A DNA stretch of 37,348 nucleotides from a virus. Under the pieces are notes generated by a model. That model searched no databases. It worked only from the letters and a program-made list of their open reading frames with translations, and was not told the DNA's origin. A program made the translations under genes and the position numbers. Positions within the stretch are counted from its first letter, which is position 1, and each line of letters opens with the position of its first letter. The stretch lies in the IMG/VR virus record IMGVR_UViG_3300006810_000142, positions 1-37,348 of that record. The stretch is one strand, 5' to 3'. This document shows, in pieces, positions 1 to 37,348 of the stretch.

Positions 1-294
1 ATCAGGAACACCATCTTCATAATTAAGATGATGCCTGTGCATTGTACGATGCCTATCCCACCATTCTGTCGTATTAAAATTGTTTTTAAAATCTGCATAA
101 AAAAGGTCTATATCTACTAACTTGTCATAATCATGCTCAACTGCTGCCTTGATTAACTTGGAGCAAAAAAACGAAATTGCAAGGCCAACATGACTGATAT
201 GCTCCTTAGATGATGAGAGAACATCCTCCTTTAATACATTAGAAACGTCACAACTTCGAGTGTCTGCGTTAGGAGTTGGTTTAATTTTTATCAT
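1..294 (-). CDS. DUF5662-like phage protein, N-terminal part (cut by window edge)
   Basis: The minus strand is open from an ATG at 294 to the window edge (98 codons) and runs off at base 1. The start at 294 lies 6 nt after an AAGGG ribosome binding site; an ATG at 297 is the alternative. Visible features are a TRS-x-DV start, a HIxxVG segment, HDYDKL, and WWDRHRTMHRHHL followed by DGVPD. This pattern recalls a widespread phage family that I remember as DUF5662; its function is unknown to me. The missing C-terminus of this family is found at the opposite end of the window (37201-37347). The gene overlaps the end of the upstream gene (281-733) and belongs to the leftward late operon. Confidence 0.6.
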   Translation of the reverse strand, partial: MIKIKPTPNADTRSCDVSNVLKEDVLSSSKEHISHVGLAISFFCSKLIKAAVEHDYDKLVDIDLFYADFKNNFNTTEWWDRHRTMHRHHLNYEDGVPD

Positions 295-733
295 CATAAT
301 CCCTTAAACTGTTAACTAATTCTTCTTCGGTTTTAAAAATTTCGGCTCTATATCCATAACTGATATGGTCTGTTTGTGAATAGTTGTTTCTTTTTATAAC
401 ATATGTATTGCCAGTTTCGATGATATTTAAAAGCTCCCCCTTTCTAATTTGAATCTTATTATGATAAAGACAACAATAATAAACTTCATCTCCAATTTTA
501 ATCTTATTTAGACTGGCTTCCAAAGCCTCCTTGCTGGGAAATATTTCTTTTTCTAATAAATAAAAATCTCCCTCACCTTCCATGCCTCTACAAGAATAGT
601 ATAAGACTGGGCTTTCTTGTGGAGGACAGCAATCTGATTTTATGGCATAAATTTCTGCACTTATTAATTCGCCAGTAATACATTCAAACCAAACAATTTC
701 ACCAATGGAATATCTATTTTTTAACAACATCAT
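281..733 (-). CDS. two-domain small phage protein of an EEELxxSLR repeat family
   Basis: Function unknown. It contains two tandem copies of a small domain. Copy one begins IGEIVWF and ends EIFPSKEALEASL; copy two begins IGDEVYY and ends EIFKTEEELVNSL. The pattern resembles a short beta-barrel followed by a helix. The same domain occurs in the products of 6639-6965 (once) and 36828-37196 (twice). A GAGGAG ribosome binding site (738-743 on the complement) lies 4 nt before the ATG at 733 and 7 nt before the one at 730, so the first four codons of the longest frame are not used. It overlaps the upstream gene by about 20 nt, which suggests translational coupling. Confidence 0.6.
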   Translation of the reverse strand: MMLLKNRYSIGEIVWFECITGELISAEIYAIKSDCCPPQESPVLYYSCRGMEGEGDFYLLEKEIFPSKEALEASLNKIKIGDEVYYCCLYHNKIQIRKGELLNIIETGNTYVIKRNNYSQTDHISYGYRAEIFKTEEELVNSLRDYDDKN

Positions 734-1037
734 AACGCTCCTCAAAGACTAATTTTCTCATATCTTCTAAATGATTCTTAACTGCATCAATTTCATTGCC
801 AGTAACTTCAGATGGAGGTTTGATTCCCAGTAATTGGGATTCCTCAAAAAACGAATGGAAAAAACCAGGGTCATCAAGACTAATTTGATAAGTGGCATGT
901 TCTGCTAGTTCATTCTTGCCCAACTCTTTAAACGTTAAAGGCTCTGCAATAAAAACTCGGTCGCCAATCTTTTGAAAAATCGCCAATTCTATTTGACCTG
1001 TTGCAAAACTTCTTTGCATTCTGAAATGTGTGTGCAT
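714..1037 (-). CDS. conserved phage hypothetical protein, first gene of the leftward late operon
   Basis: 107 residues starting MHTHFRMQRSFATG, with a C-terminal HLEDMRKLVFEER helix. I recognise the pattern (aromatic/basic N-terminus, GQIELAIFQ, HLxDMRxLVF near the end) as a common phage hypothetical family without a known role. The start at 1037 has an AAGGA site 5-6 nt upstream. A candidate promoter with the AGTGTC/GACACT inverted repeat sits at 1064-1110, which predicts a leader of about 20 nt. It is the first gene of the unit that, if the genome is circular, continues into the terminase and capsid genes. Confidence 0.6.
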   Translation of the reverse strand: MHTHFRMQRSFATGQIELAIFQKIGDRVFIAEPLTFKELGKNELAEHATYQISLDDPGFFHSFFEESQLLGIKPPSEVTGNEIDAVKNHLEDMRKLVFEERYDVVKK

Positions 1038-1063
1038 ACTATTCCTTGAAAATCTATAAACAG

Positions 1064-1110
1064 AAACTAACAGAGAATATTTCCAGTGTCAAGAAGATAG
1101 GACAGAGAAC
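1064..1110 (-). promoter_or_regulatory. candidate late promoter with AGTGTC/GACACT inverted repeat
   Basis: Read leftward, a TTGACA -35 box (1087-1092) is followed after 17 nt by TAGTTT (1064-1069), about 27 nt upstream of the ATG at 1037. The -35 box overlaps GACACT. An imperfect partner, TCTGTC, lies 10 nt away with the same geometry as the sites at 2048 and 11324. The -10 match is weak; the repeated architecture is the main support. Confidence 0.45.
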
Positions 1111-1492
1111 GTATTATGGAAAAAACGAGATGCGAAGGCATCTTGGGGAGGGTTAGACTGGTGGATGGGAAGTGGGACGGATGGGGGAAATATTAGAGTT
1201 TTTCAGAGGGGGTGGTAGAGGTTTAAGACGGCCTGGGAGAATATTAGAGTTTCTCAGATGGGGTTAAATATATAGAGGAAGCGCGCGTAAAAAACTTTCG
1301 GGCGGCTACCCCCCCCTACCTATTGCGTGCATGTGCTTGATATAGTTATATATTTTTATATTTTACTATAGTGATGATGTATATCTTTATATAGCTAGTA
1401 ATATATTAGTATCAGTTCTACATATTGCTAAGAATCCATACAGTAAAAAGGGGCTATCAAGTTTAAGTACTGAGTTTCTAAATTCTCGTGAG
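1111..1492. other. non-coding region: G-rich block then AT-rich block
   Basis: No convincing reading frame occurs between the late promoter and the gene ending at 1493. About 1139-1264 is strongly G-rich on the + strand (many GGG/GGGG runs) and contains a 24-bp direct repeat. About 1281-1320 is GC-rich with GCGCGCG and an eight-C run, and 1337-1420 is almost pure A/T. This composition is unlike the rest of the genome. It could be a packaging (pac/cos) site, a second replication site or a regulator-binding region. The sequence alone does not decide. Confidence 0.5.
1189..1263. repeat. 24-bp direct repeat in the G-rich non-coding region
   Basis: Copies at 1189-1212 and 1240-1263 share AATATTAGAGTTT, then TCAGA and a G-run, with 22 of 24 positions identical. 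They are spaced 51 bp apart, and both are preceded by a G-rich stretch. They lie in the only long non-coding region of the genome. The likely role is a protein-binding site. Confidence 0.6.
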
Positions 1493-1975
1493 TTATTCAA
1501 TCTTGAAATTACCGTGCATCTGAATGTTTTCAGTGCTCTGATTGCTTTCTAATCGTTTTATTTTATTTAGTTTCTCAAGGCCGTTAGTTATTTGACTGAA
1601 TGTAGCAGACTGGAGTTTCTCTTTGTCTAAGGCCGATTTTAACGCCAATAACTCCACAATCTCATAATAACTACCTTTTCCTTCTCCAAAGCTAGCCAAC
1701 TCCTCCTGAGTTATTCCTTGCTCTTTCATGAATAATTCTAATCGTGTATTGACATAAGTTGGGGATTTTTCGACCACTCTAGCAATCTCATATTTGCTCA
1801 GTCCTTTGCTTGCTAACTCAATCACTTTTTTGGTTTTAACAGTATCGGCTAACTTTTTCTTTGCTTGTTCTGTCCAATGCGAGTCCTTTTTCTCGTTTTT
1901 TTGTTCGTCAATCTCAACATTCATAAGTTTTTCTTCGTTTTCGAACTCTTGTTCTAAATCTTTTTTTCCAGTCAT
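1493..1975 (-). CDS. helix-turn-helix protein, candidate small terminase subunit
   Basis: 160 residues. The N-terminal third is highly charged. An HTH-like segment follows (about residues 55-76: ASKGLSKYEIARVVEKSPTYV), then a helical C-terminal part. Length and build fit a small terminase subunit, which recognises the packaging site in P22-like phages. The adjacent G-rich repeat region would be a natural site, and the gene is co-oriented with the terminase operon. No clear ribosome binding site precedes the ATG at 1975, and the second ATG (residue 18) has only a weak purine stretch. A ParB-like or transcriptional regulator is equally possible. Confidence 0.45.
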   Translation of the reverse strand: MTGKKDLEQEFENEEKLMNVEIDEQKNEKKDSHWTEQAKKKLADTVKTKKVIELASKGLSKYEIARVVEKSPTYVNTRLELFMKEQGITQEELASFGEGKGSYYEIVELLALKSALDKEKLQSATFSQITNGLEKLNKIKRLESNQSTENIQMHGNFKIE

Positions 1976-2047
1976 ATACTTATAATAACTCGTTTTTTTA
2001 TTTATTGTAAATTTTTTTTTAAAAATTGAATCTTTTCTCCTTGTGTC

Positions 2048-2090
2048 AGTGTCCTAAATATGCGACATTAACAATACAGGATAATTAAAT
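2048..2090 (+). promoter_or_regulatory. candidate early promoter/operator
   Basis: The inverted repeat AGTGTC-N10-GACATT (2048-2069) has the same geometry as the perfect copy at 11324-11345. Seventeen nt after the GCGACA hexamer lies TTAAAT (2085-2090). This predicts a start near 2097 and a 19-nt leader with AAAGGA at 2101. The -35 match is imperfect. The site lies between divergent genes and could also act on the leftward gene. Confidence 0.45.
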
Positions 2091-2115
2091 CTTGTTTTTA
2101 AAAGGATTGAACAAA

Positions 2116-2343
2116 ATGAAAAGCAAAGACAGTGAAGTTTTAAAAGCAATAGAAGCATTTGAAAGAAACAAGTTTGAAATAGATAGTTTATTAGAGCATA
2201 TAATTGATAAGGCTAGGCATGAAATTAGCAGGTTTTCTGAAAATCTATCTCTTAATAAAGATATTGATTTTATGAATTCCAGCACACAAGAGGAACTAAA
2301 CACAATAATATTAAGTAAGCTACCTAGTTTTATTAAAATTTAA
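2116..2343 (+). CDS. small early protein, unknown function
   Basis: 75 residues, mostly predicted helix, with charged heptad-like stretches (SKDSEVLKAIEAFERNKFE). No family recognised. The ATG at 2116 was chosen because AAAGGA (2101-2106) sits at a normal distance upstream. The leader TTTTAAAAGGATTGAAC is almost identical to those before 2429, 2860 and 3065. It is the first gene of the early operon, directly after the inverted-repeat promoter. Confidence 0.55.
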   Translation: MKSKDSEVLKAIEAFERNKFEIDSLLEHIIDKARHEISRFSENLSLNKDIDFMNSSTQEELNTIILSKLPSFIKI

Positions 2344-2348
2344 TTATT

Positions 2349-2399
2349 AACCTGATTTTATTATTAATTTAATAGATTCAGGCTAGTAATTATTACTAG
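2349..2399 (+). promoter_or_regulatory. stem-loop and perfect 17-nt palindrome between early genes
   Basis: CCTGA and TCAGG arms enclose an AT-rich loop. They are followed directly by a perfect palindrome, CTAGTAAT-T-ATTACTAG (2383-2399). Neither is followed by a T-run, so they do not look like terminators. They may be an RNA processing site or an operator. A related CTAGTAAT occurs near 1394. Confidence 0.4.
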
Positions 2400-2428
2400 A
2401 TAAACATTTAACTTTTAAAGGATTAAAC

Positions 2429-2731
2429 ATGAAAAAAACAATAAATTTAAACGACTTCATACAAGAGTTTGAAGACTGTAACAGAAGCAATCAATTTTCT
2501 AGAGAAGGCCTAAGAGCATTATTTGAGCATCTTGAAGACTTGGAACAAGATTGCGACATGGAAATAGAACTGGATGTAATTGCATTGTGTTGTGAGTTTC
2601 AAGAGTTTGAAAACTTGGAAGAGTTTCACAAGGAATTTGACGCTGATGACTTTCCAGACATCGACACAATTAGAGAATCAACTCAAGTTATAGAAATTGA
2701 TGACGAATCTTTTATAATTGGCGAGTTATAA
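2429..2731 (+). CDS. conserved acidic phage/plasmid hypothetical protein
   Basis: 100 residues, very acidic. The hallmark pattern is NDFIQEF, QFSREGLRALFEHLEDLE, ELDVIALCCEF and a C-terminal DDESFII. I recognise this as a family common in phages and plasmids of proteobacteria, where it has no established biochemical role. The start at 2429 is preceded by the shared AAAGGATTAAAC leader. Its position in the early operon suggests a host-takeover or regulatory role, but that is inference. Confidence 0.7.
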   Translation: MKKTINLNDFIQEFEDCNRSNQFSREGLRALFEHLEDLEQDCDMEIELDVIALCCEFQEFENLEEFHKEFDADDFPDIDTIRESTQVIEIDDESFIIGEL

Positions 2732-2749
2732 AAACAGTTAATGCTTCAT

Positions 2750-2840
2750 AGATTAAGCAATCAATTCAAATGTTTGCTTAATCTTTAAAGTATTAATTAA
2801 AATACTTTTCTTACTACCTAGTGCCGAATGTACGGCCTAG
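2750..2840 (+). promoter_or_regulatory. three consecutive stem-loops upstream of an early gene
   Basis: Hairpin 1 has perfect 11-bp arms AGATTAAGCAA/TTGCTTAATCT (2750-2784, loop 13). Hairpin 2 has perfect 8-bp arms AAAGTATT/AATACTTT (2787-2808, loop 6). Hairpin 3 (2818-2840) pairs TAGTGCCG with CGGCCTA around AATGTA. None has a proper T-tract. They fill the intergenic space of a tight operon, so RNA processing, mRNA stability or translational control is likely. The 21 nt of hairpin 3 recur with one change at 3658-3678. Confidence 0.5.
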
Positions 2841-2859
2841 ATTTTTAAAAGGATTAAAC

Positions 2860-3048
2860 ATGAAAATAGAAACAATAATAACAAAACAAGAGTCTGATTC
2901 TTGGCTAGATGTTGCCTTAAGATGCTTAGAGGAACATAAATATATGCTTGAGTCTACCCTAGCAGATTGTCAAGGTAACGAGCATACTCAACAAGCTAAT
3001 GATATTGAAAGACTTGAAACTACAATATCTGATTTGATTGAACTTTAA
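2860..3048 (+). CDS. small early protein, unknown function
   Basis: 62 residues (MKIETIITKQESDSW start), acidic and helical, with no recognised family. The ATG at 2860 follows the conserved TTTTAAAAGGATTAAAC leader. The longer frame from the GTG at 2821 would translate hairpin 3 and is unlikely. It lies within the early operon. Confidence 0.55.
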   Translation: MKIETIITKQESDSWLDVALRCLEEHKYMLESTLADCQGNEHTQQANDIERLETTISDLIEL

Positions 3049-3064
3049 AAAAGGATTGAACAAA

Positions 3065-3337
3065 ATGAAACATATAAACAAAGAACAAGAGGAATATTTG
3101 AAAAGAGAGGCCTCAGGCTATATTTTTTCATTGTGTGAAGCAGACAATTTAGAAGTATTCAACAATATCGAAAAACTTGAAGGTGGAGACTTGGAAAGCT
3201 ATTACGATATTGAAGACGATGTATATCTATCATCAGATTATGAGCATTTAGATATTCATGATGCTAAAAATGAGATGTTACAGCTCTATTATTTTTTACG
3301 GTCTGTATATTTAACTACTAGGAGATTAGAACAATGA
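3065..3337 (+). CDS. small acidic early protein, unknown function
   Basis: 90 residues starting MKHINKEQEEYLKREASGY, with a run of acidic residues in the centre (LESYYDIEDDVYLSSDYEHLD). No family recognised. The start is set by AAAAAAGGATTGAAC directly upstream. Its stop overlaps the next start by ATGA, so translation is coupled. Confidence 0.55.
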   Translation: MKHINKEQEEYLKREASGYIFSLCEADNLEVFNNIEKLEGGDLESYYDIEDDVYLSSDYEHLDIHDAKNEMLQLYYFLRSVYLTTRRLEQ

Positions 3338-3543
3338 ACAACCTAAACATAACCCTAAAAGAATTCGCAAAAAATATAGATAGCTACACCGATTATCTAT
3401 TAAAAACAAAACGTTACACCACTTACGAAGAATGTTTCCAACATGCGAAGCGATTCTATTTAAAAATGATTAATGACATTTTAGAAAAAAATAACAAAAC
3501 TAGTCGAATTGATTCTTTTAACATTAAAAGAACTCTTCATTAA
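3334..3543 (+). CDS. small basic early protein, unknown function
   Basis: 69 residues, lysine-rich and helical, with several tyrosines (IDSYTDYLLKTKRYTTYEE). No family recognised. It is the last gene of the early operon. It overlaps the upstream gene by 4 nt and is followed 18 nt later by a strong intrinsic terminator. Confidence 0.55.
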   Translation: MNNLNITLKEFAKNIDSYTDYLLKTKRYTTYEECFQHAKRFYLKMINDILEKNNKTSRIDSFNIKRTLH

Positions 3544-3561
3544 TTTTTGTTTAATCCTTTG

Positions 3562-3598
3562 GGAAGCTTAGAAACTCGTCTAGGCTTCCTTTTTTTTT
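3562..3598 (+). terminator. Rho-independent terminator of the early operon
   Basis: A 10-bp stem is formed by GGAAGCTTAG and CTAGGCTTCC (one G-U pair) with loop AAACTCGT, followed by nine T. It lies 18 nt after the last early gene. Confidence 0.85.
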
Positions 3599-3618
3599 GT
3601 CTTTAAAATAAGGAAACT

Positions 3619-3801
3619 ATGAAAAAACTTATAATTATAACAATCTCCATCGCCTTTCTAGTGCCGAATGTATGGCCTGTAATGGCAGAATTTAACGACC
3701 TACCACCAATCAAGCCTATAGTAGAAATCGGATGCAGTGACATGGTATTGCTTTGTATAGATGGTTCTTGGCAGTGGGTTTGTGTTGGGGAAATGCAGTA
3801 A
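3619..3801 (+). CDS. short secreted protein with signal peptide
   Basis: 60 residues. The N-terminus MKKLIIITISIAFLVPNVWP ends in a VMA site typical for signal peptidase I, leaving about 37 residues with two or three cysteines and several tryptophans. A ribosome binding site AAGGA lies 7 nt upstream of 3619. The mature part is unrecognised. It may act in the periplasm or at the membrane. Nucleotides 3658-3678, inside the signal peptide, duplicate a stem-loop found at 2818-2838. It is coupled to the next gene by a TAATG overlap. Confidence 0.55.
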   Translation: MKKLIIITISIAFLVPNVWPVMAEFNDLPPIKPIVEIGCSDMVLLCIDGSWQWVCVGEMQ

Positions 3802-4001
3802 TGACAAGTGGAAAAGAGGGGCAGTCGAAAAGACAACATCTAATAGAAATGCAACGAAAATATTGCAGAGAAAACAAGATTCCAATGTTCGCTTGCTCTT
3901 CTGGCTTGTGCCGAACCTGTGGTCAAGATATTGTCAATAAACGTTGGGAAACTGAGTTAATTACTGGTTGTCCTAAATGTTGTCGGACTTTCGTTGATTA
4001 A
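3801..4001 (+). CDS. small zinc-ribbon-like phage protein
   Basis: 66 residues with CSSGLCRTCGQDIVNK and GCPKCCRTFVD, that is two cysteine clusters (CxxC-type and CxxCC) spaced as in a zinc ribbon. The pattern (QxKYCxxxxIPMFA…WETELITGCPxCxRxFVD) recalls short phage hypothetical proteins I have seen before. I place the start at the ATG overlapping the preceding stop (TAATG). The longer frame from 3753 lies inside the upstream gene. It ends tail-to-tail with the transglycosylase gene, overlapping by 4 nt. Confidence 0.6.
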   Translation: MTSGKEGQSKRQHLIEMQRKYCRENKIPMFACSSGLCRTCGQDIVNKRWETELITGCPKCCRTFVD

Positions 4002-4537
4002 GGTCTAAATATTTTCAGATATTCTCCTGATTCAATATGCGAGTAAACTTTGTCTGTATAAAGCTTGTTACCTCCACCGTTATAAGACAAAAGGGCTTGT
4101 TTCATATCTCCACCTTTGCGTTCTAACTTCTTAGCAAGAATCCTGCATCCCATCTCTAAACCATGTTCTACAATACAGAGGTCTGTTAAATAATCTGAAT
4201 CGTATCCAAATTCCCTAGCTGTTTGACCCATTACCTGCATCAATCCAAAACTAAATGACCGAAGCCTACGTTCTGTCATACCACTGACTTTATTAGCTGG
4301 GGGGAAGTGACCACCTAATCTACGCTTTGGCTTCTTATCTCCAATATAAGTGTCATAGAATTTAGGTTCATATCTAATTGCCTGGGGGTCGCCTGCTGAT
4401 TCCTGGATACACAATGCCGATACAAGTACAGGGTCTAGGCCATGTCTTGTACTGGCATCAAAAATAGGCCGAGAGAGATTGCGATAATCCCACTCAGCCT
4501 TACAATTAAAATCTGATTCTTTCTGATTGAATATCAT
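3998..4537 (-). CDS. lytic transglycosylase (SLT domain)
   Basis: 179 residues matching the soluble lytic transglycosylase fold. The catalytic Glu46 lies in ALCIQESAGDPQAI. A GLMQ motif lies in FSFGLMQVMGQTAREFG, and ALLSYNGGG is near the C-terminus. These enzymes cleave the MurNAc-GlcNAc bond of peptidoglycan with formation of an anhydro end. There is no signal peptide, so it needs a holin for export or is a virion component. It is translated with the small gene upstream (TAATG overlap). This is the clearest muralytic enzyme in the window and the best endolysin candidate. Confidence 0.85.
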   Translation of the reverse strand: MIFNQKESDFNCKAEWDYRNLSRPIFDASTRHGLDPVLVSALCIQESAGDPQAIRYEPKFYDTYIGDKKPKRRLGGHFPPANKVSGMTERRLRSFSFGLMQVMGQTAREFGYDSDYLTDLCIVEHGLEMGCRILAKKLERKGGDMKQALLSYNGGGNKLYTDKVYSHIESGEYLKIFRP

Positions 4538-4689
4538 TAATAAGAACTAGATTTTGCACTCTTTTTTGCAGTGCTGTATTTCTTAGCTTTCTCAGCACCA
4601 GTAGTTGAAGTTGATTTAACATCTTCTTGACCAGTCTTATTCTGACCAACTACGATGCCACCTTCAAATTTACCTGATTTTCTACTCAT
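4537..4689 (-). CDS. 50-residue Lys/Ser-rich protein
   Basis: I chose the start at 4689 (MSRKSGKFEGG) because GGAGG lies 6 nt upstream; the longer frame from 4740 has no such site. The C-terminal half is lysine/serine/threonine rich (AEKAKKYSTAKKSAKSSSY) and probably disordered. No family recognised. The stop overlaps the start of the transglycosylase gene, so the two are co-translated. Confidence 0.5.
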   Translation of the reverse strand: MSRKSGKFEGGIVVGQNKTGQEDVKSTSTTGAEKAKKYSTAKKSAKSSSY

Positions 4690-4755
4690 AAAATCCTCCA
4701 TATGTACGTACAGATTTGTCGACCGAATTGTCGATTCCATTCTATTATACTATAA

Positions 4756-4968
4756 TTATTTAGTTTCTCCACTATCAAGATGCTGGCCTAACTCTTGCCA
4801 GCCACCTTCTAAAGTACCAGCAATCTTACATAGAACCTTGTTATATCTATCAAGGTAAGGGCAATCGGTTTCATAATTGGCAATTTTCTGATGGTTAACA
4901 CCAATTAATCTTGCAAAGGCTCTCATGCTTAGACCTTTACTTGTTCTAATATCTTTCATCCATTTCAT
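4756..4968 (-). CDS. XRE/Cro-type helix-turn-helix regulator
   Basis: 70 residues forming almost only an HTH_XRE domain: SMRAFARLIGVNHQKIANYET, with a typical helix 2, turn and recognition helix, then a short C-terminal tail. Such proteins bind short inverted repeats as dimers. It is divergent from the gene at 5075, with a perfect 6-bp inverted repeat at 5023-5042 between them. It has no CI-type C-terminal domain and no integrase is present, so it is more likely a Cro-like switch of lytic gene expression than a lysogeny repressor. The start could be 4968 or 4959; neither has a strong ribosome binding site. Confidence 0.7.
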   Translation of the reverse strand: MKWMKDIRTSKGLSMRAFARLIGVNHQKIANYETDCPYLDRYNKVLCKIAGTLEGGWQELGQHLDSGETK

Positions 4969-5022
4969 AATGAAGACATCTTGTCATAAAAGTTAGACAG
5001 ATACAATATTAAGTGTTGACTG

Positions 5023-5042
5023 GTGGCATACCTTTGTGCCAC
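5023..5042. promoter_or_regulatory. candidate operator: GTGGCA-N8-TGCCAC
   Basis: A perfect inverted repeat with 6-bp arms and an 8-bp spacer, between the divergent regulator gene (start 4968) and the gene at 5075. A TTGACT hexamer lies immediately upstream (5016-5021) but has no well-spaced -10 box. It is a natural binding site for the XRE-type protein, inferred from position only. Confidence 0.4.
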
Positions 5043-5074
5043 TATCATGTAAACTTTTTTATCAGGAGAAAAAA

Positions 5075-5281
5075 ATGTCAGACAAGAAAAAATCAATCGG
5101 TGCTTTGTGGAAACAAAAATCAGCAAAGGGAGTTAAATACTATTCAGGAGAAGTGAACGGTAAAAGAATTATAGCTTTCATAAATAGCAATAAACAAAAA
5201 CCCACCCAGCCAGATATTCAAATCTATCCAAGTGATGACATAAAGAAGAAAGACCAGCCAGTAGACATCTATGGAAGTTGA
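5075..5281 (+). CDS. small phage protein, DUF736-like pattern
   Basis: 68 residues. The central pattern (SIGALWKQKSAKGVKYYSGEV-NGKRIIAF, then a Lys/Asn-rich turn and PDIQIYPSD) matches small single-domain beta proteins frequent in phages and mobile elements, similar to DUF736-like sequences. Function is unknown. The start at 5075 is supported by AGGAG (5064-5068). A stem-loop at 5319-5349 downstream lacks a T-run. Confidence 0.6.
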   Translation: MSDKKKSIGALWKQKSAKGVKYYSGEVNGKRIIAFINSNKQKPTQPDIQIYPSDDIKKKDQPVDIYGS

Positions 5282-5417
5282 AACTGAGGACGATATTGAG
5301 TGGTAGTATTTCGTATTTTGAACTTTAAGAATCTTTTTTCTTAAGGTTCTCATCAGAATGTTCGAATGAATATTCAGTCAGGGGAATGGACTCTTGACAC
5401 TTTTAAAAGGAAACTAA

Positions 5418-5759
5418 ATGAAAAGTAAAAAACTAAAAAGAAAAGCTGTTCGTATTGTTAAATCCGATAGGTTATTGGCAGTGCCTAGCATTAAGATTGC
5501 CAAAAAACTTGCACTAGAGTTGGGATTGATTGCATCACTGGTTGCCATGACAAGTTGTGGAAACTTCTATGCTCAAATGGGAACAGCAGAAGCTATCAGG
5601 GCACACAATGATTTAATCACTGGTGCAATCAGTCAAGCTAAAACACCTGATGGTCAAGAAAGCGACCATATGCAACTTAGAAAGATACAGGCAAGTAAAT
5701 TGTCAGTATCAGATAAAATCTTAAATGTTTTATTTCCAAGCAAACAAGGAGCTAAATAA
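5418..5759 (+). CDS. putative membrane-anchored or lipoprotein-like small protein
   Basis: 113 residues. A basic N-terminal stretch (about 30 residues) precedes a hydrophobic segment (LALELGLIASLVAMTSCG, about residues 31-49) that ends in a possible lipobox (MTSC) or could be a signal anchor. The rest is hydrophilic. A ribosome binding site AAAAGGAAAC precedes the ATG. It is followed at once by a two-helix membrane protein (ATG overlapping the stop), so a role in membrane disruption is plausible but not shown. Confidence 0.45.
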   Translation: MKSKKLKRKAVRIVKSDRLLAVPSIKIAKKLALELGLIASLVAMTSCGNFYAQMGTAEAIRAHNDLITGAISQAKTPDGQESDHMQLRKIQASKLSVSDKILNVLFPSKQGAK

Positions 5760-5998
5760 TGTGGGGTTTTATTAAAGACGTATTACTTCCGATGCTTCCT
5801 ACTATTTTAGTATGGAGCTTCCTAGCAGTTTATTTTTTACGAAATAAAGCTGAGAAATTAGGCGAGCTAAAGATGCACATAATTTATTTATTATTCTATT
5901 TAGGATTGTATACCTTCTTAGTATTAATGAATCAAATTAATCCAATCTTAGCTGAAATTCAGCCTTATAATGCACCTGCTATTGAGAGGGCAAGATAA
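5759..5998 (+). CDS. two-helix membrane protein, possible holin
   Basis: 79 residues with two hydrophobic segments (about residues 8-27 and 39-58) separated by a charged loop RNKAEKLGELKMH, and a short polar C-terminus. Size and topology fit a class II holin, the pore that releases the endolysin. Small two-helix membrane proteins are common, and a second holin candidate exists at 9327-9548. It overlaps both neighbours by 1 nt (TAATG). Confidence 0.4.
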   Translation: MWGFIKDVLLPMLPTILVWSFLAVYFLRNKAEKLGELKMHIIYLLFYLGLYTFLVLMNQINPILAEIQPYNAPAIERAR

Positions 5999-6075
5999 TG
6001 ATACAAATAATAAGTATATTAATATTAACATTCGTTGGATGTTTTAGTGTGATGTTAAATAGTGGAATGATTTAA
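5998..6075 (+). CDS. 25-residue lipoprotein-like peptide
   Basis: A tiny frame starts at the ATG overlapping the upstream stop (TAATG): a hydrophobic segment ends in FVGC, followed by FSVMLNSGMI. It resembles a signal peptide with a lipobox and a very short mature part. Its strict coupling to the putative holin gene favours real expression; length alone is weak evidence. Confidence 0.35.
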   Translation: MIQIISILILTFVGCFSVMLNSGMI

Positions 6076-6140
6076 TTTTATGCCCTATCACAGGCTAAAA
6101 TTCTAGCGAGTTTTAGTTGGGGCGAAGCAATGTGAGCCGT

Positions 6141-6169
6141 TGCCAGTGCGGTTAATCACTGGCATTTTT
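6141..6169 (+). terminator. Rho-independent terminator
   Basis: A perfect 8-bp stem TGCCAGTG/CACTGGCA with loop CGGTTAAT, followed by five T. It closes the unit 5418-6075 just before the HNH gene. Upstream, 6082-6120 can fold into nested stems (GCCC/GGGC outside, CTAAAA/TTTTAG inside), so the whole 6076-6170 interval is structured RNA. Confidence 0.8.
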
Positions 6170-6180
6170 AAAAGAATATT

Positions 6181-6642
6181 ATGAATAAATATAAGAAAGT
6201 AAGATATAATCATTTATATGTAAGTTACTACGAGATGAAAAGAAGATGCTTTTCCAAGCATCGTCAAGAATATAAAGATTATGGGGGTAGAGGTATTAAA
6301 ATGCATAAAGAATGGAAAGTTAATTTTAAGTCTTTTGTAGACTACATAGAAGAATATTTAGGAGATAAGCCTAATAAAGATTTTACGATTGATAGGATCG
6401 ACAATCACGGAAATTATGAGCCAGGAAATGTACGTTGGGCTACTAAAAAAGAACAAGCTGTAAACAGAAGAATAAGGAAAGATGCTAATTTCTTATATTA
6501 TAAAACTATTAGATTTAGATTAAATGATTTAGCAAAAGCTTATAAGATAAATAGAAAAACATTATTGAATAGAATTATTAAACTAAATTGGCCTATAGAA
6601 AAAGCATTAAATACACCAGTAAGGCTAAAAGGAACAAAATGA
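6181..6642 (+). CDS. HNH homing endonuclease (phage type) with C-terminal HTH
   Basis: 153 residues. The N-terminal part has the phage HNH signature: YYEMKRRCFS, YGGRGI, then TIDRIDNHGNYEPGNVRWAT (metal-binding Asp/His/Asn residues). The C-terminal part (about 108-148) is a small DNA-binding helical domain ending PIEKALNTPV. Such enzymes cut DNA and spread their own gene. It is a diverged paralogue of the product of 9566-10018. It sits right after a terminator and overlaps the next gene by ATGA, so it has been inserted at an operon boundary. Confidence 0.8.
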   Translation: MNKYKKVRYNHLYVSYYEMKRRCFSKHRQEYKDYGGRGIKMHKEWKVNFKSFVDYIEEYLGDKPNKDFTIDRIDNHGNYEPGNVRWATKKEQAVNRRIRKDANFLYYKTIRFRLNDLAKAYKINRKTLLNRIIKLNWPIEKALNTPVRLKGTK

Positions 6643-6965
6643 CAAATAAAGAAAAGATACAAAAAATAATTAATGCGTACGCACGAAATGAGCATACAAT
6701 TGAATCAATTATAATTGAGATACTGCACTTCTTGAAAGATAAAGAAGCACAAGAAGCCCAGCAAGATGACGAGATTAAGGTTGGGGATGTGGTTTATTGG
6801 TTAGGTTATCGAAAAATTAGGAGGGGCAGGGTTGATGACATAAAAGCAAAAAATACTCTATATGTAGTAACAGAAAATGGAAATTATTGTGTTAAAAATG
6901 AAGAAGCATTTAAAACAGAAGAAGAATTGATAGAAAGTTTGAGGGGATGGGATGAAAATGAATAA
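6639..6965 (+). CDS. small protein with the EEELxxSLR domain
   Basis: 108 residues. A helical N-terminus is followed by one copy of the domain shared with 281-733 and 36828-37196: IKVGDVVYWLGYRKI, a beta-rich middle, then AFKTEEELIESLRGWD. The start at 6639 overlaps the HNH stop and has AAAGGA at 6627-6632. Function is unknown. Three loci of one family in a 37-kb genome suggest a modular adaptor or modifier role. Confidence 0.55.
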   Translation: MTNKEKIQKIINAYARNEHTIESIIIEILHFLKDKEAQEAQQDDEIKVGDVVYWLGYRKIRRGRVDDIKAKNTLYVVTENGNYCVKNEEAFKTEEELIESLRGWDENE

Positions 6966-7836
6966 ACTAATACTAGCATTAATAATTTTCGCAAGTTGTG
7001 GTGGTGGAGGTTCAAGCCAAGCACAGCCTTGTGGAGATGTCGATTGCCCAATAGGAATTAAGATGGTTCATATAAATTCAGAATTAAATTTTAATTTAAT
7101 AGATTCTGAAAAGATAATGAATGAAGCTATTAATTTTCTAAATACTAATACTACACTAACATTTAATTATGTTGGTGCTATTTCAATGGAAGACTTAAAC
7201 CCAGAAACTGCTACGTTAGAAAACTTTCTAAATAATAAAAAAAGATTTAGAGATTATGAAACCTTTTTCTGGGATAATCCAAATGTTGGAGGAAATTATA
7301 AGAATAGAGAGTTTACTATGATTATTGATAGACCTCTGATAGACAGCAACGGAATCAGGTATACAGCAGGGAGAGCTAAGATCTGTGCTTTATATGAACG
7401 TGGCAGCATCGGAGTTAGTTACGTAACACCTCTTGCCAATCCAAGACCGACATCAGCCAGTTACAAAAGACCATTTAGCGAGCTATTTAATAGAGCAGTA
7501 ACAGTAACAGCGCATGAGATTGGACATCTATCAGGAGCATATCATAAAGATAGTTGTCCGTTTTGCATTATGCACCCATCAGGTGGTCATGATGCTTTTG
7601 CTGAGGTGAATACATTTAAAGTCAGTGAAGAAAGTAACAACGAAATGGAAGTATGTGTTAGGCGTGAAACTAGACGTGCTATTATAAGTTGTAGAGATAG
7701 AACGAATAAAAGAAGAAAATTAAGAAGGTGTAAGAAAAGAAAAGGTGTTAGGCATGTGAGGTTAAAAGATGTTAAATTTGTAGGTGTTAGAAGTTTAGAA
7801 CCCAGCAATACAGCTAGTGATTTATTCGGAGATTAA
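6952..7836 (+). CDS. secreted metzincin-type zinc metalloprotease, lipoprotein
   Basis: 294 residues. The N-terminus (MKMNKLILALIIFASC) is a lipoprotein signal with lipobox Cys16, followed by a Gly/Ser linker. The zinc site is complete: HEIGHLSGAYH (His188, Glu189, His192, Gly195, His198) matches HExxHxxGxxH. It is followed by a C-P-F-C-I-M-H segment containing the Met-turn (Met207). The C-terminal third is extremely basic, with clusters of Arg/Lys and further cysteines. Matrixin-like and archaemetzincin-like proteins share parts of this pattern. Location is expected to be the cell envelope of the infected cell. Exclusion of other phages, surface remodelling or degradation of host proteins are all possible. 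It overlaps the upstream gene by 14 nt. Confidence 0.75.
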   Translation: MKMNKLILALIIFASCGGGGSSQAQPCGDVDCPIGIKMVHINSELNFNLIDSEKIMNEAINFLNTNTTLTFNYVGAISMEDLNPETATLENFLNNKKRFRDYETFFWDNPNVGGNYKNREFTMIIDRPLIDSNGIRYTAGRAKICALYERGSIGVSYVTPLANPRPTSASYKRPFSELFNRAVTVTAHEIGHLSGAYHKDSCPFCIMHPSGGHDAFAEVNTFKVSEESNNEMEVCVRRETRRAIISCRDRTNKRRKLRRCKKRKGVRHVRLKDVKFVGVRSLEPSNTASDLFGD

Positions 7837-8058
7837 ATGGACTATAAGACAAGCAAGTTTTCATTAACTGAAACTGAGCAGAATTTAAGAATTGCTTTAG
7901 TAGAATTAATTAGAAGTCACGTAGAAGAACGTGGAATTAGTCGAGAGTCACTTAGCAAAGTTTTAGACAGTTTAGAATTTGTTTTAGATGATTTTCGATT
8001 TGAACAGAAAGAGTTGTTTTTAGATGATTTACAGAATGTGAGGTTTAGAGATGAATAA
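7837..8058 (+). CDS. small acidic helical protein, unknown
   Basis: 73 residues, rich in Glu/Leu, with heptad-like leucines (LRIALVELIRSHVEERG). No family recognised. It starts at the base after the metzincin stop, with no clear spacer, and overlaps the next start by 8 nt, as part of a tightly coupled run of tiny genes. Confidence 0.5.
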   Translation: MDYKTSKFSLTETEQNLRIALVELIRSHVEERGISRESLSKVLDSLEFVLDDFRFEQKELFLDDLQNVRFRDE

Positions 8059-8272
8059 ACTAAACAAGATAGAAATTAGCTTTGCTTTTGCTGATGCTTT
8101 CTCTAAACCAGATGAAAAATACAATGTTAACGCAAATTCAGATACTCTTTTTGTTCGTATAAATAATAATTCATGGAAAAAAGTCAATACAACAAAAGGA
8201 ATGGTTAAAGCAAACGGGATCGTTATTGAAGCTATTAATGAAGTTTTAGGATTAAATAAAGATGACAAATAA
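8051..8272 (+). CDS. small protein, unknown
   Basis: 73 residues (MNKLNKIEISFAFADAFSK start) with alternating beta-like and helical stretches. No family recognised. It overlaps the genes on both sides, and is kept because it fits the coupled operon and has a GTGAGG-type site upstream. Confidence 0.45.
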   Translation: MNKLNKIEISFAFADAFSKPDEKYNVNANSDTLFVRINNNSWKKVNTTKGMVKANGIVIEAINEVLGLNKDDK

Positions 8273-8420
8273 AAAACAAATTGAAAGGTTGAAAGAATCA
8301 ATCAAAAGAGAATTAAAACTTCAAAAGGAGATTACTAATTATGATAATCAGTACGGTAACGGAAGGATAGATGCATTGGAAGATGTTTTAAAAAAGATAA
8401 AGGAGCTGGAAGATGAATAA
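8262..8420 (+). CDS. 52-residue coiled-coil peptide, unknown
   Basis: The frame starts MTNKKQIERLKES and ends KKIKELEDE. It is highly charged and likely helical or coiled-coil. Its start overlaps the upstream stop, and its 3' end contains the AAGGAG site for the next gene. The overlap pattern matches its neighbours, which supports expression. Confidence 0.45.
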   Translation: MTNKKQIERLKESIKRELKLQKEITNYDNQYGNGRIDALEDVLKKIKELEDE

Positions 8421-8619
8421 TATTTTAATATTAATTAAATCAGATGAATGGCTAGAATTAATTAGGATTGTGGCAACTTATGAAGGTATGGTCGAGGGGT
8501 TGATAATAATGAAAGAAAACGCTGATTTTGAAAAAATTAGCAATCGTTCTGCGATTCTTCAAAATTCATTTGAAAAAATAAAAGGTAATATTAAAATAAA
8601 GGAGCTGGAAAATGAGTGA
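8413..8619 (+). CDS. small protein, unknown
   Basis: 68 residues with a hydrophobic N-terminal stretch (ILILIKSDEWLELIRIV) and a charged C-terminus. No family recognised. A good AGGAG site lies 7 nt upstream of the ATG, and it overlaps the next gene by 8 nt. Confidence 0.5.
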   Translation: MNNILILIKSDEWLELIRIVATYEGMVEGLIIMKENADFEKISNRSAILQNSFEKIKGNIKIKELENE

Positions 8620-8980
8620 AACAAGCATAAACATCGGATTTATAATACTAGCAGTTATAGGGCTTTATTTATTAATACTATTCTTCATAGCACCATATAG
8701 AAGATTGAAAGCTAATTATAAAAAAGCACTGGATGAAAATAGAAGATTAGTAGATGAGGTGTTTGATGTTCGAAAGGCAAACTATAATCTAAGATGTGAG
8801 ATTGTAGAGCTTGAAAATAATAACAAAGACAAAGACCTTGAGGACTGGATTCTAAAAGAAAGGTTTATAAAAGACTTAGACGAAACGAAAGCCAAAGCAG
8901 ATGATTTTGCTGGGCAGTTAGAAATGCAATCAACTGAAATGGACAGTCAATCGTTTCAAAAAAAATATTTAACTAGATGA
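8612..8980 (+). CDS. single-pass membrane protein with long coiled coil
   Basis: 122 residues. A transmembrane helix (about residues 8-28) is followed by YRRLK and a long charged coiled coil (about 32-105). It resembles an inner-membrane spanin in size, but the positive charges lie on the C-terminal side of the helix, which favours a cytoplasmic coiled coil. Role unknown. The start has AAAGGAG 7 nt upstream. It is coupled to the next gene by ATGA. Confidence 0.5.
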   Translation: MSETSINIGFIILAVIGLYLLILFFIAPYRRLKANYKKALDENRRLVDEVFDVRKANYNLRCEIVELENNNKDKDLEDWILKERFIKDLDETKAKADDFAGQLEMQSTEMDSQSFQKKYLTR

Positions 8981-9198
8981 ATTGGCATAAGCTAGCATTT
9001 GAAGAAATAGATATGAAAGAAGAGATGACATGTAAAATATGCAATGAAAAGTTTTATGATGAGGAAATCATTTCTCATATCATTAAAAACCATCAGCATG
9101 AATTAGCAGGAAAGATGAAACGTTTTCAAGTTAGTAGGGATGATGCAATAAGTTTAATGGTTACAACTAGAGATTATGACAGAAAACCTAGCAATTAA
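8977..9198 (+). CDS. small C2H2 zinc-finger-like protein
   Basis: 73 residues containing CKICNEKF followed after a helix by HIIKNH, giving the spacing C-x2-C-x11-H-x4-H expected of a C2H2-type zinc finger. Such single fingers occur in small phage proteins and may bind DNA, RNA or protein. The start overlaps the upstream stop (ATGA). An internal ATG at residue 13 just before the finger is an alternative. Confidence 0.55.
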   Translation: MNWHKLAFEEIDMKEEMTCKICNEKFYDEEIISHIIKNHQHELAGKMKRFQVSRDDAISLMVTTRDYDRKPSN

Positions 9199-9337
9199 AA
9201 GATTGGAATCGGAATTAACCAGCATAGTAAGACAGTATGCAAACGAACCAAGAAAGCCTGTGCGAGATAGGATGGACAGTCGTGTTAAACAAATTAAACT
9301 GGAATTGGAAAAGATTAAAAATAAATCTAATCGTTAA
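9176..9337 (+). CDS. 53-residue basic helical peptide, unknown
   Basis: The frame starts MTENLAIKRLESELT and ends EKIKNKSNR; it is lysine/arginine rich and helical. It overlaps the zinc-finger gene and ends inside the 3' end of the oppositely oriented gene (9327-9548), an 11-nt tail-to-tail overlap. It is supported mainly by gene packing. Confidence 0.4.
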   Translation: MTENLAIKRLESELTSIVRQYANEPRKPVRDRMDSRVKQIKLELEKIKNKSNR

Positions 9338-9548
9338 CTGGTTTCTTCTTAGGTGCGAGAGTAAGTTTCTTACTTGCAAACAATCTCCCTACAATTGCAA
9401 GAATCCCTCCAATAGCTGCAATCTCAGGGGCGTATTCCCTTAATGCTGGTTCTCCTGCAAGGTCTGTAATAAAAGGTGCTAGGGCAACTAGACCTCCCAA
9501 TATTCCTTTACTGGTTAGGAAAAATTTACTGTTATTTTCTTCACTCAT
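9327..9548 (-). CDS. putative holin
   Basis: 73 residues with two hydrophobic segments: SKGILGGLVALAPFITDL (about 13-30) and EIAAIGGILAIVGRLFASKKL (about 41-61), then a basic tail. The pattern of a glycine-rich first helix, a short loop and IxAIGGILAIxGR is typical of a common phage holin type. It is the last gene of the leftward lysis-type block. The start has an AGGAGG-like site upstream. A second candidate is at 5759-5998. Confidence 0.6.
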   Translation of the reverse strand: MSEENNSKFFLTSKGILGGLVALAPFITDLAGEPALREYAPEIAAIGGILAIVGRLFASKKLTLAPKKKPVND

Positions 9549-9565
9549 ACAATCCTCCTTAAAAT

Positions 9566-10018
9566 TTAACGTAAACTCCCTACTGGCATTTTTAGTGCAT
9601 CTTGCATGCTGTAGCCGTATTTTTGTATTCTATCTCTCAAAGTATTATATTTTAGATTGTATTTTTTAGCCCAGTCGGCTATTGTTTTAGTCTGACCATC
9701 ATATGTGTACCTTCTATTAAAGCTGTTTCTGTTATTAGTTTGCACATCTTGAGTTACCCATCTGCAATTATTAGGTTCGTAATTACCACTAGGATTTATT
9801 CTATCAATAGAATGTTTATTACTTGGACGCTCCCCCATGTCGGCTATAAAGTTTCTAAAACCATTACCATCTGGCTCTAACCACCTACTACATATAACAA
9901 TGCCATTACCTCCATAATACTTAAACCTACTACTCCCCTTACAGTAGCATCTTGCACGCATGGATTTATATAATTTATAATCTTTATGCTTACTAACTAC
10001 ATTTATGGTTTTAGACAT
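9566..10018 (-). CDS. HNH homing endonuclease (phage type) with C-terminal HTH
   Basis: 150 residues. The hallmarks are YKSMRARCYC, YYGGNGI, ERPSNKHSIDRINPSGNYEP and CRWVT, followed by a C-terminal domain (YDGQTKTIADWAKKYNLKY … ALKMPVG) that probably binds DNA. Related to the product of 6181-6642, and both keep the SIDRI/TIDRI active-site region. It is inserted between a lipoprotein gene and the holin gene, overlapping the former by 16 nt, which splits a lysis-type block. Confidence 0.82.
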   Translation of the reverse strand: MSKTINVVSKHKDYKLYKSMRARCYCKGSSRFKYYGGNGIVICSRWLEPDGNGFRNFIADMGERPSNKHSIDRINPSGNYEPNNCRWVTQDVQTNNRNSFNRRYTYDGQTKTIADWAKKYNLKYNTLRDRIQKYGYSMQDALKMPVGSLR

Positions 10019-10602
10019 ACCTTTTCCCTTTTATAAAATGCTTCTAATCTAACAACTTTATTTTTTATTTTGTTCCATAATATAGTATTTCTCCAATGCT
10101 CTCTAGCTATTTTATCGTTATATAAATAAACTGGATTATGCTGACCTGCAAACTTTAAAGATATTCTTTTATTGTTTTTTAAAACTAATTCTACTTTATC
10201 AAAGTTTTGATTAATGCTCGCTTTAAATGTTTGGTTATGATGGTCTGTTACTGTTTTATATGGTGGTCTACTTAATGTATAAGGCAACAATGCAACTACA
10301 CTTCCTCCTCTAGTTGAGCTAGCCATAACTTTAAATCCATCATTTCTTTTTATATAAGATTTTGGATTATTACAGTCTGTCTTAGGCAAAAAATAATCAT
10401 CTGGAATTTCAGTAGGCTGGGAAGAGGGTTCTGGTGAAGGAATGGTTGTCGGTTCTACAGTAGGCAATGGAGAAGGTTCTGGTTTGCAATTCTCAGCACA
10501 CTCTTTATAAGCATCTCTAAGTTCCTTAATAGCATCAATTAAAGATTGGTCCAGCGAGCTACAACTAGCCAGTAATATTAAAAGAGGCAGCATTAAACGC
10601 AT
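10003..10602 (-). CDS. lipoprotein with proline-rich linker
   Basis: 199 residues from the ATG at 10602, chosen because AAGGA lies 6 nt upstream; the longer frame begins with TTG inside that site. The signal MRLMLPLLILLASC ends in a clear lipobox. A helical stretch and a Pro/Ser/Thr/Glu-rich linker (about residues 38-66) follow, then a C-terminal domain of about 125 residues with four or five cysteines. The domain is unrecognised. A surface role (outer membrane or cell wall span) in lysis or superinfection exclusion is plausible from context. Confidence 0.6.
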   Translation of the reverse strand: MRLMLPLLILLASCSSLDQSLIDAIKELRDAYKECAENCKPEPSPLPTVEPTTIPSPEPSSQPTEIPDDYFLPKTDCNNPKSYIKRNDGFKVMASSTRGGSVVALLPYTLSRPPYKTVTDHHNQTFKASINQNFDKVELVLKNNKRISLKFAGQHNPVYLYNDKIAREHWRNTILWNKIKNKVVRLEAFYKREKVCLKP

Positions 10603-10604
10603 GG

Positions 10605-10952
10605 TCAATCCTTAAATCTTAAACTTCCATAAATAGAAACTAGGCCTGAGAATAATCTTGCCTGGAATTTTAACCACAAACTACCATTCTCATTTGCTAG
10701 TTTGTAAATCGTTTCTTTAAATTCCTTATCTGCAATCTTAACCACGTCAACAGCGAGGTCAGGTTCTCCAATCCTAACCAGCTCATAAGCTGCGAGATAA
10801 GCCAAGTCATGTTCCACTCCTGCTGGATGAAAAGGATGGTCTTCTGCTAGTTCCCATAAAGGTGCCAATCCAAGTCTTGCAGTTCTATTATTTTCTTCCA
10901 CTATTTCTTGCCATCTTTCATTGCCAATCCTAGTGATTATTAACTTTTTCAT
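10605..10952 (-). CDS. phospholipase A2-like / DUF1353-like small protein
   Basis: 115 residues. The centre has HPAGVEHDLAYLAAY followed later by IADKEFKETI. An HDxxY motif plus a downstream ADxxF helix is the core of the PLA2-like fold and of the phage family DUF1353. In true PLA2 enzymes the His-Asp pair and a calcium loop hydrolyse phospholipids; I cannot identify a clear calcium loop here. It is flanked by a membrane coiled-coil protein and a lipoprotein, so a membrane-directed role in lysis or entry is plausible. Confidence 0.4.
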   Translation of the reverse strand: MKKLIITRIGNERWQEIVEENNRTARLGLAPLWELAEDHPFHPAGVEHDLAYLAAYELVRIGEPDLAVDVVKIADKEFKETIYKLANENGSLWLKFQARLFSGLVSIYGSLRFKD

Positions 10953-10958
10953 TGCAAG

Positions 10959-11297
10959 TTACATAAGTTTTGATTGTATAAAATTTATAAGACCAGAACT
11001 TGTATATGCTATTATAGCAATAATACTTGTTACTAGAATTTTAAAAAACTCGACTGCAAACTTAATTAATATATTCTTATTACCCTCTCTTATCTCTTTC
11101 TCGCTGGCTATAAAATCTCTAAACTCAATTACATTACTATCAATAGTAACTTTAATTTGATTGGTCGTGTTCTCAATATTATTTAAGTGAATTTTTAAAT
11201 CAGCAAGTTGCAATTCGTGACTGGCAATTTGTCCAGAATTTTTCTCAATCGTTTTTAGAACGTAAAGCCTGTATGCTTCCCAACTTTCATCATTCAT
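10959..11297 (-). CDS. coiled-coil protein with C-terminal membrane helix (XhlA-like build)
   Basis: 112 residues. The N-terminal 75 residues form a charged coiled coil (IEKNSGQIASHELQLADLK), followed by one transmembrane helix (about 83-103) and a short tail. This build resembles XhlA-type lysis proteins, which act with a holin, but the sequence match is only architectural. The ribosome binding site AAGGG lies 8 nt upstream. It is the first gene of the leftward block and shares the intergenic region and its inverted repeat with 11375. Confidence 0.45.
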   Translation of the reverse strand: MNDESWEAYRLYVLKTIEKNSGQIASHELQLADLKIHLNNIENTTNQIKVTIDSNVIEFRDFIASEKEIREGNKNILIKFAVEFFKILVTSIIAIIAYTSSGLINFIQSKLM

Positions 11298-11323
11298 TAA
11301 AAAGCCCTTCTTAAACTGGTTGC

Positions 11324-11366
11324 AGTGTCTTAAATGCTTGACACTTATAAGTTTGTATACTAATCT
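11324..11366 (+). promoter_or_regulatory. promoter/operator of the replication operon
   Basis: A perfect inverted repeat AGTGTC-N10-GACACT (11324-11345) overlaps a consensus -35 TTGACA (11338-11343). TAATCT (11361-11366) follows at 17 nt. Initiation near 11373 would leave almost no leader before the ATG at 11375. As the site is symmetric and lies between divergent genes, it may also control the leftward gene at 11297. Confidence 0.6.
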
Positions 11367-11374
11367 CTAAAACC

Positions 11375-12187
11375 ATGAAACTATTAACTCCTGGAATATA
11401 CGACAATCTCTCATCTCAAGAATATCACAATTTACCATACGCAAGTAATTCAAAACTATCAGAATTAAAACGCAGTCCTAAACATTTAAAACATCTTTTA
11501 GATTATGGAAGTGAAAGTTCTTCCAGTTTCCTAATTGGCAGTGCAGTTCACACAGCAGTATTAGAACCTGAAAAATTCAGTGAAACCTACGGTATTTTAC
11601 CAGAAGGACATGGAAATAGTAAGGCAGTTAAAGAGGCTAGGATAGAATTGGCAGATAAATTTGGAGATAATCTACTCACCCACTCCCAAGTAAAACAGTG
11701 TGATAGAATTAGAGAGGCAGTGTATGAACATAAAAAAGCAAAGAAATTAATAGACCTTAAAAAGAACGTAGAGCTTAGTTTAATATGGGATGACCCTGAA
11801 ACAGACGTAAGATGCAAGGCAAGAATAGATTTAGTTTGCAAAAACGGAATAGTTGCAGACTTAAAAACTACTACAGACGCAAGTCAAAAAAAGTTCACCA
11901 GCAGTATTTTACAATATGGCTATTACAGACAGGCAGGTATGTATCTTAAAGCTTGTCAAGTTCTAGGAATCGAGGCACACAGTTTTGTCATCATAGCATG
12001 TGAAAAAACCAGCCCCTATGCTTGTGCCGTATACAGCTTGGACCCAGCCCTATTTAACATAGGATGGGATGAGATACGCCAGCAATTAAAGGTGTGGAAA
12101 AAATGTCAGGAAACTGGCAAGTGGCCAAGTTACAATAACGAAGATGTTGTAAATATAACTGCACCTGATTGGATGGTGCCTAATTAA
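11375..12187 (+). CDS. RecE/YqaJ-type PD-(D/E)XK exonuclease
   Basis: 270 residues with the nuclease core: an N-terminal Y-x-S-x-S-x-LSELKRSP helix, IGSAVHTAVLEP (His59), Glu133, Asp152, Asp162-x-Lys164 (IVADLKTTT) and the QxxxY motif (Gln186-Tyr190). These 5'-3' exonucleases resect double-stranded DNA ends so that an annealing protein can load. The next gene encodes a Rad52-like annealase, completing a Red-type pair. The start matches the family's usual N-terminus. No ribosome binding site is visible and the predicted transcript starts only about 2 nt upstream, so the mRNA may be leaderless. Confidence 0.75.
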   Translation: MKLLTPGIYDNLSSQEYHNLPYASNSKLSELKRSPKHLKHLLDYGSESSSSFLIGSAVHTAVLEPEKFSETYGILPEGHGNSKAVKEARIELADKFGDNLLTHSQVKQCDRIREAVYEHKKAKKLIDLKKNVELSLIWDDPETDVRCKARIDLVCKNGIVADLKTTTDASQKKFTSSILQYGYYRQAGMYLKACQVLGIEAHSFVIIACEKTSPYACAVYSLDPALFNIGWDEIRQQLKVWKKCQETGKWPSYNNEDVVNITAPDWMVPN

Positions 12188-12197
12188 TGGAGATGCT

Positions 12198-12866
12198 ATG
12201 TCAGAAAAAAAAGACACTAGAAATGTTTGGAAAGAACTTACAAAAGAGTTCCCTAAAGAGGCAATTAAGGAAGTTACGTTTGGAAGGCAATACACCAGCT
12301 TAGATGCCTATCATATTATCAGCAGATTAACATCCGTATTTGGCCTTTGTGGTGTTGGCTGGGGATTTGGACACCTTGAATTTAAAGAGCTGGAGAGCTC
12401 AGTAGTTTGCATAGGAAGCATTTGGTATCGTGACCCAGAATTTGAAGACCAAACTTGTCAGGTGGATGCAGTTGGAGATGGAACTATTGTAAGCAGTAAA
12501 AAAACCGGAATAAGAGATGTAGCAGGGGCATATAAGAAATCTCAGACCAATTTAATGAGTAAGGCTGCAAGTTATATAGGGGTGGGGTTGTCGATTTATC
12601 AAGGTAAAGGATTGGATGACCCTTACTTAGACAAGGCAGAAGTTGAAAATAAACAACAGGATGTGAAGGTTTATAAGTATGACATATCAGATTTACCAAA
12701 AGATAAACTCCCAGCAGTAAACGAGTTCTTAAAAAAGAATGGGGCTTATAGGATGGATGCAAATCCCAGCCAAGTAGTTTCATTTAAACCATTAAAAAAA
12801 TTGGAAAAATACCAAGTGGTAGACCTCGACTCTGTTGAAGATATTAACAAACTTCTAGAGGTGTAA
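12198..12866 (+). CDS. Rad52-like single-strand annealing protein
   Basis: 222 residues. The first 140 show the Rad52/Rad22-type pattern: YTSLDAYHIISRLTSVFG, GVGWGF, and later GIRDVAGAYKKSQTNLMSKAASYIGVGLSIY. It binds ssDNA as a ring and pairs complementary strands, working with the upstream exonuclease in phage recombination and concatemer formation. The C-terminal 70 residues are charged and lysine-rich. It lies 10 nt downstream of the exonuclease gene. Confidence 0.7.
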   Translation: MSEKKDTRNVWKELTKEFPKEAIKEVTFGRQYTSLDAYHIISRLTSVFGLCGVGWGFGHLEFKELESSVVCIGSIWYRDPEFEDQTCQVDAVGDGTIVSSKKTGIRDVAGAYKKSQTNLMSKAASYIGVGLSIYQGKGLDDPYLDKAEVENKQQDVKVYKYDISDLPKDKLPAVNEFLKKNGAYRMDANPSQVVSFKPLKKLEKYQVVDLDSVEDINKLLEV

Positions 12867-12868
12867 TC

Positions 12869-13150
12869 ATGGGTAAAAAATTTAATGTTGATTTAGACCG
12901 TTTCTATGACGTAACCAATCCGAATCTAGTTAAGAAAAAATATCCAGACAGTATCGTAGAAGATGCTAGGTTCATATCCGACAATGCTAATCAAATCATC
13001 AACTATTTAAAAGAGTTGGAGTGGATTATGCAAAAGGATTTAGAACGCCATCGGGATGTTTCAGATGTAGACAAGTTGGTACTTAGAGAGAAGCTTAAGG
13101 TAGTAGAGAATATTTTAATTTATTTAGACAGCAATATAAGGAAGAAATGA
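12869..13150 (+). CDS. small helical protein, unknown
   Basis: 93 residues (MGKKFNVDLDRFYDV start), charged, with a predicted helical pair after residue 30. No family recognised. It begins 2 nt after the annealase stop and overlaps the next gene by 4 nt, so it is part of the recombination/replication unit. Confidence 0.5.
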   Translation: MGKKFNVDLDRFYDVTNPNLVKKKYPDSIVEDARFISDNANQIINYLKELEWIMQKDLERHRDVSDVDKLVLREKLKVVENILIYLDSNIRKK

Positions 13151-13335
13151 ACAGTAAGTATGTAAATGTAAAGATAAAATTAGAGGACAATATTAGAGCT
13201 ATAATGTACGCATTGTGCAAGGAAGAAGGTATATCCGTTAACATCTTTGTAGAACAATGTGTTAATGAGGTGGTCCGAGCAATAATCCAGGCTAAGGCAG
13301 ATTTAGAGGAACAGCAAAATGAGCAAGGAAAGTGA
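13147..13335 (+). CDS. small ribbon-helix-helix-like protein
   Basis: 62 residues. A short beta strand (YVNVKIKLED) is followed by two helices (NIRAIMYALCKEEGIS, VNIFVEQCVNEVVRAII), the layout of an Arc/MetJ-type RHH DNA-binding protein. It could regulate the operon or bind near the origin that lies in the next gene. The match is based on layout only. Confidence 0.45.
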   Translation: MNSKYVNVKIKLEDNIRAIMYALCKEEGISVNIFVEQCVNEVVRAIIQAKADLEEQQNEQGK

Positions 13336-14071
13336 TCTAGAAAAGGGGTTTATTATAATTCCTGCTTATATAGCAAAAAAGAAAAATCTTAATACGACGG
13401 ATAAATATATCTTTGGTCTTATATTTGGACTGTCCAGTAAAACAGGATTCTGCTGGGCAACCAATGAGTATATGACAGAGAATTGGGGAATCTCAATTAA
13501 GCAAATACAGCGTTCTATTTCTAAGTTAATAGACAACAAACTAGTAGGTCGAGAGATTGTAACATCTGAAAAAAATGGATGGAGAAAGGAGAGAAAACTC
13601 TGGATTGCCACACCCCCTCAGGGGGACCTCGGACATCCCCTAGAGGGCGCATGCCATACACCCTCAGGGTCGCATGCCATACCCCCTAGAGGTCGCATAG
13701 ATAATAAACCTTATAAAAAAGAAGATAGTAAAGTTAATAACAACACGTCTGATGACAAGCCCGAAGAATCTAATAGCTGTGTAAGGAGGGCGATAAGTAG
13801 AGAGTGGGAAGACCTAAAGTTTACCAAGGACGAAGCAATGAAAATTCGTAAGAAGTTTCTTGATAAGGACCTTGGTCAGGTAGACATAGATTTTGCAGTA
13901 TTACAATTAAGAATCTGGGCTGAGAATAATCCTAATAAGTGGAAGAAACGTAAATCTCCCTACTTGAATCTCATAGGTTGGCCCTTAGAAAGAGCAATTG
14001 AAAATAAAATTAAAAGCCTAAGGTTAGAAAGAGAATCTAATTATCTAGCTAAATCTAAAAAGGAGAACTAA
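13319..14071 (+). CDS. winged-helix replication initiator containing the origin
   Basis: 250 residues. The N-terminal domain (about 15-95) is a winged-helix HTH of the phage replication-protein type: LNTTDKYIFGLIFGLSS, WATNEYMTENWGISIKQIQRSISKLIDNKLV. A low-complexity Pro/Gly linker (about 99-122) is encoded by four 23-bp DNA iterons. A charged C-terminal domain (about 155-245) follows, likely for contact with the helicase or ATPase. This layout copies lambda O: an N-terminal origin-binding domain, the origin in the middle of the gene and a C-terminal partner domain. GAGGAA lies 7 nt upstream of the ATG, and it overlaps both neighbours. Confidence 0.7.
   Translation: MSKESDLEKGFIIIPAYIAKKKNLNTTDKYIFGLIFGLSSKTGFCWATNEYMTENWGISIKQIQRSISKLIDNKLVGREIVTSEKNGWRKERKLWIATPPQGDLGHPLEGACHTPSGSHAIPPRGRIDNKPYKKEDSKVNNNTSDDKPEESNSCVRRAISREWEDLKFTKDEAMKIRKKFLDKDLGQVDIDFAVLQLRIWAENNPNKWKKRKSPYLNLIGWPLERAIENKIKSLRLERESNYLAKSKKEN
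13613..13745. other. candidate replication origin: four 23-bp iterons plus AT-rich segment
   Basis: CCCT cores of small palindromes (CCCT-C-AGGG or CCCT-AG-AGGG) begin at 13615, 13638, 13661 and 13684, exactly 23 bp apart. Units 2-4 also share a CGCAT segment (CGCATGCCATAC in units 2 and 3). Because 23 is not a multiple of three, the encoded peptide is not repeated, so the repeat is conserved as DNA. Directly to the right lies an AT-rich stretch (about 13698-13745) suited to melting. Position inside the initiator gene matches lambdoid origins. Confidence 0.75.
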
Positions 14072-15009
14072 TGGTAGATGTAGTTAAAAGAATAAAACAA
14101 GGTTTCGAGGAAACTGAATACATAGTAGGAAAATGGTTAGCTAGAGGGGAGATGGTTTTAATCTTTGCTGATAGAGGGGTAGGTAAAACATACATAACCC
14201 TCTTACTAGCCCATTCCTTAGCCTGTGGCGTCGATTTTCTAGGTCATCCTACTAAGAGGTTGCGTATTATATATTTTGACGGTGAGATGGGTTCTCGAGC
14301 GATTTGTATAAGACTGATGAAAATTGATAATCGTCCTGATACAAAGACAGGTTTGGTCACTAATAGATTTTCTTCACATTCACATAATGAGTGTGATGGT
14401 AGTATCATGTGGAACCTATCAGACCCAGTCCATCAAAAGTGGTACGATAGAGAGATTGAAAAATCTCAGGCTGATGTCGTAATCATTGATAACCTTGCTA
14501 GTTGTTCAAGAAATATTAACTCAAAAGATAACGAATTTGACCAGTGGATGAGGATTGAACCTTGGGCAATCAAAAAAAGAGAACAGGGAATTAATGTGAT
14601 TTTTGTCCATCATTCAGGAAAATCAGGAACTCAAAGAGGAACTTCTCAAAAAGAGAACCCTTTAGATTACATGATTCATTTAAAAGAAAGTAGAATAAAG
14701 TCAACACCAGGCTATACTGGATTTGAAATGATATTTACAAAAACTAGAGATGTTCACAAAGATGATGTTCCAAGTATTTACGGAGAATTTACACTAGATG
14801 ACAATTCTTTTTATATCAATCATTCCAAACTTGAAGATAAAAAAGCTGAGGAAGCTCAAAGACTTATAGGCTCAGGTCTATCAAAGCCTGAGGTTGCAGA
14901 CAAACTTGGTCTTCCTAAATGGAAAGTTTCAGAACTCGCTGAGAAAGTTTTTACACCTGATGACACAGAGCATTGGCAAGAAGAAGATGATGAGGATAGG
15001 TACTTCTAA
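14071..15009 (+). CDS. RepA-like/AAA_25 ATPase (replicative helicase type)
   Basis: 312 residues with a RecA-like fold. Walker A is DRGVGKT (34-40). A YFDGEM strand follows at about 68-73, Walker B is ADVVIIDNLA (about 142-151), and VIFVHHSGKSG is a typical sensor motif of the RSF1010 RepA/AAA_25 group. These form hexameric ATPases that unwind DNA 5'-3'. The C-terminal end carries a small HTH-like segment (GLSKPEVADKLGLPKWKV). Its position directly after the initiator suggests it is the loaded helicase. The ATG overlaps the initiator stop. Confidence 0.75.
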   Translation: MVDVVKRIKQGFEETEYIVGKWLARGEMVLIFADRGVGKTYITLLLAHSLACGVDFLGHPTKRLRIIYFDGEMGSRAICIRLMKIDNRPDTKTGLVTNRFSSHSHNECDGSIMWNLSDPVHQKWYDREIEKSQADVVIIDNLASCSRNINSKDNEFDQWMRIEPWAIKKREQGINVIFVHHSGKSGTQRGTSQKENPLDYMIHLKESRIKSTPGYTGFEMIFTKTRDVHKDDVPSIYGEFTLDDNSFYINHSKLEDKKAEEAQRLIGSGLSKPEVADKLGLPKWKVSELAEKVFTPDDTEHWQEEDDEDRYF

Positions 15010-15371
15010 TGATTGAAAATGAATGGCTGGTAAAATATTGGAAAAAAAGATGGTCTAAACCTGTTACACCAGAACAAATATTTAAACAGTGGATGCTGGA
15101 AAAAGAGTGGAAAGGTTTTAAAAACTCAATCGAATACTTAACTTTAATTGACTGGATGAAAAATCAAGTAATTCCCCTGCAGTACCTTTGGACATTTAAT
15201 GGGATGACTGGCCAACAAATTAAGGTGCTGGTTAGAAAGTTCTTTGAAGATGGAGATAGTGAGGCCTTAACAGCTTTTCTATTGAGCTCAGATAAGAGGC
15301 TGGTGAGGGCAGTATTTGACTGGTCAATAAACTCTAAAAAGGCAAAAAAAGAATTGATGGAGGGGCTTTGA
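15009..15371 (+). CDS. tryptophan-rich small protein in replication operon, unknown
   Basis: 120 residues with many aromatics (NEWLVKYWKKRWSKPVTPEQIFKQWM), helical throughout. No family recognised. It overlaps both the helicase-type gene (1 nt) and the resolvase gene (4 nt), so it is probably a replication accessory factor such as a loader; that is inference from position. Confidence 0.5.
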   Translation: MIENEWLVKYWKKRWSKPVTPEQIFKQWMLEKEWKGFKNSIEYLTLIDWMKNQVIPLQYLWTFNGMTGQQIKVLVRKFFEDGDSEALTAFLLSSDKRLVRAVFDWSINSKKAKKELMEGL

Positions 15372-15961
15372 AACTTAAAGATAAACCCCATTGGTTATTA
15401 ATAGAAGAATATAAACAAGCCAGTAAAATGAAGCTGGAAGTAGACCAAAATAACGAAACCATCATCATTGAATTGTTTGGCGAAATCTCAAATATACCAG
15501 CAATTAAAAATAGAAAACAAATTATATACAATCATAAAACTAAAAAGAGAATCCCAGTCATTTCTAAAAGTGCAATCTGCAAACTATATGCTATGGACAA
15601 GCTTTACCAGGAACAACTGGCAGAAAAAAATATTAAATCGTTAAACTTTAAAAGCCATCCAATATTTGTCTATTTAATTTGTGGCAATAGAAACAGGGAT
15701 TTTGACCCAATTAACTGTATGGAAACAGTGTGTGATTGGTTAGAACCTTCTAATAAAAAACATGGAGGAAAAGAAAGAGGCTGGGGAATAGGTATCACTG
15801 AAGATGATAAACACATTACTTCCCTAGCTCTCCACTCTTGGCAAACTGAAAATCAAGTGGACCATTCAACAATTGTTATTAAAACTTGGAGAAGTGTTAA
15901 ACAAGATTGTTTTACTTTCATAAACAGCTTTTTAAAAGGAATTGAGAATGATAAGAATTGA
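15368..15961 (+). CDS. RusA-like Holliday junction resolvase
   Basis: 197 residues. The C-terminal half shows the RusA pattern: hydrophobic strand VYLICG, then NRDFDPINCMETVCDWLEP (Asp111, Asp113) and GIGITEDDKHITSL (Asp146-Asp147), matching the three catalytic aspartates of RusA. It would resolve branched DNA before packaging. An N-terminal region of about 80 residues is poorly matched. The frame starts at a TTG (15368) overlapping the upstream stop with GGAGG nearby; an ATG at 15428 (residue 21) is the alternative. Confidence 0.65.
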   Translation: MKLKDKPHWLLIEEYKQASKMKLEVDQNNETIIIELFGEISNIPAIKNRKQIIYNHKTKKRIPVISKSAICKLYAMDKLYQEQLAEKNIKSLNFKSHPIFVYLICGNRNRDFDPINCMETVCDWLEPSNKKHGGKERGWGIGITEDDKHITSLALHSWQTENQVDHSTIVIKTWRSVKQDCFTFINSFLKGIENDKN

Positions 15962-16253
15962 CAAAAAAATAATCATACACGAAACGTGTGCATACTTTGG
16001 AATACCTACTGGCAGTTTAAAATTCAAAGCAAGAGGTGACAAAACTCCCTCAAGAGCCAGGTATATTATCTGGTATTTTCTAAGAAGATACTCCCACTAC
16101 TCTTACAAAGAAATCGGTCGTGCTTTTGAAGTTTCTCATACCACCGTAGTTGGAGGATATAACGTAGTACAAAAAAAGTTAGACGAAGGAGATGAGGAAA
16201 TGAACCTGCAAGTGGATACAATTTATAAAAGGATGATGGCTTATGACGAATAA
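15948..16253 (+). CDS. stand-alone DnaA domain IV protein
   Basis: 101 residues consisting almost only of the DNA-binding domain of DnaA: an initial helix with YFGIP, K-x-R, RARYIIWYFLRRYS, then SYKEIGRAFEVSHTTVVGGYNVV. HTTV (64-67) is the DnaA-box recognition signature. The ATPase domain is absent. The ATG at 15948 is chosen over the upstream TTG because AAAGGA (15935-15940) is then 7 nt away. It could bind DnaA boxes to block or redirect host initiation, or assist at the phage origin. It overlaps the resolvase gene. Confidence 0.8.
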   Translation: MIRIDKKIIIHETCAYFGIPTGSLKFKARGDKTPSRARYIIWYFLRRYSHYSYKEIGRAFEVSHTTVVGGYNVVQKKLDEGDEEMNLQVDTIYKRMMAYDE

Positions 16254-16452
16254 AGATAAAGAGATGGGATTTGAAATGCGAGCAAAGTTTGTTGACGCAG
16301 AAACAGGATTGGAAATTGATGACCCAAGACTTATGCAAGCTTTGGAAAAAGTTGTAATGGAAATGAATAGAAAAAAATTTGAAGCGTCTATCCTATTAGG
16401 ATTCTTCTTAGGAAGCTTTTTAACTGGGGCAATATTTATTTTTCTTGGCTAG
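16243..16452 (+). CDS. small C-terminally anchored membrane protein
   Basis: 69 residues. A hydrophilic N-terminal part (about 45 residues) is followed by one membrane helix (SILLGFFLGSFLTGAIFIFLG) that reaches the C-terminus. No family recognised. It is the last gene of the replication operon. Its TAG stop lies in a CTAG shared with the TAG stop of the oppositely oriented giant gene; no terminator is visible between them. Confidence 0.55.
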   Translation: MTNKDKEMGFEMRAKFVDAETGLEIDDPRLMQALEKVVMEMNRKKFEASILLGFFLGSFLTGAIFIFLG

Positions 16453-19400
16453 TAGTTTTTACCACTGGGTTTTAAGTCTTTAAAAGTTCTTGCTTCCATC
16501 ATCTCATCAGCTTTACCTCTAATAGCTTTAGGTAATTGTTTTCTAACTCCTGAATAGTAAGGGTCTTCTAATTTTTTCAATGCTCGATTAATTTCACTAC
16601 CTCTACCATTCCATTGATTTTCTGGATTTTCTTCATTCCATCTATCTATATCTTTCAAGACTTGCTGTTCATAAAAACTTCCACCTTCCATTTCATCTTT
16701 CTTAATTGCACTTGCTAATCTTGCAGTAAATGGAGGTTTTTGACTGGACTCTTTTAATGTTCTTACAGACTGATATTTATTATAAGCTTGACCAACTCTT
16801 GAAGGCATAAAACCTACTCCTGTTACAAATTGCTCGTAAGGACTTAAAGTTAATGGTTGTTCAGGATTGTCTGGGTCTGGAATTGTATCTCCGTAACGAT
16901 TGGTGAATAATCCTTCATTTTTTGCTAGTACATCAGCTCGAATAATTTTCTTTAAAAATTCAGGAGCAAGACCTTCTCCAAATGCTCGATATGCTCTTTC
17001 TCCAAAAGGTTGTTTCCCTTTTTCTAAAGTAGACATAAAAATACCAGGCCTTTCCAATTCTTTTAATGTTGGACCCATTACAAAGTTTGCAATAGTAGGT
17101 AATGCACCCTTTCCTAAGAATGGAGCTTGCTCTCCTGCTGCAACACTTCCCGATAAATCCACTCCTACTAGGTTTGGTAATCCTTTAAGAAGAACTTCCC
17201 CTATTTGCTTTTCAGCTTTTTTCGCAAACTCTTCATCAATTCCATCAAACGGCAATCCTTGTATTATTTTATCTATTGAAGATTTTTCAATTAAGTTTCT
17301 TGCTTCTTCTTCTGGATTAATACCACCTGACTCTAAACTTCTCATAATCCAACTAACAAAAGGCAATGCACTGGCTCCACCTAATGCCATCAATCCTGCA
17401 AAACTTGAAAGTAAAGCATCATAACTTCCACTTTGCCAATATCGTCTATAGCTTCGTAAAATATTAGCACCGAAAGTTTTAAAAGTAGTAAACGGAGCAC
17501 CAACTGCCCCTCTAGCAATTACAGGCCTATTCAGTCTTGAATAGTCAAATTGAGTGTCAAATTGAGTTTTATCACTTGCAAATTTTTGAAGCTCTTCAAA
17601 ACTTGCTTTGGGAGAAATATCTTTTTTAACATTATACATTGTAATAGTAGAATGTAATCTTTGATAGACATCAGCGTGCCTAAATAGCCCCATTGAAAAG
17701 TTTACTAGGTTATCAAAATCTTTTGCAGTTTGACCTGTTCTTTTTCTCTCACCAAAACCATAAGCAGCCTTTGCACTGGCATCACTGATTGTTCCATCTT
17801 TGTAACCTTCGTTAATTACTTTTGCAAGTTCAGGATTATTTTTTGCAAACCTCTTAGGATTGGCAAGATACTCTAATGCTTGTCTGTGCCCCCTACCCCA
17901 TTGTCTAATTGCCCTTGCTCCACGTTTTCCAACGCTAACGCCAGCTTGATTATAGATGTGTTGAATTTCAGGTAAGGTCGTCATAACGTTTTGAGTCATG
18001 CCAACGGCAGCACTTTTAATATTAAAACCTAAGTTGTTAAACGCCATTAACTTTCTTAAATTCTGGCCTTCCCATTGATTGCTGTTAACATAATCAAAAA
18101 GCTTTTGAGAGTGTTCGTATGCTTCTTTATATTTAGGATTTGGATTTCCATTATTTTCATATTTAGCTTTAATTTCATTTAAAGTTCTTTTTATTCCAGC
18201 ATCATACTTACTTCTCGCTGCAACGTTACTAACTCCAACTATATATCCAGCTATTTGGTTTTGAAAATTTTTGCTGTAACCTGGAACTAAGTTAGCTTCG
18301 ATAAGGTGTTGGTCGAATCCTTGAGGGGGTAGTTTTCCATCAACAACATCCTGCATTTTTTTAAAAGTAATTCTAGCACTTGCTGGTAAATCTTGATAAA
18401 GAAGACTACTTGGCTTTTCTATTTTCGTTAGTTCTAAATTGTCTTTATTTAACTGGAATCCTGCCTTTTTTAAATTCCTTAATGCAATTCTTCTTTCTTT
18501 TGCAGTTTCAAAAAGTGAGTATATTGCAGTAGAGCCATCCTCATTCAAAACTCTCATTTCATAGTCACCTTCTCTTCCAAACGGAACGTAACCTTTTTCT
18601 TTCATCTTATCAAACATCTGTTGAGTTACATCAATTCTTCTAGTGGCATCAACATATTCTTTTGCTGATTCTAATAACTCAATTCGCTTTCTAAGGCCTT
18701 TATCTTTGGGGTAGTTAGCTTGAAGTTCTCCAGTTTTTTCAATTGCATCTTCTATAACTTTCAATCTTTGTTCAGGTGTTAATCCTTTAGGTTGCAAACC
18801 AGCTTCCATCATTAATGCACCACCAGCAACATCAATTTCATTTCTAAGTTTAGACGGTGTACCTTTTAAACCTCTAGCATCTGGAATATCTATTGTGTTT
18901 ATAATGTGAGAAATTTCTGCATCTTTCATTATTTCCAATGCCAAGTCAGCAGTTTTATACCAAGACCTTAACGCTTTAATTTCAGCTTGGTCCAATCCCA
19001 TTTTAGATAAAGCACCATCTGTTGGAATTATTTTTTGACCACTTTTATTAGACTCTCTTATTACTGCCATTGCAGCATCCACTCTAGTTTTATCAGGGAG
19101 ATTAAAATAATCTTTAGATGCGTCAGTTAAGTCAGCTTGATTTAAAGTTGCTGCCTTTTCTCTCATGTTTAAAGTGTCGTGAAATCTTAAAGTTTCAGGA
19201 AGCTTTTCAAAAATAGTTCTAGGTATAGCAAGTTTATCTGCTACTTTATCAAAAGTTCTTTGAACAAAATTTCTTTCTTTTCCAGCAAGTTCACCTTCTA
19301 AATCTTTAACTATTTTATTTACGCTTTTTGGAGTCGCTGCCTCAGTTTGTTCAAGAGTGCTTTTTAAGAAGTTAATATTAGCTTCTCTAGCTTGTATTTG

Positions 19401-21398
19401 ACTTTCTGTTTGCCCTAATCCTTTTTGTTTAGAGTTTATAGATTTGGTTAAATTCTCAATTTCAGCATCTATATTTGCAAGCTCTTCATTTAACCTACCA
19501 GCCTCACTGTCTACATCAGCCCTAGTTTTAATTTCACTTACAGAAGATGGCGTTCTTACATCCACTCCATCTAATTTTATAGGAGCTGTAGTTCCTTCTA
19601 CTAAAGAATTAAACAGTCTATCGTCTAATCTCTTTCTTCCAAAAGCATTTAAAAACTTTTTAGTAAAATCATTATCTGGAACAATCTGTTTATTGGTAGC
19701 TCTAAAAGCAAGCTCACCTTGACCACTTCTATATTGTGTAATGTCTTCACCATCAACTTTAATGGATTCCCCTGCTTCTAGAAGAACATCAACCATATCT
19801 TGTGTTAATAGTTTTCCTTTTTTAACAGGAGCGTCTTTGTTTACATTAGTTCCCTTCCCTAAAGAGTTTTCTGTTTTAACAAGGTCTAAAATTAAAGGGT
19901 CCTGATTTGTTACTTCATTAATTTTCCATTTATTAACAACCCCTTTAGGTTCACTGACTCTTGTTGTTTCATTTTCTTTATTCCCCTTTTCCACACCGAA
20001 AGATTTTTCTCTCCAACCTGTTTCAGCAGTTGTAGTTTGTAAATCAAGAGGCTCGGTTCTTGGATTTATTTTTCCAGTTGCAAGTTCTCCGATTCTATTT
20101 TTCTTAGATTGAGGAACGGTTTTTTGACTGGTAACTTCTCCGACGTTTTCGAAAGTTACATCTCTCTCACTCGCCATTTGAGAAATTCTATTTAAGAGGT
20201 CGGTCTTTTGATTTTCTAACGATTCAATTCTTGAAGATAGTTCTTGTTTTTGAGATTCTTCTAATTTAATTGATTCTGCTAGTTTGTATGTTCTAATATC
20301 TTTTTCAACACTATCCAAGTCTTTAACTAGTGTAACGTCATACATATCAGATATTGCTTGTTTGTATTGATTAGGGTCTATTTCAACTAGGTTTTCAATA
20401 CTTGCACCTGATTGTAAATTGTCTACAAATTCACTTACATTCTTTTGTTTTGCTTGGTCTGTAAAAACTTTTTGTGCAGTAGGAACTTCATAACCAGTAC
20501 CACCTTCAACCTCCATTTCCTTTTGCATTACAGTTGACTGAACTGATTCTTTTGGCCACTCAATTTCTTGTTGACTTTGCTCTTTTAAAATATCGGGAAT
20601 AGAATCGGCAATTTCTTTTTCTACTAGCTGAGATTTTCTTTGCTTCATTTTCCTAGTTGTAAAATCAATTGTTTTGCCAGTACCAACTTTTACTACGTCC
20701 AGTGTAGTTGGCATTACAGTTCCTTGTATGATTGACTGTTTAACTCTTCTCTTCCCTTCATCGAACATACTTCGACCCTCAAAGGGATTTACCTCAGCTA
20801 CGTCTTGTTCAATAAAATAATCCATTGGAGTTGAAACTATTGCTGCTAGAGTGTCTGCACCTGCTGATAAGACCACTCGTTTTCCGTATTTCATAGGAAG
20901 AGTTGCTGGGTACATACTTGCAGCATCTAATACAGTATTTCCTGCTGAACTTAAAACACTTCCTGCTAATGCTTTCCCATCGCTGGACCCTCTTGATTTT
21001 AAATCTGAATAAGATTGACCCATGTTTTTACCACCAAGAGTTCCAAATAATCCTACCGTTCCAATGCCAGGAATTGCTAGTGGAGCAAGATTAGTAACTC
21101 CCTCAAAAACTGTTCCTGCTGTTTCTGCTAGAAAACCACTGGGTTCATACATTTGATTTGCTCGATTAATTGCTTGTCTTGCAGTGTCATCTAACTGGTT
21201 TTCGATTCCCACCATTTCACCGAGGCCACCAAGGCCTTCCATGAAACTTAAACCTCCTTTACCAATTCCTTGCCAAATAGATTCAAGAACTCCTATTTTT
21301 TGCTTTTGAGGAATGTCTTGCCACTCGTCCTCTGAAATGTCTTGCCAATCATCTTGGTTGTTTGAACCAGTAGCTTGAATAGGGGTAGGAGTTGGCAT
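16449..21398 (-). CDS. giant virion/ejection-type protein (1649 residues)
   Basis: The N-terminus carries acidic W-Q-D-I repeats. Next is a hydrophobic Gly/Ala-rich region (about 75-200), a coiled-coil region (about 345-420, again 640-700), a long helical body, and near the C-terminus a hydrophobic GLMALGGASALPFVSWIM segment followed by PLxRFG-like ejection-protein sequence. Size, position at the end of the structural operon and hydrophobic stretches fit a large internal virion protein delivered with the DNA. I see no intact lysozyme motif. The frame begins at 21398, which lacks a ribosome binding site. The better start (21488, AGGT upstream) is separated from it by an in-frame TAG at 21450-21452. 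Confidence 0.6.
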   Translation of the reverse strand: MPTPTPIQATGSNNQDDWQDISEDEWQDIPQKQKIGVLESIWQGIGKGGLSFMEGLGGLGEMVGIENQLDDTARQAINRANQMYEPSGFLAETAGTVFEGVTNLAPLAIPGIGTVGLFGTLGGKNMGQSYSDLKSRGSSDGKALAGSVLSSAGNTVLDAASMYPATLPMKYGKRVVLSAGADTLAAIVSTPMDYFIEQDVAEVNPFEGRSMFDEGKRRVKQSIIQGTVMPTTLDVVKVGTGKTIDFTTRKMKQRKSQLVEKEIADSIPDILKEQSQQEIEWPKESVQSTVMQKEMEVEGGTGYEVPTAQKVFTDQAKQKNVSEFVDNLQSGASIENLVEIDPNQYKQAISDMYDVTLVKDLDSVEKDIRTYKLAESIKLEESQKQELSSRIESLENQKTDLLNRISQMASERDVTFENVGEVTSQKTVPQSKKNRIGELATGKINPRTEPLDLQTTTAETGWREKSFGVEKGNKENETTRVSEPKGVVNKWKINEVTNQDPLILDLVKTENSLGKGTNVNKDAPVKKGKLLTQDMVDVLLEAGESIKVDGEDITQYRSGQGELAFRATNKQIVPDNDFTKKFLNAFGRKRLDDRLFNSLVEGTTAPIKLDGVDVRTPSSVSEIKTRADVDSEAGRLNEELANIDAEIENLTKSINSKQKGLGQTESQIQAREANINFLKSTLEQTEAATPKSVNKIVKDLEGELAGKERNFVQRTFDKVADKLAIPRTIFEKLPETLRFHDTLNMREKAATLNQADLTDASKDYFNLPDKTRVDAAMAVIRESNKSGQKIIPTDGALSKMGLDQAEIKALRSWYKTADLALEIMKDAEISHIINTIDIPDARGLKGTPSKLRNEIDVAGGALMMEAGLQPKGLTPEQRLKVIEDAIEKTGELQANYPKDKGLRKRIELLESAKEYVDATRRIDVTQQMFDKMKEKGYVPFGREGDYEMRVLNEDGSTAIYSLFETAKERRIALRNLKKAGFQLNKDNLELTKIEKPSSLLYQDLPASARITFKKMQDVVDGKLPPQGFDQHLIEANLVPGYSKNFQNQIAGYIVGVSNVAARSKYDAGIKRTLNEIKAKYENNGNPNPKYKEAYEHSQKLFDYVNSNQWEGQNLRKLMAFNNLGFNIKSAAVGMTQNVMTTLPEIQHIYNQAGVSVGKRGARAIRQWGRGHRQALEYLANPKRFAKNNPELAKVINEGYKDGTISDASAKAAYGFGERKRTGQTAKDFDNLVNFSMGLFRHADVYQRLHSTITMYNVKKDISPKASFEELQKFASDKTQFDTQFDYSRLNRPVIARGAVGAPFTTFKTFGANILRSYRRYWQSGSYDALLSSFAGLMALGGASALPFVSWIMRSLESGGINPEEEARNLIEKSSIDKIIQGLPFDGIDEEFAKKAEKQIGEVLLKGLPNLVGVDLSGSVAAGEQAPFLGKGALPTIANFVMGPTLKELERPGIFMSTLEKGKQPFGERAYRAFGEGLAPEFLKKIIRADVLAKNEGLFTNRYGDTIPDPDNPEQPLTLSPYEQFVTGVGFMPSRVGQAYNKYQSVRTLKESSQKPPFTARLASAIKKDEMEGGSFYEQQVLKDIDRWNEENPENQWNGRGSEINRALKKLEDPYYSGVRKQLPKAIRGKADEMMEARTFKDLKPSGKNY

Positions 21399-21488
21399 TG
21401 CAACTTGCTGGGTTGGTATATCTTGCCATTCATCCTCTGAGATGTCTTTCTATTCATCTTCAGGTATGTCTTGCCAATCATCTGCCAT
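21399..21488 (-). other. upstream N-terminal codons with in-frame TAG
   Basis: Thirty codons precede the open part of the giant gene: ATG at 21488, MADDWQDIPEDE, then TAG (21450-21452), then KDISEDEWQDIPTQQVA leading into Met at 21398. The 8-residue unit W-[QK]-D-I-[PS]-E-D-E repeats, and the TAG stands exactly where the second unit should have Trp (TGG). A G-to-A change or a base-call error is the simplest explanation. TAG is a normal stop for other genes here. Confidence 0.7.
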
Positions 21489-21495
21489 TTTTTAC

Positions 21496-22290
21496 CTATT
21501 TAGGAACAAAACGAATTTCTCCCTTACTGTTTCTTTGTGCTTTCATACCAGGAGGAATTGGAGTGTCTTTTGTTATAACTTGTCTAGCTTGTTGAGTTGG
21601 ACCTCCTAAATATTTACTCACTGCATCATCTTCAGAAAGAACAGTAGGTCGAACTATATCATTTGGATTTCCTGAATAAAAACCTTTATCAGTTAATGCG
21701 AGATTTTTCTTATTCTTCACTGTTACAACTTCTCTTGTTGATGGATTGATTAACACTTTAGAAATGTCACTTCCCTTTTGGTCAGGCACAGAAAGAATTT
21801 TTCTAGTTTTTCCTGAAGGTGTTATTTCATAAATATCGTTTCCAACTTTTTGACGCTTGTTATATTGATTGAAGTCAATGTTTAAATTTTCTTGTTGTGC
21901 TAGTGCTTGTGCCTCTTGTTCTTTTCCAGACCGATACATCAGTTCTAAAGTTTTAATCTTTCTTTCTCTAGCTTTTTCTTCAAACTCCCTACCTTCTTTC
22001 ATTGCTTTCATAAGCTCCTTACCAAGCTTTGCATCTCCAAGTTTCTTTTGCAGTTCTTTATTTGCAGCACCATAACCATCGTTAATTGCAGTTTCGCCAA
22101 TACTTGAATAGATTTCATCTAACTTTTGTTCGTCTTCAAAATCTTTCTTTCTCTCATCTAAAACCAGCTCGTTATACTCTCTCTTAGTAGCTCTATCCAT
22201 TCCTTGTTGGTAGGTATCTAATAAAGATTTAGGTCTTTGAATTGCCTTTAAAAAAGGTCCGACATCTGTTGGTTTATAAGTTGGTGCCAT
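21496..22290 (-). CDS. putative internal virion protein, coiled-coil
   Basis: 264 residues. Helical and highly charged from about 45 to 140 (ERKKDFEDEQKLDEIY, EKARERKIKTLELMY), then a mixed C-terminal half with Pro/Lys-rich ends. No family recognised. It is between the giant protein and other ejection-type proteins of similar composition, so it is likely a virion protein ejected with the DNA (inference). It ends 7 nt before the upstream start codon of the giant gene. Confidence 0.5.
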   Translation of the reverse strand: MAPTYKPTDVGPFLKAIQRPKSLLDTYQQGMDRATKREYNELVLDERKKDFEDEQKLDEIYSSIGETAINDGYGAANKELQKKLGDAKLGKELMKAMKEGREFEEKARERKIKTLELMYRSGKEQEAQALAQQENLNIDFNQYNKRQKVGNDIYEITPSGKTRKILSVPDQKGSDISKVLINPSTREVVTVKNKKNLALTDKGFYSGNPNDIVRPTVLSEDDAVSKYLGGPTQQARQVITKDTPIPPGMKAQRNSKGEIRFVPK

Positions 22291-22293
22291 ATC

Positions 22294-23295
22294 TTATTTC
22301 CTTTGAGTAAGGCCTCCTAATATTGCGTTTAAATAACTACTGGAACCACTACCAGCTAGTGTTGAAAGTAATTGCGAGTTGGTATTATTTTGCTGGGGAA
22401 AAGGTGCCATGAAAGGTAGGCCTCCACCACTTGTTGATGGTATTAGCTTTTCATAAGCATTTTTAAGATAGTTGGCTTTTGTTGTTCCAAAATCCTTAGC
22501 AAACTTACCAGCATCTTGTGCAGATTCGTAAAGTAAATCAGTTGGAAGTTCATCTTGTAAATATCTCAAGTATTCCATGTAATTGTTAATCTGGTCTTGA
22601 TTCATTCTTTCCATTCTATTGGCTTCGTCTACTGTCATTCTTTCCAATCTATCAGCAAGAACATTTCCATATTCAAGTTTTCCTTGAGTGGACTTGGCAG
22701 ATAGGTCAGTTAAGAAGTTTTTATTTGCATTTATTTCAGCAGTGGAATTTCCCATTCCTCTAGAAGCCATTAGTTTTTTAAGTTTAGCTTGTCCTTGGTC
22801 TGCGTAATAATCAAAGTTATCTTCGTAGGAAGGAAATAGTGTATTAAATATTCTTTCTTTTTGTTCTGCAGTTGCAAGTTCTTCAGGAGTTGGACCAGCA
22901 TCCTCCATAACGGCTCCATCATCAATTACTATCTCTTGGTCTAAAGGATTTGCCAGTCCAGTTCTTTTTGACATTTTTCCAAGCCTAGCCTCGATTCTAG
23001 CTTGTTGTTCAGGAGTGGCACCTTCTGCATTATACCTGTCATATAGCCTGTTCATTTTTAAAGGATTGACGGCTTCAGTGTTTCTTGAGATGCGTCTTAT
23101 CTTTCTGCCATACATATCTTGCTGGTCGCCTTCAGCATTACTGTATTTGTCATACAGATTGTTCACTCGGTTTTGAGCAAGTTTACGGTTGTTTTTTAAT
23201 CTATCAAAACGTCTAATCTTTACAGGACCACCACTTGCAGTTGCCCCAGGGGAGTTCCCGAATCCTTGAGAGTTAGTATTGTTATATAGTGCCAT
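22294..23295 (-). CDS. putative internal virion protein with internal repeat
   Basis: 333 residues. Residues about 40-105 hold two related units (RVNNLYDKYSNAEGDQQ… and KMNRLYDRYNAEGATPEQQ…), each followed by a basic segment and an NP-L turn. The middle is glutamine/methionine-rich and helical. The C-terminus is Gly/Ser/Asn-rich. No family recognised. The gene lies in the ejection-protein cluster, 3 nt upstream of the next gene. Confidence 0.5.
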   Translation of the reverse strand: MALYNNTNSQGFGNSPGATASGGPVKIRRFDRLKNNRKLAQNRVNNLYDKYSNAEGDQQDMYGRKIRRISRNTEAVNPLKMNRLYDRYNAEGATPEQQARIEARLGKMSKRTGLANPLDQEIVIDDGAVMEDAGPTPEELATAEQKERIFNTLFPSYEDNFDYYADQGQAKLKKLMASRGMGNSTAEINANKNFLTDLSAKSTQGKLEYGNVLADRLERMTVDEANRMERMNQDQINNYMEYLRYLQDELPTDLLYESAQDAGKFAKDFGTTKANYLKNAYEKLIPSTSGGGLPFMAPFPQQNNTNSQLLSTLAGSGSSSYLNAILGGLTQRK

Positions 23296-23333
23296 AATTA
23301 CCTACCTATTATAGTTTAAATTTTATATTTTCT

Positions 23334-24260
23334 CTATTCCATTTTATAAGGTCTAGTTCCAAGTAGCTGTTGAAGATATGCAGACCTTTCAGCATCTCTT
23401 TCTTCTTTGGAAATTGTCGGTTGATAATCCCCTTCTCTAACAGCGTTTGCAATCTCTTGAATCCTAGACAAGTCATCACCTTCAAAAGTTCTACCAGCTT
23501 TAGAATGAGAAAGTAAATCCTCTGCTAGAGCAGCCTCAGCAATATCTCTTCTTTGATTTTCTGAGTAACCACTAATCCAATCTGGCATAGCCTGAAAAAA
23601 TCCAACCTCTCCCCAAACATCTTCACCTGTACCTACATTTTTCACCTCATCCCAGTTCCATTTTCTACCTTTTAATGGACCACTGTCATAAATCGCATCA
23701 TTATCTTTTGTCATTTGGCCTAAAGCTTGGTCATAAAAATGCTGGATAGCTTGTTTGTCAACATCAGAGCTTGCTTGTTTTAACGCACTACCATAGTTTT
23801 CTGCTGCATAATCTTTATGAGTTTTTCTATCTAAACCAAGAGATTCTCCTACACTTCCTAATCCTACAACATCAAAAATCGGATTAACTGTTGCTGTAAG
23901 AGGGTTTGATTGCAAAGCAAGATTTACATAATCAGCACTGTCGGCATCTCCTTCCAACACATCTTTCCCACCATAATTATACATACCAGCTCCATACAAA
24001 GCTGCCATTGCACCTAATCCAGCAGTTGGTCCAGCTCCACCCATTACTTCACTGTAACCACCCAGCCCAGCTTTACCTGCTCCATCTAATCCAAGTTTAG
24101 ATTTAACTGCATCTTTAGCTAGGTTTTCACCGTAACTTTGAACAATACTTTCTATACTACTGGCTAGAGAAGGGTCTTCTGAGTATCCAACTTGCATTTG
24201 ATAAGGACTGGATGGAGGACCAGCATAATATTCAAAAGGTCTATTATAATAATCAGCCAT
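23334..24260 (-). CDS. putative virion/ejection protein, Gly/Ala-rich
   Basis: 308 residues. A tyrosine/proline-rich N-terminus precedes a Gly/Ala-rich hydrophobic segment (GGAGPTAGLGAMAALYGAGM, about 74-93) that may insert into membranes, then a helical charged C-terminal half. No family recognised. The layout matches proteins that help DNA cross the envelope in short-tailed phages. It overlaps the upstream gene by 8 nt. Confidence 0.5.
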   Translation of the reverse strand: MADYYNRPFEYYAGPPSSPYQMQVGYSEDPSLASSIESIVQSYGENLAKDAVKSKLGLDGAGKAGLGGYSEVMGGAGPTAGLGAMAALYGAGMYNYGGKDVLEGDADSADYVNLALQSNPLTATVNPIFDVVGLGSVGESLGLDRKTHKDYAAENYGSALKQASSDVDKQAIQHFYDQALGQMTKDNDAIYDSGPLKGRKWNWDEVKNVGTGEDVWGEVGFFQAMPDWISGYSENQRRDIAEAALAEDLLSHSKAGRTFEGDDLSRIQEIANAVREGDYQPTISKEERDAERSAYLQQLLGTRPYKME

Positions 24261-24795
24261 CTCTTCTCCCTAAGTAATCAGGTATAGGCATTAAAATATC
24301 TTGTGGTCTTACAGCTTGTTGGTTTTGAATTTTCCCAACCAAGTCTTGTGCCATATCTTGACCAGCTAATCTTGCCTCTATTTGTCCTGGTAAAATCTTT
24401 TTTCCTGCTCGAACATAAGGCTTTAAGAAACTCATTGTTCTTTTTCTTGTCTTGTCCATTTGGTCTTGAGCTTGTGCCATTGCCTCTAATTGTCTTTGCT
24501 GATTAACTCTTGCTGCATTTGCTCTTGCTGCTGCATCAGAACTTCTTCTTCCCATTTCGCCCCTAGCCCATTCTTGATAAGCATCATAGTTTGCTTTTGA
24601 CTGGTTATAGTTTTGATTCTCAGCATTTTGATAGAGGTCTATAATTTTATCGTTTTGATTGTTACTTTGATAGGCATCGTACAATCCAGCACCAACACTG
24701 ACTAGTTCAGGATTCTTTTGAACCCATTTACCAGCACTGGAAACTGCTCCACTAACATCTCCTATAATACCTGATACACTATCCCAAAATCCCAT
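24253..24795 (-). CDS. internal virion protein, T7 gp14/P22 gp7-like build
   Basis: 180 residues. An N-terminal amphipathic Gly/Ser/Val region (MGFWDSVSGIIGDVSGAV) and a long Gln/Ala/Asn-rich helix (about 45-115) are typical of small internal virion proteins (T7 gp14-like). A basic C-terminus follows. It would form part of the trans-envelope DNA channel. Assignment rests on composition and position, not on a specific motif. Confidence 0.5.
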   Translation of the reverse strand: MGFWDSVSGIIGDVSGAVSSAGKWVQKNPELVSVGAGLYDAYQSNNQNDKIIDLYQNAENQNYNQSKANYDAYQEWARGEMGRRSSDAAARANAARVNQQRQLEAMAQAQDQMDKTRKRTMSFLKPYVRAGKKILPGQIEARLAGQDMAQDLVGKIQNQQAVRPQDILMPIPDYLGRRDG

Positions 24796-24805
24796 AATAA
24801 TCCTC

Positions 24806-25057
24806 CTATAAACTTGTAGTTGTTACAGTACCACTGTTGTTCACTTGAATCCTCCATCTTGTTCCATCAGGAGATTTCAAAATCAAACCTTTTGCACTAT
24901 CTGTTACTTCAGGCTCCTTATCTGATGTTACTATAAAGGCACCTGAAAAATAAGATAATAATTCCTTAACTTTTACTGTTAAAAGCTCTCTCCATTTACT
25001 AAGACGAAACCTATCGTCTGGGTCAGGAGGTCTTAAACTAGTATTATCAAAAACCAT
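24806..25057 (-). CDS. small tail-associated protein with SPDGTRWRI motif
   Basis: 83 residues. The C-terminal half (GLILKSPDGTRWRIQVNNSGTVTTT) is a beta motif that I recognise from many small phage proteins encoded next to tail genes. The N-terminal half is helical. In P22-like gene order the tail needle would be near here, but this protein is too short for a needle. It lies 1 nt from the gp10-like gene. Confidence 0.5.
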   Translation of the reverse strand: MVFDNTSLRPPDPDDRFRLSKWRELLTVKVKELLSYFSGAFIVTSDKEPEVTDSAKGLILKSPDGTRWRIQVNNSGTVTTTSL

Positions 25058-25058
25058 A

Positions 25059-26516
25059 TTACCTTAATAAATCTATATCTTCCTCAGCATCTAACAGTGT
25101 TAATGGTACATCGTCACTGCAAGAAAATTCCCATTGTCTAGTTTGATAGGCACCACCAGTTCTTATTCTTAAATAAGATTCAGTTTCACCTAAATTGCCT
25201 AGACTGATTTGCCTTTCATTCGACCAATCTTTATTGTCATCTCTCCACCGAACCAACAGCTTGGGAGTAGTTGTTAAACTTGTCGTTCCTCTTTTAACTC
25301 TAACCCTAAGTTCCCTACTTCGTTTTCGTTTTGAAGTGCCATGGTCTACATGACCAGTCTTTGTAAGGAATCTAATTGCAGTTCCATTATCGTCCACTTC
25401 ATCACTGGTAAGGCAATTAATTTGACCAGCATTTCTAGCCCCTACAATATTACATCCCCAAGCCTCACAATAAGTGAAAGCACGACCAACGTAATTATTA
25501 TAAAGAAAATTTGCACTATCCCATTCATTCCATTCAGACCAAGTTGCTTGAGCAATATTGCCTTCATCTTGATAATTAATAACAAAAGTTCTTCCAGCTT
25601 CAGGGAATGTTAGTATTATAAAGTTTTTTCCTTCTATTGTAATTTTATTTCCAATACAATCTGAAACGTTAGGAAGTGTTTGTATTATCTTGTCATAAGG
25701 AGTGGACATTTTTTCAACACCTTTTCCTGAATAACGTACTAGCTTTCTTTCGTCATCCAGCCAGTATAAGGCATTATTAGTTTTAACTACTGAATAGGGA
25801 GCAACACATCCAACTTCTATAAAGCCACCAGGTAATCTAACAAAAGGAGTTTCCCCATCGTTTTCCCAAATCTCTACACTTCGTGGCCCAAATAAAAACA
25901 ATTGCCTATAGAAAGTTTCTATTGCAGTAATATTATCAGTTGCACCAACGGCACTAGCAAATCCAGAAGTATCACTGGCACCAGTTCCATCTCTCCAATC
26001 TAGTGGGTCGTCAACTTCAGACCAGTAGAATCTTTGAGTTCCTACACTATTTGCAATTAAATATCCGTCTAAAAATCTAATATGAGTTACGGCAGTTGGA
26101 CAATCAGCATCAGCTATGTAAGTTGAGCTGGTTCCCGAATGGTCAAAGTAAACAATTCTTCCACCGTTTGCTGCAAAAACATAATCACTGTTACTGTCAA
26201 AAGTTGTGTATGCACCAGATGTTAATCCGTCATTTGTAATATCTGAACTTGTAAATGCACCACCTGATAAGTTTATTAAATAGACCTTTCCATTATGAGT
26301 TGCAAATAATCTTTTATTTTCTTTCCACCAGTAAAAACCGTCAATTCCGTTATTTCCACTGGCTAGTTGCTTTCCACTGTCTAATCCTGGTCTTTTTACA
26401 ACAGCACTATTTTCATTTACATAACCATTGTACAACTCGGCAGCAGTTTGCCTAAGCTCAAACTCATCAACGTTTTTATAAGTGCCAAGACCAAACGGCA
26501 CCTTAACCGTTTCCAT
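25059..26516 (-). CDS. P22 gp10-like packaged-DNA stabilisation protein (tail hub)
   Basis: 485 residues, close to P22 gp10 (about 470). The N-terminus LGTYKNVDEFELRQTAAELYNGYV-NEN-AVVKRPGL and the following repeated beta-blade pattern (SDYVFAANGGRIVYFDHSG, WSEVDDPLDWRDGTG, LFLFGPRSVEIWEN) are typical of this family. The protein binds under the gp4 ring and keeps packaged DNA inside the head. It lies between the fibre-like protein and the small tail-associated protein. Confidence 0.75.
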   Translation of the reverse strand: METVKVPFGLGTYKNVDEFELRQTAAELYNGYVNENSAVVKRPGLDSGKQLASGNNGIDGFYWWKENKRLFATHNGKVYLINLSGGAFTSSDITNDGLTSGAYTTFDSNSDYVFAANGGRIVYFDHSGTSSTYIADADCPTAVTHIRFLDGYLIANSVGTQRFYWSEVDDPLDWRDGTGASDTSGFASAVGATDNITAIETFYRQLFLFGPRSVEIWENDGETPFVRLPGGFIEVGCVAPYSVVKTNNALYWLDDERKLVRYSGKGVEKMSTPYDKIIQTLPNVSDCIGNKITIEGKNFIILTFPEAGRTFVINYQDEGNIAQATWSEWNEWDSANFLYNNYVGRAFTYCEAWGCNIVGARNAGQINCLTSDEVDDNGTAIRFLTKTGHVDHGTSKRKRSRELRVRVKRGTTSLTTTPKLLVRWRDDNKDWSNERQISLGNLGETESYLRIRTGGAYQTRQWEFSCSDDVPLTLLDAEEDIDLLR

Positions 26517-26519
26517 TCA

Positions 26520-27470
26520 CTACCTCTGTCTAATTGGTATTAAAATTAATTGTTTATTTCCTATATATGCCGTATTAGAAGACCCTACACCTTCTCTAAA
26601 TTCTATTGCATAACTGTAAGTTCCTGCACCTGGCTCTTCATAATATGGAATGGTACACACTGCATGGTCGCCACTTGTTGATGTTCCTGCTTCTTCACTT
26701 TTATAAGCATACCCAATTTGACTGCCATCCCTAGTAAGCCTTACTTCACAATTACTTGCAGTTCCAGCATTAGAAACATTAGCCACAGCAAGAATTAAAA
26801 CTCCCTGATTTGCAGTTAAGGTAATTGAATCAGATAATGCACTCGTCCAAGCATTACTGGCTTCACTTGCCACTGTTGCACTAGCACTGATAGCAGGGTC
26901 AATATAAGTAACCGTATCTGAAATAATCAACATATCAGTTCCATTGTATAAGGCACTTACTTGTTGCCCACTTTGAATGTCACCACTAATTAATGCAGTA
27001 GCATCTGAACGTTTTAAAGTTTTTGCACCAAGGCCATTTATATTTAACGTAGGAGTTGTAGAAGTATTTGCTTGATGAGATATAAATCTGTAAACCTGAC
27101 CAGCAGCATAAGATGTAATTGCACTGGTTACTGTAATTGCGTAAGTGTTTGCAGCCCCAGTAGAAGTTCCTCCATAAATATCTTCATCAGTTAGAAGTTC
27201 ATATTTTAAACCATCTATTGTGTATTGAGTGACATCATCACTGTCGTCTATTTTAAATTTGTATTCACCAGATGCGAATATAGTTGCCTTTCCTTGCCCA
27301 TCTAAAATAATAGGATTGGTTGCAAGAGTTGTTGCGTCTGCATCAGTATAAGTAGCTTTGTTAGTAGTAGTACCAGCTTCGTAAGTGTAAATCTTTCCAC
27401 CAGCTAGAGGTTGTCCACTGCTATCAGTTACACCACCAATTAAAAAATCAACTTGTATTGCTCGTGCCAT
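26520..27470 (-). CDS. tail fibre/spike protein with head-binding-type N-terminus
   Basis: 316 residues. The N-terminal 90 residues (FLIGGVTDSSGQPLAGGKIYTYEAGTTT … GEYKFKID) match the immunoglobulin-like head-binding domain at the start of many podovirus fibres and spikes. The remainder is beta-rich and low in charge (Thr/Ser/Ala), ending in a compact domain with YSYAIEFREG. It is the best candidate for the receptor-binding protein. There is no hydrolase motif, so it probably recognises rather than cuts its receptor. Confidence 0.65.
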   Translation of the reverse strand: MARAIQVDFLIGGVTDSSGQPLAGGKIYTYEAGTTTNKATYTDADATTLATNPIILDGQGKATIFASGEYKFKIDDSDDVTQYTIDGLKYELLTDEDIYGGTSTGAANTYAITVTSAITSYAAGQVYRFISHQANTSTTPTLNINGLGAKTLKRSDATALISGDIQSGQQVSALYNGTDMLIISDTVTYIDPAISASATVASEASNAWTSALSDSITLTANQGVLILAVANVSNAGTASNCEVRLTRDGSQIGYAYKSEEAGTSTSGDHAVCTIPYYEEPGAGTYSYAIEFREGVGSSNTAYIGNKQLILIPIRQR

Positions 27471-28147
27471 TAATCAAATGCTCCTTCAATATGTTCGTTA
27501 GAACTTCGTTCGTTATTACCTCTTTTAGCTTGTGAGAAAAAATCTAATGCTTTTCTTTCTAAATGTTGCCTTTCTCTAATTGGTAATAAATATTCGTCTG
27601 CAAGATGAGCTGCCAATCCGTAAGTTAATGCGTTAGACCATCTAACAGGAAAGTCTAAATTGTCACTTGCAGTTTCAGCATCTTTTAAAAGAACCACTCC
27701 TAAATAATTTATTGTTTTAACTTGAGTTGGAGTTGGCCAAACATACATTACTGGTGTTCCAAGTTGGTTATCAATTGCAAAATGAGTTGGGTCGCCAGTA
27801 GAATCTGGGTCTTCTATATCTAAGTATTGTCTATATGAAATTTGTTCTAATTCATAAACATCATTAGTTCCATGAACTAACCATGCCTTATCCACCCACG
27901 CTACAGCAGGGTCAGTTGAAAGTGTATAATCTTTATCAGTTGCAGCAGTAGAGAAACTTAACTTTTGTAATTTCCAAAGAAAGACATGCCCTGATTGCCA
28001 AGACTTAATCATTTCATTCAAAGCCAAAACTCCATACGCCATTTCCTCAGCAGATAATGCAGTTGTCTGAGGTCCAAGTACAAGTCTATGTGCTCGTTCT
28101 ATTACTTGGTTTCTTGTAGATTGAAAATCGTAATCTGTTGTTGCCAT
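27470..28147 (-). CDS. P22 gp4-like head-completion / tail accessory protein
   Basis: 225 residues. The N-terminal pattern QVIERAHRLVLG … EEMAYGVLALNEMIKSWQS-GHVFLWKLQ is characteristic of the P22 gp4 family, which forms the first ring below the portal and starts the tail. The C-terminal half (DFPVRWSNALTYGLAAHLADEY) is also typical. It overlaps the fibre gene by 1 nt and follows a terminator-like hairpin. Confidence 0.75.
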   Translation of the reverse strand: MATTDYDFQSTRNQVIERAHRLVLGPQTTALSAEEMAYGVLALNEMIKSWQSGHVFLWKLQKLSFSTAATDKDYTLSTDPAVAWVDKAWLVHGTNDVYELEQISYRQYLDIEDPDSTGDPTHFAIDNQLGTPVMYVWPTPTQVKTINYLGVVLLKDAETASDNLDFPVRWSNALTYGLAAHLADEYLLPIRERQHLERKALDFFSQAKRGNNERSSNEHIEGAFD

Positions 28148-28158
28148 AGATTGCCTTT

Positions 28159-28188
28159 AAAAAAGAAGGGAGAGTCACCTCTCCCCTT
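28159..28188 (-). terminator. leftward Rho-independent terminator
   Basis: On the minus strand GGGAGAG pairs with CTCTCCC (7 bp, loop GTGA, extended by AA/TT), followed by C and six T. It lies between the second beta protein gene and the gp4-like gene, so it would lower expression of tail genes relative to capsid genes. Confidence 0.75.
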
Positions 28189-28198
28189 CCTTAATAAA

Positions 28199-28621
28199 TT
28201 AAGTAGTAAAAAATAATGCTAGGTGAACATAACCAGCAGCACCAGTTGCAGCACTAGTAGTTACTTCTAGTATTAAATTTTCAGTAGTTGAACTTTCATA
28301 CCCATAGAAATCACCAGCCCAGTTGCCTGCATATATTTGAGTAGCTTGCATAAACGTCAAGTTAGAACCAAATAAATCAGTGTCGCTTTGTGGTCCAAAA
28401 GAAGCAGCTAAAGCTGGACTTCCGTCAGTATCTAAATCTCTTGAATAGAACTTAGCTTCAATTAGTTTAAAGCCAGGTTGTAATTCAATAAAATGAAGTT
28501 CGTCACCGTCAGCCAGTGCAGCAGTAGTAGTAACTGTTAAGCCTAAACAATTAGGTCCAACATGATACTGCCCCGTAGGGTTTCCACTAGAATCGAAAAA
28601 GTCCGAGTAATAAGTAGCCAT
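28199..28621 (-). CDS. putative capsid decoration protein, copy 2
   Basis: 140 residues, beta-rich and low in Lys/Arg (no lysine-rich segment), with the pattern YYSDFFDSSG, HVGPN, DELHFIELQPGFKL and SRDLDTDGSPAL. It is a tandem paralogue of the next gene upstream (28669-29094). Position after the major capsid protein gene and flanking terminators suggest an abundant virion protein such as a head decoration protein; no specific family was recognised. Confidence 0.55.
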   Translation of the reverse strand: MATYYSDFFDSSGNPTGQYHVGPNCLGLTVTTTAALADGDELHFIELQPGFKLIEAKFYSRDLDTDGSPALAASFGPQSDTDLFGSNLTFMQATQIYAGNWAGDFYGYESSTTENLILEVTTSAATGAAGYVHLALFFTT

Positions 28622-28636
28622 AATAAAATTCCTTTT

Positions 28637-28662
28637 AAAAAAGAGAGAGTTTCCCCTCTCTT
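28637..28662 (-). terminator. leftward Rho-independent terminator
   Basis: On the minus strand AAGAGAG pairs with CTCTCTT around a GGGGAAA-type loop, followed by a run of T. It lies in the 47-nt gap between the tandem paralogues, similar to the terminator at 28159-28188. Confidence 0.65.
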
Positions 28663-28668
28663 ATATTT

Positions 28669-29094
28669 TTAAGTGTTAAAAAGCAACCAACAGTGCATCG
28701 TTCCAGCAACACCAGTAGCAGCACTAGCAGTCACTTTCCAGATTAAATTCTCCTCTGTAGCAACTTCATATCCGTAGAACGCTTCATTGTAATCACCTAA
28801 AAGATGACCAGCACTTCTCCCATTCGTAGTACTAGTTACAAATAAATCAGGATCGCTCTCAACTCCTACTGATGAAGTTAAAAGAGGAGTGCCATTAGTA
28901 TCTAAATCGGTAAAATAAAAACCCATTGATACTAAAGTATAGCCTGGAAAAAGTCTAAAAAAATGAATTTCATCATTTATAGCTAGACCAGCAGTTATAC
29001 TAACAGTGGCAATCCCTAAATTCGGCCCTACGTGAAGTTCTCCTGAAGCTTCTGTTCCGTCGGAATTTAACTTGTTCGAGTAATAATCAGCCAT
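28669..29094 (-). CDS. putative capsid decoration protein, copy 1
   Basis: 141 residues: YYSNKLNSDG, HVGPNLG, DEIHFFRLFPGYTL, TDLDTNGTPLL, and a C-terminus with TASAATGVAG. It matches copy 2 at corresponding positions throughout (both have the YxxxLxxDLDTxGxPxL block). It lies 23 nt after the major capsid protein gene with a good AGGAGG site. A head decoration or cement role is inferred. Confidence 0.55.
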   Translation of the reverse strand: MADYYSNKLNSDGTEASGELHVGPNLGIATVSITAGLAINDEIHFFRLFPGYTLVSMGFYFTDLDTNGTPLLTSSVGVESDPDLFVTSTTNGRSAGHLLGDYNEAFYGYEVATEENLIWKVTASAATGVAGTMHCWLLFNT

Positions 29095-29117
29095 AATAAT
29101 TTCCTCCTATAAATAAA

Positions 29118-30149
29118 TTATATTCCAGAAATGTTAGTACGAGCTAACCATACTCCTAATGAACCATAATCTTGACTGTTGAAAGTTGGTTTCTCAGCCT
29201 TAGCAATCATGCTCCACGCATGACCTACCTGATTACCATAATCAAAAGTTTCAGTTACAACTTCAGGACGCTCTCCGAAAGCCCAACAAAGTGATTGTGC
29301 TCCTAAGAACATACCTTGCGAACCTGCTTCTGCACCAGCTCCACCGTCAGTGAAGATAGGAACATTCTCATGCTCGTGAATAACAACTCCATCCCAGATT
29401 GCAGTAGCACCTTTAAAGATTGGATTTTCAGGTCCACGAACTTCAGCTTCTCTAAAAGCCTGTTCAAAACCACTATCAATCTTAAGGTCATACATGTTAT
29501 CAGGATGAACAAGTAGGATGTAGTAAGCTCTACCATCAACCATTACTGGACGAATTGGAACATACGCTCTATTACCACCAGTCTTAGCAGATGCTTTTAA
29601 AGCACTGATAAAATCAGGAGTAAGTTTAGAGTTAGCAGCTCTAAGTGCCCCTTTTGCAGTTGCAGTAGAAGAACTTGCAGCTACAGCACCACTAGCAGTT
29701 CCATCTCTATAGAAGTTTTTAGTTGGTGAAGTAGTTAACGCATCAAAACAAAGTTGGTCAATTTTTTCACGACCCCAATCTTTTAGTGCGTAAATGCTTT
29801 CTTCGTTAATAGAAAACATTGCTCGTTTTCTATCTAATGCACCTCTATCACGTACACCATGACGATACATTTCTAAAGTTAAAGAATCTGAGTAAGTTGT
29901 TAACGCTTCCTCGTTTCCTTCAAGAGTTGCAGTTCCAGTTACACCAGAACCAGTTAATCTCATACGTAAACCAAAAGTGATTTTATCACCTTGGCTTTTT
30001 TCTAAGTTTTCTTTTACATGAACAAGTGATTCACTGTTCTTACCCATAAATCTTGAGAAGTAGGTTTCCTTTACAGTATCCCTAAATAGTCCTTCCTCCC
30101 AGACTTTCTTGGTAAGAGCATTGTCAGTTGCGAATGAAGTAACAGCCAT
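29118..30149 (-). CDS. N4-gp56 family major capsid protein
   Basis: 343 residues. The N-terminus FATDNALTKKVWEEGLFRDTVKETYFSRFMGKNSESLVHVKENLEK-QGDKITF, and the following LRMRLTGSGVTG and YRHGVRDRGALDR, match the N4-gp56 (DUF4043) type of HK97-fold coat protein. The C-terminus has the usual SMIAKAEKPTF-SQDYG segment. It builds the icosahedral head and lies after the scaffold gene, as expected. Confidence 0.85.
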   Translation of the reverse strand: MAVTSFATDNALTKKVWEEGLFRDTVKETYFSRFMGKNSESLVHVKENLEKSQGDKITFGLRMRLTGSGVTGTATLEGNEEALTTYSDSLTLEMYRHGVRDRGALDRKRAMFSINEESIYALKDWGREKIDQLCFDALTTSPTKNFYRDGTASGAVAASSSTATAKGALRAANSKLTPDFISALKASAKTGGNRAYVPIRPVMVDGRAYYILLVHPDNMYDLKIDSGFEQAFREAEVRGPENPIFKGATAIWDGVVIHEHENVPIFTDGGAGAEAGSQGMFLGAQSLCWAFGERPEVVTETFDYGNQVGHAWSMIAKAEKPTFNSQDYGSLGVWLARTNISGI

Positions 30150-30196
30150 TTTCTAGCTCCATAAAAAGTTAAAGTTATTTTATAGAGCAGGTGAAA

Positions 30197-30757
30197 TTAA
30201 CCGATATAAGAAGAATAGACTTTTTCAAATTCTTCAGAAGAAAGATTTGCTAGTTGTTCAGGGGTGAGAGTTGGTTTTGCACCAGCAGTACTACCACTAG
30301 TTTTACCTCTAACACCATTACTGAGTTTTCCAGCATTTTGAACTCTGTCTAACAATCTATCAGGTTGCTTTTTAGCAGCCTCTAATTGTTTCTTAAGCTC
30401 TTCAATTTCTTTTTCCTTAGCACTTAAAACAGAACCTCGATGCTTCATATCATAAGCTCGTTTTGAAACGTGTAACAATTCTATAGGAGATAATTCTCCT
30501 AAAGGATTACTAGCAAACCTATTTATAAAGTCCTCACCAATTCCATCTTCCTCTAAAACTTTTACAATATCCTGAGTTTCAATATCCCCAGGTTTGAAAT
30601 GCTTTAGAAGTAGTTGCTCGTTTTGTTCTATTCTTTCTTGTAACTGAATTTGGTAGTCATTATTCTGATGACGTCTTGCGATTTCATCTGCCTGTTGTTT
30701 CATAACGGCAGCTTCGTAAGGGTCTTCATCTTTAGTGTCCAGAATTTTTTGTTGCAA
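30197..30757 (-). CDS. scaffolding protein, C-terminal part (second reading frame)
   Basis: 186 codons from a TTG (30757) that has no ribosome binding site. It is highly helical, with charged coiled-coil stretches (IEELKKQLEAAKKQPDRL) and an acidic C-terminus (EQLANLSSEEFEKVYSSYIG). It is in the -1 frame relative to 30700-31167. If joined at K136 the two give about 323 residues, the usual size of P22-like scaffolds. The protein directs coat assembly and leaves the head before packaging. Confidence 0.65.
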   Translation of the reverse strand: MQQKILDTKDEDPYEAAVMKQQADEIARRHQNNDYQIQLQERIEQNEQLLLKHFKPGDIETQDIVKVLEEDGIGEDFINRFASNPLGELSPIELLHVSKRAYDMKHRGSVLSAKEKEIEELKKQLEAAKKQPDRLLDRVQNAGKLSNGVRGKTSGSTAGAKPTLTPEQLANLSSEEFEKVYSSYIG

Positions 30758-31167
30758 CTCTTTATAGCTGCATCCAATTGTTCATTCTGTTTTCTAAGAT
30801 TACCAAGTTCAGTGTTGCGACGAGAAATAAACTTTTGGTCATTCTCAGCTCGCTCGCTTAATTTTCTTACCTGCTCCTTAAGTTCTCGAATTTCCTTAGT
30901 AGCAGGGTCCTCATCCTCTTCCTTGGTTTTTTCTTCAGAATCGGTTTGGTCTTCACCAGCCTTTTCTTCAGATTCCTCTGAGTTTTCCGACGCCTCTACA
31001 ACTTTTTCTTCGTCTAAACTAGATTGGCTTCCATTACGTTCTCTTTCTAGATAAGCTTGTATTTCCTCATCAGAAGCATCAGTAATAGCTACCATATCCT
31101 GTTCAGACTCAGTACCAGTCTGTGGAGTTGTTCCTGAATCTTCAGAGCTAGTTATTTCTTCGCTCAT
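30700..31167 (-). CDS. scaffolding protein, N-terminal part (first reading frame)
   Basis: 155 codons. The first about 90 residues are very acidic, a common feature of phage scaffolds. A coiled coil follows (IRELKEQVRKLSERAEND … NLRKQNEQLDAAIK). The last 19 residues (from S137) look unrelated and end at 30700. The -1 frame continues the coiled coil as ELQQKILD. The start at 31167 lies just downstream of the portal gene. Either a -1 frameshift or a 1-base deletion separates the two parts. Confidence 0.65.
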   Translation of the reverse strand: MSEEITSSEDSGTTPQTGTESEQDMVAITDASDEEIQAYLERERNGSQSSLDEEKVVEASENSEESEEKAGEDQTDSEEKTKEEDEDPATKEIRELKEQVRKLSERAENDQKFISRRNTELGNLRKQNEQLDAAIKSCNKKFWTLKMKTLTKLPL

Positions 31168-31190
31168 AATTAGGTTCTCCTATTTAACCA

Positions 31191-33416
31191 TCAAAACTGA
31201 GGTCCTTGCATATCAAGGTTTTCCTCTTCGTTTGAAATCTGTGGGATTGATGGACCTTGTTCTTGTCCTTCCATTCCTGGCATCCCAATACCAGCTTCTT
31301 GCAATTTTTCAATATTAGCAATTGCAGTTTTTTGTATTTCCATATCTTTAGTAGCTTCTGCTTGTTGTGCTTCAGCCTGTTGTGCTTGTGCGTAGTAAGT
31401 TTGAATTTTCTTTTTAGTTTCTTCTGGTAAGTCAGCAAGCTCTAAGAAAATCTCAGGTGGAACTTGTATAGCTCCATTTGCTGCTAGGTCGCCAAGTAAA
31501 ACTAGAATACCCAATCTTGCAGTTGGACTGTATGCACTTTCAGCTACAACTACATCATATTGCATTGCATCAGCATTTGCCATTATTTCTGCAATTTCAT
31601 CTATAGTAAATTGAGTGGACGGTTGTCCATCTATTTGTTCTGGGTTGCTTGCAGATTCGCTGGAAACAATTCTAAACACTCTTTCTGGGGAGTAGTATTT
31701 ATTAATTAAACGAAACATAATACGACCAACTTGTTTCTTACTAAAGGCCATATTATCAAATAGAAATTCGTTTCCTCTAAGAGTTTGCTCGATTCTTTGC
31801 ATGAACATAGTACCCGATTCGTTTGCTCCGTTAGGGTCTACATGAATGTTCATAAACTCTCGAATATCTCCAATTGCCATTTCTAATAATTGAACAATCG
31901 CAACTGGAAATTGACCTGGGGTTTTCTCAACAGGAAGCCTGTTAATAGTATTAACTTTTTGTACAAAGCCTGGACGACCTGCATTTTTCTTAAAGTTATT
32001 CTCCTCTCCTTCTGGAAAAGTATCATCATCATAAAACCAACCAGTTCCACCAGCCATTCTATTTCCAATATCTATTGCTTGAGAACGACGATAGTTAACT
32101 TCTTTTTGTGCATCTATTACTGCACGAACTTTGCCCCAAAACCTGTTTCCTCTTTTCTTTGCATATACAGGAATTGTAAAGAAATCTGTTTCATCCGTAA
32201 TCTCATTTACAAGAACAACATTTGCACAAATATGAGTGACTTTAACTTTAGTGTTGATTTTCTTAATAACTCGAAAACCTTCTATTGTAGAAAACTTATT
32301 TGCATCTTTTTCACTCCAACCTTTTGCAAGTTCTACAAAATCTAAAGAAGGATTTACAATTACAAATTCAGGTTCGTAAACTTTTTCCTGACACTCAATT
32401 AATCTAAATTCTTTTTTCGCAACATCAACTAGGTCAACTCGCTCATCTCCCATTCCTATTGCAAGCTCAATAGTGTTATCTGATTTACCGTACTGGTCAT
32501 GCTGGAAAGTCACATGCTCTTTAGGTTTTTCCAATCCACCTTGAAAAAATGAAACGGCCTCGTAGTTAGATTCTATTTCCCCAGCTTTTTCTGGATACAT
32601 TTGTTTAAGCTTTGGAAGTGAATACATTTTATGCTTGCAAAGATATTCTGCATCACTGCCATCCTCTTTTTCGTGTGGCCCCATTGATACACACTCAGGA
32701 TTAAATCTTTCAATTACAACTTCACCTCTAATATCTTTTTCTGTAGAAACGTAAACATCATAAAAACCTCTACCTTGAATGTATTGGTCTAAGGCAACAA
32801 CGCTGTCTTCACGTTGAAACATACTTCTTTCTTGTATATGTTTTGCTATTAAGGAATATAAATCGGCAGTTCTTTGGTCGCCTTCTTCTAAAGGAAGGTA
32901 TTTAATATCGGTTCTTCTTTTTCTTTGATAGCCTGACAATTCATCTATGTGTTTTTCGATAAGATTAAAAGTAAGAGCAGCCCGATCGTTAGCAAGTAAA
33001 GTGCCACGAGTTGATTCATCCCATTGTTCTCCATTGTGGAATTTTTCAGCCTTCTCAGCATCTTTAATAGATTTTGACTCAAGTTCACGACTGGTCTTTA
33101 AAAGAGTGTGGACTCTATCAATAATGTCTTTATCTTTATCTTTTGATTTGTTTTCTTTTGGAGTGTAGGGAATGATTTCATGTGTATGCCCATCAATGGC
33201 AGCCGAAATATAAATTGCAGCCTCTTTACCTGGCTCAATTACATTACCAAGCTCATCAACTACTGGTTCGGTTGCAGGTTCAAATACAATCTGATGAGGT
33301 CCGTTGCCATCATCGCTTATAAAGCCTACTTGATTATCGAGGTCTAGATAAACAACATGTTCACTGGTTCCACCTGGAACTTCAGTTTTAGTTGTCGTAT
33401 ATAAAAAATCACTCAT
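31191..33416 (-). CDS. P22-type portal protein
   Basis: 741 residues, similar to P22 gp1 (725). The core starts with RELESKSIKDAEKAEKFHNGEQWDE, then LTFNLIEKHIDELSGYQRKRRTDIKYLP, DLYSLIAKHIQER and DQYIQGRGFYDVYV, which are typical of the family. The ring sits at one head vertex and is the channel for packaging and ejection. The N-terminal 90 residues are an extra segment before the core. The C-terminal 80 residues are Gln/Ala-rich. The start overlaps the terminase stop by ATGA. Confidence 0.8.
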   Translation of the reverse strand: MSDFLYTTTKTEVPGGTSEHVVYLDLDNQVGFISDDGNGPHQIVFEPATEPVVDELGNVIEPGKEAAIYISAAIDGHTHEIIPYTPKENKSKDKDKDIIDRVHTLLKTSRELESKSIKDAEKAEKFHNGEQWDESTRGTLLANDRAALTFNLIEKHIDELSGYQRKRRTDIKYLPLEEGDQRTADLYSLIAKHIQERSMFQREDSVVALDQYIQGRGFYDVYVSTEKDIRGEVVIERFNPECVSMGPHEKEDGSDAEYLCKHKMYSLPKLKQMYPEKAGEIESNYEAVSFFQGGLEKPKEHVTFQHDQYGKSDNTIELAIGMGDERVDLVDVAKKEFRLIECQEKVYEPEFVIVNPSLDFVELAKGWSEKDANKFSTIEGFRVIKKINTKVKVTHICANVVLVNEITDETDFFTIPVYAKKRGNRFWGKVRAVIDAQKEVNYRRSQAIDIGNRMAGGTGWFYDDDTFPEGEENNFKKNAGRPGFVQKVNTINRLPVEKTPGQFPVAIVQLLEMAIGDIREFMNIHVDPNGANESGTMFMQRIEQTLRGNEFLFDNMAFSKKQVGRIMFRLINKYYSPERVFRIVSSESASNPEQIDGQPSTQFTIDEIAEIMANADAMQYDVVVAESAYSPTARLGILVLLGDLAANGAIQVPPEIFLELADLPEETKKKIQTYYAQAQQAEAQQAEATKDMEIQKTAIANIEKLQEAGIGMPGMEGQEQGPSIPQISNEEENLDMQGPQF

Positions 33417-36049
33417 ACTATTATAAACCCATCTTCGTCAGGAACATTATTGACTTTTTGTTGGTAACGATGCCACCATTTATCTTGCTTTTCTGGATTC
33501 AACCTACGTTTACTAAACCTATAATCCTTTGTCATCTCAAAAGCATAGGCCAATGCATCCAGTCCATCATCTCTCCAATGAGGAAACTTTTGCATCTCTA
33601 AAGATAACCTTTCCCTATAAGCTAGAGGTATGGCTTCATTAACATGTATGCAACCATTGTTCAAAGGCCACTGGACATTCTGTAGTATTCTTGAATGTTT
33701 ATTTCTACCAGCAGGACTTAGGGTCATTAAAGTTTTGTCTTCTTTAGAAACGTAATATCCCTTAGCTCTTAAGGCATTACTGATATGAATTTCAAAAGTC
33801 ATAGCTCCAACTTTTTCAACTCCCACTGCCAGCATACGACCATTTCTGGCATAAATATCAACTACTTGCTTCATGGCATCAGCTTCATCAAAAACATCAA
33901 TTACCATATCTAAGATGTATAATTTACTGGCACCTAAATCGTTCATGTAAGGTTCCACTCCAAACACTATAATTGCCCAATCATCTCCCCTTCTATCCTT
34001 CCTTACACCTGCTGGGTCTATTGCCATAAACTTATACAAGTTCTTTGGAATTTCATGTGGAGGTGTTGTCAGAATAAAGTCGGAGTTTAATTTTTCCTCC
34101 CCTCTTGGAGTCGGGTCAAGTAGCTGTTGAGAGAAAAACGTAGTTAGGTTTCCTCTAAGCAAGTTCATCTTTTCTTCAGAAAGAAAGACTGGTTTTCCAC
34201 TTGGAGTACCGTCTTCTGTAGCTGGTTTAACTCTTGTGTGGTAAAGAAGATTGCCGTCTAAATCCTTTCTTTCCCTTAAATCTTGCAACAATCCATTATG
34301 AGAATAGGTGGTTCCAATAACACGATGCCTGTCACCATCCATACCAACGTTATGAGATAGGTCGAACATATACTTTAATTTCTCAATCATTTCAGGGGAG
34401 TTAACAAATTCTGGGGTTTCAACATCATCGTAAATTCGCTGGGTAAAATGCTTTCCTGTTGGCATACCCTCAACTAATCCCCATGCCTCTAAAGTAGCTT
34501 CCCTGTAGTAACCTTTTCTCTTAACAATTAATCCAGTATCCTCAGACCATTTAGGTGCTTCACTGCTGGGATTCATGTATAAAACATCTGGGAATATGTC
34601 TTTTAAAAAGAACGATTCCTCAAATAAGTATTTGATTTGTCTAAAGAAAGCTAGAGCTGGTTTTTGTGCGTAGGAAAATATACAAATTCTTTCTTCAGGA
34701 TTTCTTAATATGGATTGAATGGTTTCAGCACTCGTTATTATAGAACTGTTGTGAGTGGTAATTAAATTCTTACCTATTAAATAAAGACCGTCTTCACTAG
34801 CTACTTGAATACACCTTGTAGGAATTGTGTTAACTTTCTTAACTGATTTTATATACTTACACCTAAAAACTCTTTTTCCTTCTGGAACCTTTTCTTGTTT
34901 TCTAGAAAGAGAAAAAACCTCATCTTTTTTATAAGCCCTAAACCTAACATCGTAACTAATATAATTTTCACCTTTAATTTTCTTACTACGAACAGATAGT
35001 CTTGGTTGTAACCCCAAGCCCATTGCAAGCTCATGCACATTTTCAGCTAGAGTCTTGTTAATATTAGTAAAACTTGAAACCCCTCTACTATCTATTGTGC
35101 CATCAGTATCCATTAAGCCACGAAGCAGCTCTCGTCTATCATCTTCACTAGCGTATAAATATTCTTGTGGAATATGTTTATTATTTAATACCTCTAATTC
35201 TCTTAAGGTAGGTAGTATCTTATAAATATTCCATCTGTATAAAGCTGTATTTTTGCCAACTTTATATCCTAAGCTTTCAATCTTATTAATTATTTCATTA
35301 TCAGCAGTTGTGATGTTCCCACAGCAACTAGTACCATCTCCTAACCAAGCACCTAAAACGTAAGGTGATAGTCGGAGTTTTTTATGATTTGTAAATTGCA
35401 AAACTTCATTTAATTGCACGCCAAAACGATTGTCTGGTTTATGTAAATATTTAGATAATTCTTTAGATGATAAAGTTAATCCATCTCTATAATGCCTTTT
35501 GTTTTTTGTTCCAGATATTCTTTTTCTAGACTTTTTTAAAACTGTCCAAAGGTGATTGTCACTAGTAGTTACCTTACTTCCGTCAGTAAATTCCACCTCA
35601 AAACATTCTGTATTATCAAACACTTCAGAGAGTGCGATAACTTTATTAGGTTGACCGTTAGGGTGAAAAACTTCATCTCCAACCTCTAATTCTCCATGCT
35701 TTTTCCAACCTCCTGTCGTTAAAACTGGATAGTTATAATCTACTGCCTTCCCATGCTCCCTAGCCCATAAATCTAAGGTTTGAGTGGAGGGTCCATGCTG
35801 AACTTCGTGACATGCCTCAATCCAAAAAGGATGGTTCGCTATTGGGATTTTTAATACGAAATAAGTAACAAAAAACAGGTCGTTTAGTACCAAGTTTCGC
35901 CACTTGGCTCTCATATATTCACTGTCTTTTTTATTCTTTAGAATATCCCTCAGTTCTTCTGCGTAATTGTGAGAATACTTTTGGCCAGGAATTGGTGTAA
36001 ACTCCATGCCGTTAATTTCAAAAGTAATAGGTTCTATCTCGTATATCAC
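33413..36049 (-). CDS. terminase large subunit with intein (extein about 545 residues)
   Basis: 878 codons. The extein has a Walker A motif REHGK|SSI interrupted after Lys101, a Walker B RIYDDVE (about 538-544) and a C-terminal RNase H-like nuclease with FMAIDPAG (Asp678) and WRDDGLDALAYA (Asp827/828/831). It is the ATP motor that pumps DNA into the head and cuts it. The intein is encoded by residues 102-434; splicing restores REHGKSSI. There is no terminase small-subunit gene directly upstream, which is unusual. An RNA terminator on the opposite strand lies before the gene. Confidence 0.85.
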   Translation of the reverse strand: MIYEIEPITFEINGMEFTPIPGQKYSHNYAEELRDILKNKKDSEYMRAKWRNLVLNDLFFVTYFVLKIPIANHPFWIEACHEVQHGPSTQTLDLWAREHGKAVDYNYPVLTTGGWKKHGELEVGDEVFHPNGQPNKVIALSEVFDNTECFEVEFTDGSKVTTSDNHLWTVLKKSRKRISGTKNKRHYRDGLTLSSKELSKYLHKPDNRFGVQLNEVLQFTNHKKLRLSPYVLGAWLGDGTSCCGNITTADNEIINKIESLGYKVGKNTALYRWNIYKILPTLRELEVLNNKHIPQEYLYASEDDRRELLRGLMDTDGTIDSRGVSSFTNINKTLAENVHELAMGLGLQPRLSVRSKKIKGENYISYDVRFRAYKKDEVFSLSRKQEKVPEGKRVFRCKYIKSVKKVNTIPTRCIQVASEDGLYLIGKNLITTHNSSIITSAETIQSILRNPEERICIFSYAQKPALAFFRQIKYLFEESFFLKDIFPDVLYMNPSSEAPKWSEDTGLIVKRKGYYREATLEAWGLVEGMPTGKHFTQRIYDDVETPEFVNSPEMIEKLKYMFDLSHNVGMDGDRHRVIGTTYSHNGLLQDLRERKDLDGNLLYHTRVKPATEDGTPSGKPVFLSEEKMNLLRGNLTTFFSQQLLDPTPRGEEKLNSDFILTTPPHEIPKNLYKFMAIDPAGVRKDRRGDDWAIIVFGVEPYMNDLGASKLYILDMVIDVFDEADAMKQVVDIYARNGRMLAVGVEKVGAMTFEIHISNALRAKGYYVSKEDKTLMTLSPAGRNKHSRILQNVQWPLNNGCIHVNEAIPLAYRERLSLEMQKFPHWRDDGLDALAYAFEMTKDYRFSKRRLNPEKQDKWWHRYQQKVNNVPDEDGFIIV
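34748..35746 (-). mobile_element. class 3 intein with LAGLIDADG homing endonuclease in the terminase P-loop
   Basis: 333 residues (Ala102-Asn434). The first block is YPVLTTGGWKKHGELEVGDEV. Position 1 is Ala, not Cys or Ser. The class 3 marker residues are all present: Trp168 (SDNHLW), Cys413 (TRCIQV) and Thr432 before His433-Asn434, with Ser435 as +1. The endonuclease domain holds two LAGLIDADG-type motifs, VLGAWLGDG (231-239) and LRGLMDTDG (309-317), with aspartates intact. Class 3 inteins start splicing at the internal Cys. Endonuclease and splicing parts both look functional. Confidence 0.85.
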
Positions 36050-36106
36050 AAATCTATTCTAGCAGATTCCATTGACATTCCTGCAATGGTTATATTAAAA
36101 TCTTAG

Positions 36107-36193
36107 TAGGAAAAAATGTTACAGGGTTAATCCCTGAAACGAAATCAAGGGAAAGTTGAGGTTGTTAGTTTCCTCCTCAGTTTTCCTTTTTTT
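36107..36193 (+). ncRNA. candidate small RNA antisense to the late operon
   Basis: A -35 TTGACA (36072-36077), with TTAAAA 17 nt on (36095-36100), predicts a + strand start near 36107. The transcript holds hairpin CAGGG-TTAAT-CCCTG (36122-36136) and a terminator: the 12-bp stem GGAAAGTTGAGG (36150-36161)/CCTCAGTTTTCC (36175-36186), followed by seven T. Two G-U pairs in this stem would be A-C mismatches on the minus strand, so the signal belongs to + strand RNA. It lies between the terminase gene and the gene upstream, both leftward. Confidence 0.5.
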
Positions 36194-36392
36194 ATTCTTC
36201 AGATTCACACCTTCGAGAAAAATCAACGTAAATAACATTATCTTTCTTGGATATGGCGACTCGGTCTTTTGCAATATTATTATTCTCTTGTAAGTGAACG
36301 GACCATGAATAGCAATTATCTGTAGGAAAGTTTGCCTGATATAAAGACCTTAAGAATAAAGAAACGAGGTCATTGTCGTCAAAATAATCCAC
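36192..36392 (-). CDS. small acidic protein, unknown
   Basis: 66 residues, acidic at both ends, with no recognised family (DYFDDNDLVSLFLRSLYQ start). It is coupled to the upstream gene by a 1-nt overlap (TAATG-type) and followed by a 142-nt gap before the terminase gene that contains the oppositely oriented RNA terminator. Confidence 0.5.
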   Translation of the reverse strand: MDYFDDNDLVSLFLRSLYQANFPTDNCYSWSVHLQENNNIAKDRVAISKKDNVIYVDFSRRCESEE

Positions 36393-36601
36393 TAGTGAAG
36401 CTCCATTGCGTCAAACGCCTCTTTAAACTTTTTAAGTAGCTCGGATTTTGCGTCGGCTAGAAAATCTAAGTAATAGACAATAATTTCAGGTTCAAAATCC
36501 TCAGATTCAATGTCGTCTATAAAGCCCTCAGTGCCATTAATTAATGCTTGTAACACTGTTGTAATATCTTTCTTGTCAATATTAAGCTTTCCGTATGCCA
36601 T
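36392..36601 (-). CDS. small acidic helical protein, unknown
   Basis: 69 residues (MAYGKLNIDKKDITTVLQAL), with helical, acidic stretches (FIDDIESEDFEPEIIVYYLDFL). No family recognised. It overlaps the neighbours by 1 nt on each side, part of a run of four coupled small genes before the terminase gene. Confidence 0.5.
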   Translation of the reverse strand: MAYGKLNIDKKDITTVLQALINGTEGFIDDIESEDFEPEIIVYYLDFLADAKSELLKKFKEAFDAMELH

Positions 36602-36837
36602 TAACTTTCTCGGATTTTCTCCATCACCTCATCAAACCTTTTATTTAACATCATTTTTGCTTGGTCCAGCTCATTAATCAACGAGTTTTTTAAAACTAAT
36701 GGGTCATTGCCAGACTTCTCAGGAATAACAACTCCTGCATTTACAGTGAAATACCAACCAACTCCTTTGACATATTTGGCATTTAAATCACGAAGATGAT
36801 TCATTACTATTTGCTGGTTCTTACTGGTCATTTCCAT
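36601..36837 (-). CDS. small protein, unknown
   Basis: 78 residues with a helical N-terminus, a central strand (VKGVGWYFTVNAGVVI) and a C-terminal helix. No family recognised. It overlaps the upstream gene by 10 nt. Confidence 0.5.
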   Translation of the reverse strand: MEMTSKNQQIVMNHLRDLNAKYVKGVGWYFTVNAGVVIPEKSGNDPLVLKNSLINELDQAKMMLNKRFDEVMEKIRES

Positions 36838-37196
36838 CCTCTCAAACTATCGATTAAATCCTTTTCCTTTTTATATGCGTCTTCTATACTAACGAGAAAC
36901 CCTCCGTAAACCTCAAGGTCAGTGCCATTAACACTTATTACTTTGGATTTTATTATTTTCTTCTCAGGTAACTTGAACCAAAAAATATCGTCGTTAACAC
37001 CAATCTCTTTTAAAAGCTTGGGATTGGTTTTGATTTCAGGCTCGTCTTTAAAAACAGCATTGCCCCCAATGTCAGGTAAAAGCTCGTAAACAATAACATC
37101 CGATGGAGATAATTTAATACCGACTACAAACGCCTCAACAGCACCATTGTTATCAAGGTAGTAAACAGTGTCATTAATATTATACTTATTGCTCAT
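36828..37196 (-). CDS. two-domain small protein of the EEELxxSLR family
   Basis: 122 residues. Two copies of the small domain seen in 281-733 and 6639-6965 can be traced: NINDTVYYLDNNGAVEAF … and VNDDIFWFKLPEKKI … ending in KKEKDLIDSLRGW. The C-terminal block is nearly that of the 6639-6965 protein. Function is unknown. It is directly downstream of the DUF5662-like gene (4-nt gap after its stop). Confidence 0.55.
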   Translation of the reverse strand: MSNKYNINDTVYYLDNNGAVEAFVVGIKLSPSDVIVYELLPDIGGNAVFKDEPEIKTNPKLLKEIGVNDDIFWFKLPEKKIIKSKVISVNGTDLEVYGGFLVSIEDAYKKEKDLIDSLRGWK

Positions 37197-37200
37197 AAAT

Positions 37201-37347
37201 TTATTCTCCTAAAACCACTTCCTTTTTCAGCATCTCAACCGTATTATTAAACGCCCTAAGAAGTGTTGCAATCTCTATGTTAACATCATAAACATGACCA
37301 TTCCTTGCCATTCCTGCCATAACACAATCTGAGATATATTCTAAAAC
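37201..37347 (-). CDS. DUF5662-like phage protein, C-terminal part (cut by window edge)
   Basis: The minus-strand frame is open from the window edge for 48 codons to a TAA at 37201: VLEYISDCVMAGMARNG … AFNNTVEMLKKEV. In this family the stretch after DGVPD reads D-V-N-L-x-D-V-L-E-x-I-x-DCVMAGMARxG, so this is the missing end of the gene at 1-294. The frame fits a gap of 17 nt (2 modulo 3). Confidence 0.65.
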   Translation of the reverse strand, partial: VLEYISDCVMAGMARNGHVYDVNIEIATLLRAFNNTVEMLKKEVVLGE

Positions 37348-37348
37348 A

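Follow-up and report, generated by a model that had tools for sequence, protein, structure and literature searches.

A predicted replication origin of four 23-bp iterons inside the HTH_36-type initiator gene of a phage

Replication origins that lie inside the gene of their own initiator are already known from phages and plasmids. The O protein of phage lambda binds the iterons of ori-lambda (PMC7466680). The lambda gene encodes an N-terminal DNA-binding domain, carries four iterons in its middle which are followed by an AT-rich tract, and has the helicase loader gene P as its partner. The lactococcal replisome organisers ORF13 of TP901-1 and Rep of Tuc2009 bind repeats within their own genes and these repeats act as ori (PMC8965321). 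In the staphylococcal plasmid pSK41 the central origin boxes of the rep gene, which codes for a RepA_N initiator, encode a dispensable linker, and the chimera pPR9 replicates with an HTH_36 (pfam13730) N-terminal domain that was swapped together with the origin segment (PMC5703833). RepA-type hexameric 5'-3' helicases that act together with an origin-melting initiator are represented by RSF1010 (RepC/RepA/oriV) and by GP46 of the 936-group phage F13, a member of the RepA cluster with tested 5'-3' helicase activity (PMC8965321).

We analyzed viral DNA of 37,348 nucleotides (positions 1 to 37,348 of the IMG/VR record IMGVR_UViG_3300006810_000142, here referred to as the window). The segment 13606-13744 of the window is very probably a replication origin located inside the initiator gene, with iterons that are predicted to be bound by the encoded protein. 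The features of the locus are:

13319-14071 (+): replication initiator gene, 250 aa (HTH_36, PHROG families and viral fold matches)
13346-13609 (+): N-terminal winged helix, residues 10-97, predicted iteron-binding domain (AlphaFold2, fold matches)
13606-13628 (+): iteron 1, TGCCACACCCCCTCAGGGGGACC, core from 13615
13629-13651 (+): iteron 2, TCGGACATCCCCTAGAGGGCGCA, core from 13638
13652-13674 (+): iteron 3, TGCCATACACCCTCAGGGTCGCA, core from 13661 (Tandem Repeats Finder)
13675-13697 (+): iteron 4, TGCCATACCCCCTAGAGGTCGCA, core from 13684 (Tandem Repeats Finder)
13625-13822 (+): disordered linker, residues 103-168 (AlphaFold2 pLDDT below 50)
13698-13744 (+): AT-rich tract, candidate DNA unwinding element (19% GC; the 50 nt after the arrays of relatives are low in GC as well)
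13775-14065 (+): C-terminal helical part (model helices 153-249), presumed helicase- or loader-recruiting region
14071-15009 (+): RepA-type (SF4, RecA-fold) ATPase, likely replicative helicase (AAA_25, profile matches)

Four CCCT-centred units with a constant 23-bp period, followed by an AT-rich stretch, had been described in a sequence-only reading of the window. The coordinates of the cores were exact, and Tandem Repeats Finder ranked the array first in the window, with a score of 92. However, the boundaries of the four 23-bp units are better placed at 13606-13697 than at the CCCT cores. Units 3 and 4 are the most alike (TGCCATACACCCTCAGGGTCGCA / TGCCATACCCCCTAGAGGTCGCA). The description of the units as palindromic was accurate for units 1 and 3 only, which carry a perfect odd-centred palindrome at the core (CCCCCTCAGGGGG, ACCCTCAGGGT); the right arm of units 2 and 4 is displaced by 1 base, so that the arms stand one base wider apart. 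The two-core pattern CCCTNRRGG-N14-CCCTNRRGG occurred three times in the window, each time within the array, and was found in 0 of 100 shuffles. At a lag of 23 the self-identity of the array was 45/69, compared to a maximum of 42 when the whole window was simulated 100 times with a Markov model. The array has a GC content of 65% (top 0.01% of all 92-bp windows), compared to about 36% for the phage. The AT-rich stretch could be located directly 3' of the iterons, where the 47 bp from 13698 to 13744 contain 19% GC (lowest 2.2% of all 47-bp windows).

Two further repeats of the window are mentioned here. Around position 1160 a lag-51 self-similarity of 45/69 was observed as well, equal to the iterons by that measure. 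A 24-bp tandem repeat at 21415-21483 lies at the 5' end of, or just upstream of, the minus-strand gene for a 1649-aa virion protein (start at 21398); its spacing is similar to that of the iterons, but place and sequence differ.

The initiator matched the Pfam family HTH_36 (PF13730) with an E-value of 6e-9 and 36 bits (cut-off 25), and PHROG replication initiation families with an E-value of 2e-14. In the AlphaFold2 model, which was based on an alignment of 68 sequences, the block means of the pLDDT were 93-98 for residues 11-80 and 80-87 for residues 81-100. The N-terminal winged helix postulated from the sequence is thus borne out by family match and model alike. The closest solved folds were the plasmid initiator entries 4pql, 4pt7 and 5kbj (the latter a Rep-DNA entry) and the N-terminal domain of DnaD; among the best viral fold matches were replisome organisers and a lambda GpO N-terminal protein. 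Even though the fold resembles plasmid initiator structures, a Pfam match of the initiator to PF06970 (RepA_N) was absent. The domain order in the model is winged helix, disordered linker and helical C-terminus, as expected. According to this model, most of the iteron array and the whole AT-rich tract encode the disordered part. Since the peptide of the linker is disordered and tolerant, the DNA that encodes it could evolve freely as an array of binding sites.

A recombination module is located beside the candidate origin (11375-12866). It contains a RecE-type exonuclease on the plus strand just upstream of the initiator (PHROG exonuclease VIII, E 1e-74), and the ORF that follows the exonuclease also matches a PHROG exonuclease family and is possibly an annealing protein.

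The designation lambda-like, which the sequence-only reading had used, is suitable for layout and mechanism. As in lambda, four iterons within the initiator gene are followed by an AT-rich tract; the lambda iterons have a similar spacing, with starts 20, 24 and 23 bp apart, and their arms TCCCT/AGGGA resemble the CCCT/AGGG of the window. However, lambda O belongs to PF04492 (E 6e-36), while the initiator of the window is an HTH_36 protein for which a Pfam match to PF04492 (Phage_rep_O) was absent. Furthermore, the partner gene encodes an AAA_25/RepA-type ATPase and not the loader P. By analogy the arrangement would work like lambda O/ori, but the protein is not a member of the lambda O family.

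Closer precedents are the HTH_36 replisome organisers and pSK41/pPR9. TP901-1 ORF13 and Tuc2009 Rep share with the window the HTH_36 N-terminal domain, for which ORF13 scored just under the cut-off (E 2e-5), and the repeats in their own gene. They differ in their repeat sequence and in a C-terminal DnaB_2 domain, which is absent in the window protein, and a RepA-type ATPase is not adjacent there. The pSK41 initiator and pPR9 share the winged-helix N-terminal domain and the origin boxes in the middle of the rep gene, but these are plasmids with a pSK41-type C-terminal domain that use the host helicase. With RSF1010 and F13 the window has the RepA-type helicase in common, as far as can be judged from profile matches of its ATPase; the origin of RSF1010 is not known to be located inside the initiator gene. 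With its winged helix and with tandem repeats between the N- and C-terminal parts, the window initiator appears to fit the HTH_36-type initiators with an in-gene origin (TP901-1, Tuc2009, pPR9).

The RepA-type ATPase that had been noticed behind the initiator gene was recovered as such by an AAA_25 match in Pfam (E 2e-23). A profile of five sequences, namely the window ATPase and four phage relatives, matched RSF1010 RepA (1g8y) with an E-value of 3.6e-14 and DnaB with an E-value of 1e-5; a CBASS-associated ATPase from locus L189 had been excluded from this profile. The protein shows the RepA-like RecA-fold core with a Walker A motif (ADRGVGKT) and a Walker B motif (VVIIDN), and judged from these matches it is likely the replicative helicase. 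A single-chain fold prediction without alignment was too poor for use (pLDDT 38). By tblastn, homologues were found in 936-group phages, with an identity to GP46-type proteins of only about 23%. Close relatives were not found in a single-protein scan of the collection viral_contigs, and a homologue was not detectable among the ORFs of the other collected loci. Altogether 83 downstream genes were scanned, that of the window and 82 beside relatives. Because 37 of these match DnaB and 10 match IstB/DnaC-type loaders, the partner of the initiator is exchangeable.

The replication operon ends with a gene for a stand-alone DnaA domain IV protein (15942-16253 (+), Bac_DnaA_C, E 1.5e-12), which could be a DnaA decoy or an accessory origin factor. 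DnaA boxes (TTATNCACA) were absent from the whole window.

In the remaining part of the window, the terminase large subunit (33413-36049 (-)) is interrupted by an intein-like insert with a LAGLIDADG homing endonuclease domain. Two similar small ORFs at 6181-6642 (+) and 9566-10018 (-) look by eye like homing endonucleases of the HNH/AP2 type, and the ORF at 6952-7836 (+) is a putative lipoprotein in which the zinc metalloprotease motif HEIGHLSGAYH was seen by eye. Matches to Rfam and to tRNAs were not found in the window. A switch of the GC skew near 13.6 kb, which the sequence-only reading had proposed to look for, was not seen; the skew follows the gene strand.

To characterize the arrays in relatives, viral and bacterial contigs were scanned with the conserved motifs of the winged helix, which gave 160 loci that were not chosen for repeats. 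From these, 116 non-redundant initiators were examined, and a repeat was called when adjacent copies agreed at 16/18 or better. Tandem repeats of 21-30 bp were present in the linker of 70 of the 116 relatives, but in none of the 116 N-terminal segments and in only one of 81 C-terminal segments. The in-gene arrangement is, as these sequences indicate, widespread in the HTH_36 initiator family. The periods were 24 bp (37 relatives), 22 bp (15), 23 bp (13), 21 bp (3), 26 bp (1) and 30 bp (1). The proposed conservation of the 23-bp period among related genes was therefore found only in part: a linker repeat is common, but exactly 23 bp is not kept by most relatives, since 24, 22 and 23 bp are all common periods. 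A loss of periodicity, which the sequence-only reading had named as an argument against it, was not seen in most of the 116 relatives. The strict repeat threshold was missed by about 40% of the first relative set. In a second set, retrieved with different queries and restricted to initiators that share no more than 85% identity with those of the first, arrays were found in 33 of 38 initiators with periods of 24, 22 and 23 bp only. The repeat sequences of the relatives vary widely and yet are dyad-symmetric, with arms of at least 6 in 51% compared to 8% of shuffles. The 50 nt after the arrays had an average GC content of 25%, compared to 39% for the gene.

A single-protein scan of viral_contigs with the initiator did not reveal close relatives, and the exact iteron consensus had 0 matches there. 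The three-core 23-bp pattern was found in 8 contigs of this collection, but only in L003 and L009 was the array located within an initiator-like gene. These two are rated as probable and not as certain because the Pfam matches were weak (L009) or absent (L003). The other 6 contigs had no initiator gene around the repeat. The viral contigs L002 and L007 carry intergenic 23-bp arrays of the CACCATCATTCCCCTAGAGGGG type beside further short tandem repeats; spacing and core are as in the iterons, and no initiator gene was found around them.

Iterons that are read by the encoded winged helix are expected to follow the contact residues of this domain in their sequence. For 53 initiators the partial correlation with iteron similarity was 0.24 for the recognition helix and 0.25 for the wing (0 of 2000 permutations each), compared to -0.04, -0.04 and -0.12 for the other three segments. 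The partial correlation removes the overall similarity of the domain but corrects for shared ancestry only in part. Within the recognition helix of the first set, exposed positions reached 0.26 (0/300) and buried positions 0.05 (67/300); the strongest single positions were 89, 65, 96, 25 and 61. In the second set the exposed helix positions reached 0.27-0.30 (0/1000 at three word lengths), the buried ones -0.06 to -0.07, and the wing was weaker with 0.13-0.14 (8-25/1000). Positions were classed as exposed or buried from the heptads of the modelled helix rather than from the structure of a complex. The window itself is one data point in this analysis. The co-variation might also be due to helix 3 and the wing lying close to the linker, but the contrast between exposed and buried positions of the same helix argues against this. 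A half-site rule for SR and SK had been seen post hoc in the first set. In the second set SK went with TTRAAG in 4 of 7 cases, compared to 0 of 11 for SR, and SR went weakly with TTGAC (2/11). The co-variation thus supports initiator-iteron binding statistically, at the level of the family. Together, the linker repeats of the relatives and the co-variation provide independent support for a predicted binding of the initiator to iterons within its own gene.

Repeats that are bound by the initiator might mainly serve to autoregulate its operon, in which case the true origin would lie at another site. The co-variation points to binding and not to replication, and in iteron plasmids the repeats often serve both as origin and in autoregulation. 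We nevertheless regard this explanation as unlikely: the sites are located about 300 nt inside the gene and not at a promoter, an AT-rich tract follows the arrays in most relatives, and the same placement is an origin in TP901-1/Tuc2009, pSK41 and lambda. That the array arose recently by slippage or as a minisatellite expansion and has no function is very improbable. The linker is disordered in the model and tolerant, and tandem arrays are easily formed; however, divergent relatives carry unrelated repeats with the same 22-24 bp spacing at the same place while the control segments lack them, and the co-variation with the contacts of the recognition helix disfavours this explanation as well.

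As 23 cannot be divided by 3, the four cores have no common codon frame, and the peptide encoded by the array (IATPPQGDLGHPLEGACHTPSGSHAIPPRGRID) does not repeat. In the 99-nt coding segment 46 of 76 positions matched at a lag of 23, compared to a mean of 26.6 and a maximum of 41 in 20,000 synonymous recodings, none of which reached 46. The out-of-frame period, the non-repeating peptide and the recoding test together show that selection acts on the DNA, as had been argued from the period before. A functional repeat at the peptide level, e.g. a proline-rich interaction motif, is hardly credible as the reason for the array in spite of the 24-bp arrays of many relatives, which are in frame, since the window array fits it neither in frame nor in peptide, the recoding test disfavours it, 28 of the 70 relatives have periods of 22 or 23 bp, and the ori-encoded peptide is dispensable in pSK41 (PMC5703833).

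For an origin inside the initiator gene the following course is conceivable. The N-terminal winged helix of the initiator would bind the four 23-bp iterons in the DNA of its own linker, as the co-variation in the family suggests. Binding is presumably co-operative, and several initiators on the 92-bp GC-rich array would strain and open the adjoining AT-rich tract, as in the models for lambda and plasmids. The C-terminal part may then help to place the RepA-type ATPase on the opened strand as replicative helicase. We tentatively propose that an HTH_36-type in-gene iteron origin here hands over directly to a RepA-type helicase of the phage, with neither host DnaB nor a loader involved.

The origins of most sequenced and metagenomic phages are unmapped. 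For phages with HTH_36-type initiators the origin would be locatable from sequence alone, as a linker array of 22-24 bp period that is followed by an AT-rich tract. In our view the family-wide co-variation is a more interesting result than the new phage example, since the recognition code is directly testable. Data from which such a code for winged helices could be derived are naturally given by the co-variation of the iteron sequence with the helix-3 positions 61, 64 and 65 and the wing position 89 (window numbering). Iteron and recognition helix appear to co-evolve inside a single gene, and therefore each such gene would represent a self-contained, readable protein-DNA specificity pair.
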